A stretch of 64,000 bases of DNA, from the NCBI GenBank assembly GCA_029212615.1, contig JARGPJ010000002.1, positions 186,001 through 250,000 on the forward strand, written 5' to 3'. The DNA is from Verrucomicrobiales bacterium (GTDB taxonomy: Bacteria; Verrucomicrobiota; Verrucomicrobiia; Verrucomicrobiales; DEV007). Shown here piece after piece: positions 1-64,000 of the stretch (position 1 is the first letter of the stretch; every line of letters begins with the position of its first letter). The position numbers and the translations under genes were made by a program. The notes under the pieces are model-generated. The model was given only the letters and a program-made list of their open reading frames with translations, was not told the DNA's origin and did not search any database.

Positions 1-566
1 CCGGTTTTGCCCGTCTTCTCTGGCCATACGATTTCCGGGCGCGATCGATCGTTGATGAGTCTTCACTTCGACCGATTACCTTTCAATTGGTTGAGAAAGA
101 GCGAAACGAATCGAGCAACTACGACATCATTTTTGAGGACAAACGACAAATCTTCACGACCACCTCCAAAAAGGATGATGAGGAAGCCCGCACCGCAACG
201 TCCCGTTTTTCGTTCGATTTCGGACAGGATGTTCTTTCCTCCGCGTTCTACCTTCGCAGCCAGGAATTGAAGCAGGGGGAAAAAATCACCATGCTCGTGA
301 CTCCTTTTAACCGGCCTTACGTGGCCAGGCTTCAGGTGATTGGCCGCGAAGAACGAAAGATCAAAGGCCGAAAGTACAAAACGATCAAGCTCGATGCCAC
401 GATCGGAAAAGTGAATGAGGACCTTACCTTGAAACACTACGAGAAGATCAAGAAGACCACCCTCTGGGTTTCAAATGACGAGTATCGAATTCCACTGGAA
501 CTCCAATCACAAATATCCGTTGGTTTCGTCTCCGCCAGGATCAACGACTTGAATTGGCTGGAGTAG
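1..566 (+). CDS. DUF3108 domain protein, 5'-truncated by window edge
   Basis: The frame is open from base 3, so the gene starts before the window; a TTG at 87 is only an internal codon. At least 187 residues are visible. The C-terminal part fits DUF3108, a predicted periplasmic beta-rich domain of unknown function: a stretch asking for high-level output (residues around SAFYLRSQELKQGEKI), then a G-R-E-x-I/K-x-x-G-R-K-Y-K-T-I-K-L strand, and the closing motif W-V-S-N-D-E-Y-R-I-P-L-E-L followed by a G-x-V-x-A-x-L-like end. The family assignment is by motif memory, not search. It is followed by a long palindrome and tRNA-Leu. Confidence 0.7.
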   Translation, partial: GFARLLWPYDFRARSIVDESSLRPITFQLVEKERNESSNYDIIFEDKRQIFTTTSKKDDEEARTATSRFSFDFGQDVLSSAFYLRSQELKQGEKITMLVTPFNRPYVARLQVIGREERKIKGRKYKTIKLDATIGKVNEDLTLKHYEKIKKTTLWVSNDEYRIPLELQSQISVGFVSARINDLNWLE

Positions 567-618
567 GTTTATTTCCTCTCTTGATTTCGTCCTTTTCCGT
601 TTTAGAATCCGGCCCGCA

Positions 619-649
619 CTTGAATTTTCGATCGGATCGAAAATTTAAG
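619..649. repeat. Long near-perfect palindrome upstream of tRNA-Leu
   Basis: Fifteen-base arms (619-633 and 635-649) are complementary around a single central G at 634, with one mismatch (G622 against T646, a possible G-U pair in RNA). The inner eleven bases of each arm (AATTTTCGATC) pair perfectly. It lies 53 bp after the upstream stop codon and 10 bp before the tRNA. It could be a terminator for the DUF3108 gene, although no U-tract follows, or a protein-binding operator. Confidence 0.5.
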
Positions 650-658
650 TCATCACGT

Positions 659-740
659 GCCGGTGTGGCGGAATTGGTAGACGCGCGCGATTCAAAATCG
701 CGTTCCCTCGGGAGTGCGGGTTCGATTCCCGCCGCCGGTA
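659..740 (+). tRNA. tRNA-Leu (anticodon CAA)
   Basis: The cloverleaf was folded by eye. The acceptor arm GCCGGTG pairs with CGCCGGT (with G-U wobbles at 1:72 and 6:67) and has discriminator A. The anticodon stem CGCGA/TCGCG holds loop TTCAAAA, giving anticodon CAA, which reads UUG. The long variable arm (GTTCCCTCGGGAGT) is typical of a class II tRNA, and the T-arm is GCGGGTTCGATTCCCGC. CCA is not encoded; a run of seven T follows directly. A CAA anticodon with a long variable arm makes leucine identity firm. Confidence 0.95.
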
Positions 741-751
741 TTTTTTTAGAA

Positions 752-2434
752 TCAGGCTCGCTGCCGTTTTCTAATATCGATCAGGTCTTTCATGATGTGA
801 TCAAGCTTCCCGCTCCATTCTGATGTGCCAAAGGCATCGTGCAGTGTTTTGTAGAGCACGTAGATCTCCCGATACACTTCCTCGTTCTCAGGGATCGGAT
901 GATACTCGACTTCACGCATCTGACAGCAATTGCTCTGAACTTCCTCAATCGATACGCTCCCGCCGCAAACCGCACCGAAGATAGCTGAACCGAGCGCGCA
1001 GGTCTGGTCGCTCGCCGCGACCTTGAGCGGACGTCCGAGGATATCGGCGTAGAGCTGCATCAAGGTAGCATTTTTCACGGCTAGTCCGCCGGTATTAACC
1101 ACTTCGTCGATAGTCACACCGTATTCCTCCATGCGGTTAATGATCGTAAGGGCACCGAAGGCAGTAGCCTCCATCAAGGCATGATAAATTTCGTGAGCCT
1201 CAGTGTGAAGGGTCTGTCCGAGAATCATCCCGCTCAGCCGGACATCTGTCAGGATTGTCCGGTTGCCATTGTTCCAATCGAGGGCAAGCAGTCCCGTCGC
1301 ACCGGGTTTCGTACCGCTGAGGCGACGTTCCATTTCAATGAATTTCTCGTCCTGAGTCGTTCCGTAGGAGTCAGGAACAAGGTGGTTCACAAACCACAAA
1401 AAGATGTCACCGACCGCGGATTGACCGGCTTCGATGCCGTAGTGGCCAGGCAGGACGGAGCCATCAACCACCCCGCAAACGCCGGGAACGTTGGTGAGTC
1501 CCTCACTGTTCGGAAGCACGGTAACATCGCAAGTACTCGTTCCCAGGATCTTGACAAGAGTCCCCTTCTTCACTCCTGATCCGACTGCTCCTGTGTGCGC
1601 GTCAAAAGCCCCTACCGCAACCGGGATTCCGGCAGGTAACCCGAGCTTTTCAGCCCATTCCTCAGTGAGCTTACCCGCGGGGACATCCGAGGAATGAGCC
1701 TCCTCATAAAGTCGGTCACGCAGTTCAGCGAGATCCGGGTCCAGAGCAGCAAGAAATTCCTTGTCAGGAAGCCCTCCCCATTCTTTCGCATACATCGCCT
1801 TGTGACCGGCCGCACAGACACTGCGTTTTGCCCGTTCGGGGGCTTCATTTCCTGTTAGGACGGCAGGAAGCCAATCACAGTGCTCGATCCATGAATAAGC
1901 CGCCTTGAACACGTCCGGCGCTGTGTTTTTGCATCGGAGAATCTTACTCCACCACCATTCGCTGGAGTAGACGCCTCCACATCTCGCGATGTAGTCAGGA
2001 CGAATCTTCGCGGAAAGTTCGGTGATCTGATTCGCTTCTGCATGGCCGGTATGGTCTTTCCAAAGCCAGACATGCGCATCAAGATTGTCCGCAAACTCAG
2101 GGGTTAACGCGAGCGGCGTCCCTGCTTCGTTGATAGGAATCGGTGTGCTTCCGGTGGTGTCGACCCCGAGTCCAATCACTCCCGCGACGTCAAAGTCGCT
2201 TCGATTTGAAGCTGCCTGCTCCAACGCGCCACGAATGATAGTCACCATCCCGTCGAGGTAGTCCTGAGGGTTCTGCCTCGCGACATTAGGATCGGCGGGA
2301 TCCGTCAAGATCCCGAGAGTTCCCGAGGGGTAGGGAAAGACAACGGAACCCAATTCCTCTCCGGAATCGAGATCCACGAGGAGGGACCGACAGGAGTTCG
2401 TTCCATAGTCCAGACCAATAGCATAGTGGCTCAT
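752..2434 (-). CDS. araB: L-ribulokinase
   Basis: A 560-residue FGGY-family sugar kinase that phosphorylates L-ribulose to L-ribulose 5-phosphate in arabinose catabolism. The N-terminal ATP-binding motif reads Y-A-I-G-L-D-Y-G-T-N-S-C-R, typical of AraB. The FGGY substrate and phosphate loops appear as VAVGAFDAHTGAVGSG and KILGTSTCDV, and the C-terminal signature as NTGGLAVKNATLMQLYADIL. I chose the ATG at 2434 because the upstream extension to 2587 is not family-like and covers the divergent promoter region. araA and araD are not adjacent, and no regulator is visible, so this is an orphan araB. It is divergent from yceD. Confidence 0.93.
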   Translation of the reverse strand: MSHYAIGLDYGTNSCRSLLVDLDSGEELGSVVFPYPSGTLGILTDPADPNVARQNPQDYLDGMVTIIRGALEQAASNRSDFDVAGVIGLGVDTTGSTPIPINEAGTPLALTPEFADNLDAHVWLWKDHTGHAEANQITELSAKIRPDYIARCGGVYSSEWWWSKILRCKNTAPDVFKAAYSWIEHCDWLPAVLTGNEAPERAKRSVCAAGHKAMYAKEWGGLPDKEFLAALDPDLAELRDRLYEEAHSSDVPAGKLTEEWAEKLGLPAGIPVAVGAFDAHTGAVGSGVKKGTLVKILGTSTCDVTVLPNSEGLTNVPGVCGVVDGSVLPGHYGIEAGQSAVGDIFLWFVNHLVPDSYGTTQDEKFIEMERRLSGTKPGATGLLALDWNNGNRTILTDVRLSGMILGQTLHTEAHEIYHALMEATAFGALTIINRMEEYGVTIDEVVNTGGLAVKNATLMQLYADILGRPLKVAASDQTCALGSAIFGAVCGGSVSIEEVQSNCCQMREVEYHPIPENEEVYREIYVLYKTLHDAFGTSEWSGKLDHIMKDLIDIRKRQRA

Positions 2435-2564
2435 GCGCATGGGTATAGGCGATTTCATATCGGCAGGCAACAATCGAATCCTTCGAAAATGCGTACGATT
2501 TTTCATGTGAGATGACGGAGAGATGTTGCACCCCGGCATGGATTCGACGTTGCTTCGAGTGACC

Positions 2565-3029
2565 ATGGAAATCTTCATTAACGACATCCCCGAAGAGGGC
2601 CTTCATGAAACCGGGCAGTTTGCCGCCGCGATTTTCGATCTCGACCCAAAGGACAGCATTCGCGTGTTGGGCCCGGTAAGCTATGATGTCCACATCCATG
2701 CCTTCGAGGAGATCATCGCCTTTTACGGTCAACTTAGAGGAGCTTTTCAGCTGCAATGCGGCACGTGCCTTGAATATGTCGACTATGATGCCGATTTCTC
2801 AGACTGGCATTCAGACCTCGATATTGAAGAGAAACAGCGCTCCTTTGTTCTAGAAGAAGTGCTCCGGGAAGACTTCATCCTGAATCTGCCTGAACACCTT
2901 CGTTGTGACGAAATTCATGAAGACAGAACCTGCCCCAAGGCGGCACTCGTCGAGGAAGTTACCGAATCGCAGGATGAGGAAGAACCGGGCGGCAATCCTG
3001 ACGCATGGAAGGCGCTTGACGACCTGTAA
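2565..3029 (+). CDS. yceD: YceD/DUF177 family protein (23S rRNA accumulation)
   Basis: A 154-residue protein of the DUF177/YceD family, linked in other bacteria to large-subunit rRNA accumulation. It has the family layout: an N-terminal I-x-I-N-D-I-P-E-E-G start, a central C-G-T-C-L-E zinc-ribbon-like pair, the acidic stretch that follows, and distal cysteines (LRCDE and RTCPK). The start at 2565 gives the conserved MEIFI N-terminus; an in-frame start at 2523 would add 14 unlike residues. The family is usually followed by rpmF (ribosomal protein L32), but here only 47 bp separate it from the convergent fbpC, so rpmF is elsewhere. Confidence 0.85.
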   Translation: MEIFINDIPEEGLHETGQFAAAIFDLDPKDSIRVLGPVSYDVHIHAFEEIIAFYGQLRGAFQLQCGTCLEYVDYDADFSDWHSDLDIEEKQRSFVLEEVLREDFILNLPEHLRCDEIHEDRTCPKAALVEEVTESQDEEEPGGNPDAWKALDDL

Positions 3030-3076
3030 ATAAACGATTAAACGGGGTTTTATATTCTTTCAGCCCCTCTTGGTTC

Positions 3077-4093
3077 TCAGCTTTTCCATGAGACTTGAGC
3101 TGGACTCCCGCGCCAGGCGACACGCCCGCGTTCACCGGGCTGAATGCGCCCGCCCTCCTTCAGGAAACAAAGCCATGAATCCTCGGCATGGCTATCGGGA
3201 GTCACTCTGACTTCCCAGATGGGGCCCATCGAGCGGACGGAAGTGACCGTGACCATGTCGCCTTCTTCCGCCAGGTCACAGGGAATCCAGCGGGCGTCCT
3301 CCGGCCTCCTCCAGCGAATGTTGCCGCTTTCCCGGTCACGCACTCCATTTGCAGGCCCGAAGCGTTCCGCGCAATACTGGTCGACAGGTTCGAGATAAAC
3401 CTCTGATGGAGATCCTGTCTGAAGAATGTTCCCGCGATCCATGATCGCGACACGTGAAGCGATCGCCAGGGCATCCTCAGGATCATGCGTGACCATGAGC
3501 GCGGTTTGGCCGAGGCGCGAAAGAATCGAATGAATCTCTTCCCTTAACTTCCGTCGAAGTGCCGGATCGAGATGGCTGAAGGGTTCGTCGAGGAGCAGTA
3601 ATTTCGGAGACGGGGCAAGGGCCCGGGCTAGGGCGAGGCGCTGTCGCTCCCCACCTGAGAGCTCGTGTGGAAATCGCTTTTCCTTGCCGCTGAGATCTAC
3701 AAGCTCCAGACATTCCACGACGCGTGCCGCCTTCTCACTTTGCGAGCAATGCCGTAGTCCGTAGGAGACATTTCGAAAAGCGTTGAGATGAGGAAAAAGA
3801 GCTCCGTCTTGAAACACGAGGCCGAGCTGCCGCTTTTCAGGAGGCACTTCCTTTCGCTGATTCTCTGCGTCTGCAACCACATTTCCGTCAATCAGGACCC
3901 GCCCCCCGTCTGGAGATTCGAGTCCGGCGGCAAGCCGGAGCAGCGTTGTCTTGCCGCTTCCGCTTTCGCCGATTAAAGCGAGGACTTGGCCGTGAGCGAT
4001 GCTGAGAGACACCTGCCCGACAGCTGGCGCAGACTGAGCACGATATTGTCTCGTGACGTCTTCGAAGGATAGAATGGGATCCTGATCACTCAT
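3077..4093 (-). CDS. fbpC: Fe(III) ABC transporter ATP-binding protein
   Basis: A 338-residue cytoplasmic ATPase that powers ferric-iron import with FbpB and FbpA. Walker A is GESGSGKTT (residues 42-50), the ABC signature LSGGERQRLALARAL, Walker B LLLLDEPFSHLD and the H-loop MVTHDPEDA. A C-terminal TOBE-like regulatory region follows (about residues 245-335). The start ATG overlaps the fbpB stop by 4 bp, so the two are translationally coupled. It is last in the fbpABC operon. Spermidine or thiosulfate importers share this architecture; the partner binding protein decides for iron. Confidence 0.9.
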   Translation of the reverse strand: MSDQDPILSFEDVTRQYRAQSAPAVGQVSLSIAHGQVLALIGESGSGKTTLLRLAAGLESPDGGRVLIDGNVVADAENQRKEVPPEKRQLGLVFQDGALFPHLNAFRNVSYGLRHCSQSEKAARVVECLELVDLSGKEKRFPHELSGGERQRLALARALAPSPKLLLLDEPFSHLDPALRRKLREEIHSILSRLGQTALMVTHDPEDALAIASRVAIMDRGNILQTGSPSEVYLEPVDQYCAERFGPANGVRDRESGNIRWRRPEDARWIPCDLAEEGDMVTVTSVRSMGPIWEVRVTPDSHAEDSWLCFLKEGGRIQPGERGRVAWRGSPAQVSWKS

Positions 4094-5760
4094 GGGTTAG
4101 CACTGGGAGAGAGCCAGCGGTTCATGATAATTAAACCTGCCGCGCCTGCTGCCACTATCATCAGCGAGGGCACCGCGCAAGCCTGGAGGCGGGCCTCACT
4201 CGCGAGACTGAACGAAATCGTCGCCAGCGTCTCAAAATTCGCGGGGCGCAAAATCAAGGTGAGCGGGAGTTCTTTCAGGATATCAACAAAGAGCAACATC
4301 CCTGCTGCGATGAGTGGCCCGCGGAGCAACGGAAGCTCGATCCGCATGAAGGTTGCCATCGGTGCCTTACCGAGAAGACGTGAGGCTTCGGAGAGTGAAG
4401 AGCCGAGCCGGTCCATCGCGGCATGGCTTAACTGAAGAGGAATCGCGAAAAAGCGGACGAGGTAGGCAAATCCAATCACGAACAGAGTCCCGCTGAAGAG
4501 TGGAAGGAAGGAATTACCGAGCCGGTCAAGCGCACCGAATACAACGAGAACACCAACCGCTATCACTGCGCCCGGCGTTGCGTAACCGAGACCGGAAAGA
4601 CGTGACAATCCGCGACGCAGCGGAGTCTCCCGAAGCCTGACCGCAAAAGAGAAGATCGCGGCAAGGAGGGTGACAATCACTGCCGTTCCCAGGGCCAGAG
4701 CGAGTCCGCGTAGCAACGATTCTCCAAAAGGGATCGAGACGCCTCTTTCAGAAGTGAGATTCAGCCAGGCCCATTGCGTCAGCCTTGCAACGGGATAGAG
4801 AAAGCCGAGCGCCAGTGGAAAAAGACAGACCAGAAAGGCCGGGACAGCCTTCCCCCTGCCGAGGCGAACTCTCGCCAGCGGCACCGTGGGAGCGCCGGCT
4901 TCGACATAGCGGGCGCGTCCTCTCAATAATTTTTCAAGGATGAGCAGCATCGCGACACCGAGCATGACAATACTGGCAAGACGAAGCGCGGAAACCTTAT
5001 CTCCCATCCCGAACCAGGTTCGAAAGATTCCCTCTGTCAGGGTCGGGACTCCGAAAAAATGAACCGCGCCGTAGTCGTTGATTACCTCCATGATCACGAG
5101 CGCGGCACCGGCGACAATGGCGGGGCGACCCAGGGGGATGGCGACTTTGAAAAAGATCCGCCCCGGCGAGTCCCCGAGGCAGCGTGCTGCTTCAATCAGG
5201 GTCCTCCCCTGCTGTGAAAAAGCAGAGCGGGAGGCGAGATACACATACGGGAAAAGAACGGCTCCCATCATGACAATGAGAAGGCCATAGCGAATCACCA
5301 GTTCAGCGGTGATGAAAGCGTCGACGCTGATCTCAGTTCTCACCCAGATGAGAAACGGGATCGCTGCCTCAGGCCCCTGATAATACACAAAAGCGGCGAC
5401 ATAAGTGGGCAAGGCCAGTGGAAGAATCAAAGCCCAACTGAAGAATGCCCGTCCCGGAAATTCGTAAACAGTTACCAGCCACGCAGGAGCAATGCCCAAC
5501 AGCAATACCACCAGCGTCACCGAAACGACAAGGACAGCAGTGTTGAGAAGATAGCCAGGGAGAACCGTCTCAACGAGATGCGTCCATTCCGGGCCCGAAT
5601 CGGTGAGGTGCAGTAAAACGCCGACAATGGGCAGACAGATCAAGGCCGAGAGAAAAACGACCCCGGCCCCCCAGGGGCTGATTCGGATAAGTTGCTTCAA
5701 ACGAGGACGGCTGGCAGCCTCGTGGCGGTCTATCCCCTCACCGGAAAGCGCGTCATCCAT
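4090..5760 (-). CDS. fbpB: Fe(III) ABC transporter permease, two fused domains
   Basis: A 556-residue inner-membrane permease with two homologous halves of about six membrane segments each. EAA-type loops that contact the ATPase read LIEAARCLGDSPGRIFFKVAIPL in the first half (its conserved EAA...G core is spread over about 20 residues) and SEASRLLGKAPMATFMRIEL in the second half. Fusion of both permease modules is normal for the FbpB/SfuB type. It lies 18 bp after fbpA and overlaps fbpC by 4 bp. The start ATG at 5760 gives a short cytoplasmic N-terminus before the first membrane helix near residue 30. Confidence 0.9.
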   Translation of the reverse strand: MDDALSGEGIDRHEAASRPRLKQLIRISPWGAGVVFLSALICLPIVGVLLHLTDSGPEWTHLVETVLPGYLLNTAVLVVSVTLVVLLLGIAPAWLVTVYEFPGRAFFSWALILPLALPTYVAAFVYYQGPEAAIPFLIWVRTEISVDAFITAELVIRYGLLIVMMGAVLFPYVYLASRSAFSQQGRTLIEAARCLGDSPGRIFFKVAIPLGRPAIVAGAALVIMEVINDYGAVHFFGVPTLTEGIFRTWFGMGDKVSALRLASIVMLGVAMLLILEKLLRGRARYVEAGAPTVPLARVRLGRGKAVPAFLVCLFPLALGFLYPVARLTQWAWLNLTSERGVSIPFGESLLRGLALALGTAVIVTLLAAIFSFAVRLRETPLRRGLSRLSGLGYATPGAVIAVGVLVVFGALDRLGNSFLPLFSGTLFVIGFAYLVRFFAIPLQLSHAAMDRLGSSLSEASRLLGKAPMATFMRIELPLLRGPLIAAGMLLFVDILKELPLTLILRPANFETLATISFSLASEARLQACAVPSLMIVAAGAAGLIIMNRWLSPSANP

Positions 5761-5778
5761 GACCTTGTGTGTCGCCTG

Positions 5779-6798
5779 TCACTCCCAACCGGCACGGTTG
5801 AAGGTGCGAACCGCTTCCGCATTGAACTCCCCCATCGTCGAGAGAGGCACATCGTCCGCTTTGAATTTGCCCCAGCGCTTCTGGACATCAGATAGACTAG
5901 CCGCAGGATTCACCGGGAATTCGAAGGTGTTTTCGGGGTACATTGCCTGAACCTTCTCGGAAAGGAGGAACTCAATGACCTCTTCGGCAAGTTCAGCCTT
6001 CGCGGTTCCTTTGACGACTCCGATTCCGCTGATATTGACATGAGCACCGCGGCCCTCCTGATTAGGGAAAAAAATCTTTACCGCAGCAGCAGCCTCGCGG
6101 TCTTTAGCTTCCTCCGAAGTTTCGAGCAGCCCGAGGTAGTATGTGTTGGCAAGGGCAACATCGGCGAGCCCCGCGGCTACTGCGCGAATCTGATCCCGGT
6201 CACTTCCCTGAGGCGGACGTGCCATATTTTTGCGGACACCGGCAGCCCACTCAGTGGCCTTTTCAACTCCGATTTCAGAAATCAAGGTCGCGAGGAGAGA
6301 AATGTTGTAGGCGTTCGATGAGGAGCGGACAACAATGCGACCGCGCCATTTTGGATCAGCGAGGTCTTCGTAAGTCGAAAGCTCAGCGGGATCAACCCGG
6401 TCGGGCGAATAGACAATGACACGAGCCCGTTGTGTTACCGCGACCCAGTGATTCTCAGGATCCTTTAAGGTCGCCGGCACGGCCGAAGTGACCGCTTCAG
6501 AAGTAATAGGCTGGAGGAGACCGGCTTTGTGGGCACGGTCAAGTCCGGCACCATCAGCAGTCATGAAAAGATCGGCAGGGGTATTCTCCCCTTCTTCCTG
6601 CAGCCGGGTGATCAGTTCGTCAGCGGAAGCTTTGACGACGTTCACTTTTATTCCTGTCTCCTCCTGCAGTTTAGCAACGATGATTTCGTCAAACGCATAG
6701 TGGCGCTGAGTATACAGAGTGACTTCTTTGGCTTCGGAAAAGGCCTGACTGGTGAAACCCAGAACGAGACCGACGGTAAGAACGAGGGATTTAATCAT
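5779..6798 (-). CDS. fbpA: Fe(III)-binding periplasmic protein
   Basis: A 339-residue class F extracytoplasmic binding protein. It begins with a signal peptide (KSLVLTVGLVLGFTSQAFS, cut near residue 20) followed by the mature EVTLYTQRHY strand typical of FbpA/FutA. The iron-ligand tyrosine pair appears as NTYYLGLL. I chose the start at 6798 because it places the signal peptide at the N-terminus; the longer frame to 6909 adds unrelated residues. It is first in fbpABC. The 160 bp upstream, shared with glnS, contain short inverted repeats (GAGA-N5-TCTC at 6808-6820), but I cannot see a convincing Fur box. Confidence 0.9.
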   Translation of the reverse strand: MIKSLVLTVGLVLGFTSQAFSEAKEVTLYTQRHYAFDEIIVAKLQEETGIKVNVVKASADELITRLQEEGENTPADLFMTADGAGLDRAHKAGLLQPITSEAVTSAVPATLKDPENHWVAVTQRARVIVYSPDRVDPAELSTYEDLADPKWRGRIVVRSSSNAYNISLLATLISEIGVEKATEWAAGVRKNMARPPQGSDRDQIRAVAAGLADVALANTYYLGLLETSEEAKDREAAAAVKIFFPNQEGRGAHVNISGIGVVKGTAKAELAEEVIEFLLSEKVQAMYPENTFEFPVNPAASLSDVQKRWGKFKADDVPLSTMGEFNAEAVRTFNRAGWE

Positions 6799-6957
6799 GA
6801 TTTTATTGAGACTGAATCTCGATAGCGAGTAGCTTGCTGCATGTTTACGTGCAATCAACCCTGAAAAGACGCCAAAAAGATGCCTTGAGCTCAATTCCAG
6901 TGTCCTCATGCGTTGCGTGCATGGGAAAACCGGCTAATTTCCCCGCCCTAGCCCTCT

Positions 6958-8637
6958 ATGAGTATCCCCCGTCCGCCATCCAAAGACTTTATCCGTGAGA
7001 TCATCGATGAGGATCTTTCCTCAGGTAAGCATGATGGCACCGTCACGCGTTTTCCACCCGAGCCAAACGGTTACCTGCATCTCGGTCACGCCAAATCGAT
7101 CTGTCTGAATTTTGGGATCGCTCAGGAGTACGAAGGGCGCTGTCACCTCCGCTTTGATGATACGAACCCCGCCAAGGAGGACACTGAATACGTCGAATCC
7201 ATTAAAGAAGACATTAAGTGGCTTGGCTTTGATTGGGGCGACCACCTCTATTTTGCTTCCGATTACTTTGAAAAGTTATATGAATGGGCTGTCCATTTAA
7301 TTGAAAACGGGAACGCCTATGTAGATGATCAGAACGCTGAGGAAATGCGGGCTGGTCGCGGGGATCTTCAGAATCCGGGAACGGAGAGCCCCTTCCGCAA
7401 CCGCTCTGTGGAGGAGAACCTCGATCTGTTCAGCCGCATGCGCGAAGGCGAATTTAAGGATGGTGAGAAGGTCCTGCGGGCCAGGATCGACATGGTTCAC
7501 CCCAACCTCAATATGCGGGACCCGGTGATCTACCGGATTGTGCACACGCCACATCACCGGACTGGAGATGCCTGGTGTATCTACCCGATGTATGATTTCA
7601 CTCACGGACAGAGCGATGCTCTTGAGTATGTCACCCATTCTCTCTGTACGCTGGAATTCGAAAATCACCGCCCGCTCTATGAATGGTTTCTTGATCATTT
7701 GCCGGTTCCGTCACGCCCTCGTCAAATTGAGTTCGCACGCCTCAATTTGAACTACACGGTGATGAGTAAACGTAAGCTCCTTCAGCTTGTTGAGGAGAAC
7801 TACGTCAGCGGATGGAACGATCCGAGGATGCCGACAATCTCCGGAATTCGAAGAAGGGGCTATCCGGCAGAGGCGATTCGCAATTTCTGTAAGACCATTG
7901 GCATCACGAAATTTAAAGGAACGAATGATATCACCCTTCTCGAGAGCTCTGTCAGGGAAATCCTGAACCGGGATGCATCCCGGTTCATGGCCGTGCTGAA
8001 GCCACTCAAAGTTGTGATCACCAATTACCCCGAAGATCAGGTCGAAGAGTTTGAGGCCGTCATCAACCCGGAAAACCCTGAGTTAGGTACCCGCAAGGTC
8101 CCCTTTTCCCGTGAACTTTACATAGAGCAGGACGACTTCATGGAGGACGCCCCGAAGAAATTCTTCCGCCTCACAGTAGGTAAGGAGGTCCGCCTTCGTT
8201 GCGCCTACTGGATTCGTTGCGAAGAAGTCATCAAAGATGCAGAGGGCAATATCACGGAGCTGCGATGCACCTACGATCCCGAAACACGTGGAGGCGAGAA
8301 TCCATCGGACGGGCGCAAGGTTAAAGCGACGATTCACTGGGTGAGTGCGGCTCATGCACTGAATACAGAAGTCCGTCTCTATGACCGGCTCTTCAGCGAG
8401 GAAGCTCCTGATGCCGGTGAAAGCAACTTCCTTGACTGCCTGAATCCTGATTCTCTGGAAGTCATCACTGACGCTAAGCTTGAGCCGAATCTGGCCCGAG
8501 TTCCGAAAGGTGAGACAGTCCAGTTTGAGCGCCTCGGGTATTTCTGTGTTGATTCGGAAAGCTCCGGAGACCTGCCTGTTTTCAACCGAACCGTTGGATT
8601 GCGGGATTCCTGGGCCAAGGCAAAAGGTAAAGGCTGA
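6958..8637 (+). CDS. glnS: Glutaminyl-tRNA synthetase
   Basis: A 559-residue class Ic aminoacyl-tRNA synthetase that charges tRNA-Gln directly. The HIGH-type motif is [10 protein letters not shown] (H41-L-G-H44), preceded by the GlnRS-typical FPPEPNG. The KMSKS-type motif is VMSKRK near residue 268. The C-terminal beta-barrel anticodon domain ends with the family-like [15 protein letters not shown]. No Shine-Dalgarno sequence precedes the ATG. A separate gltX lies 11 kb downstream. Having a GlnRS implies that at least part of Gln-tRNA formation avoids the GatCAB route. Confidence 0.95.
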
Positions 8638-8720
8638 GTGACCGAAAATCGCAGGATCGGCGTCGCCATTGCGGCACGCGGCACGCTTGCGTAGAGCGCT
8701 GATATTCGTGAGATTAGCTC

Positions 8721-9326
8721 ATGATTTCAAGACTCTCTTTACTCTTTCTTGCCTGCCTTCTCCCCGCCTGCGCGAAACAGGAGGCTGTGGAGACAATTGA
8801 ATCAAAGGCCCTCCTGAACCAGAACGATTTAACGGGTTGGAAAACTCCGGAAAACCCGGAGTCGTGGGTCGTTGAAGAGGGCGTTCTCAAGGTTCGAAAC
8901 AACGAGGCGCAGAAAGGTGAAATTCTTTGGACTGAAGCCGGGTTTGAAGACTTCATTCTTGATCTGGAATTCAAGTTCGTGAGCGGCACGGTCGACTCGG
9001 GTGTTCACTTGAGAAACGACGATCAGATTCAAATAGGCATCTCCGGTTCACTCAAGCGTGACATGACCGGATCACCTTATATTTCTTCAAAGAAGGGCTA
9101 CCCGGTCGAAGCGGAGGGAGTTGCCAATCTGCTCAAGCCGGATGACTGGAATAAAATGAAAATTGAGGCGCGTGGCATGGACTACATCGTTCATCTCAAC
9201 GGAGCTCAAGTCATGACCTACACCTCCGATACCGGCCTTGAGAAAGGACCCGTGGGACTTCAACTCCATGCAAAGCGGGAGATGGGAATTGATTTTCGCA
9301 ATATACGCTTAGCCGAACTGGATTGA
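8721..9326 (+). CDS. DUF1080 (3-keto-disaccharide hydrolase-like) lipoprotein
   Basis: A 201-residue exported protein. The N-terminus is a lipoprotein signal with lipobox LLPAC (Cys17), so it is likely membrane-anchored. The rest is one DUF1080 domain, a concanavalin-like beta-sandwich now often called 3-keto-disaccharide hydrolase, expanded in Verrucomicrobiota and Planctomycetota. Visible features are the D-L-T-G-W-K opening, the W-V-V-E-E-G-V-L strand, D-S-G-V-H-L-R, and the closing F-R-N-I-R-L. The exact substrate cannot be read from sequence. It is followed closely by the truncated haemoglobin gene on the same strand. Confidence 0.82.
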   Translation: MISRLSLLFLACLLPACAKQEAVETIESKALLNQNDLTGWKTPENPESWVVEEGVLKVRNNEAQKGEILWTEAGFEDFILDLEFKFVSGTVDSGVHLRNDDQIQIGISGSLKRDMTGSPYISSKKGYPVEAEGVANLLKPDDWNKMKIEARGMDYIVHLNGAQVMTYTSDTGLEKGPVGLQLHAKREMGIDFRNIRLAELD

Positions 9327-9346
9327 TTCCTGTACATTGTCTACCA

Positions 9347-9718
9347 ATGGAAGCAGAACAGTCCCTCTATGAGCGAATTGGCGGCGAGGAAGTCATCTCA
9401 AGCCTCGTCGATAGTTTTTACGAAAAAGTTCTCGCCGACGGTGAGCTGGCTTACTATTTCAAGAATTCATCGATGGATAAGCTCCGCCGAATGCAAAAGG
9501 AGTTCTTTTCTGCGGCAACCGGCGGCCCATTGACCTATAGCGGGCGTCCTCTGCGTGATGTCCATCGCCACATGGAGATCAGCAAGCGTGAGTTCGCTCG
9601 CTTCACTGAGCATCTCATTGAGACGCTGAAAGAAATCGGCGTCGAAGAATCTGCGTCCTACGAAATCATCAGCCACGTGAATCTCTATGCGGACGAGATC
9701 ACAAATGATGTTTATTAA
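9347..9718 (+). CDS. Truncated haemoglobin (group I-like)
   Basis: A 123-residue 2-on-2 globin. It opens with LYERIGG, has the B-helix F-Y-E-K-V-L-A-D with tyrosine 25 as candidate B10 ligand, the GGPLTYSGRPL loop, and a candidate proximal histidine at H73 (with H75 close by). The layout and length match group I (GlbN-like), though group assignment by eye is not firm. Such proteins bind O2 or NO. The start at 9347 removes an 8-residue non-family extension overlapping the upstream stop. No dedicated partner is adjacent; nnrS, another NO-linked family, lies at 24-25 kb. Confidence 0.88.
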   Translation: MEAEQSLYERIGGEEVISSLVDSFYEKVLADGELAYYFKNSSMDKLRRMQKEFFSAATGGPLTYSGRPLRDVHRHMEISKREFARFTEHLIETLKEIGVEESASYEIISHVNLYADEITNDVY

Positions 9719-9720
9719 GG

Positions 9721-9747
9721 AGGCCCGGCGTTGCTGGCCGGAAGCCT
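9721..9747 (+). terminator. GC-rich hairpin after the globin gene
   Basis: Immediately after the globin stop, AGGC...GCCT encloses a CCGGC/GCCGG stem with a seven-base loop. It has the position of a terminator but lacks a U-tract, so intrinsic termination is doubtful. Confidence 0.3.
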
Positions 9748-9886
9748 GAAATTGTATCCTGACCCTGCTTTGGTGGGAATAGCTTCTAACGATGTTTGCG
9801 TGAATTTCACCTGAGTGCCCGGGTTTCATGCCAATCCCGGAGAGAGCATGCTTGGCAGCGCGCGAAAAATCTGCTTCATTCGCGCC

Positions 9887-11425
9887 ATGTTGAAACGACT
9901 CGCTTACCTGCTTCTGATTCCGCTTCTTGTCACCGGATCGTTCGCTCAAGACGAAGAACCTCTCTCTGACGAGGAATTGGCGAAACAGGCGGAGCTGATG
10001 AAATTGCCCAATCTCGTCCTCATCATCGCTGATGATCTGGCCTGGGACGATTCTTCTCCCTACGGGCATGATTCGATCATGACGCCGAATCTGCAACGCC
10101 TTGCCAATGAAGGGATGCGATTCGACAACGCTTTTGTGACGACCTCCTCCTGTAGTCCGAGTCGGGCCAGTATCATTACCGGACGCTACCCGCATCAGAC
10201 TGATGCGGAGGAATTGCACTGGCCCGTTCCAAAGGAGCAGATCACCTTTGTCGAGAAACTCCGGGAAAAGGGCTATTGGACAGCTGCTGCCGGGAAATGG
10301 CACATGGGCGACGAGATCCGGGATCGTTTCGATGAAATTCGCGAGGTCGATACCTCCGGCTTTCAGCTGCCGAGCGGTGATACTTCAGGGAAGTTCAAAG
10401 AAACTCTCGAAGGGGAAGCCCAGAGTGGATGCGCCGACTGGGTTCCCATGATGCGTGACCGACCTGCCGGGAAACCCTTCTTTCTCTGGCTTGCCGCTCT
10501 CGACCCTCACCGCCCCTACCATTCAAGAATCATTTCCGATCCTTCACGCCCTGATGAAATAAGGGTCCCCCCATATCATCCTGACACGCCCGCGGTCCGC
10601 GCTGACTATCAACTCTATTATGATGAAGTTACCCGACTCGATCGCTATGTCGGCCTGGTCATGGATGAACTCGAGGCTCAGGGAGTCGCCGACAATACCC
10701 TTATCCTGTTTATCAGCGATAACGGGCGCCCCTTTCCGCGCGATAAAACAACCCTCTACGATAGTGGGATACGCACTCCCTGGCTGGTTAAATGGCCCGC
10801 GAAAGTCGAGGCCGGCACCGTTTGCCGGAAGTTGGTGAGCACAGTAGATATTGCGAGGACCTTCATGCGCCTCGGGGGCATCGGTAATCCCGGGCAGACG
10901 TTTGAAGGGGTTGACTTCTCCCCTCTCTTCACGAAGCCTGATAAGCCGATCCGTGATTATGTTTATGCGGAAAAGAACTGGCATGATTTTGAAGATCATG
11001 TCAGGGCGGTTCGAAATGAGCGGTATAAGTATATTCGGAATTACTACGATGATCTCCCGCAGACACCTTCCGCTGACGGGTTGCGCAGTCCGACTTATAT
11101 CGAACTTCTCCGTTTGCGCGAAAAGAGCGAATTGACGCCCGCGCAGAAAGCCTGCTTTACGGCCCCCCGCTCAGCGGAAGAGCTCTACGACACGAAGCTC
11201 GACATTTATGAAACGAACAACCTCGTCGACGATGAAAGGTTTGCCCCTCTTCTTCGTGCCATGAGAGCAGCGCTGAGGGACTGGGAGAAGAAGACAAAGG
11301 ATGCCGCTCCGGAATTGCGGACCGCTGATGAGTTTGACCGCGTCACCGGCCTTCCTACAGACGCCAGGGTTCGCCCCCGTCTTTCCAAGGCGAAAATGCT
11401 TGAGAAAGGCCTCGTAGCGCCCTGA
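9887..11425 (+). CDS. Secreted sulfatase (formylglycine type)
   Basis: A 512-residue alkaline-phosphatase-superfamily sulfatase that hydrolyses sulfate esters, probably of marine polysaccharides. A signal peptide (LAYLLLIPLLVTGSFAQ) precedes the catalytic domain. Metal ligands D49 and D50 sit in LIIADDLAWDD. The sulfatase signature C89-S-P-S-R-A-S-I-I-T-G carries the cysteine that a formylglycine-generating enzyme must oxidise; that enzyme is not in the window. Other family features are the GKWHMGD and FISDNGRPFPRDK blocks. The start at 9887 was chosen because it puts the signal peptide first. The next gene, 16 bp on, is a DUF6807 protein, probably co-transcribed. Confidence 0.92.
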   Translation: MLKRLAYLLLIPLLVTGSFAQDEEPLSDEELAKQAELMKLPNLVLIIADDLAWDDSSPYGHDSIMTPNLQRLANEGMRFDNAFVTTSSCSPSRASIITGRYPHQTDAEELHWPVPKEQITFVEKLREKGYWTAAAGKWHMGDEIRDRFDEIREVDTSGFQLPSGDTSGKFKETLEGEAQSGCADWVPMMRDRPAGKPFFLWLAALDPHRPYHSRIISDPSRPDEIRVPPYHPDTPAVRADYQLYYDEVTRLDRYVGLVMDELEAQGVADNTLILFISDNGRPFPRDKTTLYDSGIRTPWLVKWPAKVEAGTVCRKLVSTVDIARTFMRLGGIGNPGQTFEGVDFSPLFTKPDKPIRDYVYAEKNWHDFEDHVRAVRNERYKYIRNYYDDLPQTPSADGLRSPTYIELLRLREKSELTPAQKACFTAPRSAEELYDTKLDIYETNNLVDDERFAPLLRAMRAALRDWEKKTKDAAPELRTADEFDRVTGLPTDARVRPRLSKAKMLEKGLVAP

Positions 11426-11441
11426 AACCCGGGCTTTCCCT

Positions 11442-12404
11442 ATGAGTAGACTGATCTTCGCCTTCCTCGTGCTGACGCTCTCATCCACGTCACTACATGC
11501 TCAGTTTTCATGGAAGGACACCGAGGGAGAATACCTTGATCTGATCCACGGTTCACGCTCCATCGCCCGCTATGTATACAAGCCGATTGATGAGTCATCT
11601 CCCGAGCGGCGGGATCAAACCTACAAGCCGTTCTGCCATGTCTATCAATGGTGGAACAGGGATCAGTTTCTCACCAAAGGTCCGGGCGGAAGATACTCCC
11701 ACCACCGGGGAATCTTCTATGGCTTTTCGAAGATCAGTTACACCGATCATGAAGGAGTTTCGCATGAACGGGTTGATAACTGGCACTGCCGTACCGCCGC
11801 TCAGGTTCACCGTGAATTCCTGAAGAAGGAAAGCGGAGCGAAAGGGGCCGGCTTTATCTCACGAATTGATTGGCTGGGCAATGATTCAAAACCTTTCGCG
11901 ATAGAAGAACGAGGAATGTCTTTCACCTTGATAGAGAACGACATCGTCATTGATTTCACCTCGGTGCTCCAACCGCTCGTCCCTTCCCTGCGGCTTGATG
12001 GAGACCCACAGCACGCGGGGTTTCAGTTCAGGGCGAGTCAGGAAGTTTTTGAAGAAACCGCCAAAGCCACTTTCTTCACCAGGCCGGAAACAGGAACCGG
12101 CGCTCCCGGCATCACGATGAACTGGTCGGCAAAGAATGACAGCAAGCAAACGCGGGATCTACCCTGGAAAGGGATGACTTTTCGCCTGGCGGACAAGTCC
12201 TACACCGTCGTCTACCTTGATTCGCCGGGGAATCCAAAGCCCGCCCGCTACAGCGAGCGGGACTACGGACGTTTCGGCAGCTATTTCGCCACCACAGTCA
12301 CGAATGACGCTCCCCTGACAGTGAGGTATCGCCTCGTGATCCATCATGGTGAAATGACGCCTGAAGAAATGGAAGGACTGAGCCGTGACTTCAGCGGAAA
12401 TTAA
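11442..12404 (+). CDS. DUF6807 (PmoA-like) secreted protein
   Basis: A 320-residue exported protein with signal peptide LIFAFLVLTLSSTSLHAQ. The body matches the family often labelled methane oxygenase PmoA in databases and now DUF6807: the Y-K-P-F-C-H-V-Y near residue 62, the S-H-H-R-G-I-F-Y-G-F block (about 83-94), and later H-A-G-F-Q-F-R. Despite the old name it has no membrane segments of a methane mono-oxygenase and is not evidence of methanotrophy. It probably acts on carbohydrate, given the sulfatase just upstream, but the reaction is unknown. Confidence 0.8.
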   Translation: MSRLIFAFLVLTLSSTSLHAQFSWKDTEGEYLDLIHGSRSIARYVYKPIDESSPERRDQTYKPFCHVYQWWNRDQFLTKGPGGRYSHHRGIFYGFSKISYTDHEGVSHERVDNWHCRTAAQVHREFLKKESGAKGAGFISRIDWLGNDSKPFAIEERGMSFTLIENDIVIDFTSVLQPLVPSLRLDGDPQHAGFQFRASQEVFEETAKATFFTRPETGTGAPGITMNWSAKNDSKQTRDLPWKGMTFRLADKSYTVVYLDSPGNPKPARYSERDYGRFGSYFATTVTNDAPLTVRYRLVIHHGEMTPEEMEGLSRDFSGN

Positions 12405-12419
12405 GGTATTCGTCTTCAA

Positions 12420-13373
12420 ATGCCCCTCTTTCGTTCCAGAAAAAAACCTCAAAGAGATGACGATCCGCATCTCTCAGATCACACTCGCTCTGAAGTAACG
12501 GAAATCCTGCGGCGAGTCCGGAAGATTGAGCTTCGAACGCGTGGCCTCGTTCGTGACAGTTTCGGAGGTGAGTACCACAGCTGCTTCAAAGGGGAAGGTA
12601 TCGATTTTGAAGATTTCCGGGAATACCAGCCCGGCGATGAAGTCCGCGCAATTGACTGGAATGTCACTGCTCGCATGGGACATCCTTTCGTGAAAAAATT
12701 CGTGGAAGAACGGGAAATGACGGTCTTCGTCTGTGTCGATATCAGTGCTTCGGGCAACTACGGGAGCCACGGACCGAGTAAACGGGAACTCATGGCCGAG
12801 ATTGCAGCGCTGCTTACTTTCAGCGCCCTGCAGAACAAAGACAAAGTTGGTCTCGTTCTTTTCACTGACGATGTCGAACTCTATCTCCCTCCGAAAAAGG
12901 GAACGGCCCATGCACTTCGTATCATTCGGGAAATCCTGCTTTTCGAACCGGAAGGACACAAGACGTCGCTGGAAGGCCCCATTCATATCCTGAAGAACGC
13001 CGTGAGGAGGAAGTCTCTCGTTTTCATGCTGTCAGATTTTCTCTTTGAGGAGGATCTCGCAACTGATCTTAAAATCATCAACCGGAAGCACGACCTCGTC
13101 GCCGTTCAAGTGAGTGACCCTGCCGAGTTAGCTCTGCCACCTGTGGGGCAGGTCCGCCTTGAGGACCCCGAAACCGGGAATCAGGTTGAAGTCAACACCT
13201 CGAACCCCAAGGTGCGCGCGGCCTACGCTGAGGCCGCCGCAAGCTGGCAGGAAGAAATCGATCAACAGTTTAAGCGGCTCTCGATTGATAAGCTCTCGCT
13301 TCGTACTGACGAGGAATACTTACCGGCCCTGCACGGCTTCTTTAAACGCAGAACCCGCTCCGAGATCGCCTGA
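12420..13373 (+). CDS. DUF58 domain protein
   Basis: A 317-residue DUF58 protein of the MoxR-associated type, with a von Willebrand A-like fold. The hallmark motif is F-R-E-Y-Q-P-G-D-E-V-R-A-I-D-W near residues 65-80, and the MIDAS-like strand is V-F-V-C-V-D-I-S-A-S-G. DUF58 genes normally sit between a MoxR AAA+ ATPase and DUF4381/BatA/BatB genes. Here the DUF4381-like gene follows with a TGATGA junction, but neither MoxR nor Bat genes are present. Function is probably chaperone-like assembly of an envelope or enzyme complex. Confidence 0.88.
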   Translation: MPLFRSRKKPQRDDDPHLSDHTRSEVTEILRRVRKIELRTRGLVRDSFGGEYHSCFKGEGIDFEDFREYQPGDEVRAIDWNVTARMGHPFVKKFVEEREMTVFVCVDISASGNYGSHGPSKRELMAEIAALLTFSALQNKDKVGLVLFTDDVELYLPPKKGTAHALRIIREILLFEPEGHKTSLEGPIHILKNAVRRKSLVFMLSDFLFEEDLATDLKIINRKHDLVAVQVSDPAELALPPVGQVRLEDPETGNQVEVNTSNPKVRAAYAEAAASWQEEIDQQFKRLSIDKLSLRTDEEYLPALHGFFKRRTRSEIA

Positions 13374-13918
13374 TGAATTCACTCGCTTATTCAATCTTTT
13401 CCGCCCAGAGCACTCCGCCCGCCGACGACATCTACGATATCGTGGTGCTCGCCCCGAAAGATACGGTTTGGCCGCTCGTCTTTTGGAGCGCCCTTGCCTT
13501 CATCATCATCGGGGCGCTGGGTTGGATGATTTGGTACCTGCTCCGAGGATCATCAGGCAAAGAAGCGGGCCCTTCTCCCGAGTCGATTGCGTTTCGCCGT
13601 TTCACACTTGCTCACCGTGATCGCGAGGACCTTTCACCAAACGAATACAGCCTGGCCCTCTCCGAAGCGCTGAAAGATTATCTCGCCGCCAAATACGGTG
13701 ACCCGGTGCGCTTTGAAACAACGCCGGAATTTCTCTCACGTATCTCGCAGCATGAATCAAAAATGCCGGCGGCCGCACAACAACAGCTGGAAGCATTCCT
13801 CATCCATGCTGAAGAGATCAAATTCGGCAACTGCTCTGACGCTCAAAGTAAAGCGGCCCCCCTGGGTAAGACTGCCGAGCAAATCGTGCAGCTTTGCCAA
13901 ATGGTGAACGAGAAGTAA
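13373..13918 (+). CDS. DUF4381-like single-pass membrane protein
   Basis: A 181-residue protein with one membrane segment (about residues 38-60: FWSALAFIIIGALGWMIWYL). A cytoplasmic C-terminal helical domain follows, with S-L-A-L-S-E-A-L-K-D-Y-L-A-A-K-Y-G, resembling the DUF4381 proteins of MoxR/Bat operons. Its start codon overlaps the stop of the DUF58 gene, so the two are translationally coupled. The N-terminal 30 residues before the membrane helix are probably periplasmic. The family match is by pattern and context, so it is less certain than the DUF58 call. Confidence 0.65.
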   Translation: MNSLAYSIFSAQSTPPADDIYDIVVLAPKDTVWPLVFWSALAFIIIGALGWMIWYLLRGSSGKEAGPSPESIAFRRFTLAHRDREDLSPNEYSLALSEALKDYLAAKYGDPVRFETTPEFLSRISQHESKMPAAAQQQLEAFLIHAEEIKFGNCSDAQSKAAPLGKTAEQIVQLCQMVNEK

Positions 13919-13981
13919 ACAACCGTGCCTCACTGATTTCGCCACTTGCGAGATAGCCGTTTCCCGCTTCCCTTAGGCTTG

Positions 13982-14425
13982 ATGAAACCCTTCACCCTTT
14001 GCTCACTTCTTCTGATGAGTGTTATGCTATCGAGTTGCACCAGCTTCGAAAAAGAATGGGAGTCATCTGTGGCCGCTTACGGCACGGGCACGACAGTGAC
14101 ACCTGAGGGCCCATGGACAGGAAGCTGGACCACAACGAGCAATGGACACACCGGGAAACTGCGTGCGATCGTCAGAAAATCCCCGCGAAAAGCCGGCGAG
14201 TATCAGTTTCGCTATCATGCAACCTGGGCGAAAATTTTCTCGGGAGGCTACACGGTTAGCTATCCAGTTACCCGAAGCGGAGACAGCTACCGGGTTTCCG
14301 GCGATCAGAAGCTTGGCATTTTTGGAACCTTCGGGCATCAGGGGAAGATTCAGGGAGAACGGTTCGAAGCGAGCATATCCAACAAGAAGGGCGACATTGG
14401 TGTGTTTGTGCTTGAGCGACCCTGA
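13982..14425 (+). CDS. Putative lipoprotein, unknown function
   Basis: A 147-residue protein with a lipoprotein signal (LCSLLLMSVMLSSC, Cys19). The mature part is beta-rich and Trp/Gly-rich: EGPWTGSWTTTSNGHTGKL early, an R-A-I-V strand, and a late K-I-Q-G-E-R-F-E-A-S-I strand. This resembles small beta-barrel lipoproteins that measure as x-W-x-G-x-W repeats, but I do not recognise the family. The start at 13982 was chosen for the signal. It stands 63 bp after the DUF4381-like gene on the same strand. Confidence 0.65.
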   Translation: MKPFTLCSLLLMSVMLSSCTSFEKEWESSVAAYGTGTTVTPEGPWTGSWTTTSNGHTGKLRAIVRKSPRKAGEYQFRYHATWAKIFSGGYTVSYPVTRSGDSYRVSGDQKLGIFGTFGHQGKIQGERFEASISNKKGDIGVFVLERP

Positions 14426-14528
14426 AGAACTTTTTCACCTTCGAGGAACCGGGAAAAGGTAAGAGCCGGAGTCCGCTGATACGGTATTGAGCGTTCTTGA
14501 CTGTTGAGACGCTATCCTGCACCGTCAC

Positions 14529-14556
14529 GCCCCCTCCCCGCCCTGCGCGGGGGGGA
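14529..14556. repeat. C-rich/G-rich hairpin between genes
   Basis: A run of C-rich sequence (CCCCCTCCCCGCCC) is followed by GCGCGGGGGGG, able to form a strong GC hairpin just upstream of the beta-helix gene. Its composition stands out from the flanks. I saw no second copy of it in the window. Confidence 0.35.
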
Positions 14557-14569
14557 AGGCGAACGCATC

Positions 14570-15613
14570 ATGATGACCTCTAGAACTCATCCCTCCGTGA
14601 AAACGGTTCTTCTGCTTTCCCTCTCTATGACCCTCTGGGGAGTGTCATCCGCAAGAGAGATCGTGATTGAGAATGGCAAAGCGACGATCTATTTACCTTC
14701 CGGAGACGGAGAGGCAATCAATGGGGCGATCCGGGACCTGCCGGAGGAAGGCGGCACCGTCATTCTCGGGCCGGTATTTTTTCCCGTTAGTGAGGCCGTT
14801 GTCATCGACCGGGATAATATTGAAATCAGAGGGATCAGTGAGGCGACGACACTGAGACTCACTGATGGCGCCAATTGCTCGGTTATTGTCGTCGGGAGCA
14901 CCGATACCCCGGTGGCCCGCATCGTCCGGAATGTTCTGATACAGAATATAGTCATCGATGGGAACCGCGGGGCTCAGCAATTTGAATGTACCGGCGGCCC
15001 CTGCGACTCCGGAGGTCTCGCTTACATCCGAAACAACGGTATTACGATTCGTGGTGGAGAAGATATTAAGGTCGATCATGTGATTACACACAACTCCCGC
15101 TCCGGGGGAATTGTCCTGGAGAAACACTGTCGGCGCATATGCATCAGTAACTTTGAATCCTACAACAACGAGTTTGACGGTCTTGCCGCTTACGAAACAG
15201 AAGACAGCGTGTTTACGCAGATGAAGCTCCACAATAATCGCAGTGCCGGCATCTCGGTAGATTGGAGTTTCAACCGGAATGAAATCACTGACTCGCTCCT
15301 CGTGGAGAATGGCAGTCAGGGGATCTTCATGCGGGACTCACTCGAAAATCAATTCCAGAATCTTTATATTCGTGACAACGGCGAACAGGGAATTTTTGTC
15401 GCTGAAACACGGGAGATTGAAAACAGCTCTGCCCGGGATAACCGCTTTGACCGTCTCGTCGTGACCAGCAACCGAACTCAGGGAATCCGGATCAATGACG
15501 CCAGTTGCGTCGGGAACCGGATATCCAACTCCATCGTTTCGAGCAATAAACTTGAGAATGTGAGCCTCGCCCTCGAAGGCATTCTCGAAGGGGCTGACAC
15601 AGTCACTCAATAA
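14570..15613 (+). CDS. Secreted right-handed parallel beta-helix protein
   Basis: A 347-residue exported protein (signal peptide around TVLLLSLSMTLWGVSSA). After an opening strand typical of pectate-lyase-like folds (D-G-E-A-I-N-G-A-I-R-D-L-P), it consists of repeated rungs of about 22-24 residues with N-N and N-x-I/x-G-I patterns, for example ITHNSRSGGIVL, NNEFDGLAAY, NNRSAGISV and DNGEQGIFV. This is the NosD/PbH1 repeat type seen in polysaccharide lyases, epimerases and structural proteins. No catalytic residues can be assigned. The start is one of two adjacent ATGs (14570 or 14573). Confidence 0.82.
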   Translation: MMTSRTHPSVKTVLLLSLSMTLWGVSSAREIVIENGKATIYLPSGDGEAINGAIRDLPEEGGTVILGPVFFPVSEAVVIDRDNIEIRGISEATTLRLTDGANCSVIVVGSTDTPVARIVRNVLIQNIVIDGNRGAQQFECTGGPCDSGGLAYIRNNGITIRGGEDIKVDHVITHNSRSGGIVLEKHCRRICISNFESYNNEFDGLAAYETEDSVFTQMKLHNNRSAGISVDWSFNRNEITDSLLVENGSQGIFMRDSLENQFQNLYIRDNGEQGIFVAETREIENSSARDNRFDRLVVTSNRTQGIRINDASCVGNRISNSIVSSNKLENVSLALEGILEGADTVTQ

Positions 15614-15741
15614 AGAAGTGATCGTCGAAAAATTCGGTTTCCGATTTCCAGGCGAATGCGACCGGTAGGGTCGTTTCAGGCCATGATAGCGCAGTGAAAA
15701 GCCGCGCCCTTTTGGCTCAGAAACTGCATTCCGGAGAATAC

Positions 15742-16956
15742 ATGAGACAGATCATTTTGGCGCTTTTCAGCCTGGCGCAATGGGGGCTTGCAGCAGAGGT
15801 ATCCGACCCTTTCGCCAAGGTTCCTCACGACGACGCTACCTTTTGCGAACTCGAGCAAATTCCCTTCCAAAAGCTCTTTGATTTACCCACTGCGCTGATT
15901 CATCTTCCGGACGGTTCCAGCGTCGTGGCCTGCCAACGGGGAATGTTCTGGCGTATCGACTTAAAGAACCCTGCAAAACCGGTCGGAGTCTTTCTGGATT
16001 TTCGCGAAACGATGAAGCATTCATCCGCTTTCGAAGACGGCGTTCATGGAATCGCGCTGCATCCGGAATTCACCGGCAATGGCCGGCTCTTTCTCTCCTA
16101 CACTCAAAATAATCCCAGGAGAACAGTCCTCAGCGAGATGCAAGTGGACCTGAAGAACGATTTTAAGGTCATGCCCGCGACCGAAAAGATCTTTTTCGAG
16201 CTGGAGCAGCCCCTCGCTGACCACTGGGGAGGCCAGATCCTGTTTGGGCCTGAAGACGGAAAACTCTATCTTGGCCTGGGTGACGGCGGCCTCCGAAACG
16301 ATCCTTACCGGATGCCTCAGAATCTCTGGTCGCTCCACGGCAAAATTCTGCGTATCGATATCGATAAGACCTCAGGCGACCGCCTTTATGGTATCCCGGC
16401 GGACAACCCTTTCATTCACAACCAACTGGTTCGTCCTGAAATTTACGCTTCCGGTCTGCGGAACCCCTGGGGATTGGCCTTTGATGAAGAGACGGGATAC
16501 CTGTGGTGTGCCGACGTAGGACAGGATTACTGGGAGGAAATTAACCGGATCGAAAAGGGCGGGAACTACGGTTGGAGTGATCGGGACGGACCCCATCGGC
16601 TGGCAGCCCACCCCGAACCGCTGTTGAAAGATTCGACCCCCATCGACCCGGTATTCGCCTATACGAGAACACGCCTTGAAGGAATTTGTATCATTGGCGG
16701 GATGGTTTATCGGGGGGCCCGCTTTCCCGAGCTCATCGGAAGCTATATCTATGGAGAATGGGGCTTCGGCTTCGTCGAAGCTATTCACCTGAATGAAGAA
16801 GCTACCGAAGCAACCCGCCGTCTCACCCTCCACCGTAAGAAAAAGGACACCGATGTCTTCAATCCCACCGTCGTCTCCTCCGATCCTGATGGCGAACTTA
16901 TCGTGCTTTCCCAGAACGGAACCGTCTGGACCCTGAAGCGCAGCGATAAAAAGTAA
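15742..16956 (+). CDS. Secreted PQQ-dependent sugar dehydrogenase-like protein
   Basis: A 404-residue protein of the glucose/sorbosone dehydrogenase (GSDH) six-bladed propeller family. The signal peptide is MRQIILALFSLAQWGLAAE. Family blocks are D-G-V-H-G-I-A-L-H-P-E-F, L-Y-L-G-L-G-D-G-G, the Y-A-S-G-L-R-N-P-W-G-L-A-F-D block and D-V-G-Q-D-Y-W-E-E-I-N. These oxidise sugars with PQQ in the periplasm in characterised members; substrate here is unknown, and no cytochrome domain is fused. The start at 15742 was chosen for the signal peptide; the frame runs on to 15694. Confidence 0.87.
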   Translation: MRQIILALFSLAQWGLAAEVSDPFAKVPHDDATFCELEQIPFQKLFDLPTALIHLPDGSSVVACQRGMFWRIDLKNPAKPVGVFLDFRETMKHSSAFEDGVHGIALHPEFTGNGRLFLSYTQNNPRRTVLSEMQVDLKNDFKVMPATEKIFFELEQPLADHWGGQILFGPEDGKLYLGLGDGGLRNDPYRMPQNLWSLHGKILRIDIDKTSGDRLYGIPADNPFIHNQLVRPEIYASGLRNPWGLAFDEETGYLWCADVGQDYWEEINRIEKGGNYGWSDRDGPHRLAAHPEPLLKDSTPIDPVFAYTRTRLEGICIIGGMVYRGARFPELIGSYIYGEWGFGFVEAIHLNEEATEATRRLTLHRKKKDTDVFNPTVVSSDPDGELIVLSQNGTVWTLKRSDKK

Positions 16957-16976
16957 TGTTACGCCTCCCAGGCAAA

Positions 16977-16994
16977 CTCGCCGCTTCCGGCGAG
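16977..16994. terminator. Hairpin after sugar dehydrogenase gene
   Basis: A perfect seven-base stem CTCGCCG/CGGCGAG with tetraloop CTTC begins 21 bp after the stop codon. No U-tract follows, so it may stabilise the transcript end rather than terminate. Confidence 0.35.
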
Positions 16995-17037
16995 AACACT
17001 TGCGCACCGCGGGAAACATCGGAATACTCGCCGTCAC

Positions 17038-19599
17038 ATGCCCCGTGACCGTTCGCTTCCCATTTTTGATCTCGAAATTGATCTCGCTGCCGCTGCATCG
17101 AAAGAATATTGTCGCGTCGTTATTGAAGCGCCTACGGGTTCCGGAAAATCCACTCAGGTTCCGCAATTCCTCGCTGACTCAGGGCTTTTAAAGAACGACG
17201 GAGAAATCTACGTTCTGCAACCGAGACGGCTTGCGGCCCGAATGCTGGCCAGCCGGGTCGCCAGCGAGCGTGGCGGCCGCGTCGGCGATGAAGTCGGCTA
17301 CCAGGTCCGCTTTGAGAATATTGTCTCAGACAAGACACGAATTCGCTTTGTGACGGAGGGGATCCTCATCCGGAAACTCATTGACCAGCCTGATCTCGCG
17401 GGTGTCGCAGCGGTTGTTCTCGACGAGTTTCACGAACGTCATTTTTTCGGTGACATCAGTCTAGCCCGCTGCCTTGAGGTGCAGCAAACCCTTCGCCCCG
17501 ATCTCAAACTCATTGTGATGTCGGCCACCCTCGAGGCGACAGCTCTCAAAAGTTACCTCGGAGAGGGATGTGGCCACCTCATTTCCCGGGGTCGCACCTT
17601 CCCGGTTCAAACACGCTTTGAGCCACCACGGGAACGCCATAAAGGAGACCTTTGGGATCAGACCGCCCGGGTCATTAAAGATCATCTGAAAACCGATGGA
17701 ATTCAGGGACATATCCTGGTTTTTATGCCGGGTCGGTATGAAATCCAAAAGACAGCGCAGGCTTTGCGTAAGGCGAGCTGGAGTAGCGCTTTCACCATTC
17801 ACGAACTCTACGGCGAACTTTCGCCTGAGAAGCAGGATGCCGCAGTCTCTCGCAGCGAAGGTCCTAAAATCGTCGTCGCAACCAATGTCGCTGAAACCTC
17901 CATCACGATTGACGGGATCGCACTCGTGGTGGACTCCGGGCTCGAACGCCGCTCTGCCTTCGATCATCGACGCGCCATCACCACCCTGCATATCGAGAAG
18001 ATCTCCCGTGCTTCCGCTGATCAACGGGCCGGTCGAGCCGGGCGGACAGGCCCCGGCACCGCGATCCGGCTCTGGAGTGAACGTGAACACGAAGCACGTC
18101 CCCCCGCGACCCCGGCAGAGATTCAAAGGATGGACCTCACCGAGGCTGTCCTCATTCTGGCATCCAGTGGAATCGAATCGATCCGCGATTTTCCCTGGTT
18201 CGAAAAGCCTGACCCTAACGGATTGGAGGAAGCGATTCAGCGCCTCCGGATCCTGGGAGCCCTCGACGCAGGCGAAAAGCTCACTCCCCTGGGAAAAAGA
18301 ATCAGCTATCTCCCTGTTCCTCCGAGATACGGCAGGATCATCGACGAAGCGGCACGTTCCGGCTGTCTCGACATCGCTGCCCTCATCGCGGCCCTGAGCC
18401 AATCACGACCGCTCTTCCCCGCGAGGAAACGGCGGCCGGATCATCTTCTGGCGGAGGATTTTTCGGATCCCGATGATGTCAGTGACTTTCAGCCACTCAT
18501 CAGAGCATGGCTCCAGATGAAGCAAAATCGCTTCAGTCGTGATGTCGGAGAGCGGCTCGGCATCCATGCCGGGGCCTGCCGGGACGTTGATCGTGTCGCG
18601 GGTCAGCTGACGCGCATCGCTTCACGCTGGCACTCGAACCCGAATCGCGACGCGAATCCTTCACCTGAGACGCTCGCCAAAGTCCTCCTGTCCGGATTCT
18701 CTGACCGTCTTGCGATTCGCCACAGCGCGTCAACCTTAAGCTGTGCCGTCATCGGTGGCCGAAAGGGGCAACTCGAGAAAAGCAGTCTGGCGAACGATAA
18801 AGGCGTGAAGCTTTTTCTCGCCGGGGAAATGATCGAAGTTGAAGGGCGCGAGGTGAATGTAAAACTCAATCTATGCACTCGTATCGAGGAAGCATGGCTC
18901 AATGACCTGTTTCCCGATGACTTTGATGAATATGACGGAGCCGTTTGGGAAAGCAGTACCCGTCGTGTGGAAGCACGTAAAGAACGACGTTTTCGTGATC
19001 TTGTTCTTGAAACCAGAGCCTCCGGCAGCGTTCCCCCGGACATGGCCGCTGAAATGCTCGCCAGCCGCGTCCTCTCCGGCGAGCTGAATCTGAAGTCCTG
19101 GGATGATAAAGTCTCCGCCTGGATTGCCCGTATCAACCTTGCCGCTGAGCATTGCCCCTCATACGAATTCCCCGCAATCGATGACGACTCACGACTCCTC
19201 ATGCTCGAACAGATTTGTGAAGGCGCCCTGAGCTACAAGCAAATCAAGGATCGGAGCGTATGGCCGGTCTTGAAGCAATGGCTGCCATCGTATCAAGTAA
19301 AGGCACTCGATCACCTCACGCCGGAGCGTATTCAGCTCTCCAGCGGCAAAGAGACAAGGGTCTTTTACCAGGAAGGTGAAAAACCCAAAATATCTGTTCT
19401 GATTCAACACCTTTGGGGCTTACAGGATTCCCCGAGAATTTGCGAAGGCAAGGTCCCCCTCGTCATCGAAATTCTCGCCCCGAACTCCCGTCCCGTGCAA
19501 GTCACCGAAAACCTTGCCGGATTCTGGACCGGGAGCTACCCCGCCGTTCGGGCACAGCTGAGAGGTCGTTATCCAAAGCACGAGTGGCCTGAATTTTAG
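17038..19599 (+). CDS. hrpB: ATP-dependent RNA helicase HrpB
   Basis: An 853-residue DExH-box helicase of the HrpB type. Walker A is APTGSGKST (G34-T39), the DEAH-equivalent box is DEFH (129-132), motif III is M-S-A-T, and motif VI is Q-R-A-G-R-A-G-R-T-G-P-G. The helicase-associated HA2 region follows, then the HrpB-specific C-terminal domain ending in Y-P-A-V-R-A-Q-L-R-G-R-Y-P-K-H-E-W-P, which is characteristic. Length is normal for HrpB (about 820-860). The cellular role in bacteria is poorly known. The gene is free-standing, followed by the AT-rich promoter region of gltX. Confidence 0.95.
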   Translation: MPRDRSLPIFDLEIDLAAAASKEYCRVVIEAPTGSGKSTQVPQFLADSGLLKNDGEIYVLQPRRLAARMLASRVASERGGRVGDEVGYQVRFENIVSDKTRIRFVTEGILIRKLIDQPDLAGVAAVVLDEFHERHFFGDISLARCLEVQQTLRPDLKLIVMSATLEATALKSYLGEGCGHLISRGRTFPVQTRFEPPRERHKGDLWDQTARVIKDHLKTDGIQGHILVFMPGRYEIQKTAQALRKASWSSAFTIHELYGELSPEKQDAAVSRSEGPKIVVATNVAETSITIDGIALVVDSGLERRSAFDHRRAITTLHIEKISRASADQRAGRAGRTGPGTAIRLWSEREHEARPPATPAEIQRMDLTEAVLILASSGIESIRDFPWFEKPDPNGLEEAIQRLRILGALDAGEKLTPLGKRISYLPVPPRYGRIIDEAARSGCLDIAALIAALSQSRPLFPARKRRPDHLLAEDFSDPDDVSDFQPLIRAWLQMKQNRFSRDVGERLGIHAGACRDVDRVAGQLTRIASRWHSNPNRDANPSPETLAKVLLSGFSDRLAIRHSASTLSCAVIGGRKGQLEKSSLANDKGVKLFLAGEMIEVEGREVNVKLNLCTRIEEAWLNDLFPDDFDEYDGAVWESSTRRVEARKERRFRDLVLETRASGSVPPDMAAEMLASRVLSGELNLKSWDDKVSAWIARINLAAEHCPSYEFPAIDDDSRLLMLEQICEGALSYKQIKDRSVWPVLKQWLPSYQVKALDHLTPERIQLSSGKETRVFYQEGEKPKISVLIQHLWGLQDSPRICEGKVPLVIEILAPNSRPVQVTENLAGFWTGSYPAVRAQLRGRYPKHEWPEF

Positions 19600-19629
19600 T
19601 TACCTCGATCTAAAGAGGGCACAGCAGAA

Positions 19630-19705
19630 ATATAAATTTTGTAAAATTATATAAAAATAATTCACCTTCTGAAATTTTATTTTTAACTTTATAATAATTT
19701 TAGGA
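19630..19705 (+). promoter_or_regulatory. AT-rich island with candidate promoter of gltX
   Basis: About 75 bp are almost pure A/T in an otherwise GC-rich window. A perfect TATAAT lies at 19690-19695, with a weak -35 (TTCTGA, 19667-19672) at 17 bp spacing and A/T tracts further upstream that could act as an UP element. Transcription would begin about 80 bp before the gltX ATG, leaving a short leader. Confidence 0.5.
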
Positions 19706-19780
19706 TAAGCAGGACTGTCTGTTGATCAGTCTATTGCCTCCCCTCTTGACCAATCGTGCTTTTGCGGCACTTTCAACGCC

Positions 19781-21136
19781 ATGAGCGTTCGCACCCGATT
19801 TGCCCCTTCTCCGACTGGATTTCTTCACATTGGTGGAGCGCGTACTGCCTTATACAACTGGCTCTATGCAAAGCACCATGGCGGTCAATTTATCCTCCGG
19901 GTTGAAGACACTGATGCTGAACGCAGCACCGCTGAGTCAATGCAGGTAATCCTCGACGGGTTGCAGTGGCTGGGGCTCGATTGGGACGAGGGCCCGGGTG
20001 TCGGAGGTGATTTTGGCCCCTACAACCAAAGTGAGCGTGGAGAGATCTATGATCGCTACCTCGCGAAGCTGGAGGCCGGCGGTTACGTCTATGAAGATGA
20101 CGGGGCGATCCGCTTCCGGGTTCCTGACAGGACGATTACGGTCAATGATCTCGTCTGTGGAGAGGTTTCCGTGAATCTGAAAGAACAGGGCTCCCGCCGT
20201 TACAACACCGAGACAAAGCAAGAGGAGGAAGCAAACCCCGATATCGTCATCAAACGTCCTAACGGCGGGTATATCTTTCATTTCGTCAACGTCGTTGATG
20301 ACATCGAAATGGGAATCACGCACGTGATCCGTGGTGAGGATCATCTCTCAAATACGCCAAAGCATCTCGCACTCTTTGAAGCCCTGGGGGCGACCCCGCC
20401 CACCTTTGCTCATATTCCGCTGAATTTGAACCCGAACGGGACAAAGATGAGTAAGCGGGATCAGGGGGCACTGATTCACGAATATCAGGAAAGCGGCTTT
20501 CTTCCTGATGCCGTGAACAACTACATGGCTCTCCTTGGGTGGTCGGCGAAAGATGACCGCGAGATCTTCAGCATGGCGGAATTGAAGGACCTCTTCGACT
20601 TCGACGGCGTGAACAATTCGAATTCTAAATTCGACTATGACAAGTGCAAGTGGGTCAACGGCGAGCATCTCCGCCATCTTTCCAATGGAGAGCTCCAGGA
20701 ATTGGCAGGTCCCTTCCTGAGTCGTTCCGGAATCCCAGCCGCCGACGACCGGGTCCCTGCGGCACTTCAACTCACCCGGGAGCGCGCCCAACTCCTCAGT
20801 GAGATTCCCGCCGTGATTGCCACTATTTTCGAATCAGAAGTCAGCTACGACGATGCGGCGGTAGCGAAAGTTACGGGACAGGACGACATTCAGAACAAGC
20901 TTTCCGCCCTCACCGCAGGATTGGCCAACTCGAGTGGCTGGGACGAAGTGGAAATTAAAGCTGCGATCTCTGCTGCTGCTGAAGGAATTGGAGTGAAGAT
21001 GGGAGCACTGATGCTGCCCTGTCGCGTCGGGGTCATGGGAAGCACCAGTGGAGCAGACCTCGTCCCTGTCCTCGTATTACTCGGGCAACCGGAGGTTATC
21101 CGCCGTCTTAAGGGCTTTTCAGCTCTGTTAGACTGA
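19781..21136 (+). CDS. gltX: Glutamyl-tRNA synthetase
   Basis: A 451-residue class Ic synthetase that charges tRNA-Glu. The HIGH-type motif is SPTGFLHIGGART (H16-I-G-G), and the KMSKS-type motif is TKMSKRDQG near residue 222. The bacterial GluRS blocks R-F-A-P-S-P-T and V-E-D-T-D-A-E-R-S are present, and the C-terminal helical anticodon-binding domain ends with P-V-L-V-L-L-G-Q-P-E-V. It is slightly shorter than the usual 465-500. The 3' end overlaps the convergent helicase gene by 29 bp. The upstream AT-rich segment holds a candidate promoter. Confidence 0.95.
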   Translation: MSVRTRFAPSPTGFLHIGGARTALYNWLYAKHHGGQFILRVEDTDAERSTAESMQVILDGLQWLGLDWDEGPGVGGDFGPYNQSERGEIYDRYLAKLEAGGYVYEDDGAIRFRVPDRTITVNDLVCGEVSVNLKEQGSRRYNTETKQEEEANPDIVIKRPNGGYIFHFVNVVDDIEMGITHVIRGEDHLSNTPKHLALFEALGATPPTFAHIPLNLNPNGTKMSKRDQGALIHEYQESGFLPDAVNNYMALLGWSAKDDREIFSMAELKDLFDFDGVNNSNSKFDYDKCKWVNGEHLRHLSNGELQELAGPFLSRSGIPAADDRVPAALQLTRERAQLLSEIPAVIATIFESEVSYDDAAVAKVTGQDDIQNKLSALTAGLANSSGWDEVEIKAAISAAAEGIGVKMGALMLPCRVGVMGSTSGADLVPVLVLLGQPEVIRRLKGFSALLD

Positions 21137-23855
21137 TTCTTTTCTCGATTTCTTTCAAAACTTCGTCGCGCCGAACCATCCATTCATCAAGCGCCACGGG
21201 AAAGAGTTCGATCCCCGCCCGCCTCAGCAGGAGGTGTCGATCCAGGCTCATCGCTTTCCCGGCTTCTCCGCGAAACCCGACCAGATCGATCGCTAGGCTG
21301 TTCCGCCCCTTCCGGCACAGCAGGTCAATCGGATACCCGCCGAGGTGAAAACCTTCTTCAACGGTGGCGCCAAGGCCCTCAATCGCCTCTCTGATCCCGG
21401 CGAAACAGGCTTGCGTAGATAAGCTGACCCTGTTCCCTCTCATCTCAGTTCCGGAAGCAGCGTAGGCAAGAAATCGACAGGCGAGCCGACTGGACTTTCC
21501 TGCGCTGGAAAAAGAGGCAAAGATGCGGTTTTCAATGCGGGCCCTTGTGATCGCAACGTTAAAAATATCTTCCTTGTCGAGGAATCGAAAGCTGGCGGCG
21601 GGACTTTCGTCGTCGAGTGTAAAGGAGAGGAACATGATATCACGCTCCTCACCCTGGAAAGAATGTGATGTCCCCACAAGAATACGATGGACCTCAAGGA
21701 GCCGGTGAATATCCGGTCTCGATTCCAGTCGCTTCATGATTGCATCAACTTGCGCACGAAAGGGTGAAAGAATTCCGAGGGTCAGAAGTTCTTTACCAGC
21801 CTCGGAGAAATGGTTAATTTGCTCAAAAATAGCATCAATCTCTTCTTCATTGACACCGTTCTCCCCCCTCTTCCCGTGACAGGGAAACACTTGTAGACCG
21901 TCCCTGGTCTGGTGATCAATTTCACGGTGCCCGGTCATGATCGCAAGATTCCCGCCATAGAATTCGCGATTGCTGAAACCGATGATTTCAGGCCGGCTCC
22001 GAAAATGTTCGTTCAGGAAAACAACGGCATCCTGATCGGAGATCATCTCAGAAGCGAGATCAACCAGACTCACCCTGCGAAAATTGAATCGCGTCGCATC
22101 CTCCTCTGAAAGCCCGAACTGTTTGGCGAACTCCGCCTGGCGCGACACTGGAAGAAAGGAAAGGTGGCGAAGCTGTTTGGGATCCCCTGTCACCACTGCC
22201 CGCTTCGCCCGCTGAAGCGCTGGAAAAACCGATGCGATATCGCACTGAGAAGCTTCGTCAATGATCACCAGATCAAACATTTCCACCTCAAGAGGAATGA
22301 TGCGATGAAGGTCACTCAGGTTCATGAGCCAAACGGGAAGGGTTTGGAATAAGGTCTTCCATCGAACTTGAAGTAGATACTCCTCGCGCTTCTTCGAGGT
22401 TCTCGCCCGGGTGCTTTTCGAGAAGTTGCGAAAAGTCTTCCGGTCCCGGCGAAGTGCGGTATTGAGATAGAAGCGACGCTTTTCTCTGAGTAGCACAACG
22501 GTATCCTCTACCTGCCTCGCGAGATTTCGGCAAACCTCATCAACGAGACCGGAAAGAAGCGGGCGTTTCCCGGCCGCCGAGAGAATTCGTCGCTGCCGCC
22601 ATCGAGTAAAGAACCCGTGCGAGGTTCGCGTGAGGACCTTGCCCCGCTTCTGTGCTCTCCTTGCGTTCGTATGAAGTCTTTGCTCCGCCCTCAGAAGCTG
22701 CTTCCTGCCATACTTCAATTTACTTTCCGCCTGCCGTGGCAGATTCGCATCAGGTGGTTCAGAGCCGTGAAATCCGGAAAGAAGGTTTTCCAGATAGGAC
22801 TTCAATTCCTTGAGGTAGTTTTTTCTTCCGGCCCTGACACAGACCCCGGCAAGATTCAGCGCTTCTTCAATTTTATCCGCAACCACATCAACCGCGTGAT
22901 CCATTTTTGACACGACGAGCACCGACTCACCGCGGCTTACCGCCTGCATTGCGAGCGCGGCGATGGTGAAGGATTTACCTGTTCCGGGAGGCCCGACAGC
23001 AAGGGTCACGCTTCGTGAACGCGCTGATTCCGCGACATTCTTCTGGGCAGGACTGAGCAGCGCAGGAGTATAGCCGACAGGAGCCGGAACATTGAGACCC
23101 GGTGCCTGGTGACCGAGCAGGGAAGCCGCCGCCGTCGACAGCTCTTTTGACTTCGCCATGGTCTGCAAATCATTGATCACACCACGCATTTCAGTCGATT
23201 TATCCACGAGGAATAGAGTGGCGGCTGATTGCAGGGACCAGGATTCACCGTCTTCTTTCTTAAGCTGCGTAAAATAATGCCGTAGATCTCTGGATGGAAG
23301 CAAATTAGGATAATTGAAGAGTCCATCTGTCTCCGTTTCGGGAAACTGTTTCGAAAAGAGTCGCCGAAGTTCCCCGATACAGCCTTCAGAGTGGCCTGAA
23401 GTTTCGACTGCCTTTTCCATTTGCAGGACAAAGTCGTCATCCCCCAAACGTTCGAGCAAGGCGTAGTTTAAGATGCCACGACTGGTGTCTATCACAAACT
23501 CAGCCCCGCCGGTTTCCGTAATCTCACTGACGGCGGTTGGATATAGGATGAGTGGAGCGTACCCCGGACGAGTGCGACCACTCCCCTCTTCCAGTGCTCC
23601 AATGAAAAAGATCGAGCCACAAAAGAGCTCACGTTCTTTTTCGTAAAGCCGCGCTTGTGTTGCCAACGCAGCCGCTTTCTTCCCCGGGACAAAGTAGAGC
23701 CCATCGAGAACCGCGCTCGAAACGACGGGATCGACTCCCTCCAGAATCAGAGATTGACGGACACGGTTGCTCTTCAGGCTGACTACTCCGGCCCGACTCC
23801 CGTTTTCACGATAGCATTCGGCGAGATACTGGAGAATGCCCGATGCTGAATTCAT
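21108..23855 (-). CDS. Superfamily-1 helicase with C-terminal restriction-endonuclease-like domain
   Basis: A 915-residue protein. The N-terminal third (1-270) is of unknown fold. The SF1 (DNA2/UPF1-like) motor has Walker A GPPGTGKS (288-295), Walker B I-I-D-E-A-S-Q-C-D (D533-E534), motif III G-D-P-K-Q-L, and late V-G-T-S-H-S-F-Q-G-E-E-R-D with A-I-T-R-A-R. Residues about 820-915 look like the Vsr/DUF559-type nuclease fused to DUF4011 helicases: G-Y-P-I-D-L-L, then L-A-I-D-L-V-G where active enzymes have I-E-x-D-G, then R-H-L-L-L-R-R-A-G. Its start overlaps the nnrS stop by 4 bp. Related helicase-nuclease fusions occur in antiviral defence, but no defence partner is beside it. Confidence 0.8.
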   Translation of the reverse strand: MNSASGILQYLAECYRENGSRAGVVSLKSNRVRQSLILEGVDPVVSSAVLDGLYFVPGKKAAALATQARLYEKERELFCGSIFFIGALEEGSGRTRPGYAPLILYPTAVSEITETGGAEFVIDTSRGILNYALLERLGDDDFVLQMEKAVETSGHSEGCIGELRRLFSKQFPETETDGLFNYPNLLPSRDLRHYFTQLKKEDGESWSLQSAATLFLVDKSTEMRGVINDLQTMAKSKELSTAAASLLGHQAPGLNVPAPVGYTPALLSPAQKNVAESARSRSVTLAVGPPGTGKSFTIAALAMQAVSRGESVLVVSKMDHAVDVVADKIEEALNLAGVCVRAGRKNYLKELKSYLENLLSGFHGSEPPDANLPRQAESKLKYGRKQLLRAEQRLHTNARRAQKRGKVLTRTSHGFFTRWRQRRILSAAGKRPLLSGLVDEVCRNLARQVEDTVVLLREKRRFYLNTALRRDRKTFRNFSKSTRARTSKKREEYLLQVRWKTLFQTLPVWLMNLSDLHRIIPLEVEMFDLVIIDEASQCDIASVFPALQRAKRAVVTGDPKQLRHLSFLPVSRQAEFAKQFGLSEEDATRFNFRRVSLVDLASEMISDQDAVVFLNEHFRSRPEIIGFSNREFYGGNLAIMTGHREIDHQTRDGLQVFPCHGKRGENGVNEEEIDAIFEQINHFSEAGKELLTLGILSPFRAQVDAIMKRLESRPDIHRLLEVHRILVGTSHSFQGEERDIMFLSFTLDDESPAASFRFLDKEDIFNVAITRARIENRIFASFSSAGKSSRLACRFLAYAASGTEMRGNRVSLSTQACFAGIREAIEGLGATVEEGFHLGGYPIDLLCRKGRNSLAIDLVGFRGEAGKAMSLDRHLLLRRAGIELFPVALDEWMVRRDEVLKEIEKRISLTELKSP

Positions 23856-25003
23856 CCTTCTTCGGAGTCGCTACGGGGTTTTCGAAGTTGAATGCCCCCC
23901 CAAATCGCGAGAATCACAATCAGGGTCGCAGCTGAATAGATATGATGCGAAATTCTCGTCGATGGAACAAGGTCTGCTGTTGCTCTGGTCGCGGCAGTGA
24001 GAACGATTAACCAAACGATCCATTGCCAGCCTGAACTCTTTCTTGAGGGCGCCGCATCATGGTAGTGCCCCATGATGACACGGTCCGCGACGAGGAGAAT
24101 CAATTGGGTGAAGCCGCCAAGAAAGAGAAGATGCTCGAACGCGAAAGTTTCCTGAGGCCGGATAGCCCTCAAAAGAAACGCAACACAAAGCATGATCAGC
24201 CCCATTCGCAACGCCCATGGCCGCGTCCCGGGTGCCCTGCCTCGAAACAAGGCCGGTAACAGTACGGCCGCCCAACTCAGAACGACAAGAAAACGGATTG
24301 CATTCCCCCACCTCACCGAGCAATAAACCTCGATAAAGAAGGAGGCAACGATCGCTATTGCAGTTCCCCACACGAACCGGGCACGAGAGCGCGCTGAAAC
24401 AGTCCGCGAAGCTTTGCCGTCCTCCTGGAAAAAACGCGGAAACAGGTAGGATCCCACACCGAGGATCGGCAGAAGGAGGAACCCCTGATAACCAAAAAGC
24501 CGCAAAAGGTAGTCCAGTTCCGGGGATCGCAGGTGAAGTCGAAAGCACCAGGCAAAAAGTACGCCGACGCCAATGGCTACCGAGAGAAAGGCAAGACTGA
24601 ATCCAGGTGGAGGCAGGGAACGCCCCGTTCGCAAGACCCGGCTACCCAGCATCACGAGAAGAAGGCAGCCTGTAATCGCAGAGAAAAGGTCACCTCCGGC
24701 GATCGAGGCTTTTGCGTAGCTCAATTGGGCAAGCAGCCATCCTGCGGAAAGAGACAGGATTTCGACCCGGTTGAGCGGCGCAGCCTCCAGAAACCGTGGC
24801 CATGCTGTGCCCAGAAATCCAATAAGAAACGCAGCCCCGAACCCAAAGATGAGGAGACGTGGATGCTGAAGGGCGGGATAAATAGGCCACCACCCGATGT
24901 AGTGCAAAGGCCAGAGGAGAAGCCCGAAAACAGCGGCTGCGATACCGAGAGGGAAAAACACACGAAACGGCTCCGAAGCCCAGGCAGAGTCGTATCGTGG
25001 CAT
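23852..25003 (-). CDS. NnrS family membrane protein
   Basis: A 383-residue polytopic membrane protein. The N-terminus has the NnrS opening (W-A-S-E-P-F-R-V-F-F-P-L-G-I-A-A-A), and the block F-G-F-G-A-A-F-L-I-G-F-L-G-T-A-W-P-R-F is the degenerate form of the NnrS G-F-x-A-A-x-x-x-G-F-L-L-T-A motif. About ten to twelve membrane segments can be seen. NnrS proteins are haem- and copper-containing and linked to nitric-oxide stress, but this copy lacks the usual His-rich H-x-H-E-M just before that block. No denitrification genes are nearby. It is translationally coupled (ATGA) to the downstream helicase, an unusual pairing. Confidence 0.75.
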   Translation of the reverse strand: MPRYDSAWASEPFRVFFPLGIAAAVFGLLLWPLHYIGWWPIYPALQHPRLLIFGFGAAFLIGFLGTAWPRFLEAAPLNRVEILSLSAGWLLAQLSYAKASIAGGDLFSAITGCLLLVMLGSRVLRTGRSLPPPGFSLAFLSVAIGVGVLFAWCFRLHLRSPELDYLLRLFGYQGFLLLPILGVGSYLFPRFFQEDGKASRTVSARSRARFVWGTAIAIVASFFIEVYCSVRWGNAIRFLVVLSWAAVLLPALFRGRAPGTRPWALRMGLIMLCVAFLLRAIRPQETFAFEHLLFLGGFTQLILLVADRVIMGHYHDAAPSRKSSGWQWIVWLIVLTAATRATADLVPSTRISHHIYSAATLIVILAIWGGIQLRKPRSDSEEG

Positions 25004-25010
25004 ACCCTTC

Positions 25011-25041
25011 GACCGCTTATTGCAAACAAAGTAAGGCGGTC
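25011..25041 (-). terminator. Hairpin at the end of the oxidoreductase gene
   Basis: GACCGC-TTA pairs with TAA-(bulged G)-GCGGTC, giving a nine-pair stem with a twelve-base loop that overlaps the stop of the Gfo/Idh gene and lies just before the nnrS start on the same strand. No U-tract follows, so it could be an attenuator. Confidence 0.3.
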
Positions 25042-26203
25042 AGATCTTCGGAAACTGAATCCACTTCTGATCAGATGCGGAACTTTCCACCGTCGCTTTG
25101 ATGAACGCAAGACCGGCGACACCATCGTCTACTCCCGGGAAATCGTAACCGCCTTCAGGAGCAGGCTTGCCGTCAATCTTGTCCGCCATTGCCTGCGCAG
25201 CAGCGAGATAAATATTGGCAAATGCCTCAATGAACCCTTCCGGGTGAGCGAATGGCGTTCTCGTGAAGCCATGCCCTGAGGCTGCTTCGCTGATGTAGTC
25301 ATTTCCACGGCGGTAAATCTTCCTTGGAGCGTTTGCGTATTTTACGATGAGTTCGTTCGGATCTTCCTGATGCCATTCGAGCGACGCTTTGGTCCCGTAG
25401 ACGCGAATATTGAGCGCGTTCTCGTCACCGTTGGAAATCTGAGAGGCATGAATGATGCCCTTTGCCCCGCCTTCAAAGCGAACGAGATTGTTTCCGTCAT
25501 CATCAAGCTCACGACCGGGAATGAATGCGGTGAGGTCCGAACAAATTTCTTCGACCTCCAGCCCTGTGATGTAGCGAATCAGATTGTGTGCATGGGTTCC
25601 GATATCCCCCATGCAATTGGAGATACCCGCGATTTTCGGGTCGGAGCGCCAGTTATTGATTTTCCCCTGCCCGTCACCTTCAACATCGCCAACCGCGTAA
25701 CCCTGAGGGTATTCAGCGACGATCTTAAGAATCCGGCCCAACTCACCATTTTTCACCATGTGCTTCGCTTGCTTCACCATGGGATAGCCTGTGTAATTAT
25801 GAGTCAGGGCAAAAACCTGATCGCTCTTGTTCACGATTTCGCGAAGCTCAAGAGCCTCTTCGTAGCTCAGGGTCATCGGCTTATCGCAGATGACATTAAA
25901 ACCCGCTTCTATGAAGCACTTGGCCACTTCAAAATGCAGGCAGTTTTGAACGACGATCGAAACAAAGTCGACCTTGTCTTCACGAGCAGCCTCCTTCTCA
26001 GCCATTTCCTGATAGCTGCCATAGGCCCGGTCAGGATCGATGAAAAAATCCTCGCCGGACAGTTTTGATTTTTCGGGATCGGAAGAGAAACAGCCGGCAA
26101 CCAGCTCAATTTTTCCATCCAAATTCGCCGCCATCCGGTGAACCTGACCAATAAATGCTCCCCGGCCGCCTCCGACCATTCCCATGCGTAATTTTCGATT
26201 CAT
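25040..26203 (-). CDS. Gfo/Idh/MocA family oxidoreductase
   Basis: A 387-residue NAD(P)-dependent oxidoreductase. The Rossmann motif is M-G-M-V-G-G-G-R-G-A-F-I-G near residues 7-19, and the catalytic-lysine motif is the normal variant C-D-K-P-M-T (about residues 115-120). A C-terminal alpha/beta dimerisation domain follows, with substrate-site G-D-I-G-T-H-A-H-N-L. No signal peptide is visible, so it is cytoplasmic. An AGGAAA sequence nine bases before the ATG is one of the few clear ribosome-binding sites here. The substrate is probably a sugar, inositol or derivative and cannot be named. Confidence 0.9.
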   Translation of the reverse strand: MNRKLRMGMVGGGRGAFIGQVHRMAANLDGKIELVAGCFSSDPEKSKLSGEDFFIDPDRAYGSYQEMAEKEAAREDKVDFVSIVVQNCLHFEVAKCFIEAGFNVICDKPMTLSYEEALELREIVNKSDQVFALTHNYTGYPMVKQAKHMVKNGELGRILKIVAEYPQGYAVGDVEGDGQGKINNWRSDPKIAGISNCMGDIGTHAHNLIRYITGLEVEEICSDLTAFIPGRELDDDGNNLVRFEGGAKGIIHASQISNGDENALNIRVYGTKASLEWHQEDPNELIVKYANAPRKIYRRGNDYISEAASGHGFTRTPFAHPEGFIEAFANIYLAAAQAMADKIDGKPAPEGGYDFPGVDDGVAGLAFIKATVESSASDQKWIQFPKI

Positions 26204-26413
26204 AAAGAGGTTTTCCTAAGTTGGCGAGAGCCTAGCAAATGCCGCCGTGAATGCAAGACACCCACATCCGTTCCTCACTCAATTATTCATCTACAGTCTC
26301 GACTTCCCGGGGAATTCGAGACTTTTAAGAGCGGCTCCCGCTGAGCTCTACACATGAGCAACGCTCTGAGCGGCGAAACGGAAGACAGGAACAAATTCCC
26401 TCCCTTGCGGGAA

Positions 26414-28903
26414 CTAACGAGAACGAAAGATTTCACTGGAGACGCACTCCATGATAAGACTGCGTAGTCCGTAGTTGTTTTGCTTCACCTTCTTGAGAAT
26501 TTCTTCGATCTCATATCGGTCAACAGGTTCCATGTGCCGCCCGGTGCCATAACTGAGAATCTGGGTGATAAAATGCTCCGCGAAGACTTCCTTTCGAGTT
26601 TGAAGAAGCACTCTTCGAAACTCACGGAAATTTCGAAATGTCTCCCCGGAGGAGAACTCGCCGCTCGGATCAATCCCGGGGGCTTTCGCGCTCCCTTTTG
26701 GTTTAGGGTAAACCAATCTCCATCGACCGGTGGGATCAAAGGTTTCAAGGCCGAAGCCCAATGGATCGATCTTGCGGTGGCATTCAGCACAGGTTTTATC
26801 GGAACTGTGCAGGGCGAGACGTTCACGAATCGTCGTTGCCGCACTGACATCGGAATCGATCGCGGGAACTTCATCGGGGGGCGGAGGCGGCTCCACACCG
26901 AGGATATTCTCCGACACCCAAACACCCCTCGTTACCGGCGAGGTCTCGACACCGTTGGCACTCACTGTAAGAACCCCTGCCATACCGAGAAGTCCTCCCC
27001 GTTGATTGAGGTTGTTCAACTTAACCCGCTTAAATCCGTCCGCAATCCGAAGCGTATCCTTTTCAGGAAGCTGGTAAAGTTTAGCCAGCTTTTTGTCGAC
27101 GAAGGTGTAGTCAGCATCAAGGAAGCGCTCGATCGATGCATCCCGAACCAGAAGATCCTGAAAAAACAGCTGAATTTCCTTCTTCATCGATTCCGGAAGT
27201 TTCTCGGCGTAATAAGCCCGGTGAGAACCTCTCGGCGGAGGCATCCCGCCGAGATCGCGGAGATTGAGCCAGCTATCGAGGAATCCACTGATAAACCCCA
27301 TGTATCGCTTGTTGCTGAGCATTCTCTCTGCCTGCCTTTTCAACTCAGCCTGATTGGTTAGCTTTCCGGAGGCAGCAGAGGCAAGCAACGCATCGTCCGG
27401 GGGAAGCGCCCACAAGGCATAGGATAGACGGCTCGCCAAATCGTATGGCTTCAGGCGGCGCTCATTCTCTTCTGTAATCTCAGTGAAGTAGAGAAAAGAC
27501 GGAGAACACAGAATCATTTTCACCGTATCCAATGCCGCCTGTCTCGGGCCGGCGTCATCGGCGAGACGAGCCTCATAAGTTTTTCGAATGCTTTGCCTGT
27601 CGGAAGGCTCGAGAGGTCGGCGAAAAGCCCGTTCGCCGAAAGTGAAGAGTTGCTCCAATGCCTTCGCCTCCTTGAACCCTCCCGGGCCGAAAACAGCCAG
27701 TTCCTCTCTCGTTCCATTCTTTTCCGGAAGAGGTCCTGCAATTTTGATCTCGCCAATCTGTATTCGCGGAAGGAAGCCATCTTTGAGAAGGTGTGTCCGG
27801 CTCACTCCTGCGGAAGATACATTTCCCTTGAATTCATCTTTGTATTTCTTATTTATCTTGAGGACTGAATCCCTCGATTCAAAAGGGCCGTTGGGAAAGA
27901 TAAAACGGGGGGTCTGTCCCGCTTCAAGCCAAACCCTGAAGGTGATCCATTCGGGCTTATCGTCAGGCACCCTTTTCTGAGCTAGAATCGGTTCAATCGC
28001 CTGAGGGTAATGAATATGACCCGCCGTCACATCTCCCGGAACAACCCCGAGAATAAAAGGCTCCGAAAAATCGATCCCGAAAATGGACGCATCGTAGTGG
28101 GTGTCACGGTGCATCGCTTGAGCGAGAACCTTAATCTCGTACTGCCCTGAAACGGGAACGCCTTCCAGAAAATCCTCGATGTGCCCGTAACCTCCCTGCC
28201 GAGTGTCTGTGTTAGGTTGTTCGTAGATGCATAGATACTCAAAGTTCAAGGCCGCCCGGTGAGAGTTTGTGAGTTCCTCATATTGAATAAAGTGGTCCTT
28301 AAAATGCCATGATTTCGGCTCTATCTCAGGCTTCCCCAGCCGGGATTCCACCAGGCGATTAGCAGATTGAAAGTACTGATCGAGGAGGAAGCCGGAAGTC
28401 ACCAGAGATTTACCAATCGTATCGATGTGACCACTGGTATTCTCCTTCGGAAAACCGGCAGTGAGCCCAAGCGTATCAACGCGACGGTCAAAGAGATGTG
28501 CCAGAGTGTTTTCGTATTCACGACTCGAAAGACGTCGCATCACGGTAAGTGCATCCGAACTTTCGATTTTTCCGTGCGCGAGAGCCAGACTGTCCCGGAG
28601 TGCACGGATCACCGCAAGCCGTTCCTCGTCCGTGGGTTGATCCGCCTTTTTCGGGGGCATCTCCTTCAAGGTGACCTGGTCAATAATCTCCTTAGCGACA
28701 ATCAGGTCATGAACTGACTCCAGGGGAAGGTCGAAACTTTCAAATTCCCGATCCGCCTTCTGAACGACATCATCGTGACATTCGAGGCAATATTTCCCGA
28801 CAAAATCATAAATAACGTCCCTGCTTACAGACTCGTCCGCATGCAGGGGCAGCACTGACGCCGCGACGAGCCAGGCCACTTGCCGTGACAGGAAATGCTT
28901 CAT
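26414..28903 (-). CDS. Secreted DUF1592/DUF1588 family haem protein
   Basis: An 829-residue PVC-specific exported protein. After the signal peptide comes a c-type cytochrome-like domain with Y-C39-L-E-C42-H43, then in order DUF1587 (about 125-190), a carbohydrate-binding-like middle with Y-E-I-K-V-L-A-Q-A-M, DUF1595 (about 405-465, F-R-R-P-L), DUF1592 (about 475-605, L-S-Y-A-L-W-A-L-P-P-D), DUF1588 with a second motif C-A-E-C-H-R-K-I-D-P-L-G-F, and DUF1585 at the end. Probable function is a periplasmic redox enzyme paired with the DUF1552 protein, 19 bp upstream in the same operon. Two haem sites are predicted; the substrate is unknown. Confidence 0.9.
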   Translation of the reverse strand: MKHFLSRQVAWLVAASVLPLHADESVSRDVIYDFVGKYCLECHDDVVQKADREFESFDLPLESVHDLIVAKEIIDQVTLKEMPPKKADQPTDEERLAVIRALRDSLALAHGKIESSDALTVMRRLSSREYENTLAHLFDRRVDTLGLTAGFPKENTSGHIDTIGKSLVTSGFLLDQYFQSANRLVESRLGKPEIEPKSWHFKDHFIQYEELTNSHRAALNFEYLCIYEQPNTDTRQGGYGHIEDFLEGVPVSGQYEIKVLAQAMHRDTHYDASIFGIDFSEPFILGVVPGDVTAGHIHYPQAIEPILAQKRVPDDKPEWITFRVWLEAGQTPRFIFPNGPFESRDSVLKINKKYKDEFKGNVSSAGVSRTHLLKDGFLPRIQIGEIKIAGPLPEKNGTREELAVFGPGGFKEAKALEQLFTFGERAFRRPLEPSDRQSIRKTYEARLADDAGPRQAALDTVKMILCSPSFLYFTEITEENERRLKPYDLASRLSYALWALPPDDALLASAASGKLTNQAELKRQAERMLSNKRYMGFISGFLDSWLNLRDLGGMPPPRGSHRAYYAEKLPESMKKEIQLFFQDLLVRDASIERFLDADYTFVDKKLAKLYQLPEKDTLRIADGFKRVKLNNLNQRGGLLGMAGVLTVSANGVETSPVTRGVWVSENILGVEPPPPPDEVPAIDSDVSAATTIRERLALHSSDKTCAECHRKIDPLGFGLETFDPTGRWRLVYPKPKGSAKAPGIDPSGEFSSGETFRNFREFRRVLLQTRKEVFAEHFITQILSYGTGRHMEPVDRYEIEEILKKVKQNNYGLRSLIMECVSSEIFRSR

Positions 28904-28922
28904 ATCAGGAAGGCAGAACTAA

Positions 28923-30206
28923 CTATGAATAGGAACCTGTGCTCGAGCCGAAAGATTCCACTTCCACTCCCATGCGCTGCGCAAGATCGACGTAGAGATT
29001 ACAGAGAGGCACTTTGTTGATTCCTGTATCAGCGACTTTCTTAAACTGCCCGTGGCGATAGCCACCACCCGCCAGAATAACCGGAAGGTCACTGTTTTTA
29101 TGAGAGTGGGCGTTCCCCATACCGCTACCGAAGAGCACCGCAGTGGAATCAAGGAGCGTCTGCTCGCCGTCCTCGATCTTCGAAAGTCTCGTAAGGAAGC
29201 GGTTAAAATGCTCAATCTGATAGGTCTCCAGCTTAATCAGATTCGCAATCGCCTCCTCGTCGTTTCCATGATGAGAGAGCCCATGGTAAGACTTATCGAT
29301 CCCGAGATGTTGCGGTAGAAAAGAACCACCGATCTCGAGTGTTGAGACTCGCGTGGAATCCGTCTGCAACGCGAGAGCAATCAGCTCGTAAAGCATCGGA
29401 AGATCTTCCACTGTATTAACGTCGGACGGTTTCTCAAAAGGAGCTTTCGGCTTTGGATGACTTGCCCAGCGCTCGCGCAATTCGAGACGTTTCTCCACGT
29501 CCCTGATCGACGTGAAATACTCATCGAGCTTATCTCTATCTTCACGATTAACCCGCGTTGAAAGTCGGTTCGCCTCTTCGAGGACCGAATCCAGAATGGA
29601 AGCCTGAACCCGGTTCTCCTTAACCTGTTGCACTTTTCGCTTCGGGGATTCCTCGATGAACAGTTTTCTGAAAAGTTCAGCCGGTCCGGTAATCGGAGGA
29701 ACCCGAACACCGGATTTTGTCCAGGCGATTTGGCAGCCCCCGTGAATTCCCCCTTCCGAGCCAACGGTCAGAGAAGGAAATCGCGTTTCCACTCCCACTT
29801 CATCGGCAATAAACTGATCGAGCGATACATTACCATCCGGTCGATTCTGTCCTTCGGAATTCAAAATGCCGGAAAGAAATGAATGCACTGCGAAGTGCCC
29901 TCCTTTGACTCCATGGTCAAGACCGCGATACACCGTCATTTTGTCACGATTCTCCCAGAGCGGCTTGAGAAGAGCAGTCTGTTCGTACCCCTTGCCTACC
30001 GTTTCCGGGAAAAAGGAATTCTGCTGGAAACCTAACAAGTTACCTACCGCAACAAATCGCTTCGCTCCGACACCGGCACCTCGTGTCGCCTGAACCGCTG
30101 CAACTTTCCCCGCTTCTTTACCCAGGAGCGACGGAAGCCCCGGCAAAGCGAGACTTGCCCCTACTGACCTGAGAAGAAACCGGCGTCGATCGATGGATTT
30201 TACCAT
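28923..30206 (-). CDS. DUF1552 family protein, Tat-exported
   Basis: A 427-residue protein with a twin-arginine signal (S-I-D-R-R-R-F-L-L-R-S-V-G-A-S-L-A-L-P), so it is exported folded, probably with a cofactor. The body matches DUF1552, which is related to the DUF1501/sulfatase-like fold: G-L-D-H-G-V-K-G-G-H-F-A-V-H-S-F-L-S-G, the repeated H-H-G-N-D-E-E block, and G-S-G-M-G-N-A-H-S-H-K-N-S-D-L-P. The histidines and aspartates suggest a metal site. It is first of a two-gene operon with the DUF1592 protein; an AAAGGAGA ribosome-binding site precedes the ATG. Confidence 0.9.
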   Translation of the reverse strand: MVKSIDRRRFLLRSVGASLALPGLPSLLGKEAGKVAAVQATRGAGVGAKRFVAVGNLLGFQQNSFFPETVGKGYEQTALLKPLWENRDKMTVYRGLDHGVKGGHFAVHSFLSGILNSEGQNRPDGNVSLDQFIADEVGVETRFPSLTVGSEGGIHGGCQIAWTKSGVRVPPITGPAELFRKLFIEESPKRKVQQVKENRVQASILDSVLEEANRLSTRVNREDRDKLDEYFTSIRDVEKRLELRERWASHPKPKAPFEKPSDVNTVEDLPMLYELIALALQTDSTRVSTLEIGGSFLPQHLGIDKSYHGLSHHGNDEEAIANLIKLETYQIEHFNRFLTRLSKIEDGEQTLLDSTAVLFGSGMGNAHSHKNSDLPVILAGGGYRHGQFKKVADTGINKVPLCNLYVDLAQRMGVEVESFGSSTGSYS

Positions 30207-30257
30207 GGATCAATGTCTCCTTTTTCTCTCCATTTCGCAACTCTTCGCTGGGACGTT

Positions 30258-30286
30258 TTGACGCCTTGAAAGCAGGCATCTAAAAT
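30258..30286 (+). promoter_or_regulatory. Sigma-70-type promoter of the PQQ-like gene
   Basis: TTGACG (30258-30263) and TAAAAT (30281-30286) are separated by exactly 17 bp, a near-consensus housekeeping promoter. Transcription would start near 30293, giving a leader of about 45 nt for the gene at 30338. It lies in the 131 bp divergent gap shared with the DUF1552 gene. Confidence 0.65.
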
Positions 30287-30337
30287 AACAATTAGAATTA
30301 ATTTGCAACCAATTGAACCCAAGGCCGTTCTATCCTT

Positions 30338-31606
30338 ATGCGTCAAAAGATCCTGCCTTTCCTTGCCTTTTCGCTTCTCACCGCCTCCCCTGCTTTCGCT
30401 GACTGGGATCAGTTCAGGGGGCCAAATGCCACCGGAACGAGCGACGAGAAAATCCCGATTTCCTGGAGTGCAACGAAGAACTTGAGTTGGACGACCACCC
30501 TTCCCGGACGGGGAAGTTCCTCGCCGGTCATTTCGGGGGATGCCGTCTTTATCACCAGTTACACAGGTGAAGGCTCAGATCTCATGCGTCACCTCATGAA
30601 AATAGACTTCGCCAATGGTGAAGTTCTCTGGGAGAAAGCCGTCGCAACAGAATTCCCCGACGACCCGGCGAGTGGATATATTAACGAGCATGGATGGGCG
30701 AGCAACACCCCGGTCACAGACGGTGACTCTGTCTTCTGTTTCTTTGGAAAAGCAGGTGTCTATGCGTTTGATTTCGACGGAAAGGAACGTTGGAAGGCAT
30801 CAACCGGTCCGCAATCGTCTCGAAAACGCTGGGGATCGGCCTCCAGCCCGATTCTCTACGGCGATCTTCTCATCGTACCCGCGGGAGACGAAGCCCGTGC
30901 CATCATTGCTTTTGATAAATCCAGCGGAAAGGAAGTCTGGCGCTATGAAAGTCACGTCATGGAACAGACTTATGGCACGCCGGTTCTCGCGAAGGTGAAT
31001 GAATCCCGGACAGACCTTGTTTTCGCAGCGCCAACCCGCTGGGTGGGACTGGACCCGGAAACCGGGGATGAAACCTGGTTTGCCAACTATAACCTACCCG
31101 GAAACATATCGAATACGACGCATCTAAGCGGTGAGATCCTCACGATCTCAGGTGGCTTCCCCCGCACGGCACGTGTTGCCGTTAAAACGGGCGGAGTCGG
31201 TGATCTCACGGAAGACATCCTTTACGACACCCAAAAGCCGGCGACTTACATGACCATGCCTGTTGAGCACGACGGGGTTCTCTACTGGATTTCCGACAGC
31301 GGGATTGCATTTGCCGCAGAACCGGGAGAATCCACGGCACTGTGGCAGGAGCGTGTCCCAGGACTCGCCGGAGCAGGCGGCCGGGGAAAGCCCTTCTACG
31401 CTTCCCCTGTCATCTCCGCTGGAAAGATCTATGCGGTAAGCCGCGCCAACGGCATCTTCGTCATCGAACCTTCACGTGACGGCCTCAAGGTCCTTTCACA
31501 AAACACCTTTGAAGGCGACGATACCATCTACAATGCCAGCCCTGCCGTTTCCGACGGGAAAATGCTCATCCGTTCGCAGAATAAGCTCTACTGCATCAGC
31601 CACTAA
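30338..31606 (+). CDS. Secreted PQQ-like beta-propeller protein
   Basis: A 422-residue exported protein with a signal peptide (LPFLAFSLLTASPAFA). The mature protein opens with W-D-Q-F-R-G-P-N-A-T-G-T-S, the start typical of verrucomicrobial and planctomycetal PQQ-like (WD/BamB-type) propellers. Repeats such as F-A-N-G-E-V-L-W-E-K, F-D-K-S-S-G-K-E-V-W and D-P-E-T-G-D-E-T-W are the A-x-D-x-x-T-G-x-x-x-W blade motif. Whether it binds PQQ or is a structural or binding propeller cannot be told. A paralogue lies at 42303-43547. A strong promoter precedes it. Confidence 0.85.
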   Translation: MRQKILPFLAFSLLTASPAFADWDQFRGPNATGTSDEKIPISWSATKNLSWTTTLPGRGSSSPVISGDAVFITSYTGEGSDLMRHLMKIDFANGEVLWEKAVATEFPDDPASGYINEHGWASNTPVTDGDSVFCFFGKAGVYAFDFDGKERWKASTGPQSSRKRWGSASSPILYGDLLIVPAGDEARAIIAFDKSSGKEVWRYESHVMEQTYGTPVLAKVNESRTDLVFAAPTRWVGLDPETGDETWFANYNLPGNISNTTHLSGEILTISGGFPRTARVAVKTGGVGDLTEDILYDTQKPATYMTMPVEHDGVLYWISDSGIAFAAEPGESTALWQERVPGLAGAGGRGKPFYASPVISAGKIYAVSRANGIFVIEPSRDGLKVLSQNTFEGDDTIYNASPAVSDGKMLIRSQNKLYCISH

Positions 31607-31659
31607 CACCTCCGAAATCAGGCTGGGCTTGCGGCAGGATTCCTGCTCTTCAGGCCTTT

Positions 31660-32412
31660 ATGAAGAATTCGACCAAAGCCATCTTCTTTGATCTGAGCGG
31701 AGTACTTTACGAAGGCAGCCGTGTCATCCCCGGCGCAGCTGAAACGATTGAAGAAGCACGATCTCGTGGTCTGCAAATCCGTTTCGTCACCAACACGGCG
31801 ACGAAAACCCGGGAAGACATATTGGATAAACTGGGCCGGCTCGGGATCACGGCGGAGCCGAACGAACTCTTTACCGCTCCGGCAGCGGCCGCTGAATACT
31901 TGAAAGCACATCAGCTTCGGCCCTACTGTCTCGTTCACGAATCAATCGAATACGAATTTGAAAGGTTTAAGTCAGGGATACCAAACGCCGTTCTTCTCGG
32001 AGATGCGAGAATGAAGCTTCACTACGACAGTCTGAATCAGGCTTTTCAACTCTGCATGGAAGGAGCTCCTCTCATTGCAATCGGGAAGAACCGTTATTTT
32101 AAGACCGAGGAGAAGCTTCAAATCGACTCCGGTGCTTTTGTAAAGGGACTGGAGTGGGCGGCCGGGATTGAAGCGGTCATCGTCGGCAAACCCTCAGCGT
32201 ACTTTTATGAGAGCGTCGTTAAATCAACGGGTTTTGATTCCAGTCAATGCCTTATGGTCGGAGATGATCTCGAAGGCGACATCGAAGCCGCAGTGGATGC
32301 CGGACTCCAAGCGACAATGGTATCCACGGGCAAGTTTCGAAGCGGTGACGAAGCCCGACTCCCGGACTCCGCCGTGCTCGTCAGCTCAGTGGCTGAACTT
32401 TTCAACGAGTAA
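31660..32412 (+). CDS. HAD-superfamily IIA phosphatase, LHPP-like
   Basis: A 250-residue cytoplasmic HAD phosphatase. Motif I reads F-F-D-L-S-G-V-L-Y, the D-x-S-G-V-L-Y form of the LHPP (phospholysine/phosphohistidine inorganic pyrophosphatase) subfamily. Motif II is V-T-N-T-A-T-K, motif III a K-P-S-A-Y-F-Y with an adjacent M-V-G-D-D-L-E-G-D-I. Cap type C2 is implied by the length. The family acts on phosphorylated amino acids or pyrophosphate-like substrates in characterised relatives; substrate here is inferred only. A hairpin terminator separates it from the convergent oxidoreductase gene. Confidence 0.85.
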   Translation: MKNSTKAIFFDLSGVLYEGSRVIPGAAETIEEARSRGLQIRFVTNTATKTREDILDKLGRLGITAEPNELFTAPAAAAEYLKAHQLRPYCLVHESIEYEFERFKSGIPNAVLLGDARMKLHYDSLNQAFQLCMEGAPLIAIGKNRYFKTEEKLQIDSGAFVKGLEWAAGIEAVIVGKPSAYFYESVVKSTGFDSSQCLMVGDDLEGDIEAAVDAGLQATMVSTGKFRSGDEARLPDSAVLVSSVAELFNE

Positions 32413-32416
32413 ACAA

Positions 32417-32446
32417 AAAGGGCGAAGGATTTATCCCCCGCCCTTT
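32417..32446. terminator. Bidirectional terminator between convergent genes
   Basis: AAAGGGCG (32417-32424) pairs with CGCCCTTT (32439-32446); an inner GGA/TCC adds to the stem. It sits just beyond the stop at 32412 and before the stop of the convergent gene at 32469, with A-rich then T-rich flanks that give U-rich ends on each transcript. Confidence 0.6.
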
Positions 32447-32468
32447 CAAAAATCAGCTGATGTGGAAA

Positions 32469-33545
32469 TCAGATGGCGACAGGCTTGCCGCTCGACGCGG
32501 ATTCATATACCGCGTCGATAATTTGCATGAGAGCCAGACCCTGCTCCGCATTGTTAAGCGGAGCCGCCTTGCCTTCGATCGCCTCGATGAAATTCGCGGC
32601 AGAATTGATTCTCCCCATGTCTTCACATTCCTCAACTTCGATCGTCTTATCGACAGACTTCCCGTCCTCCTGAACGTAAAGCTCGCACGTATCAATCGCG
32701 GTTTCATCGTCTCCGTCTGAACCGAAGAGACGCTCCACCTTGCCGCCGGCAGTCACTCCCTGGAAAACCACGGATACTTCCTCACGCTTGACCATTTCAG
32801 CCCATGACATTTGAAAACTAAGGGTCTGACCGGTCTCAAAAGTGACGAATCCATGCGCTGCTGATTCAACATCGGTAACGCCACCTTCGCGGTCCGGGAT
32901 GCCCCATGGACCTTTGAAGTCTTTATTGGTGATGTGATCGTCAAAAATATTCCCCACCACATAAGCAGGTTTGGGGCTTCCCATGAAATACATCGCGAGA
33001 TCCAGCATGTGGAGGAGGTCGATGACCGGTCCACCCCCGGAAAGTGCTTTGGTCGTAAACCAGCCACCGAATCCGGGGATGCCGGTGCGACGGGCCCACT
33101 TTGCCTGTGCGGAGTTGATTTTCCCGACAACGCCGGATTCAATGAACTTCATCATTTCACGTGACTCGGGACGGGCACGATTGTTGAAGTTGAACATGAG
33201 CTGTTTGCCGGCCTTGTCCCGGGCGGCAATCATCTCCTCGACTTCAGGGGCACTGATCGCAGGTGGCTTCTCGCAAAACACATGCTTACCCGCTTCGAGA
33301 GCCTGAATCGCCAACGGTGCGTGAAACTTATTGGGAACAATGATGGACACTGCATCAATATCACTGGCGAGCATCTCGGCGACATCGCCGTAGGATGTCG
33401 GGATACCGTTTGCCTCTGCAGAAGCCTTCGCCGCTTCCGCATTGACGTCAGCCATCGCGACGACCTCAGCTCCTGCCTGACGAAATCCTGCAATGTGATA
33501 ATGGGCCATCCCGCCCGCTCCGATTACTCCTACTTTGATTGCCAT
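32469..33545 (-). CDS. Gfo/Idh/MocA family oxidoreductase
   Basis: A 358-residue NAD(P)-dependent oxidoreductase. Rossmann motif V-G-V-I-G-A-G-G-M-A-H near residues 5-15, catalytic motif C-E-K-P-P-A, and a G-G-G-P-V-I-D-L-L-H-M-L-D block with the family His/Asp. It has no export signal, so it is cytoplasmic. The start at 33545 was chosen because it begins at the conserved N-terminal strand; the frame extends nine residues upstream. It shares no gene neighbour that would give a substrate; the OmpH gene lies just upstream on the same strand, 48 bp away. Confidence 0.9.
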   Translation of the reverse strand: MAIKVGVIGAGGMAHYHIAGFRQAGAEVVAMADVNAEAAKASAEANGIPTSYGDVAEMLASDIDAVSIIVPNKFHAPLAIQALEAGKHVFCEKPPAISAPEVEEMIAARDKAGKQLMFNFNNRARPESREMMKFIESGVVGKINSAQAKWARRTGIPGFGGWFTTKALSGGGPVIDLLHMLDLAMYFMGSPKPAYVVGNIFDDHITNKDFKGPWGIPDREGGVTDVESAAHGFVTFETGQTLSFQMSWAEMVKREEVSVVFQGVTAGGKVERLFGSDGDDETAIDTCELYVQEDGKSVDKTIEVEECEDMGRINSAANFIEAIEGKAAPLNNAEQGLALMQIIDAVYESASSGKPVAI

Positions 33546-33593
33546 ATGTGGAACACTTAGTTCTAAAAACAAGACCGATCAAGATCAGATCGA

Positions 33594-34196
33594 CTACTCT
33601 TCAGCCTTTCCCTTTTCACCGCCTTCAATTCCGTCACCGGGAGCCGCCACAGGTGTTTCAGGCTCTTCCGGAATCTCCACTTTCATCCCGGCTTCAACTG
33701 CCTTCGCAGTCGTCGCTGAGGTGATATCCACTGAAGAGGTATAGGCAAAGACGGGTGGTGTTACTTTCATCATGACAACGTCGAGACCCTTCTCCTTCGC
33801 TACCATCAGTGCGACGGGCTCAAGGCGGATTCGAAACTCATTGATGAGGCGGACACGCTCCTGTGCCAGTGCCTGCTGTGCCTGCCCCTTGAGACGGTTG
33901 AATTCCGAGTTGAGCTGCTGGTTCGTTGCCATGATCTGGCGGCGTTGCTCTTCGGTCGGATTCTCCCCGGCTGATTCTTCGACGCCACTCATTTGCTCTT
34001 GCAGCTTAGCTTGCGTCTTCTGCAGTTCCTCATTAAGACGGTTCTGCATGGAAATCAGATCAATGCGGACTTTCTCCTCTACGCCGAGCTCACGAGCGAC
34101 ATAATCGATATCGAGGATCGCAACACCCCCTTGTTGAGCTTGCGCCGAGAGCAGAAAGAGAGCGGAGGAGAGGGTAGCTAAGATAAACTTATTCAT
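33594..34196 (-). CDS. OmpH/Skp family periplasmic chaperone
   Basis: A 200-residue exported protein with a signal peptide (FILATLSSALFLLSAQAQ). The mature part has the OmpH layout: an N-terminal strand G-V-A-I-L-D-I-D-Y-V, a long Gln/Glu-rich coiled-coil (about residues 55-120, M-Q-N-R-L-N-E-E-L-Q-K-T-Q-A-K-L-Q-E-Q), and a closing strand near V-A-K-E-K-G-L-D-V-V. A Pro/Glu-rich tail ends it. Such proteins carry outer-membrane proteins across the periplasm. It is usually beside bamA or lpxD; here it is not. The start was chosen for the signal peptide. Confidence 0.82.
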   Translation of the reverse strand: MNKFILATLSSALFLLSAQAQQGGVAILDIDYVARELGVEEKVRIDLISMQNRLNEELQKTQAKLQEQMSGVEESAGENPTEEQRRQIMATNQQLNSEFNRLKGQAQQALAQERVRLINEFRIRLEPVALMVAKEKGLDVVMMKVTPPVFAYTSSVDITSATTAKAVEAGMKVEIPEEPETPVAAPGDGIEGGEKGKAEE

Positions 34197-34353
34197 GTTC
34201 AAAATTCTCAATTTATTGAGGACGCAAACCCTAGACTGGAACCACTTGAAAAGTCCAGATTTTTTGAGGCGGTATTTTTGATGAAATATTTGAACCGGTG
34301 AATGCATAGATTGCCCCGGGCAGGCGTCTTTCCAACATTGACGCCCTTTTCAG

Positions 34354-35490
34354 ATGAGCCGTCCCCTGAAGAATATCTCTGCCTCATGCCTCATCCCGGG
34401 CGCCTTCGACGAAAATCTTACCGCACAGGCTGCGAAAGCCTGCCGCGAAAAGCTGGGTGGGGCCCCGGATCTTGTTGTTGCCTTTGTCACCTCCGACTAT
34501 CAGCCGCATCTGAAGTCGCTGATCGAAACACTCCGGATTGATGGCCACGCACCGGAAATTGTCGGGTGTTCGACTTGTGGACTCGCCGGCGTCGGCCGGG
34601 AGCAGGAACGGATCAGCGGGATCTCACTTCTCTTTCTGAAAATGCCCTCAACCGGGGTAACCATTACCTCAACGATCCCTTCGAAGCGAACAGCCGATGC
34701 AGCCGTCGTTCTCAGCAACCCCCTGGACATTTCGTTCGAATCTATTCTTGAGGAGTGGGGAACTCACCATCCCGGAATTCCCATCGTAGGCGGGAGCGCT
34801 ACCGGCGGCCCTGACGAAGATGATCTCTTCCTGTTCACCCACCACGGTATCTGCAGAGAAGACCGCCTGATTGTTGAATTCAGCGGAGGGATCAAACTGG
34901 AGCCACTTGTCTCGCACGGTTGTCGCCCGATAGGGCAACCCTTTGTGATCACCGCTGCAAAGGGATGCGAAGTATACGCCCTTGGTCAGCGCGAACCTTT
35001 CGATGTCCTTGAAGAAGCATTCGCCTCTCTCGGAAACGAACTGCAGGAGGAGGCTGAGGGAAACATCTTTGCCGGTCTTGTGATTGAGGAAGCATCTGAC
35101 GAATTTCAAAGCGGCGATTTTCATATCCATCAAATTGTCAGCGCAACGCTGAATGACGGGCGCCTCACCCTGGGCGCCCCTGCCCGGATCGGGCAGACCA
35201 TGCAGTTTCAACTCCGCGATTCCCTCGTCGCTGAGAAACTTCTCGAAAGTGAGTGCGAACGAATTTTCACTCAATCCGGCGCGCCCTTCGCTTCGCTTCT
35301 GTTCATGGGACAGGGCCGTGGAAAACGGCTCTTCGGAGCCGATGACCGGAATATTCGTGCCTTTGAAGATATTTTTGGTCAAATCCCTCTCGCCGGGATC
35401 TACTCGTTCAGTGAAGTCGGGACGGTTGATTCCAAATCGCTTCGCTACAACCACTCTGTTTGTGGTGCCCTCTTTTATTCGGCGGACTAA
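34354..35490 (+). CDS. FIST domain sensor protein
   Basis: A 378-residue protein matching the FIST sensor family (FIST N plus FIST C), which binds small ligands in signalling proteins. The N-terminal part has I-V-G-C-S-T-C-G-L-A, the middle G-I-P-I-V-G-G-S-A-T-G-G, and the C-terminal part ends with the family pattern L-A-G-I-Y-S-F-S-E-V-G-T and the conserved N-H-S. There is no fused output domain and no signal peptide. It runs convergently with the subtilase gene, ending 7 bp before its stop. Confidence 0.87.
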   Translation: MSRPLKNISASCLIPGAFDENLTAQAAKACREKLGGAPDLVVAFVTSDYQPHLKSLIETLRIDGHAPEIVGCSTCGLAGVGREQERISGISLLFLKMPSTGVTITSTIPSKRTADAAVVLSNPLDISFESILEEWGTHHPGIPIVGGSATGGPDEDDLFLFTHHGICREDRLIVEFSGGIKLEPLVSHGCRPIGQPFVITAAKGCEVYALGQREPFDVLEEAFASLGNELQEEAEGNIFAGLVIEEASDEFQSGDFHIHQIVSATLNDGRLTLGAPARIGQTMQFQLRDSLVAEKLLESECERIFTQSGAPFASLLFMGQGRGKRLFGADDRNIRAFEDIFGQIPLAGIYSFSEVGTVDSKSLRYNHSVCGALFYSAD

Positions 35491-35496
35491 CCGCGA

Positions 35497-36255
35497 TCAC
35501 GAATTTTCCCGGAGACTCGCGAGGGCTGCCTTCAGTTGAAACGCAGTGAGATCCGGAAAATGCTCGCGCAACCTCGCCGCGACCCCGGTGATCTGCGGGC
35601 AGGCAAAACTGGTTCCGGTAAATTGTTGCCAGCCGCCACCCGGTGTCGGGGCGTCGACATAGACGCCGCTCGCTTCAATCTCGGTAACGCGCTCGGGGTG
35701 AAAGCGAAAGCTCAAAGGGTCCTCAAAATAGTCCATGTCCACCCCGATGACTGAGGCAAGACCGGCAGGATAGCCCACCTTATTCCGCTTGTTATCCTTC
35801 GCTGCGACCCAAAGCATCCCCTGATAGTATGCCCTGTCCGCGAGGCGGGCGAGTTGCTCATAGCTCGATTCGGTTCCGAGACTGAGATTGAGAATATCCC
35901 ACTCCTGCTCCACTGCGAATTCCAGCGCGGCAAGCAACTTCGTCGAGGTCGAGCTGTGACTCGCACCGATCACGCGGATACTATGGAGTTCAGCATCAGG
36001 GGCATGTTGATGAATAATATAGGCACAGGCCGTTCCGTGTTCGATGACATCCTCCCCGATCGCCAGGGGAATGATCTCAGGCCGCCCGCGTCTATATTCT
36101 ACGACCTCATAGTTTCCGACAACCTTGCCTCCCAATTCGGGCAAGTCAGAGGCGACCCCGGAATCGAGAATTCCGACTTTTACACCCTTCCCTGTGCCTG
36201 TGGCCAGACATTCGCGAAGGCGTTCCTGATTAACGACTTCGTCAAAGGTCATCAT
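35497..36255 (-). CDS. S8 family (subtilisin-like) peptidase without prodomain
   Basis: A 252-residue serine protease. The triad is D31 (G-I-L-D-S-G-V), H73 (E-H-G-T-A-C-A) and S216 (G-T-S-F-A-C-P); the oxyanion asparagine is in V-A-A-K-D-N. It has neither signal peptide nor prodomain, so it acts in the cytosol and may be made active, as RiPP leader peptidases of this family are. It overlaps the end of the GAF gene by 14 bp, on the same strand as the MNIO-precursor-radical SAM genes. The start is uncertain (36255 or 36252 by ATG; an in-frame start at 36282 overlaps more). Confidence 0.87.
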   Translation of the reverse strand: MMTFDEVVNQERLRECLATGTGKGVKVGILDSGVASDLPELGGKVVGNYEVVEYRRGRPEIIPLAIGEDVIEHGTACAYIIHQHAPDAELHSIRVIGASHSSTSTKLLAALEFAVEQEWDILNLSLGTESSYEQLARLADRAYYQGMLWVAAKDNKRNKVGYPAGLASVIGVDMDYFEDPLSFRFHPERVTEIEASGVYVDAPTPGGGWQQFTGTSFACPQITGVAARLREHFPDLTAFQLKAALASLRENS

Positions 36256-36979
36256 GTCCACTCTCTTCCCCGTCCTCAGCATACTCTTCCAGCAAGTCAG
36301 CCATACGCAAAAGCATTTCCCGCTCGCGATCAGGGAGTGTGAGTGATTTCTCAGCGATCAGAGCAGGGATCCGATATTTCGAAGCGACAGCTCCGGCAGC
36401 CCCAAGATCGCCCGTCTCATCGAGATCAAACTCTCTGACGTGCTCTGCGATTTCGAGCTCTGCGACAGAAGTGCTGAATTCGATTTTCCGGTAAAGCTTC
36501 ATCGCCGTGGCGTAAATCTCCCCGAATCCCTGAGCCGCCTTCAGATCCTGTATCGAAAAAGGTGTCCCCGCAAAATCGCCGGAACGGTTCACAAAGGTAG
36601 CAACGCCGTAGACTCGATCATCATCGACGATGGGAACGGCGAGAAGGTAGTTTGTCTCTATCTGCGCAAGCTGATCCACTCGTGAAACACCGGGGCTGTC
36701 CGGGTTTACTTTTGCCATCGCCTGACGGGAGCTGAAGACATAACCACTGACCGAGCCCGCCACTGAAACAGTGATCCCGGACTCTTCCAAAGTCGGATTC
36801 ATCGAGACCAGAAAGCGAAGCTCAGTCTGATCATCAGAGGGAATTAGAATCGATCCCTCAGACGCGGAAATTGCCTCGCAAGTGTCTTTAACGAGTTGCC
36901 GCAGCATCTCTGCTGCGTCGAGAAGAATCCCGTCGCCGTGCTTTCGAATACGCTGAAGCGCTGTGGCGAAATCAGACAT
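36242..36979 (-). CDS. GAF domain protein
   Basis: A 245-residue cytosolic protein. A GAF domain occupies about residues 25-165, with the G-S-I-L-I-P strand, V-A-G-S-V-S-G-Y-V-F, and N-Y-L-L-A-V-P-I-V-D-D-D-R-V-Y-G-V-A as the conserved core. A helical C-terminal region (about 170-245) contains repeated leucines and acidic residues and may mediate partner contact. No kinase or cyclase output domain is attached. It overlaps the subtilase gene downstream and starts 69 bp after the MNIO stop on the same strand, so it may be part of the peptide operon or an independent sensor. Confidence 0.8.
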   Translation of the reverse strand: MSDFATALQRIRKHGDGILLDAAEMLRQLVKDTCEAISASEGSILIPSDDQTELRFLVSMNPTLEESGITVSVAGSVSGYVFSSRQAMAKVNPDSPGVSRVDQLAQIETNYLLAVPIVDDDRVYGVATFVNRSGDFAGTPFSIQDLKAAQGFGEIYATAMKLYRKIEFSTSVAELEIAEHVREFDLDETGDLGAAGAVASKYRIPALIAEKSLTLPDREREMLLRMADLLEEYAEDGEESGHDDL

Positions 36980-37048
36980 GAAAGGACTAGAACACAGGCG
37001 TCGGAAAATAACACGTCGATTTCATGCTAATTCTCCGCACGCCCGAAA

Positions 37049-38257
37049 CTAAAAGCCCCCCGGCCCGAGCTGATTCGCCCAGGCGGCCCACTCCCGATTG
37101 TTGTATTCTTTTGCGACTTCTTTGTCCTCTTTTTTGAAGTAGTCCCACGCCTCCTCGTATTCGTGAACGAGACGTCCGTCACAATCGATCAGTTTTTGAA
37201 ACCATTCAGGATCACTGAGCTCGTACTTTTTCACCGCTTCAGGCGCATTCTCGAGGAAGGCTGTGCGAAATTCAGAATCAGTGATGCGCCCCATTAAGGC
37301 ACGCTGAAAGCTACGCATTCCGGCAAACAATTCATCCTTCGAATCAGGAGAGACTATCTCGACCTCCTCAAACACCGGTGGAGAAACTTCCGGGGCTTCG
37401 ACGGGACGATAGGAATAAAAAATTTCCCGCGCTTTTCGAATGTCAGCCATGACCGAGTCAAAAGGTTTCAGCTGGCTGTCGCGTTCGAGGATCACATTTC
37501 TTACATTCACCGAGCGTTTCACAGCCTCATCAAACAATGGCCAGACTTCATCCATGACCGGGGCTGAATGACTGTCCTCCCAGCGCCCGTCCGAAAGTTG
37601 ATGGCCACCGGCGAGATGCATTTGCGATACCCGCTCCATTGGAAGACGATCAAAAAATTCGATGGGGTCGTAACCGTGATTCCGTGAATTATTGAACACA
37701 TTGGTGACATCGAGGAGCAAGGTGCAGTCGGTCTCTTCGCAAACGCGGCGAAGAAAGTCCGCTTCACTGAGTGAACCATGCGGTGCCGCAAAGGAGTAAG
37801 TCACGTTTTCAAGAGCGAAAGGCCGACCAATCGCCCGGCGCGCTGCAAAGTAATTTCGTTTCACCCACTCAACCGCAACCTCCTCAAAGGGAATCGCAAG
37901 GAACATCGTGAGATCGTTTCCGTCGACACTGTGGTAGGCAAGGTGCTCACTGAAAATATTCAACCCGTTCTCCTCAATGAATCGACGCGTTCCTTTGAGA
38001 TATACTTCATCGAGTTCGCCAACTGTTCCGATCGAAAGTCGAAGACCGTGGGCGACGCAGGGAAAGCTGGCGAGGGCGTCTCTGAGTAGACGCTCATTCG
38101 GGTCAGCATGAGTGCGGCGTTCGCGAACGATGTAGTCTTCAGTCGAAAGCTCGAGAAGATCGATTTCGTTGCGATGCTGAACGGCTTCGCGGTGGACGTT
38201 AAACCGATACGCAAGACCGACTCCGTAGGGATGCTCGTGATGATTAGGGGAGGACAT
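37049..38257 (-). CDS. DUF692/MNIO family peptide-modifying oxidase with C-terminal extension
   Basis: A 402-residue protein. Residues about 8-280 form the DUF692 TIM barrel, now known as multinuclear non-haem iron-dependent oxidase (MNIO), which modifies cysteine, aspartate or other residues in ribosomal peptides (MbnB and TglH are examples). Candidate metal ligands are H in F-S-E-H-L-A-Y, E in A-L-E-N-V-T-Y, D and N in L-L-D-V-T-N-V-F-N-N, H in Q-M-H-L-A-G-G, and E/D in E-R-D-S-Q-L. Residues 291-402 are an extra domain with D-S-E-F-R-T-A-F-L-E-N-A-P-E-A-V-K-K-Y-E and L-S-D-P-E-W, resembling leader-type (NHLP/Os1348) sequence. It lies downstream of the precursor gene. Confidence 0.87.
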   Translation of the reverse strand: MSSPNHHEHPYGVGLAYRFNVHREAVQHRNEIDLLELSTEDYIVRERRTHADPNERLLRDALASFPCVAHGLRLSIGTVGELDEVYLKGTRRFIEENGLNIFSEHLAYHSVDGNDLTMFLAIPFEEVAVEWVKRNYFAARRAIGRPFALENVTYSFAAPHGSLSEADFLRRVCEETDCTLLLDVTNVFNNSRNHGYDPIEFFDRLPMERVSQMHLAGGHQLSDGRWEDSHSAPVMDEVWPLFDEAVKRSVNVRNVILERDSQLKPFDSVMADIRKAREIFYSYRPVEAPEVSPPVFEEVEIVSPDSKDELFAGMRSFQRALMGRITDSEFRTAFLENAPEAVKKYELSDPEWFQKLIDCDGRLVHEYEEAWDYFKKEDKEVAKEYNNREWAAWANQLGPGGF

Positions 38258-38277
38258 GTCAGGGGATAAGTGAGAGT

Positions 38278-38310
38278 TAACAGGGTTAGCTCACGGAGTC
38301 TACCCTGTTA
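38278..38310 (-). promoter_or_regulatory. Hairpin in the MNIO leader
   Basis: A perfect nine-base stem TAACAGGGT/ACCCTGTTA with a 15-base loop lies 21 bp before the MNIO ATG on its transcript. No Shine-Dalgarno sequence precedes that ATG, so folding could influence translation or RNA processing. Confidence 0.4.
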
Positions 38311-38373
38311 GATGGTCATCATTTTTGCGAAAGCTCATTGAAACGCTCGCAGAAATCATGATCTCCGCATTCC

Positions 38374-38399
38374 CCGGGCAACGCTTTCACGCTGCCCGG
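38374..38399 (-). terminator. Hairpin directly after the precursor gene
   Basis: CCGGGCA and TGCCCGG form a seven-base stem with a twelve-base loop, starting 20 nt after the precursor stop codon on the minus-strand transcript. There is no U-tract. Position suggests a partial terminator or RNase-resistant 3' end that lets precursor mRNA exceed MNIO mRNA. Confidence 0.4.
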
Positions 38400-38419
38400 A
38401 GATCGGAGGTTACAACGGA

Positions 38420-38782
38420 TCAGTGGTGGCAGTGGTTGCGCCAGCAGTTGCGCTGCCAGTGGTTACAGAAGTGGTTGCGACGCCAGCACCAGCCGTGCGC
38501 TTCAACGTCTCCCTCTGCTTCACCTTCAGGGCCGCCTTCGTATCCCCCTTCAAGACCGCCCATGGGAGCGCCGCCTGTGTGGATTTGAATCACGACCTGA
38601 CCGTTTGTGCCGGGGATAGGCATTCCTCCCTGGAGAGGGCCTGGACCGACAGGTCCTTCGGTAGGGCCGACGCCCGCATTACCGAGTTTTTCTTTGATCT
38701 CCTCAGCCGGGATCAGAGCACCTTCAAGTTGCTCGTCTGCGACTTCGTAGAACTTTCCATCACTACTTCTAAGTATAGCCAT
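38420..38782 (-). CDS. Candidate RiPP precursor peptide with Cys/Trp/His-rich core
   Basis: A 120-residue protein with two contrasting parts. The leader (1-33, beginning MAILRSSDGKFYEVADEQ) is acidic and helical, followed by a Gly/Pro-rich linker (34-95). The last 25 residues (96-120) consist mainly of C, W, H, N, R. Cysteines are at 99, 106, 113 and 118; W98, W100, W109, W114 and F105 are aromatic. Aromatic-X-X motifs are W100-R-R, F105-C-N, W109-Q-R and W114-R-N, each ending in R or N, as expected for three-residue cyclophane crosslinks. An AAGGAAAG ribosome-binding site and A-rich leader suggest strong translation. It lies between a radical SAM maturase and an MNIO. Confidence 0.82.
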   Translation of the reverse strand: MAILRSSDGKFYEVADEQLEGALIPAEEIKEKLGNAGVGPTEGPVGPGPLQGGMPIPGTNGQVVIQIHTGGAPMGGLEGGYEGGPEGEAEGDVEAHGWCWRRNHFCNHWQRNCWRNHCHH

Positions 38783-38866
38783 TTTATTTTCTTTCCTTGG
38801 TTTGTTTTTTTTTGTGGTTGTTGGCTCGCCTCGTGAAACAATCAGTCGGCATGGACCAGCAAAGGG

Positions 38867-40153
38867 TTAAACGCCTTCCGGCCTGGGTAGTTCGATAATC
38901 GGTGACTCCCTGTCGTTGATCCCCAGGTCATTCTCGAGGTCCTCAAGAACGATTTTCATGGGCATCTGAATAGTAGAGATGCACTGGTGGGTTTCTACCG
39001 AATCAAAGGTGCCGTTCTCGTAGTATTTATTCGAGGGGGAAGCACCACCGCAGTATTGATAAAATTCACATTGCTCTGAGCACTTCTTGTTGCCCGCTTC
39101 GATGTCGGCGAGGACCTGCTGGAAGGCATCGCTCACGGTGGCATCGAAAAGAGAACCGGTGATGAGACTTCCAAAGTTAAACGTGCCGTATTTCTCAGTG
39201 GGCTGACCGAGCAGTTCCGGTGAAAACATCGAAAAGTTGCCAAAGCAGTCAACGTTGACCATGCCGTAAGGATCTGCTTCCTGATTGTAGTAATCGCCAT
39301 CAGGCCGGTGGCACCAGCCGGGCTCGAGAATATTGCGTTCGGCGTTCTGAAACTCCCGGACATTCAGCGGAAAGCCATCAGCCTTGTTCCGCAGGTAGAA
39401 CTGCTTTAAAAAGGCGAAAATCCTGTCACTACTGTTGGCGGCATCGAGAGAGGATGACTCATTGGCACCCTCGACCTCTTCAATGTTGAATCCAATCCCG
39501 GTAATGTTGTTGTCCCGGTAGAATTCATACATTTCATCAGGGTGATCGACGGAAACATCCGAAATCACAGAGACAACACCAAAGGGAACATTGTTCTTCC
39601 GCAGGCATTCCATGCCTCGCATTGCTTTCTCCCAGGTCCCCTCCCCTTTGCGGGTTTTTCGATGATGATCATGTATGTGCTGAGGCCCATCAATACTGAG
39701 GCCGACTTCGACATTGTGTTCATTGAGAAAATTGCACCACTTATCACTAACCAGGGTGCCGTTCGTTTGCACTGAGTGAATCACAAACTCTTTGGCTCTC
39801 GGATAGCGGTTGATGATTTCGAAAGCCTGCTCATACCACTTAATCGGAACGGCCAGTGGCTCTCCGGCATGCCAGAGGATGCTGAAAGGATTCAGGACCA
39901 ATCCACTTTCCCAGACTTTGTCCATGACCTTCTCCAGCACTCCGAAATCCATGCGCCGCGTATCAGTTCGGTTAGGGAGATAGCAGTAATCGCAGTTAAT
40001 ATTGCAGAAGGGGCTCGGCTGAATCACGAGCAACCCCATCGAGAGTCGCTCCGAGTTTTGGGGAGTCAGCTTGGGGATCGTTCCGGTGACGTGTCCTTCG
40101 GAAACATTCCGTGAGGGAGCAGTGACTGGATTGGCTTCAAGGGTGGTTGTCAT
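38867..40153 (-). CDS. Radical SAM/SPASM peptide maturase, GrrM-like
   Basis: A 428-residue enzyme. The radical SAM cluster motif is C50-N-I-N-C54-D-Y-C57 in V-I-Q-P-S-P-F-C, the form typical of GrrM/OscB cyclophane-forming maturases. The C-terminal SPASM domain has C358, C362, C368 and C391 with Q-Y-C-G-G-A, binding auxiliary iron-sulfur clusters. In characterised relatives these enzymes join an aromatic ring carbon to the beta-carbon of a residue two places on. The precursor follows 84 bp downstream. No Shine-Dalgarno sequence is seen. Assignment to the GrrM subfamily is by motif memory and should be tested; radical SAM/SPASM itself is certain. Confidence 0.9.
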   Translation of the reverse strand: MTTTLEANPVTAPSRNVSEGHVTGTIPKLTPQNSERLSMGLLVIQPSPFCNINCDYCYLPNRTDTRRMDFGVLEKVMDKVWESGLVLNPFSILWHAGEPLAVPIKWYEQAFEIINRYPRAKEFVIHSVQTNGTLVSDKWCNFLNEHNVEVGLSIDGPQHIHDHHRKTRKGEGTWEKAMRGMECLRKNNVPFGVVSVISDVSVDHPDEMYEFYRDNNITGIGFNIEEVEGANESSSLDAANSSDRIFAFLKQFYLRNKADGFPLNVREFQNAERNILEPGWCHRPDGDYYNQEADPYGMVNVDCFGNFSMFSPELLGQPTEKYGTFNFGSLITGSLFDATVSDAFQQVLADIEAGNKKCSEQCEFYQYCGGASPSNKYYENGTFDSVETHQCISTIQMPMKIVLEDLENDLGINDRESPIIELPRPEGV

Positions 40154-40206
40154 GATGCAAGGGAGACGGTTGGAAAATTCAATGTATGAAGTCTTTCTGT
40201 AAAAAG

Positions 40207-40368
40207 TTATGAATTGTTGTTTTGATAGACTTCGAAAGCCTGAGGGCGGAGGTTCTTCTTCTCAGCACGTCGCCGGCGTACGAGGTCGATCCGGTATTGG
40301 AGAGGTTGTCTGGCACGAACGCCGACACGGACAGTGCGAATTCGGAAATCGAGAGTGGAAGCATTCAT
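40207..40368 (-). CDS. Possible small basic protein (53 aa)
   Basis: An ORF of 53 codons on the same strand as, and 53 bp upstream of, the radical SAM gene. It is strongly basic, with eleven or more arginines and an R-R-R-R-A-E-K-K stretch; it begins MNASTLDFRIRTVRV and ends F-E-V-Y-Q-N-N-N-S. All of its leucine codons are CTC, matching the window's preferred usage, but no ribosome-binding site is visible. Its end contains Y-Q-N, an aromatic-X-N pattern, so a second peptide substrate is conceivable; a chance ORF is equally possible. I do not recognise any family. Confidence 0.35.
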   Translation of the reverse strand: MNASTLDFRIRTVRVGVRARQPLQYRIDLVRRRRAEKKNLRPQAFEVYQNNNS

Positions 40369-40477
40369 TGGGAAAGAGTGTGTAGAGTTTTAATCTGGTT
40401 TTCGAGCGCAATCGGGAAAATGAACTGCCACGGTTTTGCTCTTGTAATGTGAGGTAAATCGAATCACGCTCCCCCGA

Positions 40478-40497
40478 GAGACGACCCGGGTCGGCTC
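40478..40497. promoter_or_regulatory. Palindrome upstream of the exporter (candidate operator)
   Basis: CGACCCGGGTCG is a perfect twelve-base palindrome, flanked symmetrically by GAG-A and G-CTC to give a 20 bp imperfect palindrome. It lies 24 bp before the ABC exporter ATG, downstream of a possible -10 (TGTAAT at 40443-40448). This is a plausible repressor site or a leader hairpin. Confidence 0.35.
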
Positions 40498-40520
40498 CTT
40501 ATGCAAAAGGATCTCCAGAC

Positions 40521-42296
40521 ATGTCAAACGAACCGCCCGCCCCTGCTTCAGAATCATCCGGCGAAGAAAGTTTACCTATGGAGGGACCTCCTCCCGGCTT
40601 CGACCTCGATCCAAAGGAAATGCGTAGACATTGCTTTCGCCTCATCCGGGAAGTAATCGGAAGTCTCGGCTGGAAATACAAACTGTGGATCCCTGCCGCC
40701 ATGCTGCTCTCGGCAGTCCACCTCCTTCCTCCCCGCTTTCTTCTTTTCTTTACCGAGCGCACGCAGGCTCTTTCCGAAACCGGCGCCGATGATTTCATCA
40801 AGATGCTGGTAATTTTCGGTGTCGGCGTCGGCATTTGCCAATGGATCGCACTCGTCTTCGACAGCATTCTCAGTGAATGGCTTAGGCTTACCGTGAGTAT
40901 CAGAATGAAGCAGGACGCCGTCGACAGTCTCAGCCGCACCCGCATTGATTCACTCGACTCCGCTCAGCGAGGTGACTGGATGACCCGGCTCTCCAGTGAT
41001 ATCTACAACGCTGAGGAATTCCTCACCGCCTCCCTCCCCGGTCAGATCACAAACGCAACGATGATGATTGGTTCTGCGGCCCTCTTTTTCTACTACTCCG
41101 GGCCGATCGCGTTTATCCCCCTTCTCGCCGCGCTCTTTCTCGGCTGGTTTAATATTGCGGTGCAGCGAAAAATGGGGCCCACTCTCTCACGCGCCCGTAT
41201 GCTTGAAGGCGGCGTCTTTCAGTCGATGATCGAAACCTTCGAAGGGCTGCGGACAATTCGGAGCTATGGAGCCGAAGGCTTCACGAGGCGGAAACTTACC
41301 GGACAACTCAACGATGTCTATGTCACCGGCATGAGCATTACCCGATCGATGGCCCTCCTCATTGGAGTCACTGAATTTGTGGGGCAACTCATCGTAACCG
41401 GGCTACTCACACTGGTGGCGTTTCAAGTGATCGGAGAAACCCTCACCGCGGAGAACGCCCTCGTTTACCCTTTCTATCTGACGCTCTTTCTTGGTGCTGC
41501 GAAAGGACTTGTGGGATCCGCCTACGACTGGAACCGCTTCTTTATCGAAGGGGGACGGCTCGCCTCTCTGCTTTATGACGAGGAAAACAAAGAGGCTGAT
41601 CGTGAAGAACTTTTCGGCGGCTTTGAGTCAGAAACAGCCTCCGTGAAGCGATTTTCCGCAGAGAATGTTTTTATTTCCTATGGTGACAATCCTCCGGTGA
41701 TTCGAAATCAAGGGCTCGAACTCAACCGCGGGGAGATCGTTGCCTTAATGGGAGAATCCGGCTGCGGAAAATCAACGCTGACCGAATCCTTTGCAGGCCT
41801 TCGCCAGGCGAATGAGGGATCATTCACCGCAACGATGAATGACGGGGAACAGCGAAGCTTCGAGCAGGCGCCCCCTTTCCTCGGCGCTTTTGTCGAGCAG
41901 CAACCCTACCTCTTTGTCGGCAGTATCCGCGACAATATCACTCTCGGCCATGAAAGTGTCTCTGACGATGATGTCAGGGCCGCACTTGCAGAAGTCGGTC
42001 TCGCGGAAATTGTTGAACGACGTGGCGGGCTCGATCATGTCCTCACGGACCGGGGGAGAAACATGAGCGTCGGGCAGCAATATCGCCTCGCACTCTGCCG
42101 CGCCCTTGTCTGTGGTCGCCCCTTCCTCCTTATGGATGAACCCTTCGCCGCGCTCGACGTGGAATCGGTCGAACTCGTTGTTAAAGCCATGAAAGAGGAG
42201 CGAGCCGGAGGGACGGGTATTCTCCTCATCACCCACCTGCTTCCCGATGGCCTCGAAGCTGACCGGATCGTCGAGCTCGTGGCACATAGGGATTGA
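40521..42296 (+). CDS. ABC exporter, fused permease and ATPase
   Basis: A 591-residue type IV ABC exporter half-transporter. Six membrane segments lie in residues about 55-340, with an X-loop-like region. The ATPase has Walker A G-E-S-G-C-G-K-S-T, a modified signature M-S-V-G-Q-Q-Y-R-L-A-L-C-R-A-L in place of L-S-G-G-Q, Walker B F-L-L-M-D-E-P-F-A-A-L-D and H-loop I-T-H-L. There is no N-terminal C39 peptidase domain, so it would export rather than trim a peptide. An AAAAGGAT sequence precedes the ATG. Divergent placement beside the maturase makes it the likely exporter of the mature peptide, by inference. Confidence 0.85.
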   Translation: MSNEPPAPASESSGEESLPMEGPPPGFDLDPKEMRRHCFRLIREVIGSLGWKYKLWIPAAMLLSAVHLLPPRFLLFFTERTQALSETGADDFIKMLVIFGVGVGICQWIALVFDSILSEWLRLTVSIRMKQDAVDSLSRTRIDSLDSAQRGDWMTRLSSDIYNAEEFLTASLPGQITNATMMIGSAALFFYYSGPIAFIPLLAALFLGWFNIAVQRKMGPTLSRARMLEGGVFQSMIETFEGLRTIRSYGAEGFTRRKLTGQLNDVYVTGMSITRSMALLIGVTEFVGQLIVTGLLTLVAFQVIGETLTAENALVYPFYLTLFLGAAKGLVGSAYDWNRFFIEGGRLASLLYDEENKEADREELFGGFESETASVKRFSAENVFISYGDNPPVIRNQGLELNRGEIVALMGESGCGKSTLTESFAGLRQANEGSFTATMNDGEQRSFEQAPPFLGAFVEQQPYLFVGSIRDNITLGHESVSDDDVRAALAEVGLAEIVERRGGLDHVLTDRGRNMSVGQQYRLALCRALVCGRPFLLMDEPFAALDVESVELVVKAMKEERAGGTGILLITHLLPDGLEADRIVELVAHRD

Positions 42297-42302
42297 TCCC
42301 CC

Positions 42303-43547
42303 CTACTCCCCAATTGCGTAAAGCATCGTCCCGGAACGAATCAACAGCTGGCCGCCCGTTGGTGTGATCGTCGCACGAAAGGTTTCGTCTTTGGCATCGA
42401 TCCCCAGCGTATTCACGGACACGATGTCGAGCTCCTTACCGGGGCGGATCACTACCACATCCCCTCCGGTTACAGTTTGAAGATAGATTAAGCCATTCGC
42501 GACCAGTGGCGCAGCTGCGACTTCGACAGAACCGGTATCCACGAGCCGTTCACTATAGAAAATCTCGCCGGTATCAGCGTCGTAGCAACTGACAATACCA
42601 CTCATGCTGCTGATAAAAAGATAGCCGTCAACGACCACCGGTGAAGGAAGGTCACGCCCTCCTTTGCGCGAAGCGCTCCAGAGGCGGTGTGTATTCGTCA
42701 CATTTCCCGATCCTCCGGGCTGCACACAATAGGTGTCCCCGGGCTTTCCGTTGACCACGTACAGTTTTCCATCAGCAAATTCAGGAACCGGCGTCCCCCG
42801 CCCGTTAAATCCCTCACAAAACCAGAGTTCTTTGCCGCTGTCGGGATCATAGCCCCGGACACCGAACTCTCCGTTGAGAACAAGCTCGCGCCGCTCCCCT
42901 GTGTCAATGAGGATAGGCGTGCTCCAACCGCCGCGTGGCTTTTCCTCACGTCGGGTGCTCCAAATTTCGCTTCCATCCTCAAGATTCAGGGCAACGAGGC
43001 GGGAGCCTCCCATGGAATCGCAATTTTGAATCACTTTTCCATCAACGATGATAGGTGACGCGGCGATGCCCCAGGATCCCGCGAAAATACCCAGGTCGAC
43101 TGACCATTGCTTTTCCCCTTTGGTCGTGAAGCAATGAATCCCCGCCGGACCAAAGAACGCGACGACATTCTTTCCATCCGTGACGCAGCTGGGAGTCGCC
43201 CGGCTGTTCATCGAATGAATCTCTTCGGGCGAATCACTGACAACCGTCTCACTCCAGACAAGACTTCCGTCAGTTTTCGAAAAGCACATCACATAGCGCT
43301 CAGTGCCGTCCTCTGAGGCTCCACTGAGAAACACCTCGTCGCCCCAGACAACCGGGGATGACTGCCCACTCCCCTTGAGTTCCGTTTTCCAGATGATGTT
43401 CGATTCATCCCACGAAGTCGGGAGATTCGTTGCGAGCGTGTGGCCACGGCCGGTCGGCCCGCGAAACTGTGCCCAATTTTCTTCGGCAGGAAGCTCTCCT
43501 GACAAAACACTGATGAGTAGAACGGGTAAGAGACGATAAGACATCAT
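42303..43547 (-). CDS. Secreted PQQ-like beta-propeller protein
   Basis: A 414-residue exported protein with a signal peptide (LLPVLLISVLSGELPAE). The mature opening N-W-A-Q-F-R-G-P-T-G-R-G is shared with the paralogue at 30338-31606. Blade motifs include S-K-T-D-G-S-L-V-W-S-E, L-E-D-G-S-E-I-W-S-T and D-P-D-S-G-K-E-L-W. It may be a periplasmic dehydrogenase-like or structural propeller. It begins 2 bp after the methyltransferase stop on the same strand, an operon-like spacing, and runs convergently into the ABC exporter gene (6 bp apart). Confidence 0.85.
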   Translation of the reverse strand: MMSYRLLPVLLISVLSGELPAEENWAQFRGPTGRGHTLATNLPTSWDESNIIWKTELKGSGQSSPVVWGDEVFLSGASEDGTERYVMCFSKTDGSLVWSETVVSDSPEEIHSMNSRATPSCVTDGKNVVAFFGPAGIHCFTTKGEKQWSVDLGIFAGSWGIAASPIIVDGKVIQNCDSMGGSRLVALNLEDGSEIWSTRREEKPRGGWSTPILIDTGERRELVLNGEFGVRGYDPDSGKELWFCEGFNGRGTPVPEFADGKLYVVNGKPGDTYCVQPGGSGNVTNTHRLWSASRKGGRDLPSPVVVDGYLFISSMSGIVSCYDADTGEIFYSERLVDTGSVEVAAAPLVANGLIYLQTVTGGDVVVIRPGKELDIVSVNTLGIDAKDETFRATITPTGGQLLIRSGTMLYAIGE

Positions 43548-43549
43548 GG

Positions 43550-44260
43550 TTAAAACGGTTTTTGATAGACAATAAAATGCTGGATAGGAAGAAAATCCCG
43601 AACTTCGACAAACTCCATTCCGACGGCTTTCATTTCACGCGTAAGCTGTTTCACCGTCATCTTGTGTAAAGGCTTGATCGGCACACCGGGATCTTCACCG
43701 CGATACTCGAGAAAAACGATTCGTCCACCGGGCTTGAGTCCCTTCACAATCGATTCTGCCATTTCACGGGGGTGCGAAAATTCATGGTAGGCATCAACCA
43801 TCAGTGCAAGGTCGACGGATGCAGCTTCGAGTTTTGTATCCTCAATCGTTCCAAGGTGTGTCTGGACATTGATGACCTGCTTTAGCTTCTTTCTCCCTTC
43901 GATAAAATCGAGCATTTCCGGCTGGATATCGACGGCAACCACCTTTCCCTCGGGAACTAACGGAGCGAGGAGGAAGGAAAAGAATCCGGAACCTGCTCCA
44001 ATGTCAGCGACCACGGAGTCCTCGCTGAGACCGAGCTGATCCATGACGAGGGAGGGCCTTTCCTCTCCCTCCCTGTCGCGCCGCTCAAGCCACCCGATCG
44101 CATGCTGGCTGACCACTTCGGAAATCTCCCGCCCCATGTAAACTTTGCCGGTTCCGTCGCGTGAAGGCGCCTTCTCCGAATAGTGGACGGCAGGCTCTTC
44201 CGCCACGAGGCAGAAGCCCGGAGCCGAACTCAGGAGAAACAAAATGGAGAAACGAAACAT
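43550..44260 (-). CDS. Class I SAM-dependent methyltransferase with signal peptide
   Basis: A 236-residue protein. The Rossmann SAM site is V-A-D-I-G-A-G-S-G-F-F (about residues 80-90), followed by an acidic loop V-A-V-D-I-Q-P-E-M-L and motif L-A-L-M-V-D-A-Y-H-E-F. The N-terminus (F-S-I-L-F-L-L-S-S-A-P-G-F-C-L-V-A) is a predicted signal peptide, so it would be exported although SAM is not normally outside the cytoplasm. The start at 44260 gives this signal; the frame extends to 44287. It is two bases upstream of the PQQ-like gene. Confidence 0.82.
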   Translation of the reverse strand: MFRFSILFLLSSAPGFCLVAEEPAVHYSEKAPSRDGTGKVYMGREISEVVSQHAIGWLERRDREGEERPSLVMDQLGLSEDSVVADIGAGSGFFSFLLAPLVPEGKVVAVDIQPEMLDFIEGRKKLKQVINVQTHLGTIEDTKLEAASVDLALMVDAYHEFSHPREMAESIVKGLKPGGRIVFLEYRGEDPGVPIKPLHKMTVKQLTREMKAVGMEFVEVRDFLPIQHFIVYQKPF

Positions 44261-44386
44261 CTCTGGAGAATGCTCGACACCGGTCAAAAACGAAAGGCCG
44301 AATCCTCCCCGATCGCGCAGTCAAAATGAACGCATTTTTGAGGATTGCTTGAATGTCCTCAGAGGCGTAATGTCGAGCCAGTATTT

Positions 44387-45724
44387 ATGGCGGAAGAAGA
44401 CGACTCGAAGAAACAGCACGTTATTTTTGGAAGTGCCGGTATGGCGGCATCCGGCATGATGCCCGGCCAAAAGCTCAAACGAAAGCCACAGAAGGAAGAG
44501 CCCTCAATTAATGAGGCTGTCGAAGAGAAAGCCGAGGAGGTCATTTCAGAAAATATTGCACCTCAAGTTCTCAAGGAGGAGAAACCCGAATCCAGTCCTC
44601 TTGTGCCACCGCCTTTCACCGGGCTTCGCGCGGTTATTGCAGGTCATTCCGGCGCCGGCGATTTCGGCCACGGTCTCGATTCCATTTTTCAACGACTCAA
44701 TGGAGTTCGTCTCTCCGGGCTCTACGACGGAAACGAAGATACGCTTGAAGACACGAAAGCGCATACCGGCGCTCCCGTCGGCTACGCCGATTTCAAGCTG
44801 ATGCTGGAAGAAGTAAAACCGGACCTCGTCTGTGTCGCGCCGGAATGGACGGATCAACGATACGGGATGATTAAGGCGGCGCTCGAATCCGGGGCACACA
44901 TCATCAGTGAAGCACCCCTCGCCCAGACCTTAAAAGAAGCCGACGAACTCCTGGCATTAGCAAAATCGAACCAAAGTGAAGTCGCGGTGATGGCTCCGAT
45001 GCGACTGGATCCACACGTCATAAAATTTCACCATGAGTACAGTAGCTTGATCGGCGAGCTGAAACAGATTCGGCTCTGGGGTGCTTGCGACGACACTGCA
45101 GGTGGTGAGGATATGATCCTTACCGGCACTCAGCTTTTCGATCTGGTGCGCCTGTTTGCCGGCGAGGTGAACTATTGCACCGCCAGCGTCTCAAGCGACG
45201 GAATGGCCGCCATCGCCGAAGATGCCCACGTCTCTAAAACACGAAACCTTGGAGCCCTCCTCGGAAATGTCATCCACGCAGAGTTTGAAATGGCATCCGG
45301 CATTCAAGTTTCTTTCGTTTCCGATCATGCCATGCAGTCATCGCTGGGCTCTGCCGGGATCGAATTTATCGGCACCAAATCCCGCATGCGTTTATTTGCG
45401 GGGACGCCGGTGACGCTTTCTTTGCTCAAGGATCCAAAGCCGAACCTGGCCACCCGGGCAGATCAATGGGAGCAGTGGCCCGCCACTGAGGGGCCCTACC
45501 ATTTACCGGTCGACCGCTTGACAGGCGACGACGCTTCGAATCGACTCGTAGTGAACGACTGGATCAAAGCGATCAGAAAAGGCGAAAGCCCTGCTGCCTC
45601 GATGGAGAACGCTCTCAAGGCTCTCGAAATGGCGCACGGCGTCTGGCAGGCAGCCGTGACGATGAAACGCGCCTTCTTCCCCCTCGCCAATCGTCTCCAT
45701 CCTCTCAGCGAAGAATCTCAATGA
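44387..45724 (+). CDS. Gfo/Idh/MocA-like protein lacking the catalytic lysine
   Basis: A 445-residue protein. A disordered, Glu/Lys/Pro-rich N-terminal extension (about 1-80) precedes a Rossmann domain with A-G-H-S-G-A-G-D-F-G-H near residues 88-98. The position of the conserved E-K-P motif reads H-I-I-S-E-A-P-L-A, so lysine is replaced by alanine; oxidoreductase activity is doubtful. The C-terminal substrate-like domain continues to the end. No export signal is seen. The start at 44387 was chosen because the longer frame from 44345 adds unrelated residues. It may be a regulatory or binding paralogue. Confidence 0.8.
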   Translation: MAEEDDSKKQHVIFGSAGMAASGMMPGQKLKRKPQKEEPSINEAVEEKAEEVISENIAPQVLKEEKPESSPLVPPPFTGLRAVIAGHSGAGDFGHGLDSIFQRLNGVRLSGLYDGNEDTLEDTKAHTGAPVGYADFKLMLEEVKPDLVCVAPEWTDQRYGMIKAALESGAHIISEAPLAQTLKEADELLALAKSNQSEVAVMAPMRLDPHVIKFHHEYSSLIGELKQIRLWGACDDTAGGEDMILTGTQLFDLVRLFAGEVNYCTASVSSDGMAAIAEDAHVSKTRNLGALLGNVIHAEFEMASGIQVSFVSDHAMQSSLGSAGIEFIGTKSRMRLFAGTPVTLSLLKDPKPNLATRADQWEQWPATEGPYHLPVDRLTGDDASNRLVVNDWIKAIRKGESPAASMENALKALEMAHGVWQAAVTMKRAFFPLANRLHPLSEESQ

Positions 45725-45790
45725 TTTAGCATTTGAGTCTGACCGCTCTATCCCCTTTGATGATTGCCGGTACCGCTACCCGTTTTTGAT

Positions 45791-46606
45791 ATGGCCGATC
45801 TTTTTACACTGGAAAATTTCTTCACTCTTCTCATGCTGGTCCTGCTCCAGGCAGTACTGGGTTTCGACAACCTTCTTTACATCTCGCTGGAATCACAGCG
45901 TGCCCCGGAAGCGGATCGCGCAAGGGTTCGGCGCATCGGTATCGGTCTTGCCATCATTCTAAGGATCGGCCTGCTTTTTGTCCTGGTGACCGTGATCGAC
46001 AAAGTGAAGGCGACCCTTTTCTCAATCGACACCACTTTTATTTCGGGGGAGTTCAACGTTCACAGTATCATTGTTCTCGTCGGTGGAGCGTTCATCATTT
46101 ACACAGCAGTGAAAGAAGTCTTTCACATGATTGCGATTCAACACGATGGAGAGGGACACATAGGAAAGGGATCAACTAAATCAGTAGGGCAGGTCATCAC
46201 CTGGATCGTACTGATGAACCTCGTATTTTCCTTCGACTCCATCCTCAGTGCAATGGCTTTGACGAAGGTATTCGCCGTCATGGCAACAGCTATCGTCATT
46301 GGCGGAATTCTGATGATCTGGCTTGCTGATCGTGTCGCTTCTTTCCTCCAGAAGAACCGCATGTATGAAGTCCTTGGCCTCTTTATTCTTCTCATTGTCG
46401 GAGTCATGCTCCTCAGCGAAGGCGGGCATCTTGCGCACCTCAAGTTCTTCGGTCATGAAGTTCACCAGATGACTAAGGCGACGTTCTACTTCGTCATCAC
46501 TATCCTCGTGCTCACCGACATCGTTCAGGGACGCTATCAGAAAAAGCTCCTCGCCAAGCAGGATCTCGCTGCGAAGAAGCCAGCGGACACAACGGCGCAC
46601 GTCTAG
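45791..46606 (+). CDS. TerC family integral membrane protein
   Basis: A 271-residue membrane protein with about seven to eight segments. The TerC signature is seen as L-G-F-D-N-L-L-Y-I-S-L near residue 25 and the second F-D-S-I-L-S-A-M-A near residue 145; the two aspartates are the family's candidate metal ligands. Members are linked to manganese export or tellurite resistance. It stands alone, followed 36 bp later by an MFS transporter. The start at 45791 was chosen by homology to the family N-terminus, as no ribosome-binding site is present. Confidence 0.88.
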   Translation: MADLFTLENFFTLLMLVLLQAVLGFDNLLYISLESQRAPEADRARVRRIGIGLAIILRIGLLFVLVTVIDKVKATLFSIDTTFISGEFNVHSIIVLVGGAFIIYTAVKEVFHMIAIQHDGEGHIGKGSTKSVGQVITWIVLMNLVFSFDSILSAMALTKVFAVMATAIVIGGILMIWLADRVASFLQKNRMYEVLGLFILLIVGVMLLSEGGHLAHLKFFGHEVHQMTKATFYFVITILVLTDIVQGRYQKKLLAKQDLAAKKPADTTAHV

Positions 46607-46642
46607 GTGGGGATCGATCCTCCTCGTTAAAAAGCCCGGTGA

Positions 46643-47869
46643 ATGAAGCAGCGCAAACCGGCTCTTGTCTTCATTTTCATCACCCTCTTTCTCGATATTC
46701 TCGGGATAGGTCTCATTGTCCCGATCCTTCCAAAGCTCATCGAACAACTCGGTGACGGCCGGGTTGACTCAGCTTCGTTTATCTACGGCTGGCTGGTAGG
46801 GCTCTACTCCTTAATGCAGTTCATCTTTGCTCCTGTGATCGGGAGCCTTTCGGATCGTTTTGGCCGGCGACCGGTCATCCTCCTTTCCCTCTTCGGAACC
46901 GGTCTCGACTACTTTCTGCTCGCCTGGGCACCGACGCTCTCCTGGTTTTTCGCGGGACGGTTAATCTCGGGAATAAGCGGGGCGAACTATTCTGCCGCCG
47001 CCGCGTATGTCGCCGATGTCAGCCCTCCGGAGAAACGATCGGCAAACTTCGGTATCATTGGGGCCGCCTTCGGGCTTGGTTTTATCTTCGGCCCTGCACT
47101 CGGTGGCTGGCTCGGTGAATACGGTCTGCGCGTTCCTTTCCTCGCCGCCGGATTACTCACTCTGGTGAACTGGCTCTACGGTTTTCTCGTTCTTCCGGAA
47201 TCGTTAAAAAAAGAAAATATCCGGAAGTTCAAGCTCGAACGCGCCAATCCGATCGGGGCGCTCATGGAATTAAAACGCCAACCGCTTATCCTCGGGCTTT
47301 CCGGAAGCTATTTCATCAGTAGCATCGCCCATCAAGTCTACCCGAGTATTTGGGTTCTATACACAGGGTTCCGCTATCAATGGGACACCAAACAAACCGG
47401 CCTTTCGCTCGCTCTCGTTGGACTGATGGCAGCAATTGTCCAGGGCGGACTCGCCCGCAAAATTATCCCACGCATCGGAGAACGAAACTCAGCTGTTGGC
47501 GGGCTCATCATCATGGCCATAGCCTTGACCGGCTACGGCCTTGCCTCCGAAGGCTGGATTGTTTATTTCATTATCGTCTTCGGTTCACTATCCGGCATCG
47601 CGGTTCCGGCGATTCAGGGAATGGTTTCAAAGTCAGTCGGGGACAATGAACAGGGAGCCATCCAGGGATCCCTAACCAGTCTTCAAAGCATTGCCGGCTT
47701 CATAGGGCCCCTCCTTGCGACTTCGATCTTTGGATTCTTCATTAGTGGGAAAGCCCCCTTTATTCTACCTGGAGCCTCTTTCTTTTTCAGCGCCATCCTC
47801 AGTATCGTGGCTGCCATTCTTGCTGCCCTAAGCTTTCGCGATGATTCCCGGAGGTCCATGAGCAATTAA
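46643..47869 (+). CDS. MFS transporter, Tet-like (DHA1) family
   Basis: A 408-residue major facilitator protein with twelve membrane segments. The loop 2-3 motif A appears as G-S-L-S-D-R-F-G-R-R-P-V-I, and motif C-like G-L-G-F-I-F-G-P-A-L-G-G follows, both typical of tetracycline-type drug/H+ antiporters. Close relatives in databases include TCR/Tet proteins, but substrate cannot be inferred; a resistance role should not be assumed. It follows terC on the same strand without a shared ribosome-binding pattern. Weak pyrimidine-rich context before the ATG. Confidence 0.87.
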   Translation: MKQRKPALVFIFITLFLDILGIGLIVPILPKLIEQLGDGRVDSASFIYGWLVGLYSLMQFIFAPVIGSLSDRFGRRPVILLSLFGTGLDYFLLAWAPTLSWFFAGRLISGISGANYSAAAAYVADVSPPEKRSANFGIIGAAFGLGFIFGPALGGWLGEYGLRVPFLAAGLLTLVNWLYGFLVLPESLKKENIRKFKLERANPIGALMELKRQPLILGLSGSYFISSIAHQVYPSIWVLYTGFRYQWDTKQTGLSLALVGLMAAIVQGGLARKIIPRIGERNSAVGGLIIMAIALTGYGLASEGWIVYFIIVFGSLSGIAVPAIQGMVSKSVGDNEQGAIQGSLTSLQSIAGFIGPLLATSIFGFFISGKAPFILPGASFFFSAILSIVAAILAALSFRDDSRRSMSN

Positions 47870-47950
47870 CTGTCGACTGTCGCTTGGCATCAGCTGTGCT
47901 TTGATGCCCATTCATCTCGTTCACTCGTAACGAGTTCCGACACCTTCTCT

Positions 47951-50614
47951 ATGAGTAACTATTATCTTGCTTCACTTTCAGATCCTGAGTCTAAACGACT
48001 TCGGGAAGACCCCCTCAAACGCACAAACTGGAAGCTATGGGGGCCATACCTTTCAGAACGCCAGTGGGGCACTGTCAGGGAAGATTATTCGGGGGACTCC
48101 GATGCCTGGCGAAGTTTCCCAAGGGAGCATGCCCCTTCACGCACCTACCGGTGGGGTGAAGACGGCCTTCTCGGCTGGTGTGACCGCTACGGGAGACTTT
48201 GCTTCTCCCTTTCCCTCTGGAACGGAAAAGACCCCATTCTCAAGGAACGCCTCTTCGGGCTGACGAATCACGAGGGGAATCACGGCGAAGATGTGAAGGA
48301 GCTGTACTACTACCTCGACTCCACACCGACGCACTCCTTTGCAAAATCGCTCTACAAATACCCACATGCCGAGTTTCCCTACGAAGATCTCATCAAGACA
48401 AACGGAAAACGATCGCGCTCCGAACCGGAGTACGAAATTGAGGACACAGGTGTCTTTGACGAGGATCGATTCTTTGATATTGAAGTGAGCTACGCCAAGG
48501 CTGCTCCTGAAGATCTTCTTATCGTCGTCAAGGTAACAAATCGGGGGCCCGATGAAGCAGACCTCACCCTCCTGCCCTCACTGTGGTTCAGAAATACCTG
48601 GTCATGGGGGCGAGAGAGTGAAGACACGACGGAAAAACCTGCGATTCGCCTTGAGGAGGGAATTCTCGTCACAGAACACGAGACCCTTCCGCCCTACCAA
48701 TTCGCAGTCGATGACGAAGCTGAAATTTGGTTCACTGAGAACGAGACCAATCCTGCCCTGTGGGGTAAAGAGCCAAAACCTAATGGCCCACAACATTTTA
48801 AGGACGCCTTCAGTGAAGCACTGATAGAGGGAAACAAAACCGCGCTCAAAACCGATGGTGTCGGCACAAAGGCAGCGGCAATGATACCACTTACGGTTGG
48901 AGCCGGGGAATCGAGGGAGTATCGTTTCCGTCTAAGTCGTCGATCGGAAGCCCCCTCTTCCGGGCAACTGTTCGGCGATGCCTTCAGCGAAATATTTCAG
49001 GCGCGCTCAGAAGACGCGGATCAATTCTATGACACCCGTCATTCCAAAGAACTGCCGGCGGATGACTCCTTGATCCTTCGTCAGTCCTACGCAGGCCTCA
49101 TGTGGACGAAGCAGTTCTACCATTTTATCGTCAACGACTGGCTCGACGGTGATCCTGACAACCCCGCCCCGAAACAGCGACGACAGGGCCGCAACAGCGA
49201 TTGGGGGCACCTCTTCAATCGTGATATTATTTCCATGCCCGACAAGTGGGAATATCCCTGGTATGCCGCCTGGGACCTGGCTTTTCATACGCTTCCGATT
49301 GCAGAAATCGATCCCCATTTTGCCAAGAGGCAACTCAGTCTCTTCCTGCGGGAATGGTACATGCACCCCAACGGACAACTCCCTGCCTACGAGTGGAACT
49401 TCAGCGACGTAAACCCTCCCGTTCATGCCTGGGCGGTATGGCGGGTTTATAAAATCGCAGCTGAAAGGGGCGATCGCGACCTCTCCTTTCTTGCCTCGGC
49501 TTTTCAGAAGCTCCTCATGAACTTCACCTGGTGGGTGAACCGAAAGGACGAGAGTGGAAACAATCTTTTCTCCGGCGGTTTCCTTGGGCTTGATAACATT
49601 GGTGTATTCGACCGATCGGAAGGCCTGCCATTCGGCGCCTCACTTGAACAAGCCGACGGCACCGGCTGGATGGCATTTTATTGCACGACGATGATGGCGA
49701 TGGCGATCGAACTCTCTGAAGAAGACAAGGCCTATGAAGATCTCGCCTCTAAATTTTTTGAGCATTTCGTCACCATCACGCTCGCCATCAATGGGCACGG
49801 GAGGCATGACGGCCTCTGGTGCAAAGAAGAGGGATTCTACTACGACTGGCTCACCAAAGACGGCAAGCGAAACCCTCTTTCAGTCCGTTCACTCGTCGGA
49901 CTCTTACCCCTTATAGCCGTCGAGATTCTCGACCGCGACCACATCGAACCTCTCAAAGGGTTCAGTGAACGCACCAACTGGTTCGTCGAAAACCGCCCTC
50001 ATCTCGCTGAATCGGTCTCTTCGCTCAATGAAAATGGAGAAAAACGACTTCTCTCCTGCTGCTCAAAGGAACGTTTGACCTCATTGCTCAGCTTCCTCTT
50101 CGATGAAAATGAGTTTCTCTCTCCTTTCGGGATTCGCTCACTATCTAAATATCACGAAAAGCATCCGTTCTCCGTGAAGCTCGAGACCGGTGTATACACA
50201 ATCAAATATACCCCCGGCGAATCAGATTCCCCCATGTTTGGAGGGAACTCAAACTGGCGCGGACCGATCTGGTTTCCGATGAATTACCTCCTCATCGAAG
50301 CACTCGAGAGATATCATCACTTCTACGGAGACGACTTTCTGGTCGAGTTCCCAACTGGATCCGGGAAGCTCGTCAATCTACAGGAAGCGGCCCATCAAAT
50401 CGGGGAGCGACTGATCTCACTCTTCCGCATCAACAGCATGGACAATCAACGGCCCGCGCACGGCACCTCGTCATTACATGAATCAACTCGCAAAGAGGGC
50501 GATCTCATTCATTTCTACGAATACTTTCATGCTGAAACGGGCGAAGGACTCGGCGCCTCACACCAAACTGGGTGGACAGCGCTGGTAAGCAGGCTCATTC
50601 AGAAATACGAGTAG
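47951..50614 (+). CDS. GH63-like glucosidase
   Basis: An 887-residue cytosolic glycoside hydrolase resembling GH63 (alpha-glucosidase/mannosyl-oligosaccharide glucosidase type). The N-terminal beta-sandwich opens with L-R-E-D-P-L-K-R-T-N-W-K-L-W-G-P-Y-L, and the C-terminal (alpha/alpha)6 barrel has W-L-D-G-D-P, Y-E-W-N-F-S-D-V-N-P-P and the family block G-N-S-N-W-R-G-P-I-W-F-P-M-N-Y-L. No signal peptide is visible. Catalytic acid and base likely fall in the Asp/Glu of these blocks. Physiological role could be handling of alpha-glucans or glucosylated compatible solutes, an inference. Confidence 0.82.
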   Translation: MSNYYLASLSDPESKRLREDPLKRTNWKLWGPYLSERQWGTVREDYSGDSDAWRSFPREHAPSRTYRWGEDGLLGWCDRYGRLCFSLSLWNGKDPILKERLFGLTNHEGNHGEDVKELYYYLDSTPTHSFAKSLYKYPHAEFPYEDLIKTNGKRSRSEPEYEIEDTGVFDEDRFFDIEVSYAKAAPEDLLIVVKVTNRGPDEADLTLLPSLWFRNTWSWGRESEDTTEKPAIRLEEGILVTEHETLPPYQFAVDDEAEIWFTENETNPALWGKEPKPNGPQHFKDAFSEALIEGNKTALKTDGVGTKAAAMIPLTVGAGESREYRFRLSRRSEAPSSGQLFGDAFSEIFQARSEDADQFYDTRHSKELPADDSLILRQSYAGLMWTKQFYHFIVNDWLDGDPDNPAPKQRRQGRNSDWGHLFNRDIISMPDKWEYPWYAAWDLAFHTLPIAEIDPHFAKRQLSLFLREWYMHPNGQLPAYEWNFSDVNPPVHAWAVWRVYKIAAERGDRDLSFLASAFQKLLMNFTWWVNRKDESGNNLFSGGFLGLDNIGVFDRSEGLPFGASLEQADGTGWMAFYCTTMMAMAIELSEEDKAYEDLASKFFEHFVTITLAINGHGRHDGLWCKEEGFYYDWLTKDGKRNPLSVRSLVGLLPLIAVEILDRDHIEPLKGFSERTNWFVENRPHLAESVSSLNENGEKRLLSCCSKERLTSLLSFLFDENEFLSPFGIRSLSKYHEKHPFSVKLETGVYTIKYTPGESDSPMFGGNSNWRGPIWFPMNYLLIEALERYHHFYGDDFLVEFPTGSGKLVNLQEAAHQIGERLISLFRINSMDNQRPAHGTSSLHESTRKEGDLIHFYEYFHAETGEGLGASHQTGWTALVSRLIQKYE

Positions 50615-50699
50615 TTGACTGTCAGTCATTTAGGCGAAAACCTCCTCTCGATCATCGATCGCCGGGCATTAGGAGCTCACCTAAGGCCACTGAGCGGAA

Positions 50700-50748
50700 A
50701 AACTACATCTTGTGGTGTTTTTCAAATTGACACCCCTACATCTTGTTG
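50700..50748 (+). promoter_or_regulatory. Two NrdR-box-like repeats flanking a TTGACA
   Basis: CTACATCTTGT occurs at 50703-50713 and again at 50736-50746, 33 bp apart (about three helical turns). Both match the core of the NrdR operator (acaCwAtATaTwGtgt) at the conserved C, A, A-T, T and G positions. A perfect TTGACA lies between them at 50727-50732, though no good -10 is seen. GGTGT-N11-ACACC also brackets this segment. It sits 42-90 bp before the nrdR start, so autoregulation is likely. Confidence 0.65.
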
Positions 50749-50789
50749 CAACGCTGCATTAGGTCTCAAACTTGCGACCTATTTTTGCA

Positions 50790-51293
50790 ATGCGTTGTAT
50801 CAAGTGCAGTAGCCTGGATGATAAAGTGATCGATTCGAGACTGTCAAAAGACGGTTTCTCGATTCGCCGTCGTCGTGAATGCCTCGAATGTGCACACCGA
50901 TTCACGACCTACGAGCAGGTCGAACGCCGTGACATGCTCGTGATCAAGCGCGATGGAACCCGCGAACCGTTCAAGCGCGAGAAGCTCCTCTCAGGGCTCA
51001 TCAAAGCATGCGAGAAACGCCCGGTTTCTCTGGAGGTGCTGGAGACAGCCGTTGAAGAGATCGTAAACGATCTGACGGCCGAGGGACTTAAAGAGTTCCC
51101 CAGCCGGATGATCGGGCCTCAAGTCATGGCGCGCCTTCAGAAAATCGATCCTGTCGCTTTCGTCCGCTACGCCTCGGTCTATCGCCAGTTTCAAGACGTC
51201 GGTGAGTTCAACGACGTCATTGAATCTCTTGAAAGTGCCCCGATCGACAGCCTTCTCCAGCCCGACCTGTTCGAGGCGGGAAAACGACGCTGA
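50790..51293 (+). CDS. nrdR: Transcriptional repressor of ribonucleotide reductase genes
   Basis: A 167-residue NrdR protein. The N-terminal zinc ribbon uses C3, C6, C31 and C34 (M-R-C-I-K-C and E-C-L-E-C), with the family stretch R-R-R-R-E-C and H-R-F-T-T-Y-E. An ATP-cone domain follows (about 45-150) that senses ATP/dATP, with V-I-K-R-D-G-T-R-E-P-F. Repressor boxes bind upstream of nrd genes in other bacteria; similar boxes precede this gene itself. The start at 50790 removes six residues before the zinc-ribbon cysteine. A hypothetical gene and hinT follow. Confidence 0.95.
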   Translation: MRCIKCSSLDDKVIDSRLSKDGFSIRRRRECLECAHRFTTYEQVERRDMLVIKRDGTREPFKREKLLSGLIKACEKRPVSLEVLETAVEEIVNDLTAEGLKEFPSRMIGPQVMARLQKIDPVAFVRYASVYRQFQDVGEFNDVIESLESAPIDSLLQPDLFEAGKRR

Positions 51294-51352
51294 GCCCCTT
51301 CCCCTTTCCACACACAAACACACACCCGAAACACCGCACCCACAGACCTTTC

Positions 51353-52269
<917 letters not shown>

Positions 52270-52274
52270 GCCCA

Positions 52275-52300
52275 CCGGGTTAAATATTCCCATTAACCGG
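52275..52300 (+). terminator. Hairpin after hinT
   Basis: CCGG(G)TTAA and TTAACCGG form a stem with one bulged G and a nine-base loop, and the flanks extend it with further complementary bases (TAGGCC and GGAGG...CTAG). It lies directly after the stop codon; there is no U-tract. Confidence 0.35.
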
Positions 52301-52336
52301 TTGGAGGTCTAGCCATTCTGCTTATAGACTGGCTCA

Positions 52337-52798
52337 GTGAGTGACTCATTAGATCAATACCCGATCCTCGGATGGCGCGAATGGCTCTCCATCCCGTCGC
52401 TGGGTATCCCGCACATTAAGGCAAAGGTCGATACCGGAGCAAGGACCTCTGCGCTTCACACCTTCGATCTTGAGGCCTATACGGCTGAAACAGGCGAAGA
52501 ACGCGTGCGATTTTCAGTCCATCCCTTTCAAGGCGACACGGATACGGTCATCAAATGTGATTGTCCCATCATTGGAAGCCGCTCCGTCCGTGATTCGGGT
52601 GGGCACGAGCAAATACGGCCCTTCATTCGCATTCCCGTCGTTCTCGGGGATCATACCTGGGACATCGAATTCAGCCTCACGAATCGGGATAACATGAAGT
52701 TCCGAATGCTTCTCGGGAGAACCGCGATGGAAGATCGCTTTCTCGTAAATCCCGCTCTATCCTATCAACAGAGCAACCCTTTCCATCCCCCCTCCTAA
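52337..52798 (+). CDS. rimB: RimB-like retropepsin-type protease of the RimK system
   Basis: A 153-residue protein of the RimK-associated aspartic-protease family (RimB). The catalytic signature is K-A-K-V-D32-T-G-A-R-T-S-A-L-H near residues 28-41; a second conserved R-x-x-L-G-R-T-A/M-E block ends the domain. The start is a GTG at 52337, since no nearby ATG precedes the family's opening (I-L-G-W-R-E-W). It lies 4 bp before rimK. Together they control poly-glutamate tails on ribosomal protein S6 in characterised bacteria. Confidence 0.82.
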
Positions 52799-52802
52799 TT
52801 TC

Positions 52803-53717
52803 ATGAAACTCGCCATTCTTTCGCGAAACAAGCGACTCTATTCGACTAATTCACTCTACGAAGCAGCCGTAAAAATGGGCCATGAAGTCCGCATCATCGA
52901 CTACGTGAAATGCCACATGGAAATCACGTCGATGCGTCCCAGCATCTACCTTGGCGACGAAAAGCTTGAGGGATTCGATGCCATTATTCCCCGCATCGGA
53001 GCAACCTACACTTTCTTCGGATGTGCTGTCGTCCGTCAGTTCGAGATGATGAACGTATACAGCCTGAACGAATCCGTCGCCATCTCCCGCTCGCGTGACA
53101 AGCTGCGAAGCCTTCAACTTCTGGCTCGCAAAGGAATCGGACTACCGGTAACAACCTTCGCTCATGACCCCCGGGCCACCGGTCAACTCGTGAAGCAAGT
53201 GGGCGGTGCGCCCGTCGTGATAAAGCTTCTTGAAGGCACTCAGGGAGTCGGAGTCGTCCTTGCCGAAACAAACAAGGCGGCTGAATCAGTGATCGAAGCC
53301 TTCCGCGGCCTCAATGCAAACATTCTCGCCCAGGAATTCATCAAGGAGGCCGGCGGCGCGGATATTCGCTGCTTCGTGGTGGGAGGTAAAGTGGTTGCTG
53401 CGATCAAAAGGCAGGGCAAAGAGGGTGAGTTCCGTTCCAATTTGCACCGGGGTGGATCTGCTTCCGTCGTAAAAATCACTCCTGAAGAGCGATCAACAGC
53501 TGCCAGGGCTGCTAAAATCATGGGCCTGAATGTTGCTGGAGTCGATCTCCTTCGATCCAATCACGGACCGGTCGTGATGGAGGTGAATTCCTCACCGGGG
53601 CTCGAAGGAATCGAAACCGCGACGGGTAAAGATGTCGCTGGAATGATCATCAAACTGATCGAAAACCAACTTAAGAACCCGGCTTCCAACCGAACCCGAA
53701 CGAAAGGCACCGGCTGA
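52803..53717 (+). CDS. rimK: RimK family alpha-L-glutamate ligase
   Basis: A 304-residue ATP-grasp enzyme that adds glutamate to ribosomal protein S6 in characterised members. It starts [11 protein letters not shown]-grasp blocks include [13 protein letters not shown] (about residues 140-152), A-D-I-R-C-F-V-V, and the metal site [14 protein letters not shown]. It is the middle gene of rimB-rimK-deacylase, with 4 and 14 bp junctions. Length matches RimK (about 300). Confidence 0.94.
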
Positions 53718-53731
53718 TCCATTTTTAACGA

Positions 53732-54769
53732 ATGATCAATCACTCAGACCCCCTCACGATCGGGGAAGCAAGCTTTGCTCCCGGCAGCAAAGGCGAAGTG
53801 AATCTGCCGATCGGTTCCCTCATCGATTATCAGGCAGTTTCGATGAATGTACAGGTTCGACGCGGAAAGCGTGAAGGCCCGGTTCTCCTTCTAACAGCCG
53901 GCATTCACGGCGATGAATTAATCGGTGTGGAAATCCTACGCCGCCTGCTGAAATCCAAACGATTACAAAGCCTTCGAGGATCCATTGTCGTGGTACCCGT
54001 CGTCTGCATGCCCGCCTTTTTGGCCCGGACTCGCTACCTTCCGGATCGTCGTGACTTGAACCGTCTTTTTCCCGGTTCTCCCGACGGATCACTCGGCGGC
54101 CGCCTTGCCGCCACCTTCACCGACGAAATCGTCCCGAATTGTGACTACGCGATCGACTTTCACACGGGCGCGGTGGCTCGCCCCAACCTCCCCCAGATCC
54201 GGGTATCTACAGGAGACGAAAAGAGCATGGCGCTCGCCAAAGCCTTCAAACCACCGGTGATCATGGAAACAGGATTGCGGGACGGATCTCTCCGCAACCA
54301 TTTCACGAGGAAAGGGATCCCTTCCCTCCTTTATGAAGCAGGCGAAGCTTTCCGACTTGATAGTGCGCCTGTCAAATACGGGCTGCGCGGGGTCTTTTCA
54401 GTGATGAGGCACTTGAATATGCTGCCTCCTTCCCGCTCTAAAGCTGAACCCAAAACAAAAACGGTGATCGCTTCAGGAACGAGTTGGGTGAGGGCACCCC
54501 AGGGGGGACTCTTTACGCCTTTTGTTGATTTGGGAAAAGCAGTGACTCCGGGCATGAAGCTCGGGCTCGTCGGTGATCCATTTGGTCGCCATGAGACCCC
54601 GGTCATGAGCAAGATGGAAGGTGTTGTCATCGGACTCAATCGCGAGGCAACCGCAGATGAAGGAGACGCGCTCTTTCACGTTGCTACGTTCGTCAATCCT
54701 GAAAAAGTGGAGGCGCAGATTCTCAGAAGTGAGGTCATCATGGAGGAGCATACCGCACCGCTTAAGTAG
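53732..54769 (+). CDS. Succinylglutamate desuccinylase/aspartoacylase family protein of the RimK operon
   Basis: A 345-residue zinc carboxypeptidase-like (M14) enzyme. Zinc ligands are expected in G-I-H-G-D-E-L-I-G (H and E), and the second metal and substrate block is D-F-H-T-G-A; the arginine block R-D-L-N-R-L-F-P-G-S is also present. This architecture is common beside rimK, where it may trim or recycle glutamate chains; the true substrate is unproven. It is cytosolic and follows rimK by 14 bp, so the three form an operon. Confidence 0.88.
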   Translation: MINHSDPLTIGEASFAPGSKGEVNLPIGSLIDYQAVSMNVQVRRGKREGPVLLLTAGIHGDELIGVEILRRLLKSKRLQSLRGSIVVVPVVCMPAFLARTRYLPDRRDLNRLFPGSPDGSLGGRLAATFTDEIVPNCDYAIDFHTGAVARPNLPQIRVSTGDEKSMALAKAFKPPVIMETGLRDGSLRNHFTRKGIPSLLYEAGEAFRLDSAPVKYGLRGVFSVMRHLNMLPPSRSKAEPKTKTVIASGTSWVRAPQGGLFTPFVDLGKAVTPGMKLGLVGDPFGRHETPVMSKMEGVVIGLNREATADEGDALFHVATFVNPEKVEAQILRSEVIMEEHTAPLK

Positions 54770-54824
54770 CAAGCCGCGACTGCGTCATTGCCAAGCATGA
54801 AGAGAACTGATTTTATCGCCGGCG

Positions 54825-56267
54825 ATGAACCGTTTTCTACTCTACGCCTCCCTCTTCACCGGCCTGATCATTTCAAGCAGCAACGCTCAGAATAAGGTAA
54901 ATAAAAGCGATCCGGCACTGACCGAAGGAAAGTTGAGCCTGGCAAGGCTCGACGCGATCGAGAATTGGCAAAAGGTTTTCAACGGGAAAGATTTCACCAA
55001 CTGGCAGGGCGATACTGAAAACTATGCCATTGAAGACGGGGTCCTCATCTGTCAGGCCGGAGCGAAGACCCTGGAAACCCAAAAGGAGTATTCTGACTTC
55101 GCTTTTAGATTCGAATTCAAACTGACCGAATCAGGAAATAACGGACTCGGGATCAGGGTTCCATCCGGTGGTCACGCTGCATATGACGGAATGGAACTGC
55201 AAATCCTGGACCATCGAGGAGAGCGTTATCATAAAAAGACCACGGACGGCAAGAGTCTGCCGATCCTTAAACCCTGGCAGGTCCACGGCTCGATTTACGG
55301 AGTGATGCCGGCCAAAACCGGCTACCTGAAACCGCTTGCCGAATGGAACGAACAAACCGTGATCTGTATTGAAGATCATGTCAAAGTCATCCTCAACGGA
55401 GCCGTTATCCTCGATGCCTACCTCGACGAACTCACCCCGGTTGATTTCAAAGACCACCCCGGTCTCAAAAGCCGGTCCGGTCATATTCAGTTTGCCGGTC
55501 ACAATGATCATGTCGAATTCCGAAACATTCACGTGGCTGACTTTTCACCTTCAGCGGCGATTCCTGAGGTAGAAAGTGACAATGTCGCTCCTGAAGGCTT
55601 CAACGCCCTCTTTAACGGTGAGAACCTCGACGGATGGAAAGGCCTCGCGCACAAAGACGCAACAAAGCGAAGAGCCCTCAAAGGTGAAGCACTGCAGGAA
55701 GCCCGGGAGATTGCTGACGGCATCATGAACGAGCACTGGAGTGTCGTCGACGGAGTCCTCACTTACTCCGGTGAAGGGCAGTCGCTTTGCACCTCGAAAG
55801 ACTACGGTGACTTCGAATTTTACATCGATTGGAAGATTCCGCCGGGAGCGGACAGCGGAATCTATCTTCGGGGGACCCCTCAGATTCAAATCTGGGATCC
55901 ACGCGACACGACTCTAAAATCAGGAGAGGAACCCGCATCAGTGGAGGACTGGATCGAAACTTATAAAACAGGACGCAATCTCGGCTCGGGAGGTCTCTGG
56001 AACAATAAGCGGGCCAGCAACCGTCCACTCGTGAATGCCGACAAAGCGCCCGGTGAGTGGAACACCTTTCTCATTCGCATGGTAGGAGACAGAGTTTCGA
56101 TCTGGTTGAATGGCAAACTCGTCGTTGATCGCACCGAATTGGAGAATTACTGGGACCGTGAGGGCGATCGGGATATCCCACTTCCACGGGCTGATCAGAT
56201 TGAACTACAGCATCACGGCAGTGCGCTCTACTTCAAAAACATATTTATCCGCGAACTCCCCTACTAG
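54825..56267 (+). CDS. Secreted protein with two DUF1080 domains
   Basis: A 480-residue exported protein (signal peptide F-L-L-Y-A-S-L-F-T-G-L-I-I-S-S-S-N-A). Two tandem DUF1080 domains follow, about residues 45-235 (V-F-N-G-K-D-F-T-N-W-Q) and 255-478 (L-F-N-G-E-N-L-D-G-W-K). Both hold the N-G-K/E-x-x-x-W opening and a late F-R-N-I/F-K-N-I-F-I strand. The tandem form is less usual than the single one at 8721. DUF1080 is associated with 3-keto-disaccharide hydrolysis or carbohydrate binding in PVC bacteria; function here is not certain. Confidence 0.87.
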   Translation: MNRFLLYASLFTGLIISSSNAQNKVNKSDPALTEGKLSLARLDAIENWQKVFNGKDFTNWQGDTENYAIEDGVLICQAGAKTLETQKEYSDFAFRFEFKLTESGNNGLGIRVPSGGHAAYDGMELQILDHRGERYHKKTTDGKSLPILKPWQVHGSIYGVMPAKTGYLKPLAEWNEQTVICIEDHVKVILNGAVILDAYLDELTPVDFKDHPGLKSRSGHIQFAGHNDHVEFRNIHVADFSPSAAIPEVESDNVAPEGFNALFNGENLDGWKGLAHKDATKRRALKGEALQEAREIADGIMNEHWSVVDGVLTYSGEGQSLCTSKDYGDFEFYIDWKIPPGADSGIYLRGTPQIQIWDPRDTTLKSGEEPASVEDWIETYKTGRNLGSGGLWNNKRASNRPLVNADKAPGEWNTFLIRMVGDRVSIWLNGKLVVDRTELENYWDREGDRDIPLPRADQIELQHHGSALYFKNIFIRELPY

Positions 56268-56283
56268 AAGCGGCCACGGTCGT

Positions 56284-56339
56284 GCGGGGATTTATCCCTG
56301 ACCGGATGCTGGCTGGAGACCGAAGATGATAAACCCCGC
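56284..56339. terminator. Stem-loop between convergent genes
   Basis: GCGGGG (56284-56289) pairs with CCCCGC (56334-56339), and TTTAT (56291-56295) with ATAAA (56329-56333), enclosing a GC-rich loop. It sits between the convergent tandem DUF1080 and LAB_N genes and could end both transcripts. Confidence 0.4.
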
Positions 56340-56342
56340 CAC

Positions 56343-56927
56343 TCAACTGTCTTCGGCGCTCCGGGCATTCCCGTAGATAAACCAGAGGTTACGGATGTAG
56401 ATAAACCACCCAGTACTCTGCCCCAGGAATCCGATGATCTCCCAGCGCCAGATAAAGTAGACCATCAACATCGACGAACCGAGAAGGCTCAGCCACCAGA
56501 ACACCGGCGGCACGACCGATGATCTGGCCTTCTCACTTGCCCTCCACTGCACCACCATGCGTGCCATAAAGACCGCTTGTCCAAGGAAGCCAAAAAAGAC
56601 CCAGGCGACACCCGTCCACGAGGTGACGTCCAGGAGCAGGAAAAGCCAGGACTGGTTTCGTTGACGTTCGAGAAGGACTTGATAAAACTCATCCGCCGTG
56701 AGTTCTGCATCTCCTTCCTCCCAGTTTTTAAAGCGTGCACGAACATCTCCGCTTTCATCTTCGATCAGCTCGATCGTGGAGATTCGATCAGACTGATTGA
56801 AGGGCGCCTTCACAGGATTCCCCGGTGTCGCAACGATTCCCTGATTGAGAAGCAGAAGCCACCCCAGGATAGGCAGAACGAGGAGCAGGGCGGCGACCGC
56901 AATAAGATTCCGACGGGTCTTTTTCAT
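56343..56927 (-). CDS. LAB_N domain membrane protein
   Basis: A 194-residue protein with an N-terminal membrane anchor, a periplasmic segment, and two to three further membrane helices. The block F-L-G-Q-A-V-F-M-A-R-M-V-V-Q-W and S-E-K-A-R-S-S-V-V-P-P-V-F-W-W-L-S is the LAB_N (lipid A biosynthesis N-terminal) signature, usually fused or adjacent to a lipid-A or glycosyltransferase enzyme. Here no such partner is present. Its start overlaps the DUF4199 gene by 4 bp, implying coupled translation. Function is probably membrane lipid- or sugar-related. Confidence 0.83.
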   Translation of the reverse strand: MKKTRRNLIAVAALLLVLPILGWLLLLNQGIVATPGNPVKAPFNQSDRISTIELIEDESGDVRARFKNWEEGDAELTADEFYQVLLERQRNQSWLFLLLDVTSWTGVAWVFFGFLGQAVFMARMVVQWRASEKARSSVVPPVFWWLSLLGSSMLMVYFIWRWEIIGFLGQSTGWFIYIRNLWFIYGNARSAEDS

Positions 56928-57427
56928 GCCGACTTCCCCTTTCTCAGAATAGCCATGATCACCGTGGTCGAGATCATCCCGATGATGAGTGCTCCGAGTG
57001 CCGCTTGAACTAAATAGGAAGTGAGCCCGAAAGTCTTTCTCGCTCCCTCGGCGTATTCGGAAGCTTCATTATCCGAAAGCCCTGACTCGAGATAGAATGA
57101 CCTCGTCAGCGCGACCATGTGATCAGTCCAGCCCGGATTGATGATCTGGAAATACCCCACCTGAGCAAGCGCAGCAAAGATCGCAACGACTCCGGCAATC
57201 ATTGCCCCGGATCGAATTCCTTCCAGAAACTGTGTCTCAGGAAATTTCTTCATGAGTGCCCTGAGTGCAAACACGTAGCCGAGCACCGAGATGAAAACAG
57301 AAATCAAGCCCATGACCTGAATCGAGCCCAGTCCCCGGTCATGCATCCCCAGGTAATAAGAGAGGTAGAGCCAAACCAAGTTGGCCGCTCCAATGATTAA
57401 CCCCCATCGCAGTTCCAGTGATCCCAT
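56924..57427 (-). CDS. DUF4199 family membrane protein
   Basis: A 167-residue membrane protein with four predicted segments. The family opening (W-G-L-I-I-G-A-A-N-L-V-W-L-Y-L) and the central F-L-E-G-I-R-S-G-A-M-I-A-G-V block match DUF4199, whose function is unknown. It is the upstream partner of the LAB_N gene (ATGA overlap) and follows the DUF1648-like gene on the same strand after 57 bp. Confidence 0.75.
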   Translation of the reverse strand: MGSLELRWGLIIGAANLVWLYLSYYLGMHDRGLGSIQVMGLISVFISVLGYVFALRALMKKFPETQFLEGIRSGAMIAGVVAIFAALAQVGYFQIINPGWTDHMVALTRSFYLESGLSDNEASEYAEGARKTFGLTSYLVQAALGALIIGMISTTVIMAILRKGKSA

Positions 57428-57484
57428 AAGATTAGCGAGTCTCTAGCCCAGAGGAGGGACAGGTGCAAGAGGGCAAAAAGACAC

Positions 57485-57811
57485 TCACGCAGAAAGAGAC
57501 ATCGGATCACGGGTGAATTTCACCACCAGGACGAGCGTCCATATCACAGCGGCAACAATGAGCAACGCATTGATGGCCGCGAGCCAACTGGAATCCAAAC
57601 GCGGAGGCTTCGTCTGATTGGCTGAAGCAACAAGGCAGGTCCAGAACATGGTCATGAGGAACAAATCGGTCGCCATTCTCCCGGAAGGCTTCCCCGCTCC
57701 GTTGAAGCGGGAAACAATTCGCTCAGGAAGCTCACCGGCGTGGTGCTGGATCACCGCTCCCAGCAGGATGATCCCAATAGCAAAGGCGACATAGGGTAAG
57801 CATTTTTTCAT
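57485..57811 (-). CDS. Small membrane protein, DUF1648-like
   Basis: A 108-residue protein with about three membrane segments. The N-terminal loop L-P-E-R-I-V-S-R-F-N-G-A-G-K-P-S-G-R-M resembles the L-P-x-x-I-x-x-H-F-N-x-x-G-x-x-D-G pattern of DUF1648/SdpI-type proteins. The family is short and shows little conservation, so the call is tentative. It is first of a three-gene minus-strand group with DUF4199 and LAB_N. Confidence 0.6.
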   Translation of the reverse strand: MKKCLPYVAFAIGIILLGAVIQHHAGELPERIVSRFNGAGKPSGRMATDLFLMTMFWTCLVASANQTKPPRLDSSWLAAINALLIVAAVIWTLVLVVKFTRDPMSLSA

Positions 57812-58126
57812 TCAAGTGCCCTCTTCTTTCAAAGGTGAGTGACGGCGTCGATTATGTCACTCAGAATATGGCGATCTCACTCCTCTTCGGAGAGGAAGAG
57901 CACCACCGCGAATTCACCGGATTCCTCAAGGAATACGGGAAATGCTAAACGGTGACTTCGTCGTAAGGTCCGCCCTTCCGTTCTCTTTCGGGATGCGGCC
58001 TTTTTGCGGAAAGATTTGTCTGGAAGCGCCCCCGGATAAACGATACAAGCGCTTCCGCCTTCGACACATTCGTCACTCATTCAGGCGTTTGCACGAAAGG
58101 TCGCAACGCTGTTCCTTATCTCCTCC
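57812..58126. other. Divergent intergenic region (315 bp)
   Basis: The gap between the minus-strand DUF1648-like gene and the SGNH hydrolase gene contains no convincing CDS. A GTG-initiated 37-codon ORF (57835-57948, plus) ending L-K-E-Y-G-K-C and a 67-codon minus-strand ORF (57877-58080) lack family likeness and ribosome-binding sites. No strong promoter is seen. Confidence 0.5.
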
Positions 58127-59146
58127 ATGACTTTCAAAATTCTCTTCGCGGCTGGTGCCGTCCTGCTCACCAGCTCCTTGCCAACGGTCGCCCCTGCTGA
58201 GGACCTTCCTTTGCAATCCGGTGACACCGTCGTCATGATCGGTAGCACCCTGATCGAGCGCGCGCGTCTCTACGGTCATCTCGAAGCAGCGCTGCAAATG
58301 GCCGCCGGTCTAGAAATCGAAGGGCTCACTTTCCGAAACCTCGGATGGAGCGCAGACTCCGTCTTTGCAGACTCCCGTTCCTACTTCGGAACGCCGCAGG
58401 AAGGACGCGCCCGTCTCGCGGCGAATATTGAGGAGCTTAAACCGACCGTGGTGTTTCTCGCCTACGGAACCGGGGAAGCGATGTCTGTCGAGCAGGGCTG
58501 GACCAACGAAAAGGACGCCGCCGAAGCCTCCGCCGCAGGCTTAGAAACGAGCCTGGAGCTGTTCATCGATGGCTATCAGAAAAAGATTGATGCGATCCGA
58601 AACGCCTCCGCCGGTTCTATTCGGGAATTGATCCTCCTTTCTCCGCCTCCACTCGAGAATCTGGGGGAACTCCTTCCCGACCAAACGCAGAACAACCGGA
58701 ACCTCGCTTCTTTTCGCGACGCGATTGCTGAACTCGCGAGGAAGAACCAAGCCCGGTTTGTTGATCTCTTCGCTTCTCTCGGCGGAGATGACTTTGACGG
58801 CAGTATCGCTGATCCAGCGCTTACTGACAACGGGGTCCACTACACTGAGGAAGGCTACGCAAGGCTCGCTCAAGCACTTATCAGAGAATTGGGATACGAT
58901 GAAACACATTTCGTATCCTCTGATCAGGAAGCCGAAAAGGTTCTCCGAAATGCCATCATTGAGAAGAATCGCCTCTTCTTTCACCGCTGGCGCCCCGCAA
59001 ATGAAACCTACCTCTTTCTCTTTCGAAAACACGAGCAGGGCCAGAATGCCAAAGAGATCCCCATGTTTGATCCGCTTATCGAAGCGCAGGAAGCCCGCAT
59101 TGCGAAAGCCCGCCAGCTCGTTTTCTCCGGAAAAACCAAAAACTAG
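58127..59146 (+). CDS. Secreted SGNH/GDSL-like hydrolase, atypical catalytic blocks
   Basis: A 339-residue exported protein (signal peptide around I-L-F-A-A-G-A-V-L-L-T-S-S). The SGNH fold is suggested by block I V-V-M-I-G-S-T-L-I-E-R, block II F-R-N-L-G-W-S-A-D-S-V, block III Y-G-T-G-E-A and block V D-N-G-V-H-Y-T. Block I has G-S-T in place of G-D-S, and block III has glycine where the oxyanion Asn is expected, so activity is uncertain. It precedes the large PVC haem protein by 26 bp and may be co-transcribed with it. Confidence 0.75.
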   Translation: MTFKILFAAGAVLLTSSLPTVAPAEDLPLQSGDTVVMIGSTLIERARLYGHLEAALQMAAGLEIEGLTFRNLGWSADSVFADSRSYFGTPQEGRARLAANIEELKPTVVFLAYGTGEAMSVEQGWTNEKDAAEASAAGLETSLELFIDGYQKKIDAIRNASAGSIRELILLSPPPLENLGELLPDQTQNNRNLASFRDAIAELARKNQARFVDLFASLGGDDFDGSIADPALTDNGVHYTEEGYARLAQALIRELGYDETHFVSSDQEAEKVLRNAIIEKNRLFFHRWRPANETYLFLFRKHEQGQNAKEIPMFDPLIEAQEARIAKARQLVFSGKTKN

Positions 59147-59172
59147 TTTCCCCTCCCCCTTTTTTCTCTCCG

Positions 59173-62100
59173 ATGAACTTTCGTCTTTCCCTCGCCCTCA
59201 CCTGCTCTTTTTCCGCAGTGCTTTCCCTGCACGCTCAGAACGGGCTTCGAGATATTCCTGATACCGCCTTCGATGCCCAGTTGAATGCGTTCAACCTGCG
59301 TGAAGGCGCAAGCATCAATCTCTACGCTCACGAACCGGCGGTAAAGAATCCCGTTCATATGAACTGGGATCAAAAAGGCCGCCTCTGGGTCGTGAGCAGC
59401 CCGCTCTATCCTCACATCCAACCCGGGGAAGAAGATAATGATCGCATCATTATCCTCGAAGATGAAGATGGTGACGGCGTCGCTGAAAAACACACTGTTT
59501 TTGCTGACAATCTGCACATTCCCACCGCGATTCTTCCCGGGGACGGCGGTTGTTATGTTGCCAATGCAATAGAAGTTCTCTTTCTCAAAGATACTGACGG
59601 TGACGACATCGCAGATGAACGCCGCGTGATCCTCTCAGGCTTTGGCACGGAGGATACGCACCACCTCGTTCATACCTTTCGCTATGGCCCCGAAGGGATG
59701 ATCTGGATGAATCAATCCATCTACATTCACACACACCTCGAAACACCTTACGGAGTGCGCCGTCTCCTCGGGGGAGGCATGTGGCACTACCGCCCTGAAA
59801 CACGTCGCGCCGAAGTCTTCATGAAAGGCCTCATCAATCCCTGGGGCCATGCTTTCGACGAATGGGGTCAGAGCTTTTTGACGGATGGAGCCGGCAGCCA
59901 GGGCATCAACTATGTCTTCCCCCGCTCAGTCTTCGCCACCTCTCCGGGAGCTTCGCGAATATTGACAGGTCTAAATCCCGGGCAACCGAAACACTGCGGA
60001 CTTGAAATCCTCACCGGCGGTCATCTTCCCGATCATCTTCAAGGAGTTCAAGCAGCCCCTGACTTTCGTGGAAATCGGATCAACCTCTTCGAACTTACTG
60101 ACAATGGAAGCACTTACACCTCGTCGCAGGTCGAGGATCTCGTTTCTTCCAAGCATCGCTCTTTCCGGCCTATCGACATCAAGATGGGACCCGATGGAGC
60201 AATCTATGTCGCTGATTGGTACAACCCAATCATTCAGCACGGTGAAGTCGACTTTCGTGATCCGCGGCGGGATAAGGAACACGGGCGCATCTGGCGGATT
60301 ACGTTTGACGAACATGAGCTTCTTACGCCACCACAACTCGTCGACGCTTCTGACAAAGCGCTTATCGAAGTTGCCCTCACTTCCGCTCAAGGGTGGGATC
60401 GGGAACAGGCTGGAAAGGAAATTCGAACACGGAGTGCCGAGACACTTCTACCGGTCATCGCATCAGCCACTCCGCCGGAAGGGGTGGATCCTGATCTCTT
60501 CCATCTCAGGAAAGTATGGGCTGGCCAGTCGCTGAATCACCTCGATCTCGAATCGGTCGAAACACTCCTGGCATCGAACAATCACAAAGCCCGTTGCGGC
60601 GCTCTCCGGGCCGTCTACTACACCGCGGCAGAGAATAGTAAGGCCCTCGACTACGCGAGCGCTACAGTCAGCGATCCGCACCCGCAAGTCAGACTCTGGG
60701 CTGTCAGTGTTCTCGCTCAACTTGCTTCTCCCGATACGGTCAAGCTCGCTCTGAAAGCACTCGAAGGCATCGAAGTCGATGAGTTTCTCGACTTTGCGAT
60801 TTGGTCGATTTGTCGTGAACATGAAGATCGCTGGGTCAGCCTCACTGAGAAAGGAAATCCTTTTGAAAACACAAGCCAACTCCTTTTTGCCGCCAGAGCG
60901 CTCAATAAAGCCGTCGCCGTCCCCATCATTCTCAGTGCTCTCTCAGAGGGGGAATTCACGTCGGATGAAGACATCGCAGACCTGGCTGACTGGATTTCCA
61001 AAGTAGGCACCCCTGCTGATCTCAACGCGATTTTCGAATACAGCATCTCAGACTCAAGCTCCGAAGCATCCAAAGAAATAATCCTTCAGAGCCTCGCCAG
61101 CGCCGGCCGACTTCGAAAAATTCAGCCGGCCGGTGATATCAACCGTCTTTCTGCGTTTCTACAAGCTGACAACCCGTCTCTGTTTGCCAGCGCCGCCGCC
61201 CTTGCCGGAAGATGGAAACTCGAGTCAGCTCGTGGTGGCCTCAAAGAGGCTTTCCTCGGCGCTCCTGCCGATGAAGCAAGGGCCCGCGCCGCCCTCGATG
61301 GACTGGTTTCCCTGGGCGGCCCCCTGACCGCAAAACTCTTTCAGACTCTCGCCAGCGACACCACTGCTCCCTTTTTGACCCGATCACTTGCCGTCATCGG
61401 CCGCACCCGCATGAATCCGACCGAGGGTGCGAAGCTCGCGATCTCCGTTCTCCGTGAAGCTCCGGAGGGTAAAGATCCGCACGGCCTCTTCGATGCCTTT
61501 CTCGCGAACAAACAAGGCCCGGGCGCATTGACCGCCGCCTTGAAAGGGATCACCCTGCCCGAAGAAGTCGCTCTCACCGGCATGCAGAAGGCAAGCAGTG
61601 CCGCGACCAGCCCGCAAGCGCTCATTGAAGCGCTTCAAGAAGCGGGCGGCCTTCAACCAATGAAGATGGCACTCAGCCCTGCGGAAATGGAGACGATGAT
61701 GAGCGAAATCGCGACAAAGGGAAACCCGCACAATGGGGAGGCGATCTACCGTCGTGCTTCACTACAGTGCACTGTCTGTCACGCTATCGGAGGCGCAGGC
61801 GGAATTATCGGACCGGACCTGGTTTCGATCGGAGCGAGCGCACCGGTGGACTACCTCGTTGATTCTCTTCTCCAACCCAGCGTCAAAATCAAAGAGGGAT
61901 ATCACACCACCCTTGTCACCTTGAAAAACGGTGATTCCTTCGCTGGCGCCATCGCCCGGGAAGATGACAACGAAATTGTGATTCGCGACGCCGTCGGAAA
62001 CGAGAATCGAATCGCAAAAGCGGAAGTCGAAAGCAATCAAATCAGCCCGGTTTCACTGATGCCTCCCGGCCTTACCGCCTCCCTGCGCGAAGACGAGTTT

Positions 62101-62625
62101 GTCGACCTCGCCCGCTTTCTCAGTGAACTTGGGAAAGACGGTGACTTTAAAACGCCGCCAAATCGCTTCATTCGACAATGGCAGACATTGATGCCTCACG
62201 AACGAACCCGTGACGAAATCGGCCACCAGGGCGAAATTATCTTCACTGAAGAGATCGACAGCTACGTGTGGCTGCCAATCTATTCAAAAGTTAACGGAGC
62301 CCTCCCTGTTGGTGAAACTCCCGATATCGTCGGGCGTGGCAAAAACCGTCATGCCGTTGCACGAACTTTTATTGATGTCGCTGAGAGCGGTGAGATTCAC
62401 CTCCGCTTGATTGGCGAACTGAAGGACCTGGTCTTTTTTCATGGGGATACCGAAATCAAACTCCCTGAGTCCGGCAGCGAGACGGAAATCACACTCCAGA
62501 TCAAAGAGCCTGGACGTCAAAAGCTCACCTTCTCAGGACTCAAGCGCCACGGCCTCGAAAACGTTTTCATCGAGCTGCTCGACGATGCCGGCACGGCCCA
62601 ATTTGTTCCCGTTCTGGATTTTTAA
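59173..62625 (+). CDS. PVC-type haem-binding CxxCH protein
   Basis: A 1150-residue exported protein specific to Planctomycetota and Verrucomicrobiota. An N-terminal propeller (membrane-bound dehydrogenase type, TIGR02604-like; about residues 40-390) holds H-M-N-W-D-Q-K-G-R-L-W-V and I-L-E-D-E-D-G-D-G. A long HEAT-like helical middle follows (about 390-830). A C-terminal c-type haem domain has C866-T-V-C869-H870 with a G-P-D-L motif, followed by a beta-rich end. It is probably a periplasmic dehydrogenase or electron-transfer partner for sugar oxidation. The signal peptide is L-S-L-A-L-T-C-S-F-S-A-V-L-S-L-H-A. Confidence 0.92.
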   Translation: MNFRLSLALTCSFSAVLSLHAQNGLRDIPDTAFDAQLNAFNLREGASINLYAHEPAVKNPVHMNWDQKGRLWVVSSPLYPHIQPGEEDNDRIIILEDEDGDGVAEKHTVFADNLHIPTAILPGDGGCYVANAIEVLFLKDTDGDDIADERRVILSGFGTEDTHHLVHTFRYGPEGMIWMNQSIYIHTHLETPYGVRRLLGGGMWHYRPETRRAEVFMKGLINPWGHAFDEWGQSFLTDGAGSQGINYVFPRSVFATSPGASRILTGLNPGQPKHCGLEILTGGHLPDHLQGVQAAPDFRGNRINLFELTDNGSTYTSSQVEDLVSSKHRSFRPIDIKMGPDGAIYVADWYNPIIQHGEVDFRDPRRDKEHGRIWRITFDEHELLTPPQLVDASDKALIEVALTSAQGWDREQAGKEIRTRSAETLLPVIASATPPEGVDPDLFHLRKVWAGQSLNHLDLESVETLLASNNHKARCGALRAVYYTAAENSKALDYASATVSDPHPQVRLWAVSVLAQLASPDTVKLALKALEGIEVDEFLDFAIWSICREHEDRWVSLTEKGNPFENTSQLLFAARALNKAVAVPIILSALSEGEFTSDEDIADLADWISKVGTPADLNAIFEYSISDSSSEASKEIILQSLASAGRLRKIQPAGDINRLSAFLQADNPSLFASAAALAGRWKLESARGGLKEAFLGAPADEARARAALDGLVSLGGPLTAKLFQTLASDTTAPFLTRSLAVIGRTRMNPTEGAKLAISVLREAPEGKDPHGLFDAFLANKQGPGALTAALKGITLPEEVALTGMQKASSAATSPQALIEALQEAGGLQPMKMALSPAEMETMMSEIATKGNPHNGEAIYRRASLQCTVCHAIGGAGGIIGPDLVSIGASAPVDYLVDSLLQPSVKIKEGYHTTLVTLKNGDSFAGAIAREDDNEIVIRDAVGNENRIAKAEVESNQISPVSLMPPGLTASLREDEFVDLARFLSELGKDGDFKTPPNRFIRQWQTLMPHERTRDEIGHQGEIIFTEEIDSYVWLPIYSKVNGALPVGETPDIVGRGKNRHAVARTFIDVAESGEIHLRLIGELKDLVFFHGDTEIKLPESGSETEITLQIKEPGRQKLTFSGLKRHGLENVFIELLDDAGTAQFVPVLDF

Positions 62626-62643
62626 TCTCTCTCCCCAAATCCT

Positions 62644-63855
62644 ATGAAAATACCCGTTCTTATCCCCTGCGCAGTCGTTGTCGTCGCCGCAGCAACCCTC
62701 ACGGCTCAACAGAAACCGAAAGGTAAGAAGCCACCGACACTGAAATTCGAAGTCAAGCAGCTCCACAAAGACAATGGAGAAGGCTGTGCCGTCGGCGATA
62801 TCGACGGCGATGGTAAACTCGATGTCGTCGCCGGCGAATATTGGTATCGCGCACCTGATTTCCAGCAGCTGCCGGTAAGGAAGCTTCTCCCATTCGGAGC
62901 TGACTACATTCAAAACAACTCGGATCACCTCTTCGACATAGACGGCGATGGAGATCTCGACGTCGTTGCCGGAGCATTCACCCTGCCACTGTTGACCTGG
63001 TATGAGAACCCCGGCGCGGGCAATTATGAAAAGGGTATATGGGAAGCCCACGAACTGGCCGATACCGGCTCGGTACACAATGAAGCGACCTACCTCCATG
63101 ATTTCGATGGTGACGGTCAACCTGAATACATTTCCAACTCCTGGCGTCCGGAGAACCCGATGCTAATCTGGCGCTTCGTCAAGAATGACGACGGGATAGT
63201 GACCGCTGAAAAGCATGTTGTTTCCGAGAGCGGCAACGGGCACGGAATAGGCTTTGGTGACATCAACGGCGACGGACTTGAAGACATTGTCTTTCGAGAC
63301 GGCTGGTATGAACGCCCTTCTGACGGCCCTTTCTCCGGCCCCTGGGAGTATCACGCCGATTTTGTCCTTCCTCACGCAAGCTGCCCCATTCTCGTTGTCG
63401 ATCTCAACGAAGATGGACGCAACGATCTGATCTGGGCCGATGGCCACAGTTATGGACTCTACTGGGAGGAGCAAATGGAACCCCAATCCGATGGGACAAT
63501 CGTTTGGCGTCAGCATCTCATCGACAAAAAATTCTCCCAGGCGCACACGATGACCTGGGGCGACATTGACAACGACGGGGCGAGTGAACTCATCACCGGA
63601 AAGCGCTACTTCGCCCACTCGGGCAAAGATCCCGGTGCGCACGACGATACCTCCTTGCAGTACTATGATTGGAATCCTGAAGATCAATCGTGGAAGAAAA
63701 ACTGGATCTCAACGGCCCCGGCCGGTGAAGGTCCCGGAGTCGGACTGCAGATACGCCTTGAAGATCTCGATGGGAACGGGTGGAAAGATATTATCGTTCC
63801 AGGCAAGAGCGGAACTCACATTATCTGGAATCAGGGCTGGACGAAACCCTCTTGA
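62644..63855 (+). CDS. Secreted FG-GAP/VCBS repeat protein
   Basis: A 403-residue exported protein (signal peptide I-P-C-A-V-V-V-V-A-A-A-T-L-T-A-Q). It has several FG-GAP-like blades with calcium-binding D-x-D-x-D-G: V-G-D-I-D-G-D-G-K-L-D-V, D-I-D-G-D-G-D-L-D-V-V, D-F-D-G-D-G-Q-P-E-Y, and I-N-G-D-G-L-E-D-I. Such propellers bind carbohydrate or partner proteins. It lies 18 bp after the PVC haem protein gene, in the same direction, suggesting an operon. Confidence 0.87.
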   Translation: MKIPVLIPCAVVVVAAATLTAQQKPKGKKPPTLKFEVKQLHKDNGEGCAVGDIDGDGKLDVVAGEYWYRAPDFQQLPVRKLLPFGADYIQNNSDHLFDIDGDGDLDVVAGAFTLPLLTWYENPGAGNYEKGIWEAHELADTGSVHNEATYLHDFDGDGQPEYISNSWRPENPMLIWRFVKNDDGIVTAEKHVVSESGNGHGIGFGDINGDGLEDIVFRDGWYERPSDGPFSGPWEYHADFVLPHASCPILVVDLNEDGRNDLIWADGHSYGLYWEEQMEPQSDGTIVWRQHLIDKKFSQAHTMTWGDIDNDGASELITGKRYFAHSGKDPGAHDDTSLQYYDWNPEDQSWKKNWISTAPAGEGPGVGLQIRLEDLDGNGWKDIIVPGKSGTHIIWNQGWTKPS

Positions 63856-63878
63856 TTTCCGATACTCACAAGTAACAA

Positions 63879-64000
63879 ATGTCCGACCAAGAACCTGAAA
63901 TCCCGAGTGATCCCGATCCCAATTCCTCCAGCGGGGAATCGAGCCGGGTCGCGATCCCTTCGGTACTTCATTCGTTCTACGAGGACCGCCCGTTCGTTTC
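63879..64000 (+). CDS. 5' end of an unknown gene (cut by window edge)
   Basis: An ATG 23 bp after the FG-GAP stop opens a frame that runs out of the window, at least 40 codons. The start is polar and proline/serine-rich (M-S-D-Q-E-P-E-I-P-S-D-P-D-P-N) then becomes hydrophobic near V-L-H-S-F-Y-E-D-R-P-F. Too little is visible to name a family. Confidence 0.5.
   Translation, partial: MSDQEPEIPSDPDPNSSSGESSRVAIPSVLHSFYEDRPFV

Follow-up and report, generated by a model that had tools for sequence, protein, structure and literature searches.

The 64-kb window, which is the whole stretch of Verrucomicrobiales DNA that was analysed, contains minus-strand genes for a radical SAM enzyme, a precursor peptide and an MNIO, with the gene of an ABC exporter diverging from them. 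The Verrucomicrobiales concerned are known mostly from metagenome assemblies. The features, with coordinates and strand, are as follows.

40521-42296 (+): ABC exporter, 591 aa, ABC_membrane and ABC_tran domains
38867-40153 (-): radical SAM/SPASM maturase of the GrrM/OscB type, 428 aa, TIGR04261
38420-38782 (-): precursor peptide, 120 aa ORF
38681-38782 (-): precursor leader region, residues 1-34, MAILRSSDGKFYEVADEQLEGALIPAEEIKEKLG, conserved in a 19-row alignment
38423-38494 (-): precursor core, residues 97-120, GWCWRRNHFCNHWQRNCWRNHCHH, conserved in the 19-row alignment
37049-38257 (-): MNIO with a C-terminal extension, 402 aa, DUF692, PF05114
37052-37390 (-): C-terminal helical extension of the MNIO, residues 290-402, from a 12-row alignment
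36242-36979 (-): GAF-domain protein, PF01590, 35.7 bits
35497-36282 (-): subtilase (S8), probable leader peptidase, PF00082, 91.2 bits

Transcription runs from the radical SAM gene through the precursor gene to the MNIO gene, with 84 bp between the first two and 162 bp between the last two; the starts of the divergent radical SAM and ABC genes are 367 bp apart. Downstream of the MNIO gene the minus-strand run continues with the GAF gene and then the subtilase gene. Gene content, order and strand are as described in an earlier sequence-only reading of this DNA, with which the ORF coordinates and the PF05114 and TIGR04261 scores also agree; that reading made no mention of the GAF gene, the subtilase or the helical MNIO extension. 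The ABC gene is adjacent and divergent in 17 of 19 related loci, the remaining two reaching a contig end, and profiles of Pfam and NCBIfam detected no C39 peptidase domain in the exporter at E<=0.1.

Of 74 genomes of the family, 20 have orthologues of both the radical SAM enzyme and the MNIO; neither was found in the other 54, so that no genome showed one enzyme without the other. The sequence-only reading had proposed that both enzymes share one precursor and that homologous precursors should be sought beside them; a core-bearing precursor does accompany both in 19 of the 20 genomes, on one contig and in the same order in all 19 loci, and this co-occurrence supports the proposal. In the twentieth genome (G025) a contig gap falls at the place of the precursor, with the MNIO gene ending one contig and the radical SAM gene starting another. 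The precursor search of the 74 genomes yielded 24 with a match at E<=0.01, 20 of these at E<1e-6; the weak matches in G067, G045 and G008, which fall within reading frames 396 to 2471 codons long, were rejected as chance. Conservation of the precursor exceeds chance because matches occur in genomes of the same family and because leader and core are kept across an alignment of 19 rows drawn from 18 genomes. G025 was left out of alignments and motif counts as no precursor was recovered, and G029 because its core reads as unknown letters; minus-strand coordinates from a leader pattern search disagreed with tblastn and were unused, and three of its peptides, which began at an inner Met, were re-read from the DNA. 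In an even sample of 387 genomes of the phylum, the precursor profile found only the genome of origin among the at most 11 candidates listed, and a GrrM family search of 387 genomes (an even sample of the larger groups) likewise found only that genome. An MNIO search of 384 genomes of the class, evenly sampled, returned two further matches of 38% that cover the catalytic part only. No relative of the precursor was found among viral contigs and plasmids, and a scan of named genomes, built on short peptide patterns from a single protein, reaches close relatives only.

The maturase scores 435.5 bits against the TIGR04261 (GrrM/OscB) cut-off of 310, and its C50-x3-C54-x2-C57 motif together with C303, C358, C362, C368 and C391 is kept in all 17 aligned orthologues; the last five are the SPASM cysteines, which presumably hold auxiliary clusters. 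In the precursor, for which Pfam and NCBIfam gave no family match at E<=0.1 and PHROGs none at E<=0.01, residues M1-S6, D8, G9, F11, Y12, D16, L19, K30 and L33 of the leader are invariant in 19 rows, as are H96, W100, N107, W109, R111, N112, C113, R115 and N116. His-96, which stands just before the core, may mark where the leader is cut. The core follows the pattern C-W-R-[RH]-N-x-F-x-N-x-W-x-R-N-C-[WF]-R-N in 16 of the 19 rows, and a similar but shorter one in the other three. Passages of PMC11002830 report that OscB crosslinks Trp-Asn/Asp and Phe-Asn at i,i+2, so the WxN and FxN motifs of the core, along with the score above the curated cut-off, bear out the earlier assignment of the maturase to the GrrM type. 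Every one of 19 cores from the set proper has two or three [WF]xN motifs, and three diverged cores have 5, 5 and 7. For the 16 of 22 cores with only two motifs, a number that shuffled cores reach with P 0.09-0.34, the count alone is not significant, and support comes from conservation of position. Two of the four core units in the group to which the window belongs have the form W-x-R-N or W-R-[RH]-N (WRRN, WQRN, WRHN, WSRN), and these units do not fit the three-residue rule for Asn. The core contains 2-5 Cys, of which 57 of 76 in the motif counts directly precede W or F; their number and position vary, C113 being the only invariant one and the first being absent in G062. The ratio pN/pS comes to 0.13 for the leader and to a higher 0.24 for the core, as calculated from 13 precursors of group g1 only, without G017 and G029.

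The likeness to GrrM/OscB triceptide systems includes the curated score, the [WF]xN core motifs and a precursor gene beside the maturase gene. In contrast, the GrrM loci of Nostoc, Phaeobacter and Streptomyces have no MNIO within the stretches fetched, and the small proteins beside grrM in Nostoc and Phaeobacter have WxN/FxN repeats, another leader and no core Cys, whereas most core Cys of the present precursors immediately precede an aromatic residue, a comparison that rests on those two outside loci, in which position and motif were the sole grounds for assigning the precursors.

The MNIO scores 238.7 bits against the PF05114 cut-off of 25 and shows the TglH/MbnB fold. H70, H105, E150, H194, H214, D228, H230 and E258 are invariant in 20 rows that include eight distant MNIOs, and the metal ligands are assumed to be among these residues. 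Reported targets of MNIOs are Cys, Asp, Asn and Phe. The best NCBIfam models are HvfB (204.3 bits, cut-off 360) and BufB (187.1 bits, cut-off 310), both scores falling below the cut-off; according to portions of PMC12257519, the HvfB/BufB group makes thiooxazoles from Cys. These are the models of the bufferin systems, which differ in having a separate DUF2063 partner instead of a C-terminal extension, and in the parts of PMC12452194, on bufferins, that a term search covered, radical SAM appears only in the reference list. The extension is conserved in the 12-row alignment with a YxxREWAxWAxQL tail, weakly resembles NHLP/Os1348 (E<=1 in 10 of the 12 members), and is predicted with mean pLDDT of 91-96 in the 10-residue blocks from 301 to 360 and of 35-58 after 380. 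It may replace a separate partner protein, as a putative fused counterpart of PME type 2, for which a DUF2063-like helical fold would be expected.

Two diverged systems lie outside the set. G065 encodes a SPASM-like radical SAM enzyme, precursors with WRN repeats and an MNIO with a C-terminal extension, the MNIO lying on a contig that overlaps the locus contig by 41 identical bases; this lineage suggests that the pairing of a SPASM radical SAM enzyme with an MNIO is older than the present gene family. In G058, the genome of which is 83% complete, no MNIO was matched at 1e-10. The use of both as an MNIO-free control was dropped, both contigs ending inside the ABC gene.

From the gene set, its conservation, its co-occurrence and the motif match, all directly established, we infer a fairly likely RiPP pathway in which one peptide acquires Trp/Phe-Asn cyclophanes and MNIO oxidation, probably at Cys; the reactions, their order, what the extension does and which residue the MNIO modifies are proposals. 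The maturases would bind the leader, and the radical SAM enzyme would form a series of three-residue cyclophanes along the core by bonding a Trp or Phe aromatic ring to the side chain of Asn at position +2 ([WF]xN). Oxidation of that peptide would fall to the MNIO, whose extension would stand in for a partner protein; Cys residues are its likeliest targets, and most of them sit right before an aromatic residue. Leader and linker would be cleaved off by the QhpE-like subtilase in the vicinity of the conserved His that precedes the core, and export of the product would be the task of the divergent ABC transporter.

As to the product, it is a serious though not the favoured possibility that it is mainly a bufferin-like metal-binding peptide, stiffened in its backbone by cyclophanes, rather than an antimicrobial. 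Cys is abundant in the core, as is His in some species, and bufferins, the largest families of MNIO products, chelate copper as stated in parts of PMC12452194. However, the His count ranges from 0 to 6 among cores, no Sec signal of the kind found in bufferin precursors was recognised by eye, and the nine proteins scanned in the surroundings of the set include no metal regulator or transporter. A gene at 45764, which we take to be TerC-like, has no match in 22 neighbour loci.

The MNIO might instead target a residue other than Cys (such as Asn, Phe, Trp or His, by hydroxylation or cleavage), leaving Cys unmodified, metal-holding or needed for binding only. This is considered unlikely, although MNIOs are reported to act on Asp, Phe and Asn, the Asn and Trp of the core are more strictly conserved in the 19 rows than every Cys but C113, and in the aminopyruvatide system a conserved Cys is required yet not modified; the thiooxazole-forming models that score best, though below cut-off, and the lack of core Cys in the two GrrM-neighbour proteins that have no MNIO nearby both favour oxidation at Cys.

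Removal of the leader is the probable function of the subtilase, whose best NCBIfam match is QhpE (NF049966; 113.7 bits, below the cut-off of 165). As described in sections of PMC7876137, QhpE removes the leader after radical SAM crosslinking and before ABC export. The maturation of quinohemoprotein amine dehydrogenase by QhpD/E/F is similar in its radical SAM crosslinking, subtilisin-like leader peptidase and ABC export, but its product is an enzyme subunit with thioethers. It is improbable that the GAF and subtilase genes stand here by chance and that the leader is removed by another protease. The subtilase does belong to a wider GAF-subtilase module that also occurs in operons where no radical SAM gene was seen, another such pair precedes a YkuD-type gene in the genome of origin, and in some genomes with the set the subtilase is unlinked, on other contigs. 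Yet 19 of the 20 genomes with the set have a subtilase match of at least 140 bits and the twentieth a 71% identical fragment, whereas none of the same-family genomes without the set has a match above 130 bits; the subtilase gene directly follows the MNIO gene in the three g10 loci; and 13 of the 20 set-bearing genomes, but 0 of the other 54, have a GAF match at E<=1e-12.

Very unlikely is action of the radical SAM enzyme on this precursor and of the MNIO on another, unlinked peptide, as might be supposed from the crowding of two modification types on one short core, from the two precursor copies of G004 and from an additional leader-like ORF, lacking a Trp core, at the G065 and G058 loci, since the precursor gene lies between both enzyme genes in 19 loci (18 of them with one copy by tblastn), both enzymes are confined to the same 20 genomes, and a separate second MNIO in the genome of origin stands beside its own DUF2063 gene.

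The sequence-only reading knew of few loci that pair these two enzyme types. Such pairings already exist in the apy and pbs clusters, with B12-dependent radical SAM enzymes, and among the literature matches listed MNIOs were paired only with enzymes of that kind; no MNIO acting with a SPASM-type cyclophane former on one peptide was found among the matches listed from the open-access literature, and the claim of rarity needs narrowing accordingly. The biphenomycin-like pbs clusters also combine one precursor, an MNIO and a crosslinking radical SAM enzyme, but the latter is B12-dependent and joins two ortho-Tyr made by the MNIO in an FHAFRF core, and the clusters include an arginase, a hydroxylase and a separate partner protein. 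The aminopyruvatide apy clusters likewise place an MNIO and a radical SAM enzyme on one peptide, but the radical SAM enzyme methylates, a P450 makes the crosslink and the MNIO acts on a C-terminal Asp. It is conceivable, at somewhat short of an even chance, that the present set represents a new class of RiPP, the hallmarks of which are a cyclophane former of the SPASM type, an MNIO whose partner domain is built in, and a core of Cys-aromatic-x-Asn repeats. With strained Trp/Phe-Asn rings and MNIO-made heterocycles at the preceding Cys, two kinds of ring would alternate along the chain.

If the proposed pathway is correct, two enzyme families of current interest are joined on one ribosomal peptide, an MNIO may carry its own partner domain, and the system would make it possible to test whether MNIO action depends on crosslinking of the substrate, besides being a compact source of peptides with cyclophanes and modified cysteines. 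This gene set of the Verrucomicrobiales could yield a new kind of natural product.

The locus carries five genes on the minus strand of the window and one divergent gene, as follows.

Genes at the locus
40153-38867, minus strand: radical SAM/SPASM gene (rSAM), first in transcription order; TIGR04261 (GrrM/OscB) match of 435.5 bits, cut-off 310
38782-38420, minus strand: precursor of 120 residues, second
38257-37049, minus strand: MNIO/DUF692 gene, third; PF05114 match of 238.7
36979-36242, minus strand: GAF-domain gene, fourth
36282-35497, minus strand: subtilase gene, last, overlapping the GAF gene
start at 40521, divergent from the minus-strand genes: ABC exporter

The range 37049..42296 proposed by the sequence-only reading correctly takes in the genes from MNIO through the exporter but omits the last two minus-strand genes. 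The precursor has no family match in Pfam, NCBIfam or PHROGs. The genome that contains the window has one match to TIGR04261 and two to PF05114; the second MNIO (C3:250000-260000, read as L067; 361 bits) is followed by a DUF2063 gene, and upstream of it are two genes that by eye resemble a response regulator and a histidine kinase. On the same contig as the locus, approximately 416 kb away, a fragment with two stop codons (C18:640689-640856, which is L068:3690-3857, minus strand) shares 70% identity with the C-terminal 56 residues of the MNIO, as if a second MNIO copy had decayed there.

The sequence-only reading had proposed that one RiPP precursor is crosslinked by the rSAM and oxidised by the MNIO, and had called for a search of relatives for the three genes together. 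For each protein, the search covered 74 genomes from 18 genera of the same family. The MNIO was matched (E<=1e-10) in 28 genomes, of which 20 have orthologues of at least 53% identity, one (G065) has a diverged MNIO with 36% identity across residues 9-342, and seven match in the catalytic part alone with 32-35% identity. The rSAM was matched (E<=1e-30) in the same 20 genomes as the MNIO orthologues, and the precursor (E<1e-6) in 19 of these 20 and in G065, which bears out the expected co-occurrence; in the exception, G025, the precursor would fall in a contig gap, because the MNIO is at the end of one contig and the rSAM at the start of another. Absences are soft because completeness differs between genomes; among the 41 genomes of at least 90% completeness and at most 5% contamination, 15 have the rSAM. 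Scanning named genomes with the MNIO turned up 20 loci: 12 belong to Verrucomicrobiales, Akkermansiaceae or Verrucomicrobiia, and the other eight are distant MNIOs, for none of which the stretch fetched has a match to the window's rSAM. Many of these loci and of those in the 74 genomes were judged to be on the same contigs, and the counts were therefore kept apart.

Counting the window, 19 loci have the order rSAM-precursor-MNIO on a single contig. A contig end cuts off the rSAM in G062 and the MNIO in G022; precursor and MNIO are approximately 2 kb apart in G020, and G004 has two tandem precursors. The exporter is adjacent and divergent in 17 of 19 loci, and the remaining two loci stop short of it. 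Taken as a whole, the locus is genuine, conserved and coherent.

An alignment of 19 precursors (18 genomes) shows an almost invariant leader, MAILRSxDGxFYxxxDxxL, and a core in which H96, W100, N107, W109, R111, N112, C113, R115 and N116 are retained; position 114 is W or F, and C99 is present in at least 90%. Sixteen rows have the core C-W-R-[RH]-N-x-F-x-N-x-W-x-R-N-C-[WF]-R-N, and the three rows of group g10 have a shorter core based on CWRRN-CWRN-CWHN. G057 and the g10 species lack the Gly/Pro-rich linker and its GQVVIQI segment. Among 13 close precursors (78 pairs), pN/pS is 0.13 in the leader, 0.32 in the linker and 0.24 in the core, at a high pS of 0.44-0.65; the core is under constraint, though weaker than the leader. 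The precursor core of G029 consists of unknown letters in L008, and the precursor match in L022:7612-7753, apparently the same contig, is broken at that place.

OscB is described as joining Trp C7 to the C-beta of Asn or Asp, or Phe C4 to the C-beta of Asn, two residues on (PMC11002830, a review), and both WxN and FxN are present in the core of the window's precursor. The [WF]xN motif occurs twice in 16 cores, three times in three cores, and five, five and seven times in the diverged precursors of G065 and G058. Compared with 2000 shuffles per core, two motifs are not significant (P 0.09-0.34), three give P 0.018-0.029, and the diverged cores give P of 0.0005 or less; thus, in the window's group the argument rests on conservation of positions, not on motif number.

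On Nostoc and Phaeobacter plasmids, small proteins with WDN/WND/WGN and WLN/WSN/WNN/FSN adjoin grrM, and no MNIO was found by annotation or tblastn within at most 4 kb on each side (in Nostoc, one of the sides covers approximately 2 kb); in a Streptomyces grrM stretch, neither an MNIO nor a clear precursor was seen. The plasmid GrrM was matched in six plasmid records, four of them from Phaeobacter, of which one was examined. The motif-bearing parts of the Nostoc and Phaeobacter proteins have no Cys, whereas the 19 cores that accompany an MNIO have two to five Cys each, 57 of 76 immediately preceding W or F. This comparison with two outside loci is the best hint that the MNIO may target Cys.

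A leader peptidase separate from the exporter is expected, since the domain search gave no C39 peptidase match in the exporter. The subtilase is the probable leader peptidase: it is present (at least 140 bits) in 19 of the 20 genomes with the set, G022 has a fragment of it at 71% identity, nothing exceeds 130 bits in the 54 others, and its best NCBIfam match (113.7, below the cut-off of 165) is QhpE, described as removing the leader of rSAM-crosslinked QhpC prior to ABC export (PMC7876137). The GAF gene (E<=1e-12) is found in 13 of the 20 and in none of the 54, and by coordinates it adjoins the subtilase in all 13. Counting against this role, GAF-subtilase pairs also occur in operons where no rSAM was seen, in the window's own genome before a YkuD-type gene. 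The subtilase and the set are on different contigs in G004, G015, G056 and G057, where the 7-8 kb examined beyond the MNIO contain no subtilase match; in G006 they are approximately 10 kb apart. A GAF-like gene plus subtilase recurs in L065 and L066 (own genome), L058-L061 and L064; the pair precedes the YkuD-type gene in L065 and, in other genomes, proteins of approximately 400 residues with a similar start.

Diverged sister systems are found in G065 and G058. The rSAM of G065 is not GrrM (74 bits in TIGR04261); it accompanies two precursors with the leader style of the set and WRNWRNWRNWRN cores, GAF and subtilase genes in divergent orientation, and an ABC gene. The ABC gene runs on into another contig (the ends share 41 identical bases), where the next gene is an MNIO that has a C-terminal extension. 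G058 has the same gene order until its contig ends inside the ABC gene. Between precursor and exporter, both loci have a leader-like ORF (DGRxxxxxxExLExCRIPDE).

Leader-like ORFs of the diverged loci
L045:422-988, minus strand: leader-like ORF without a Trp-Asn core
L052:5321-5860, plus strand: leader-like ORF without a Trp-Asn core

The sequence-only reading held that few loci pair these two enzyme types. Among the papers listed from mainly open-access literature, a scope short of the main triceptide papers that leaves novelty unproven, none pairs an MNIO with a SPASM cyclophane former. The claim of rarity needs refining: pbs clusters (described in PMC12257519) and apy clusters (described in PMC10635010) pair an MNIO with a B12-rSAM. 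That a GrrM/OscB-type maturase and an MNIO are paired on one precursor has good genetic support; the chemistry is predicted.
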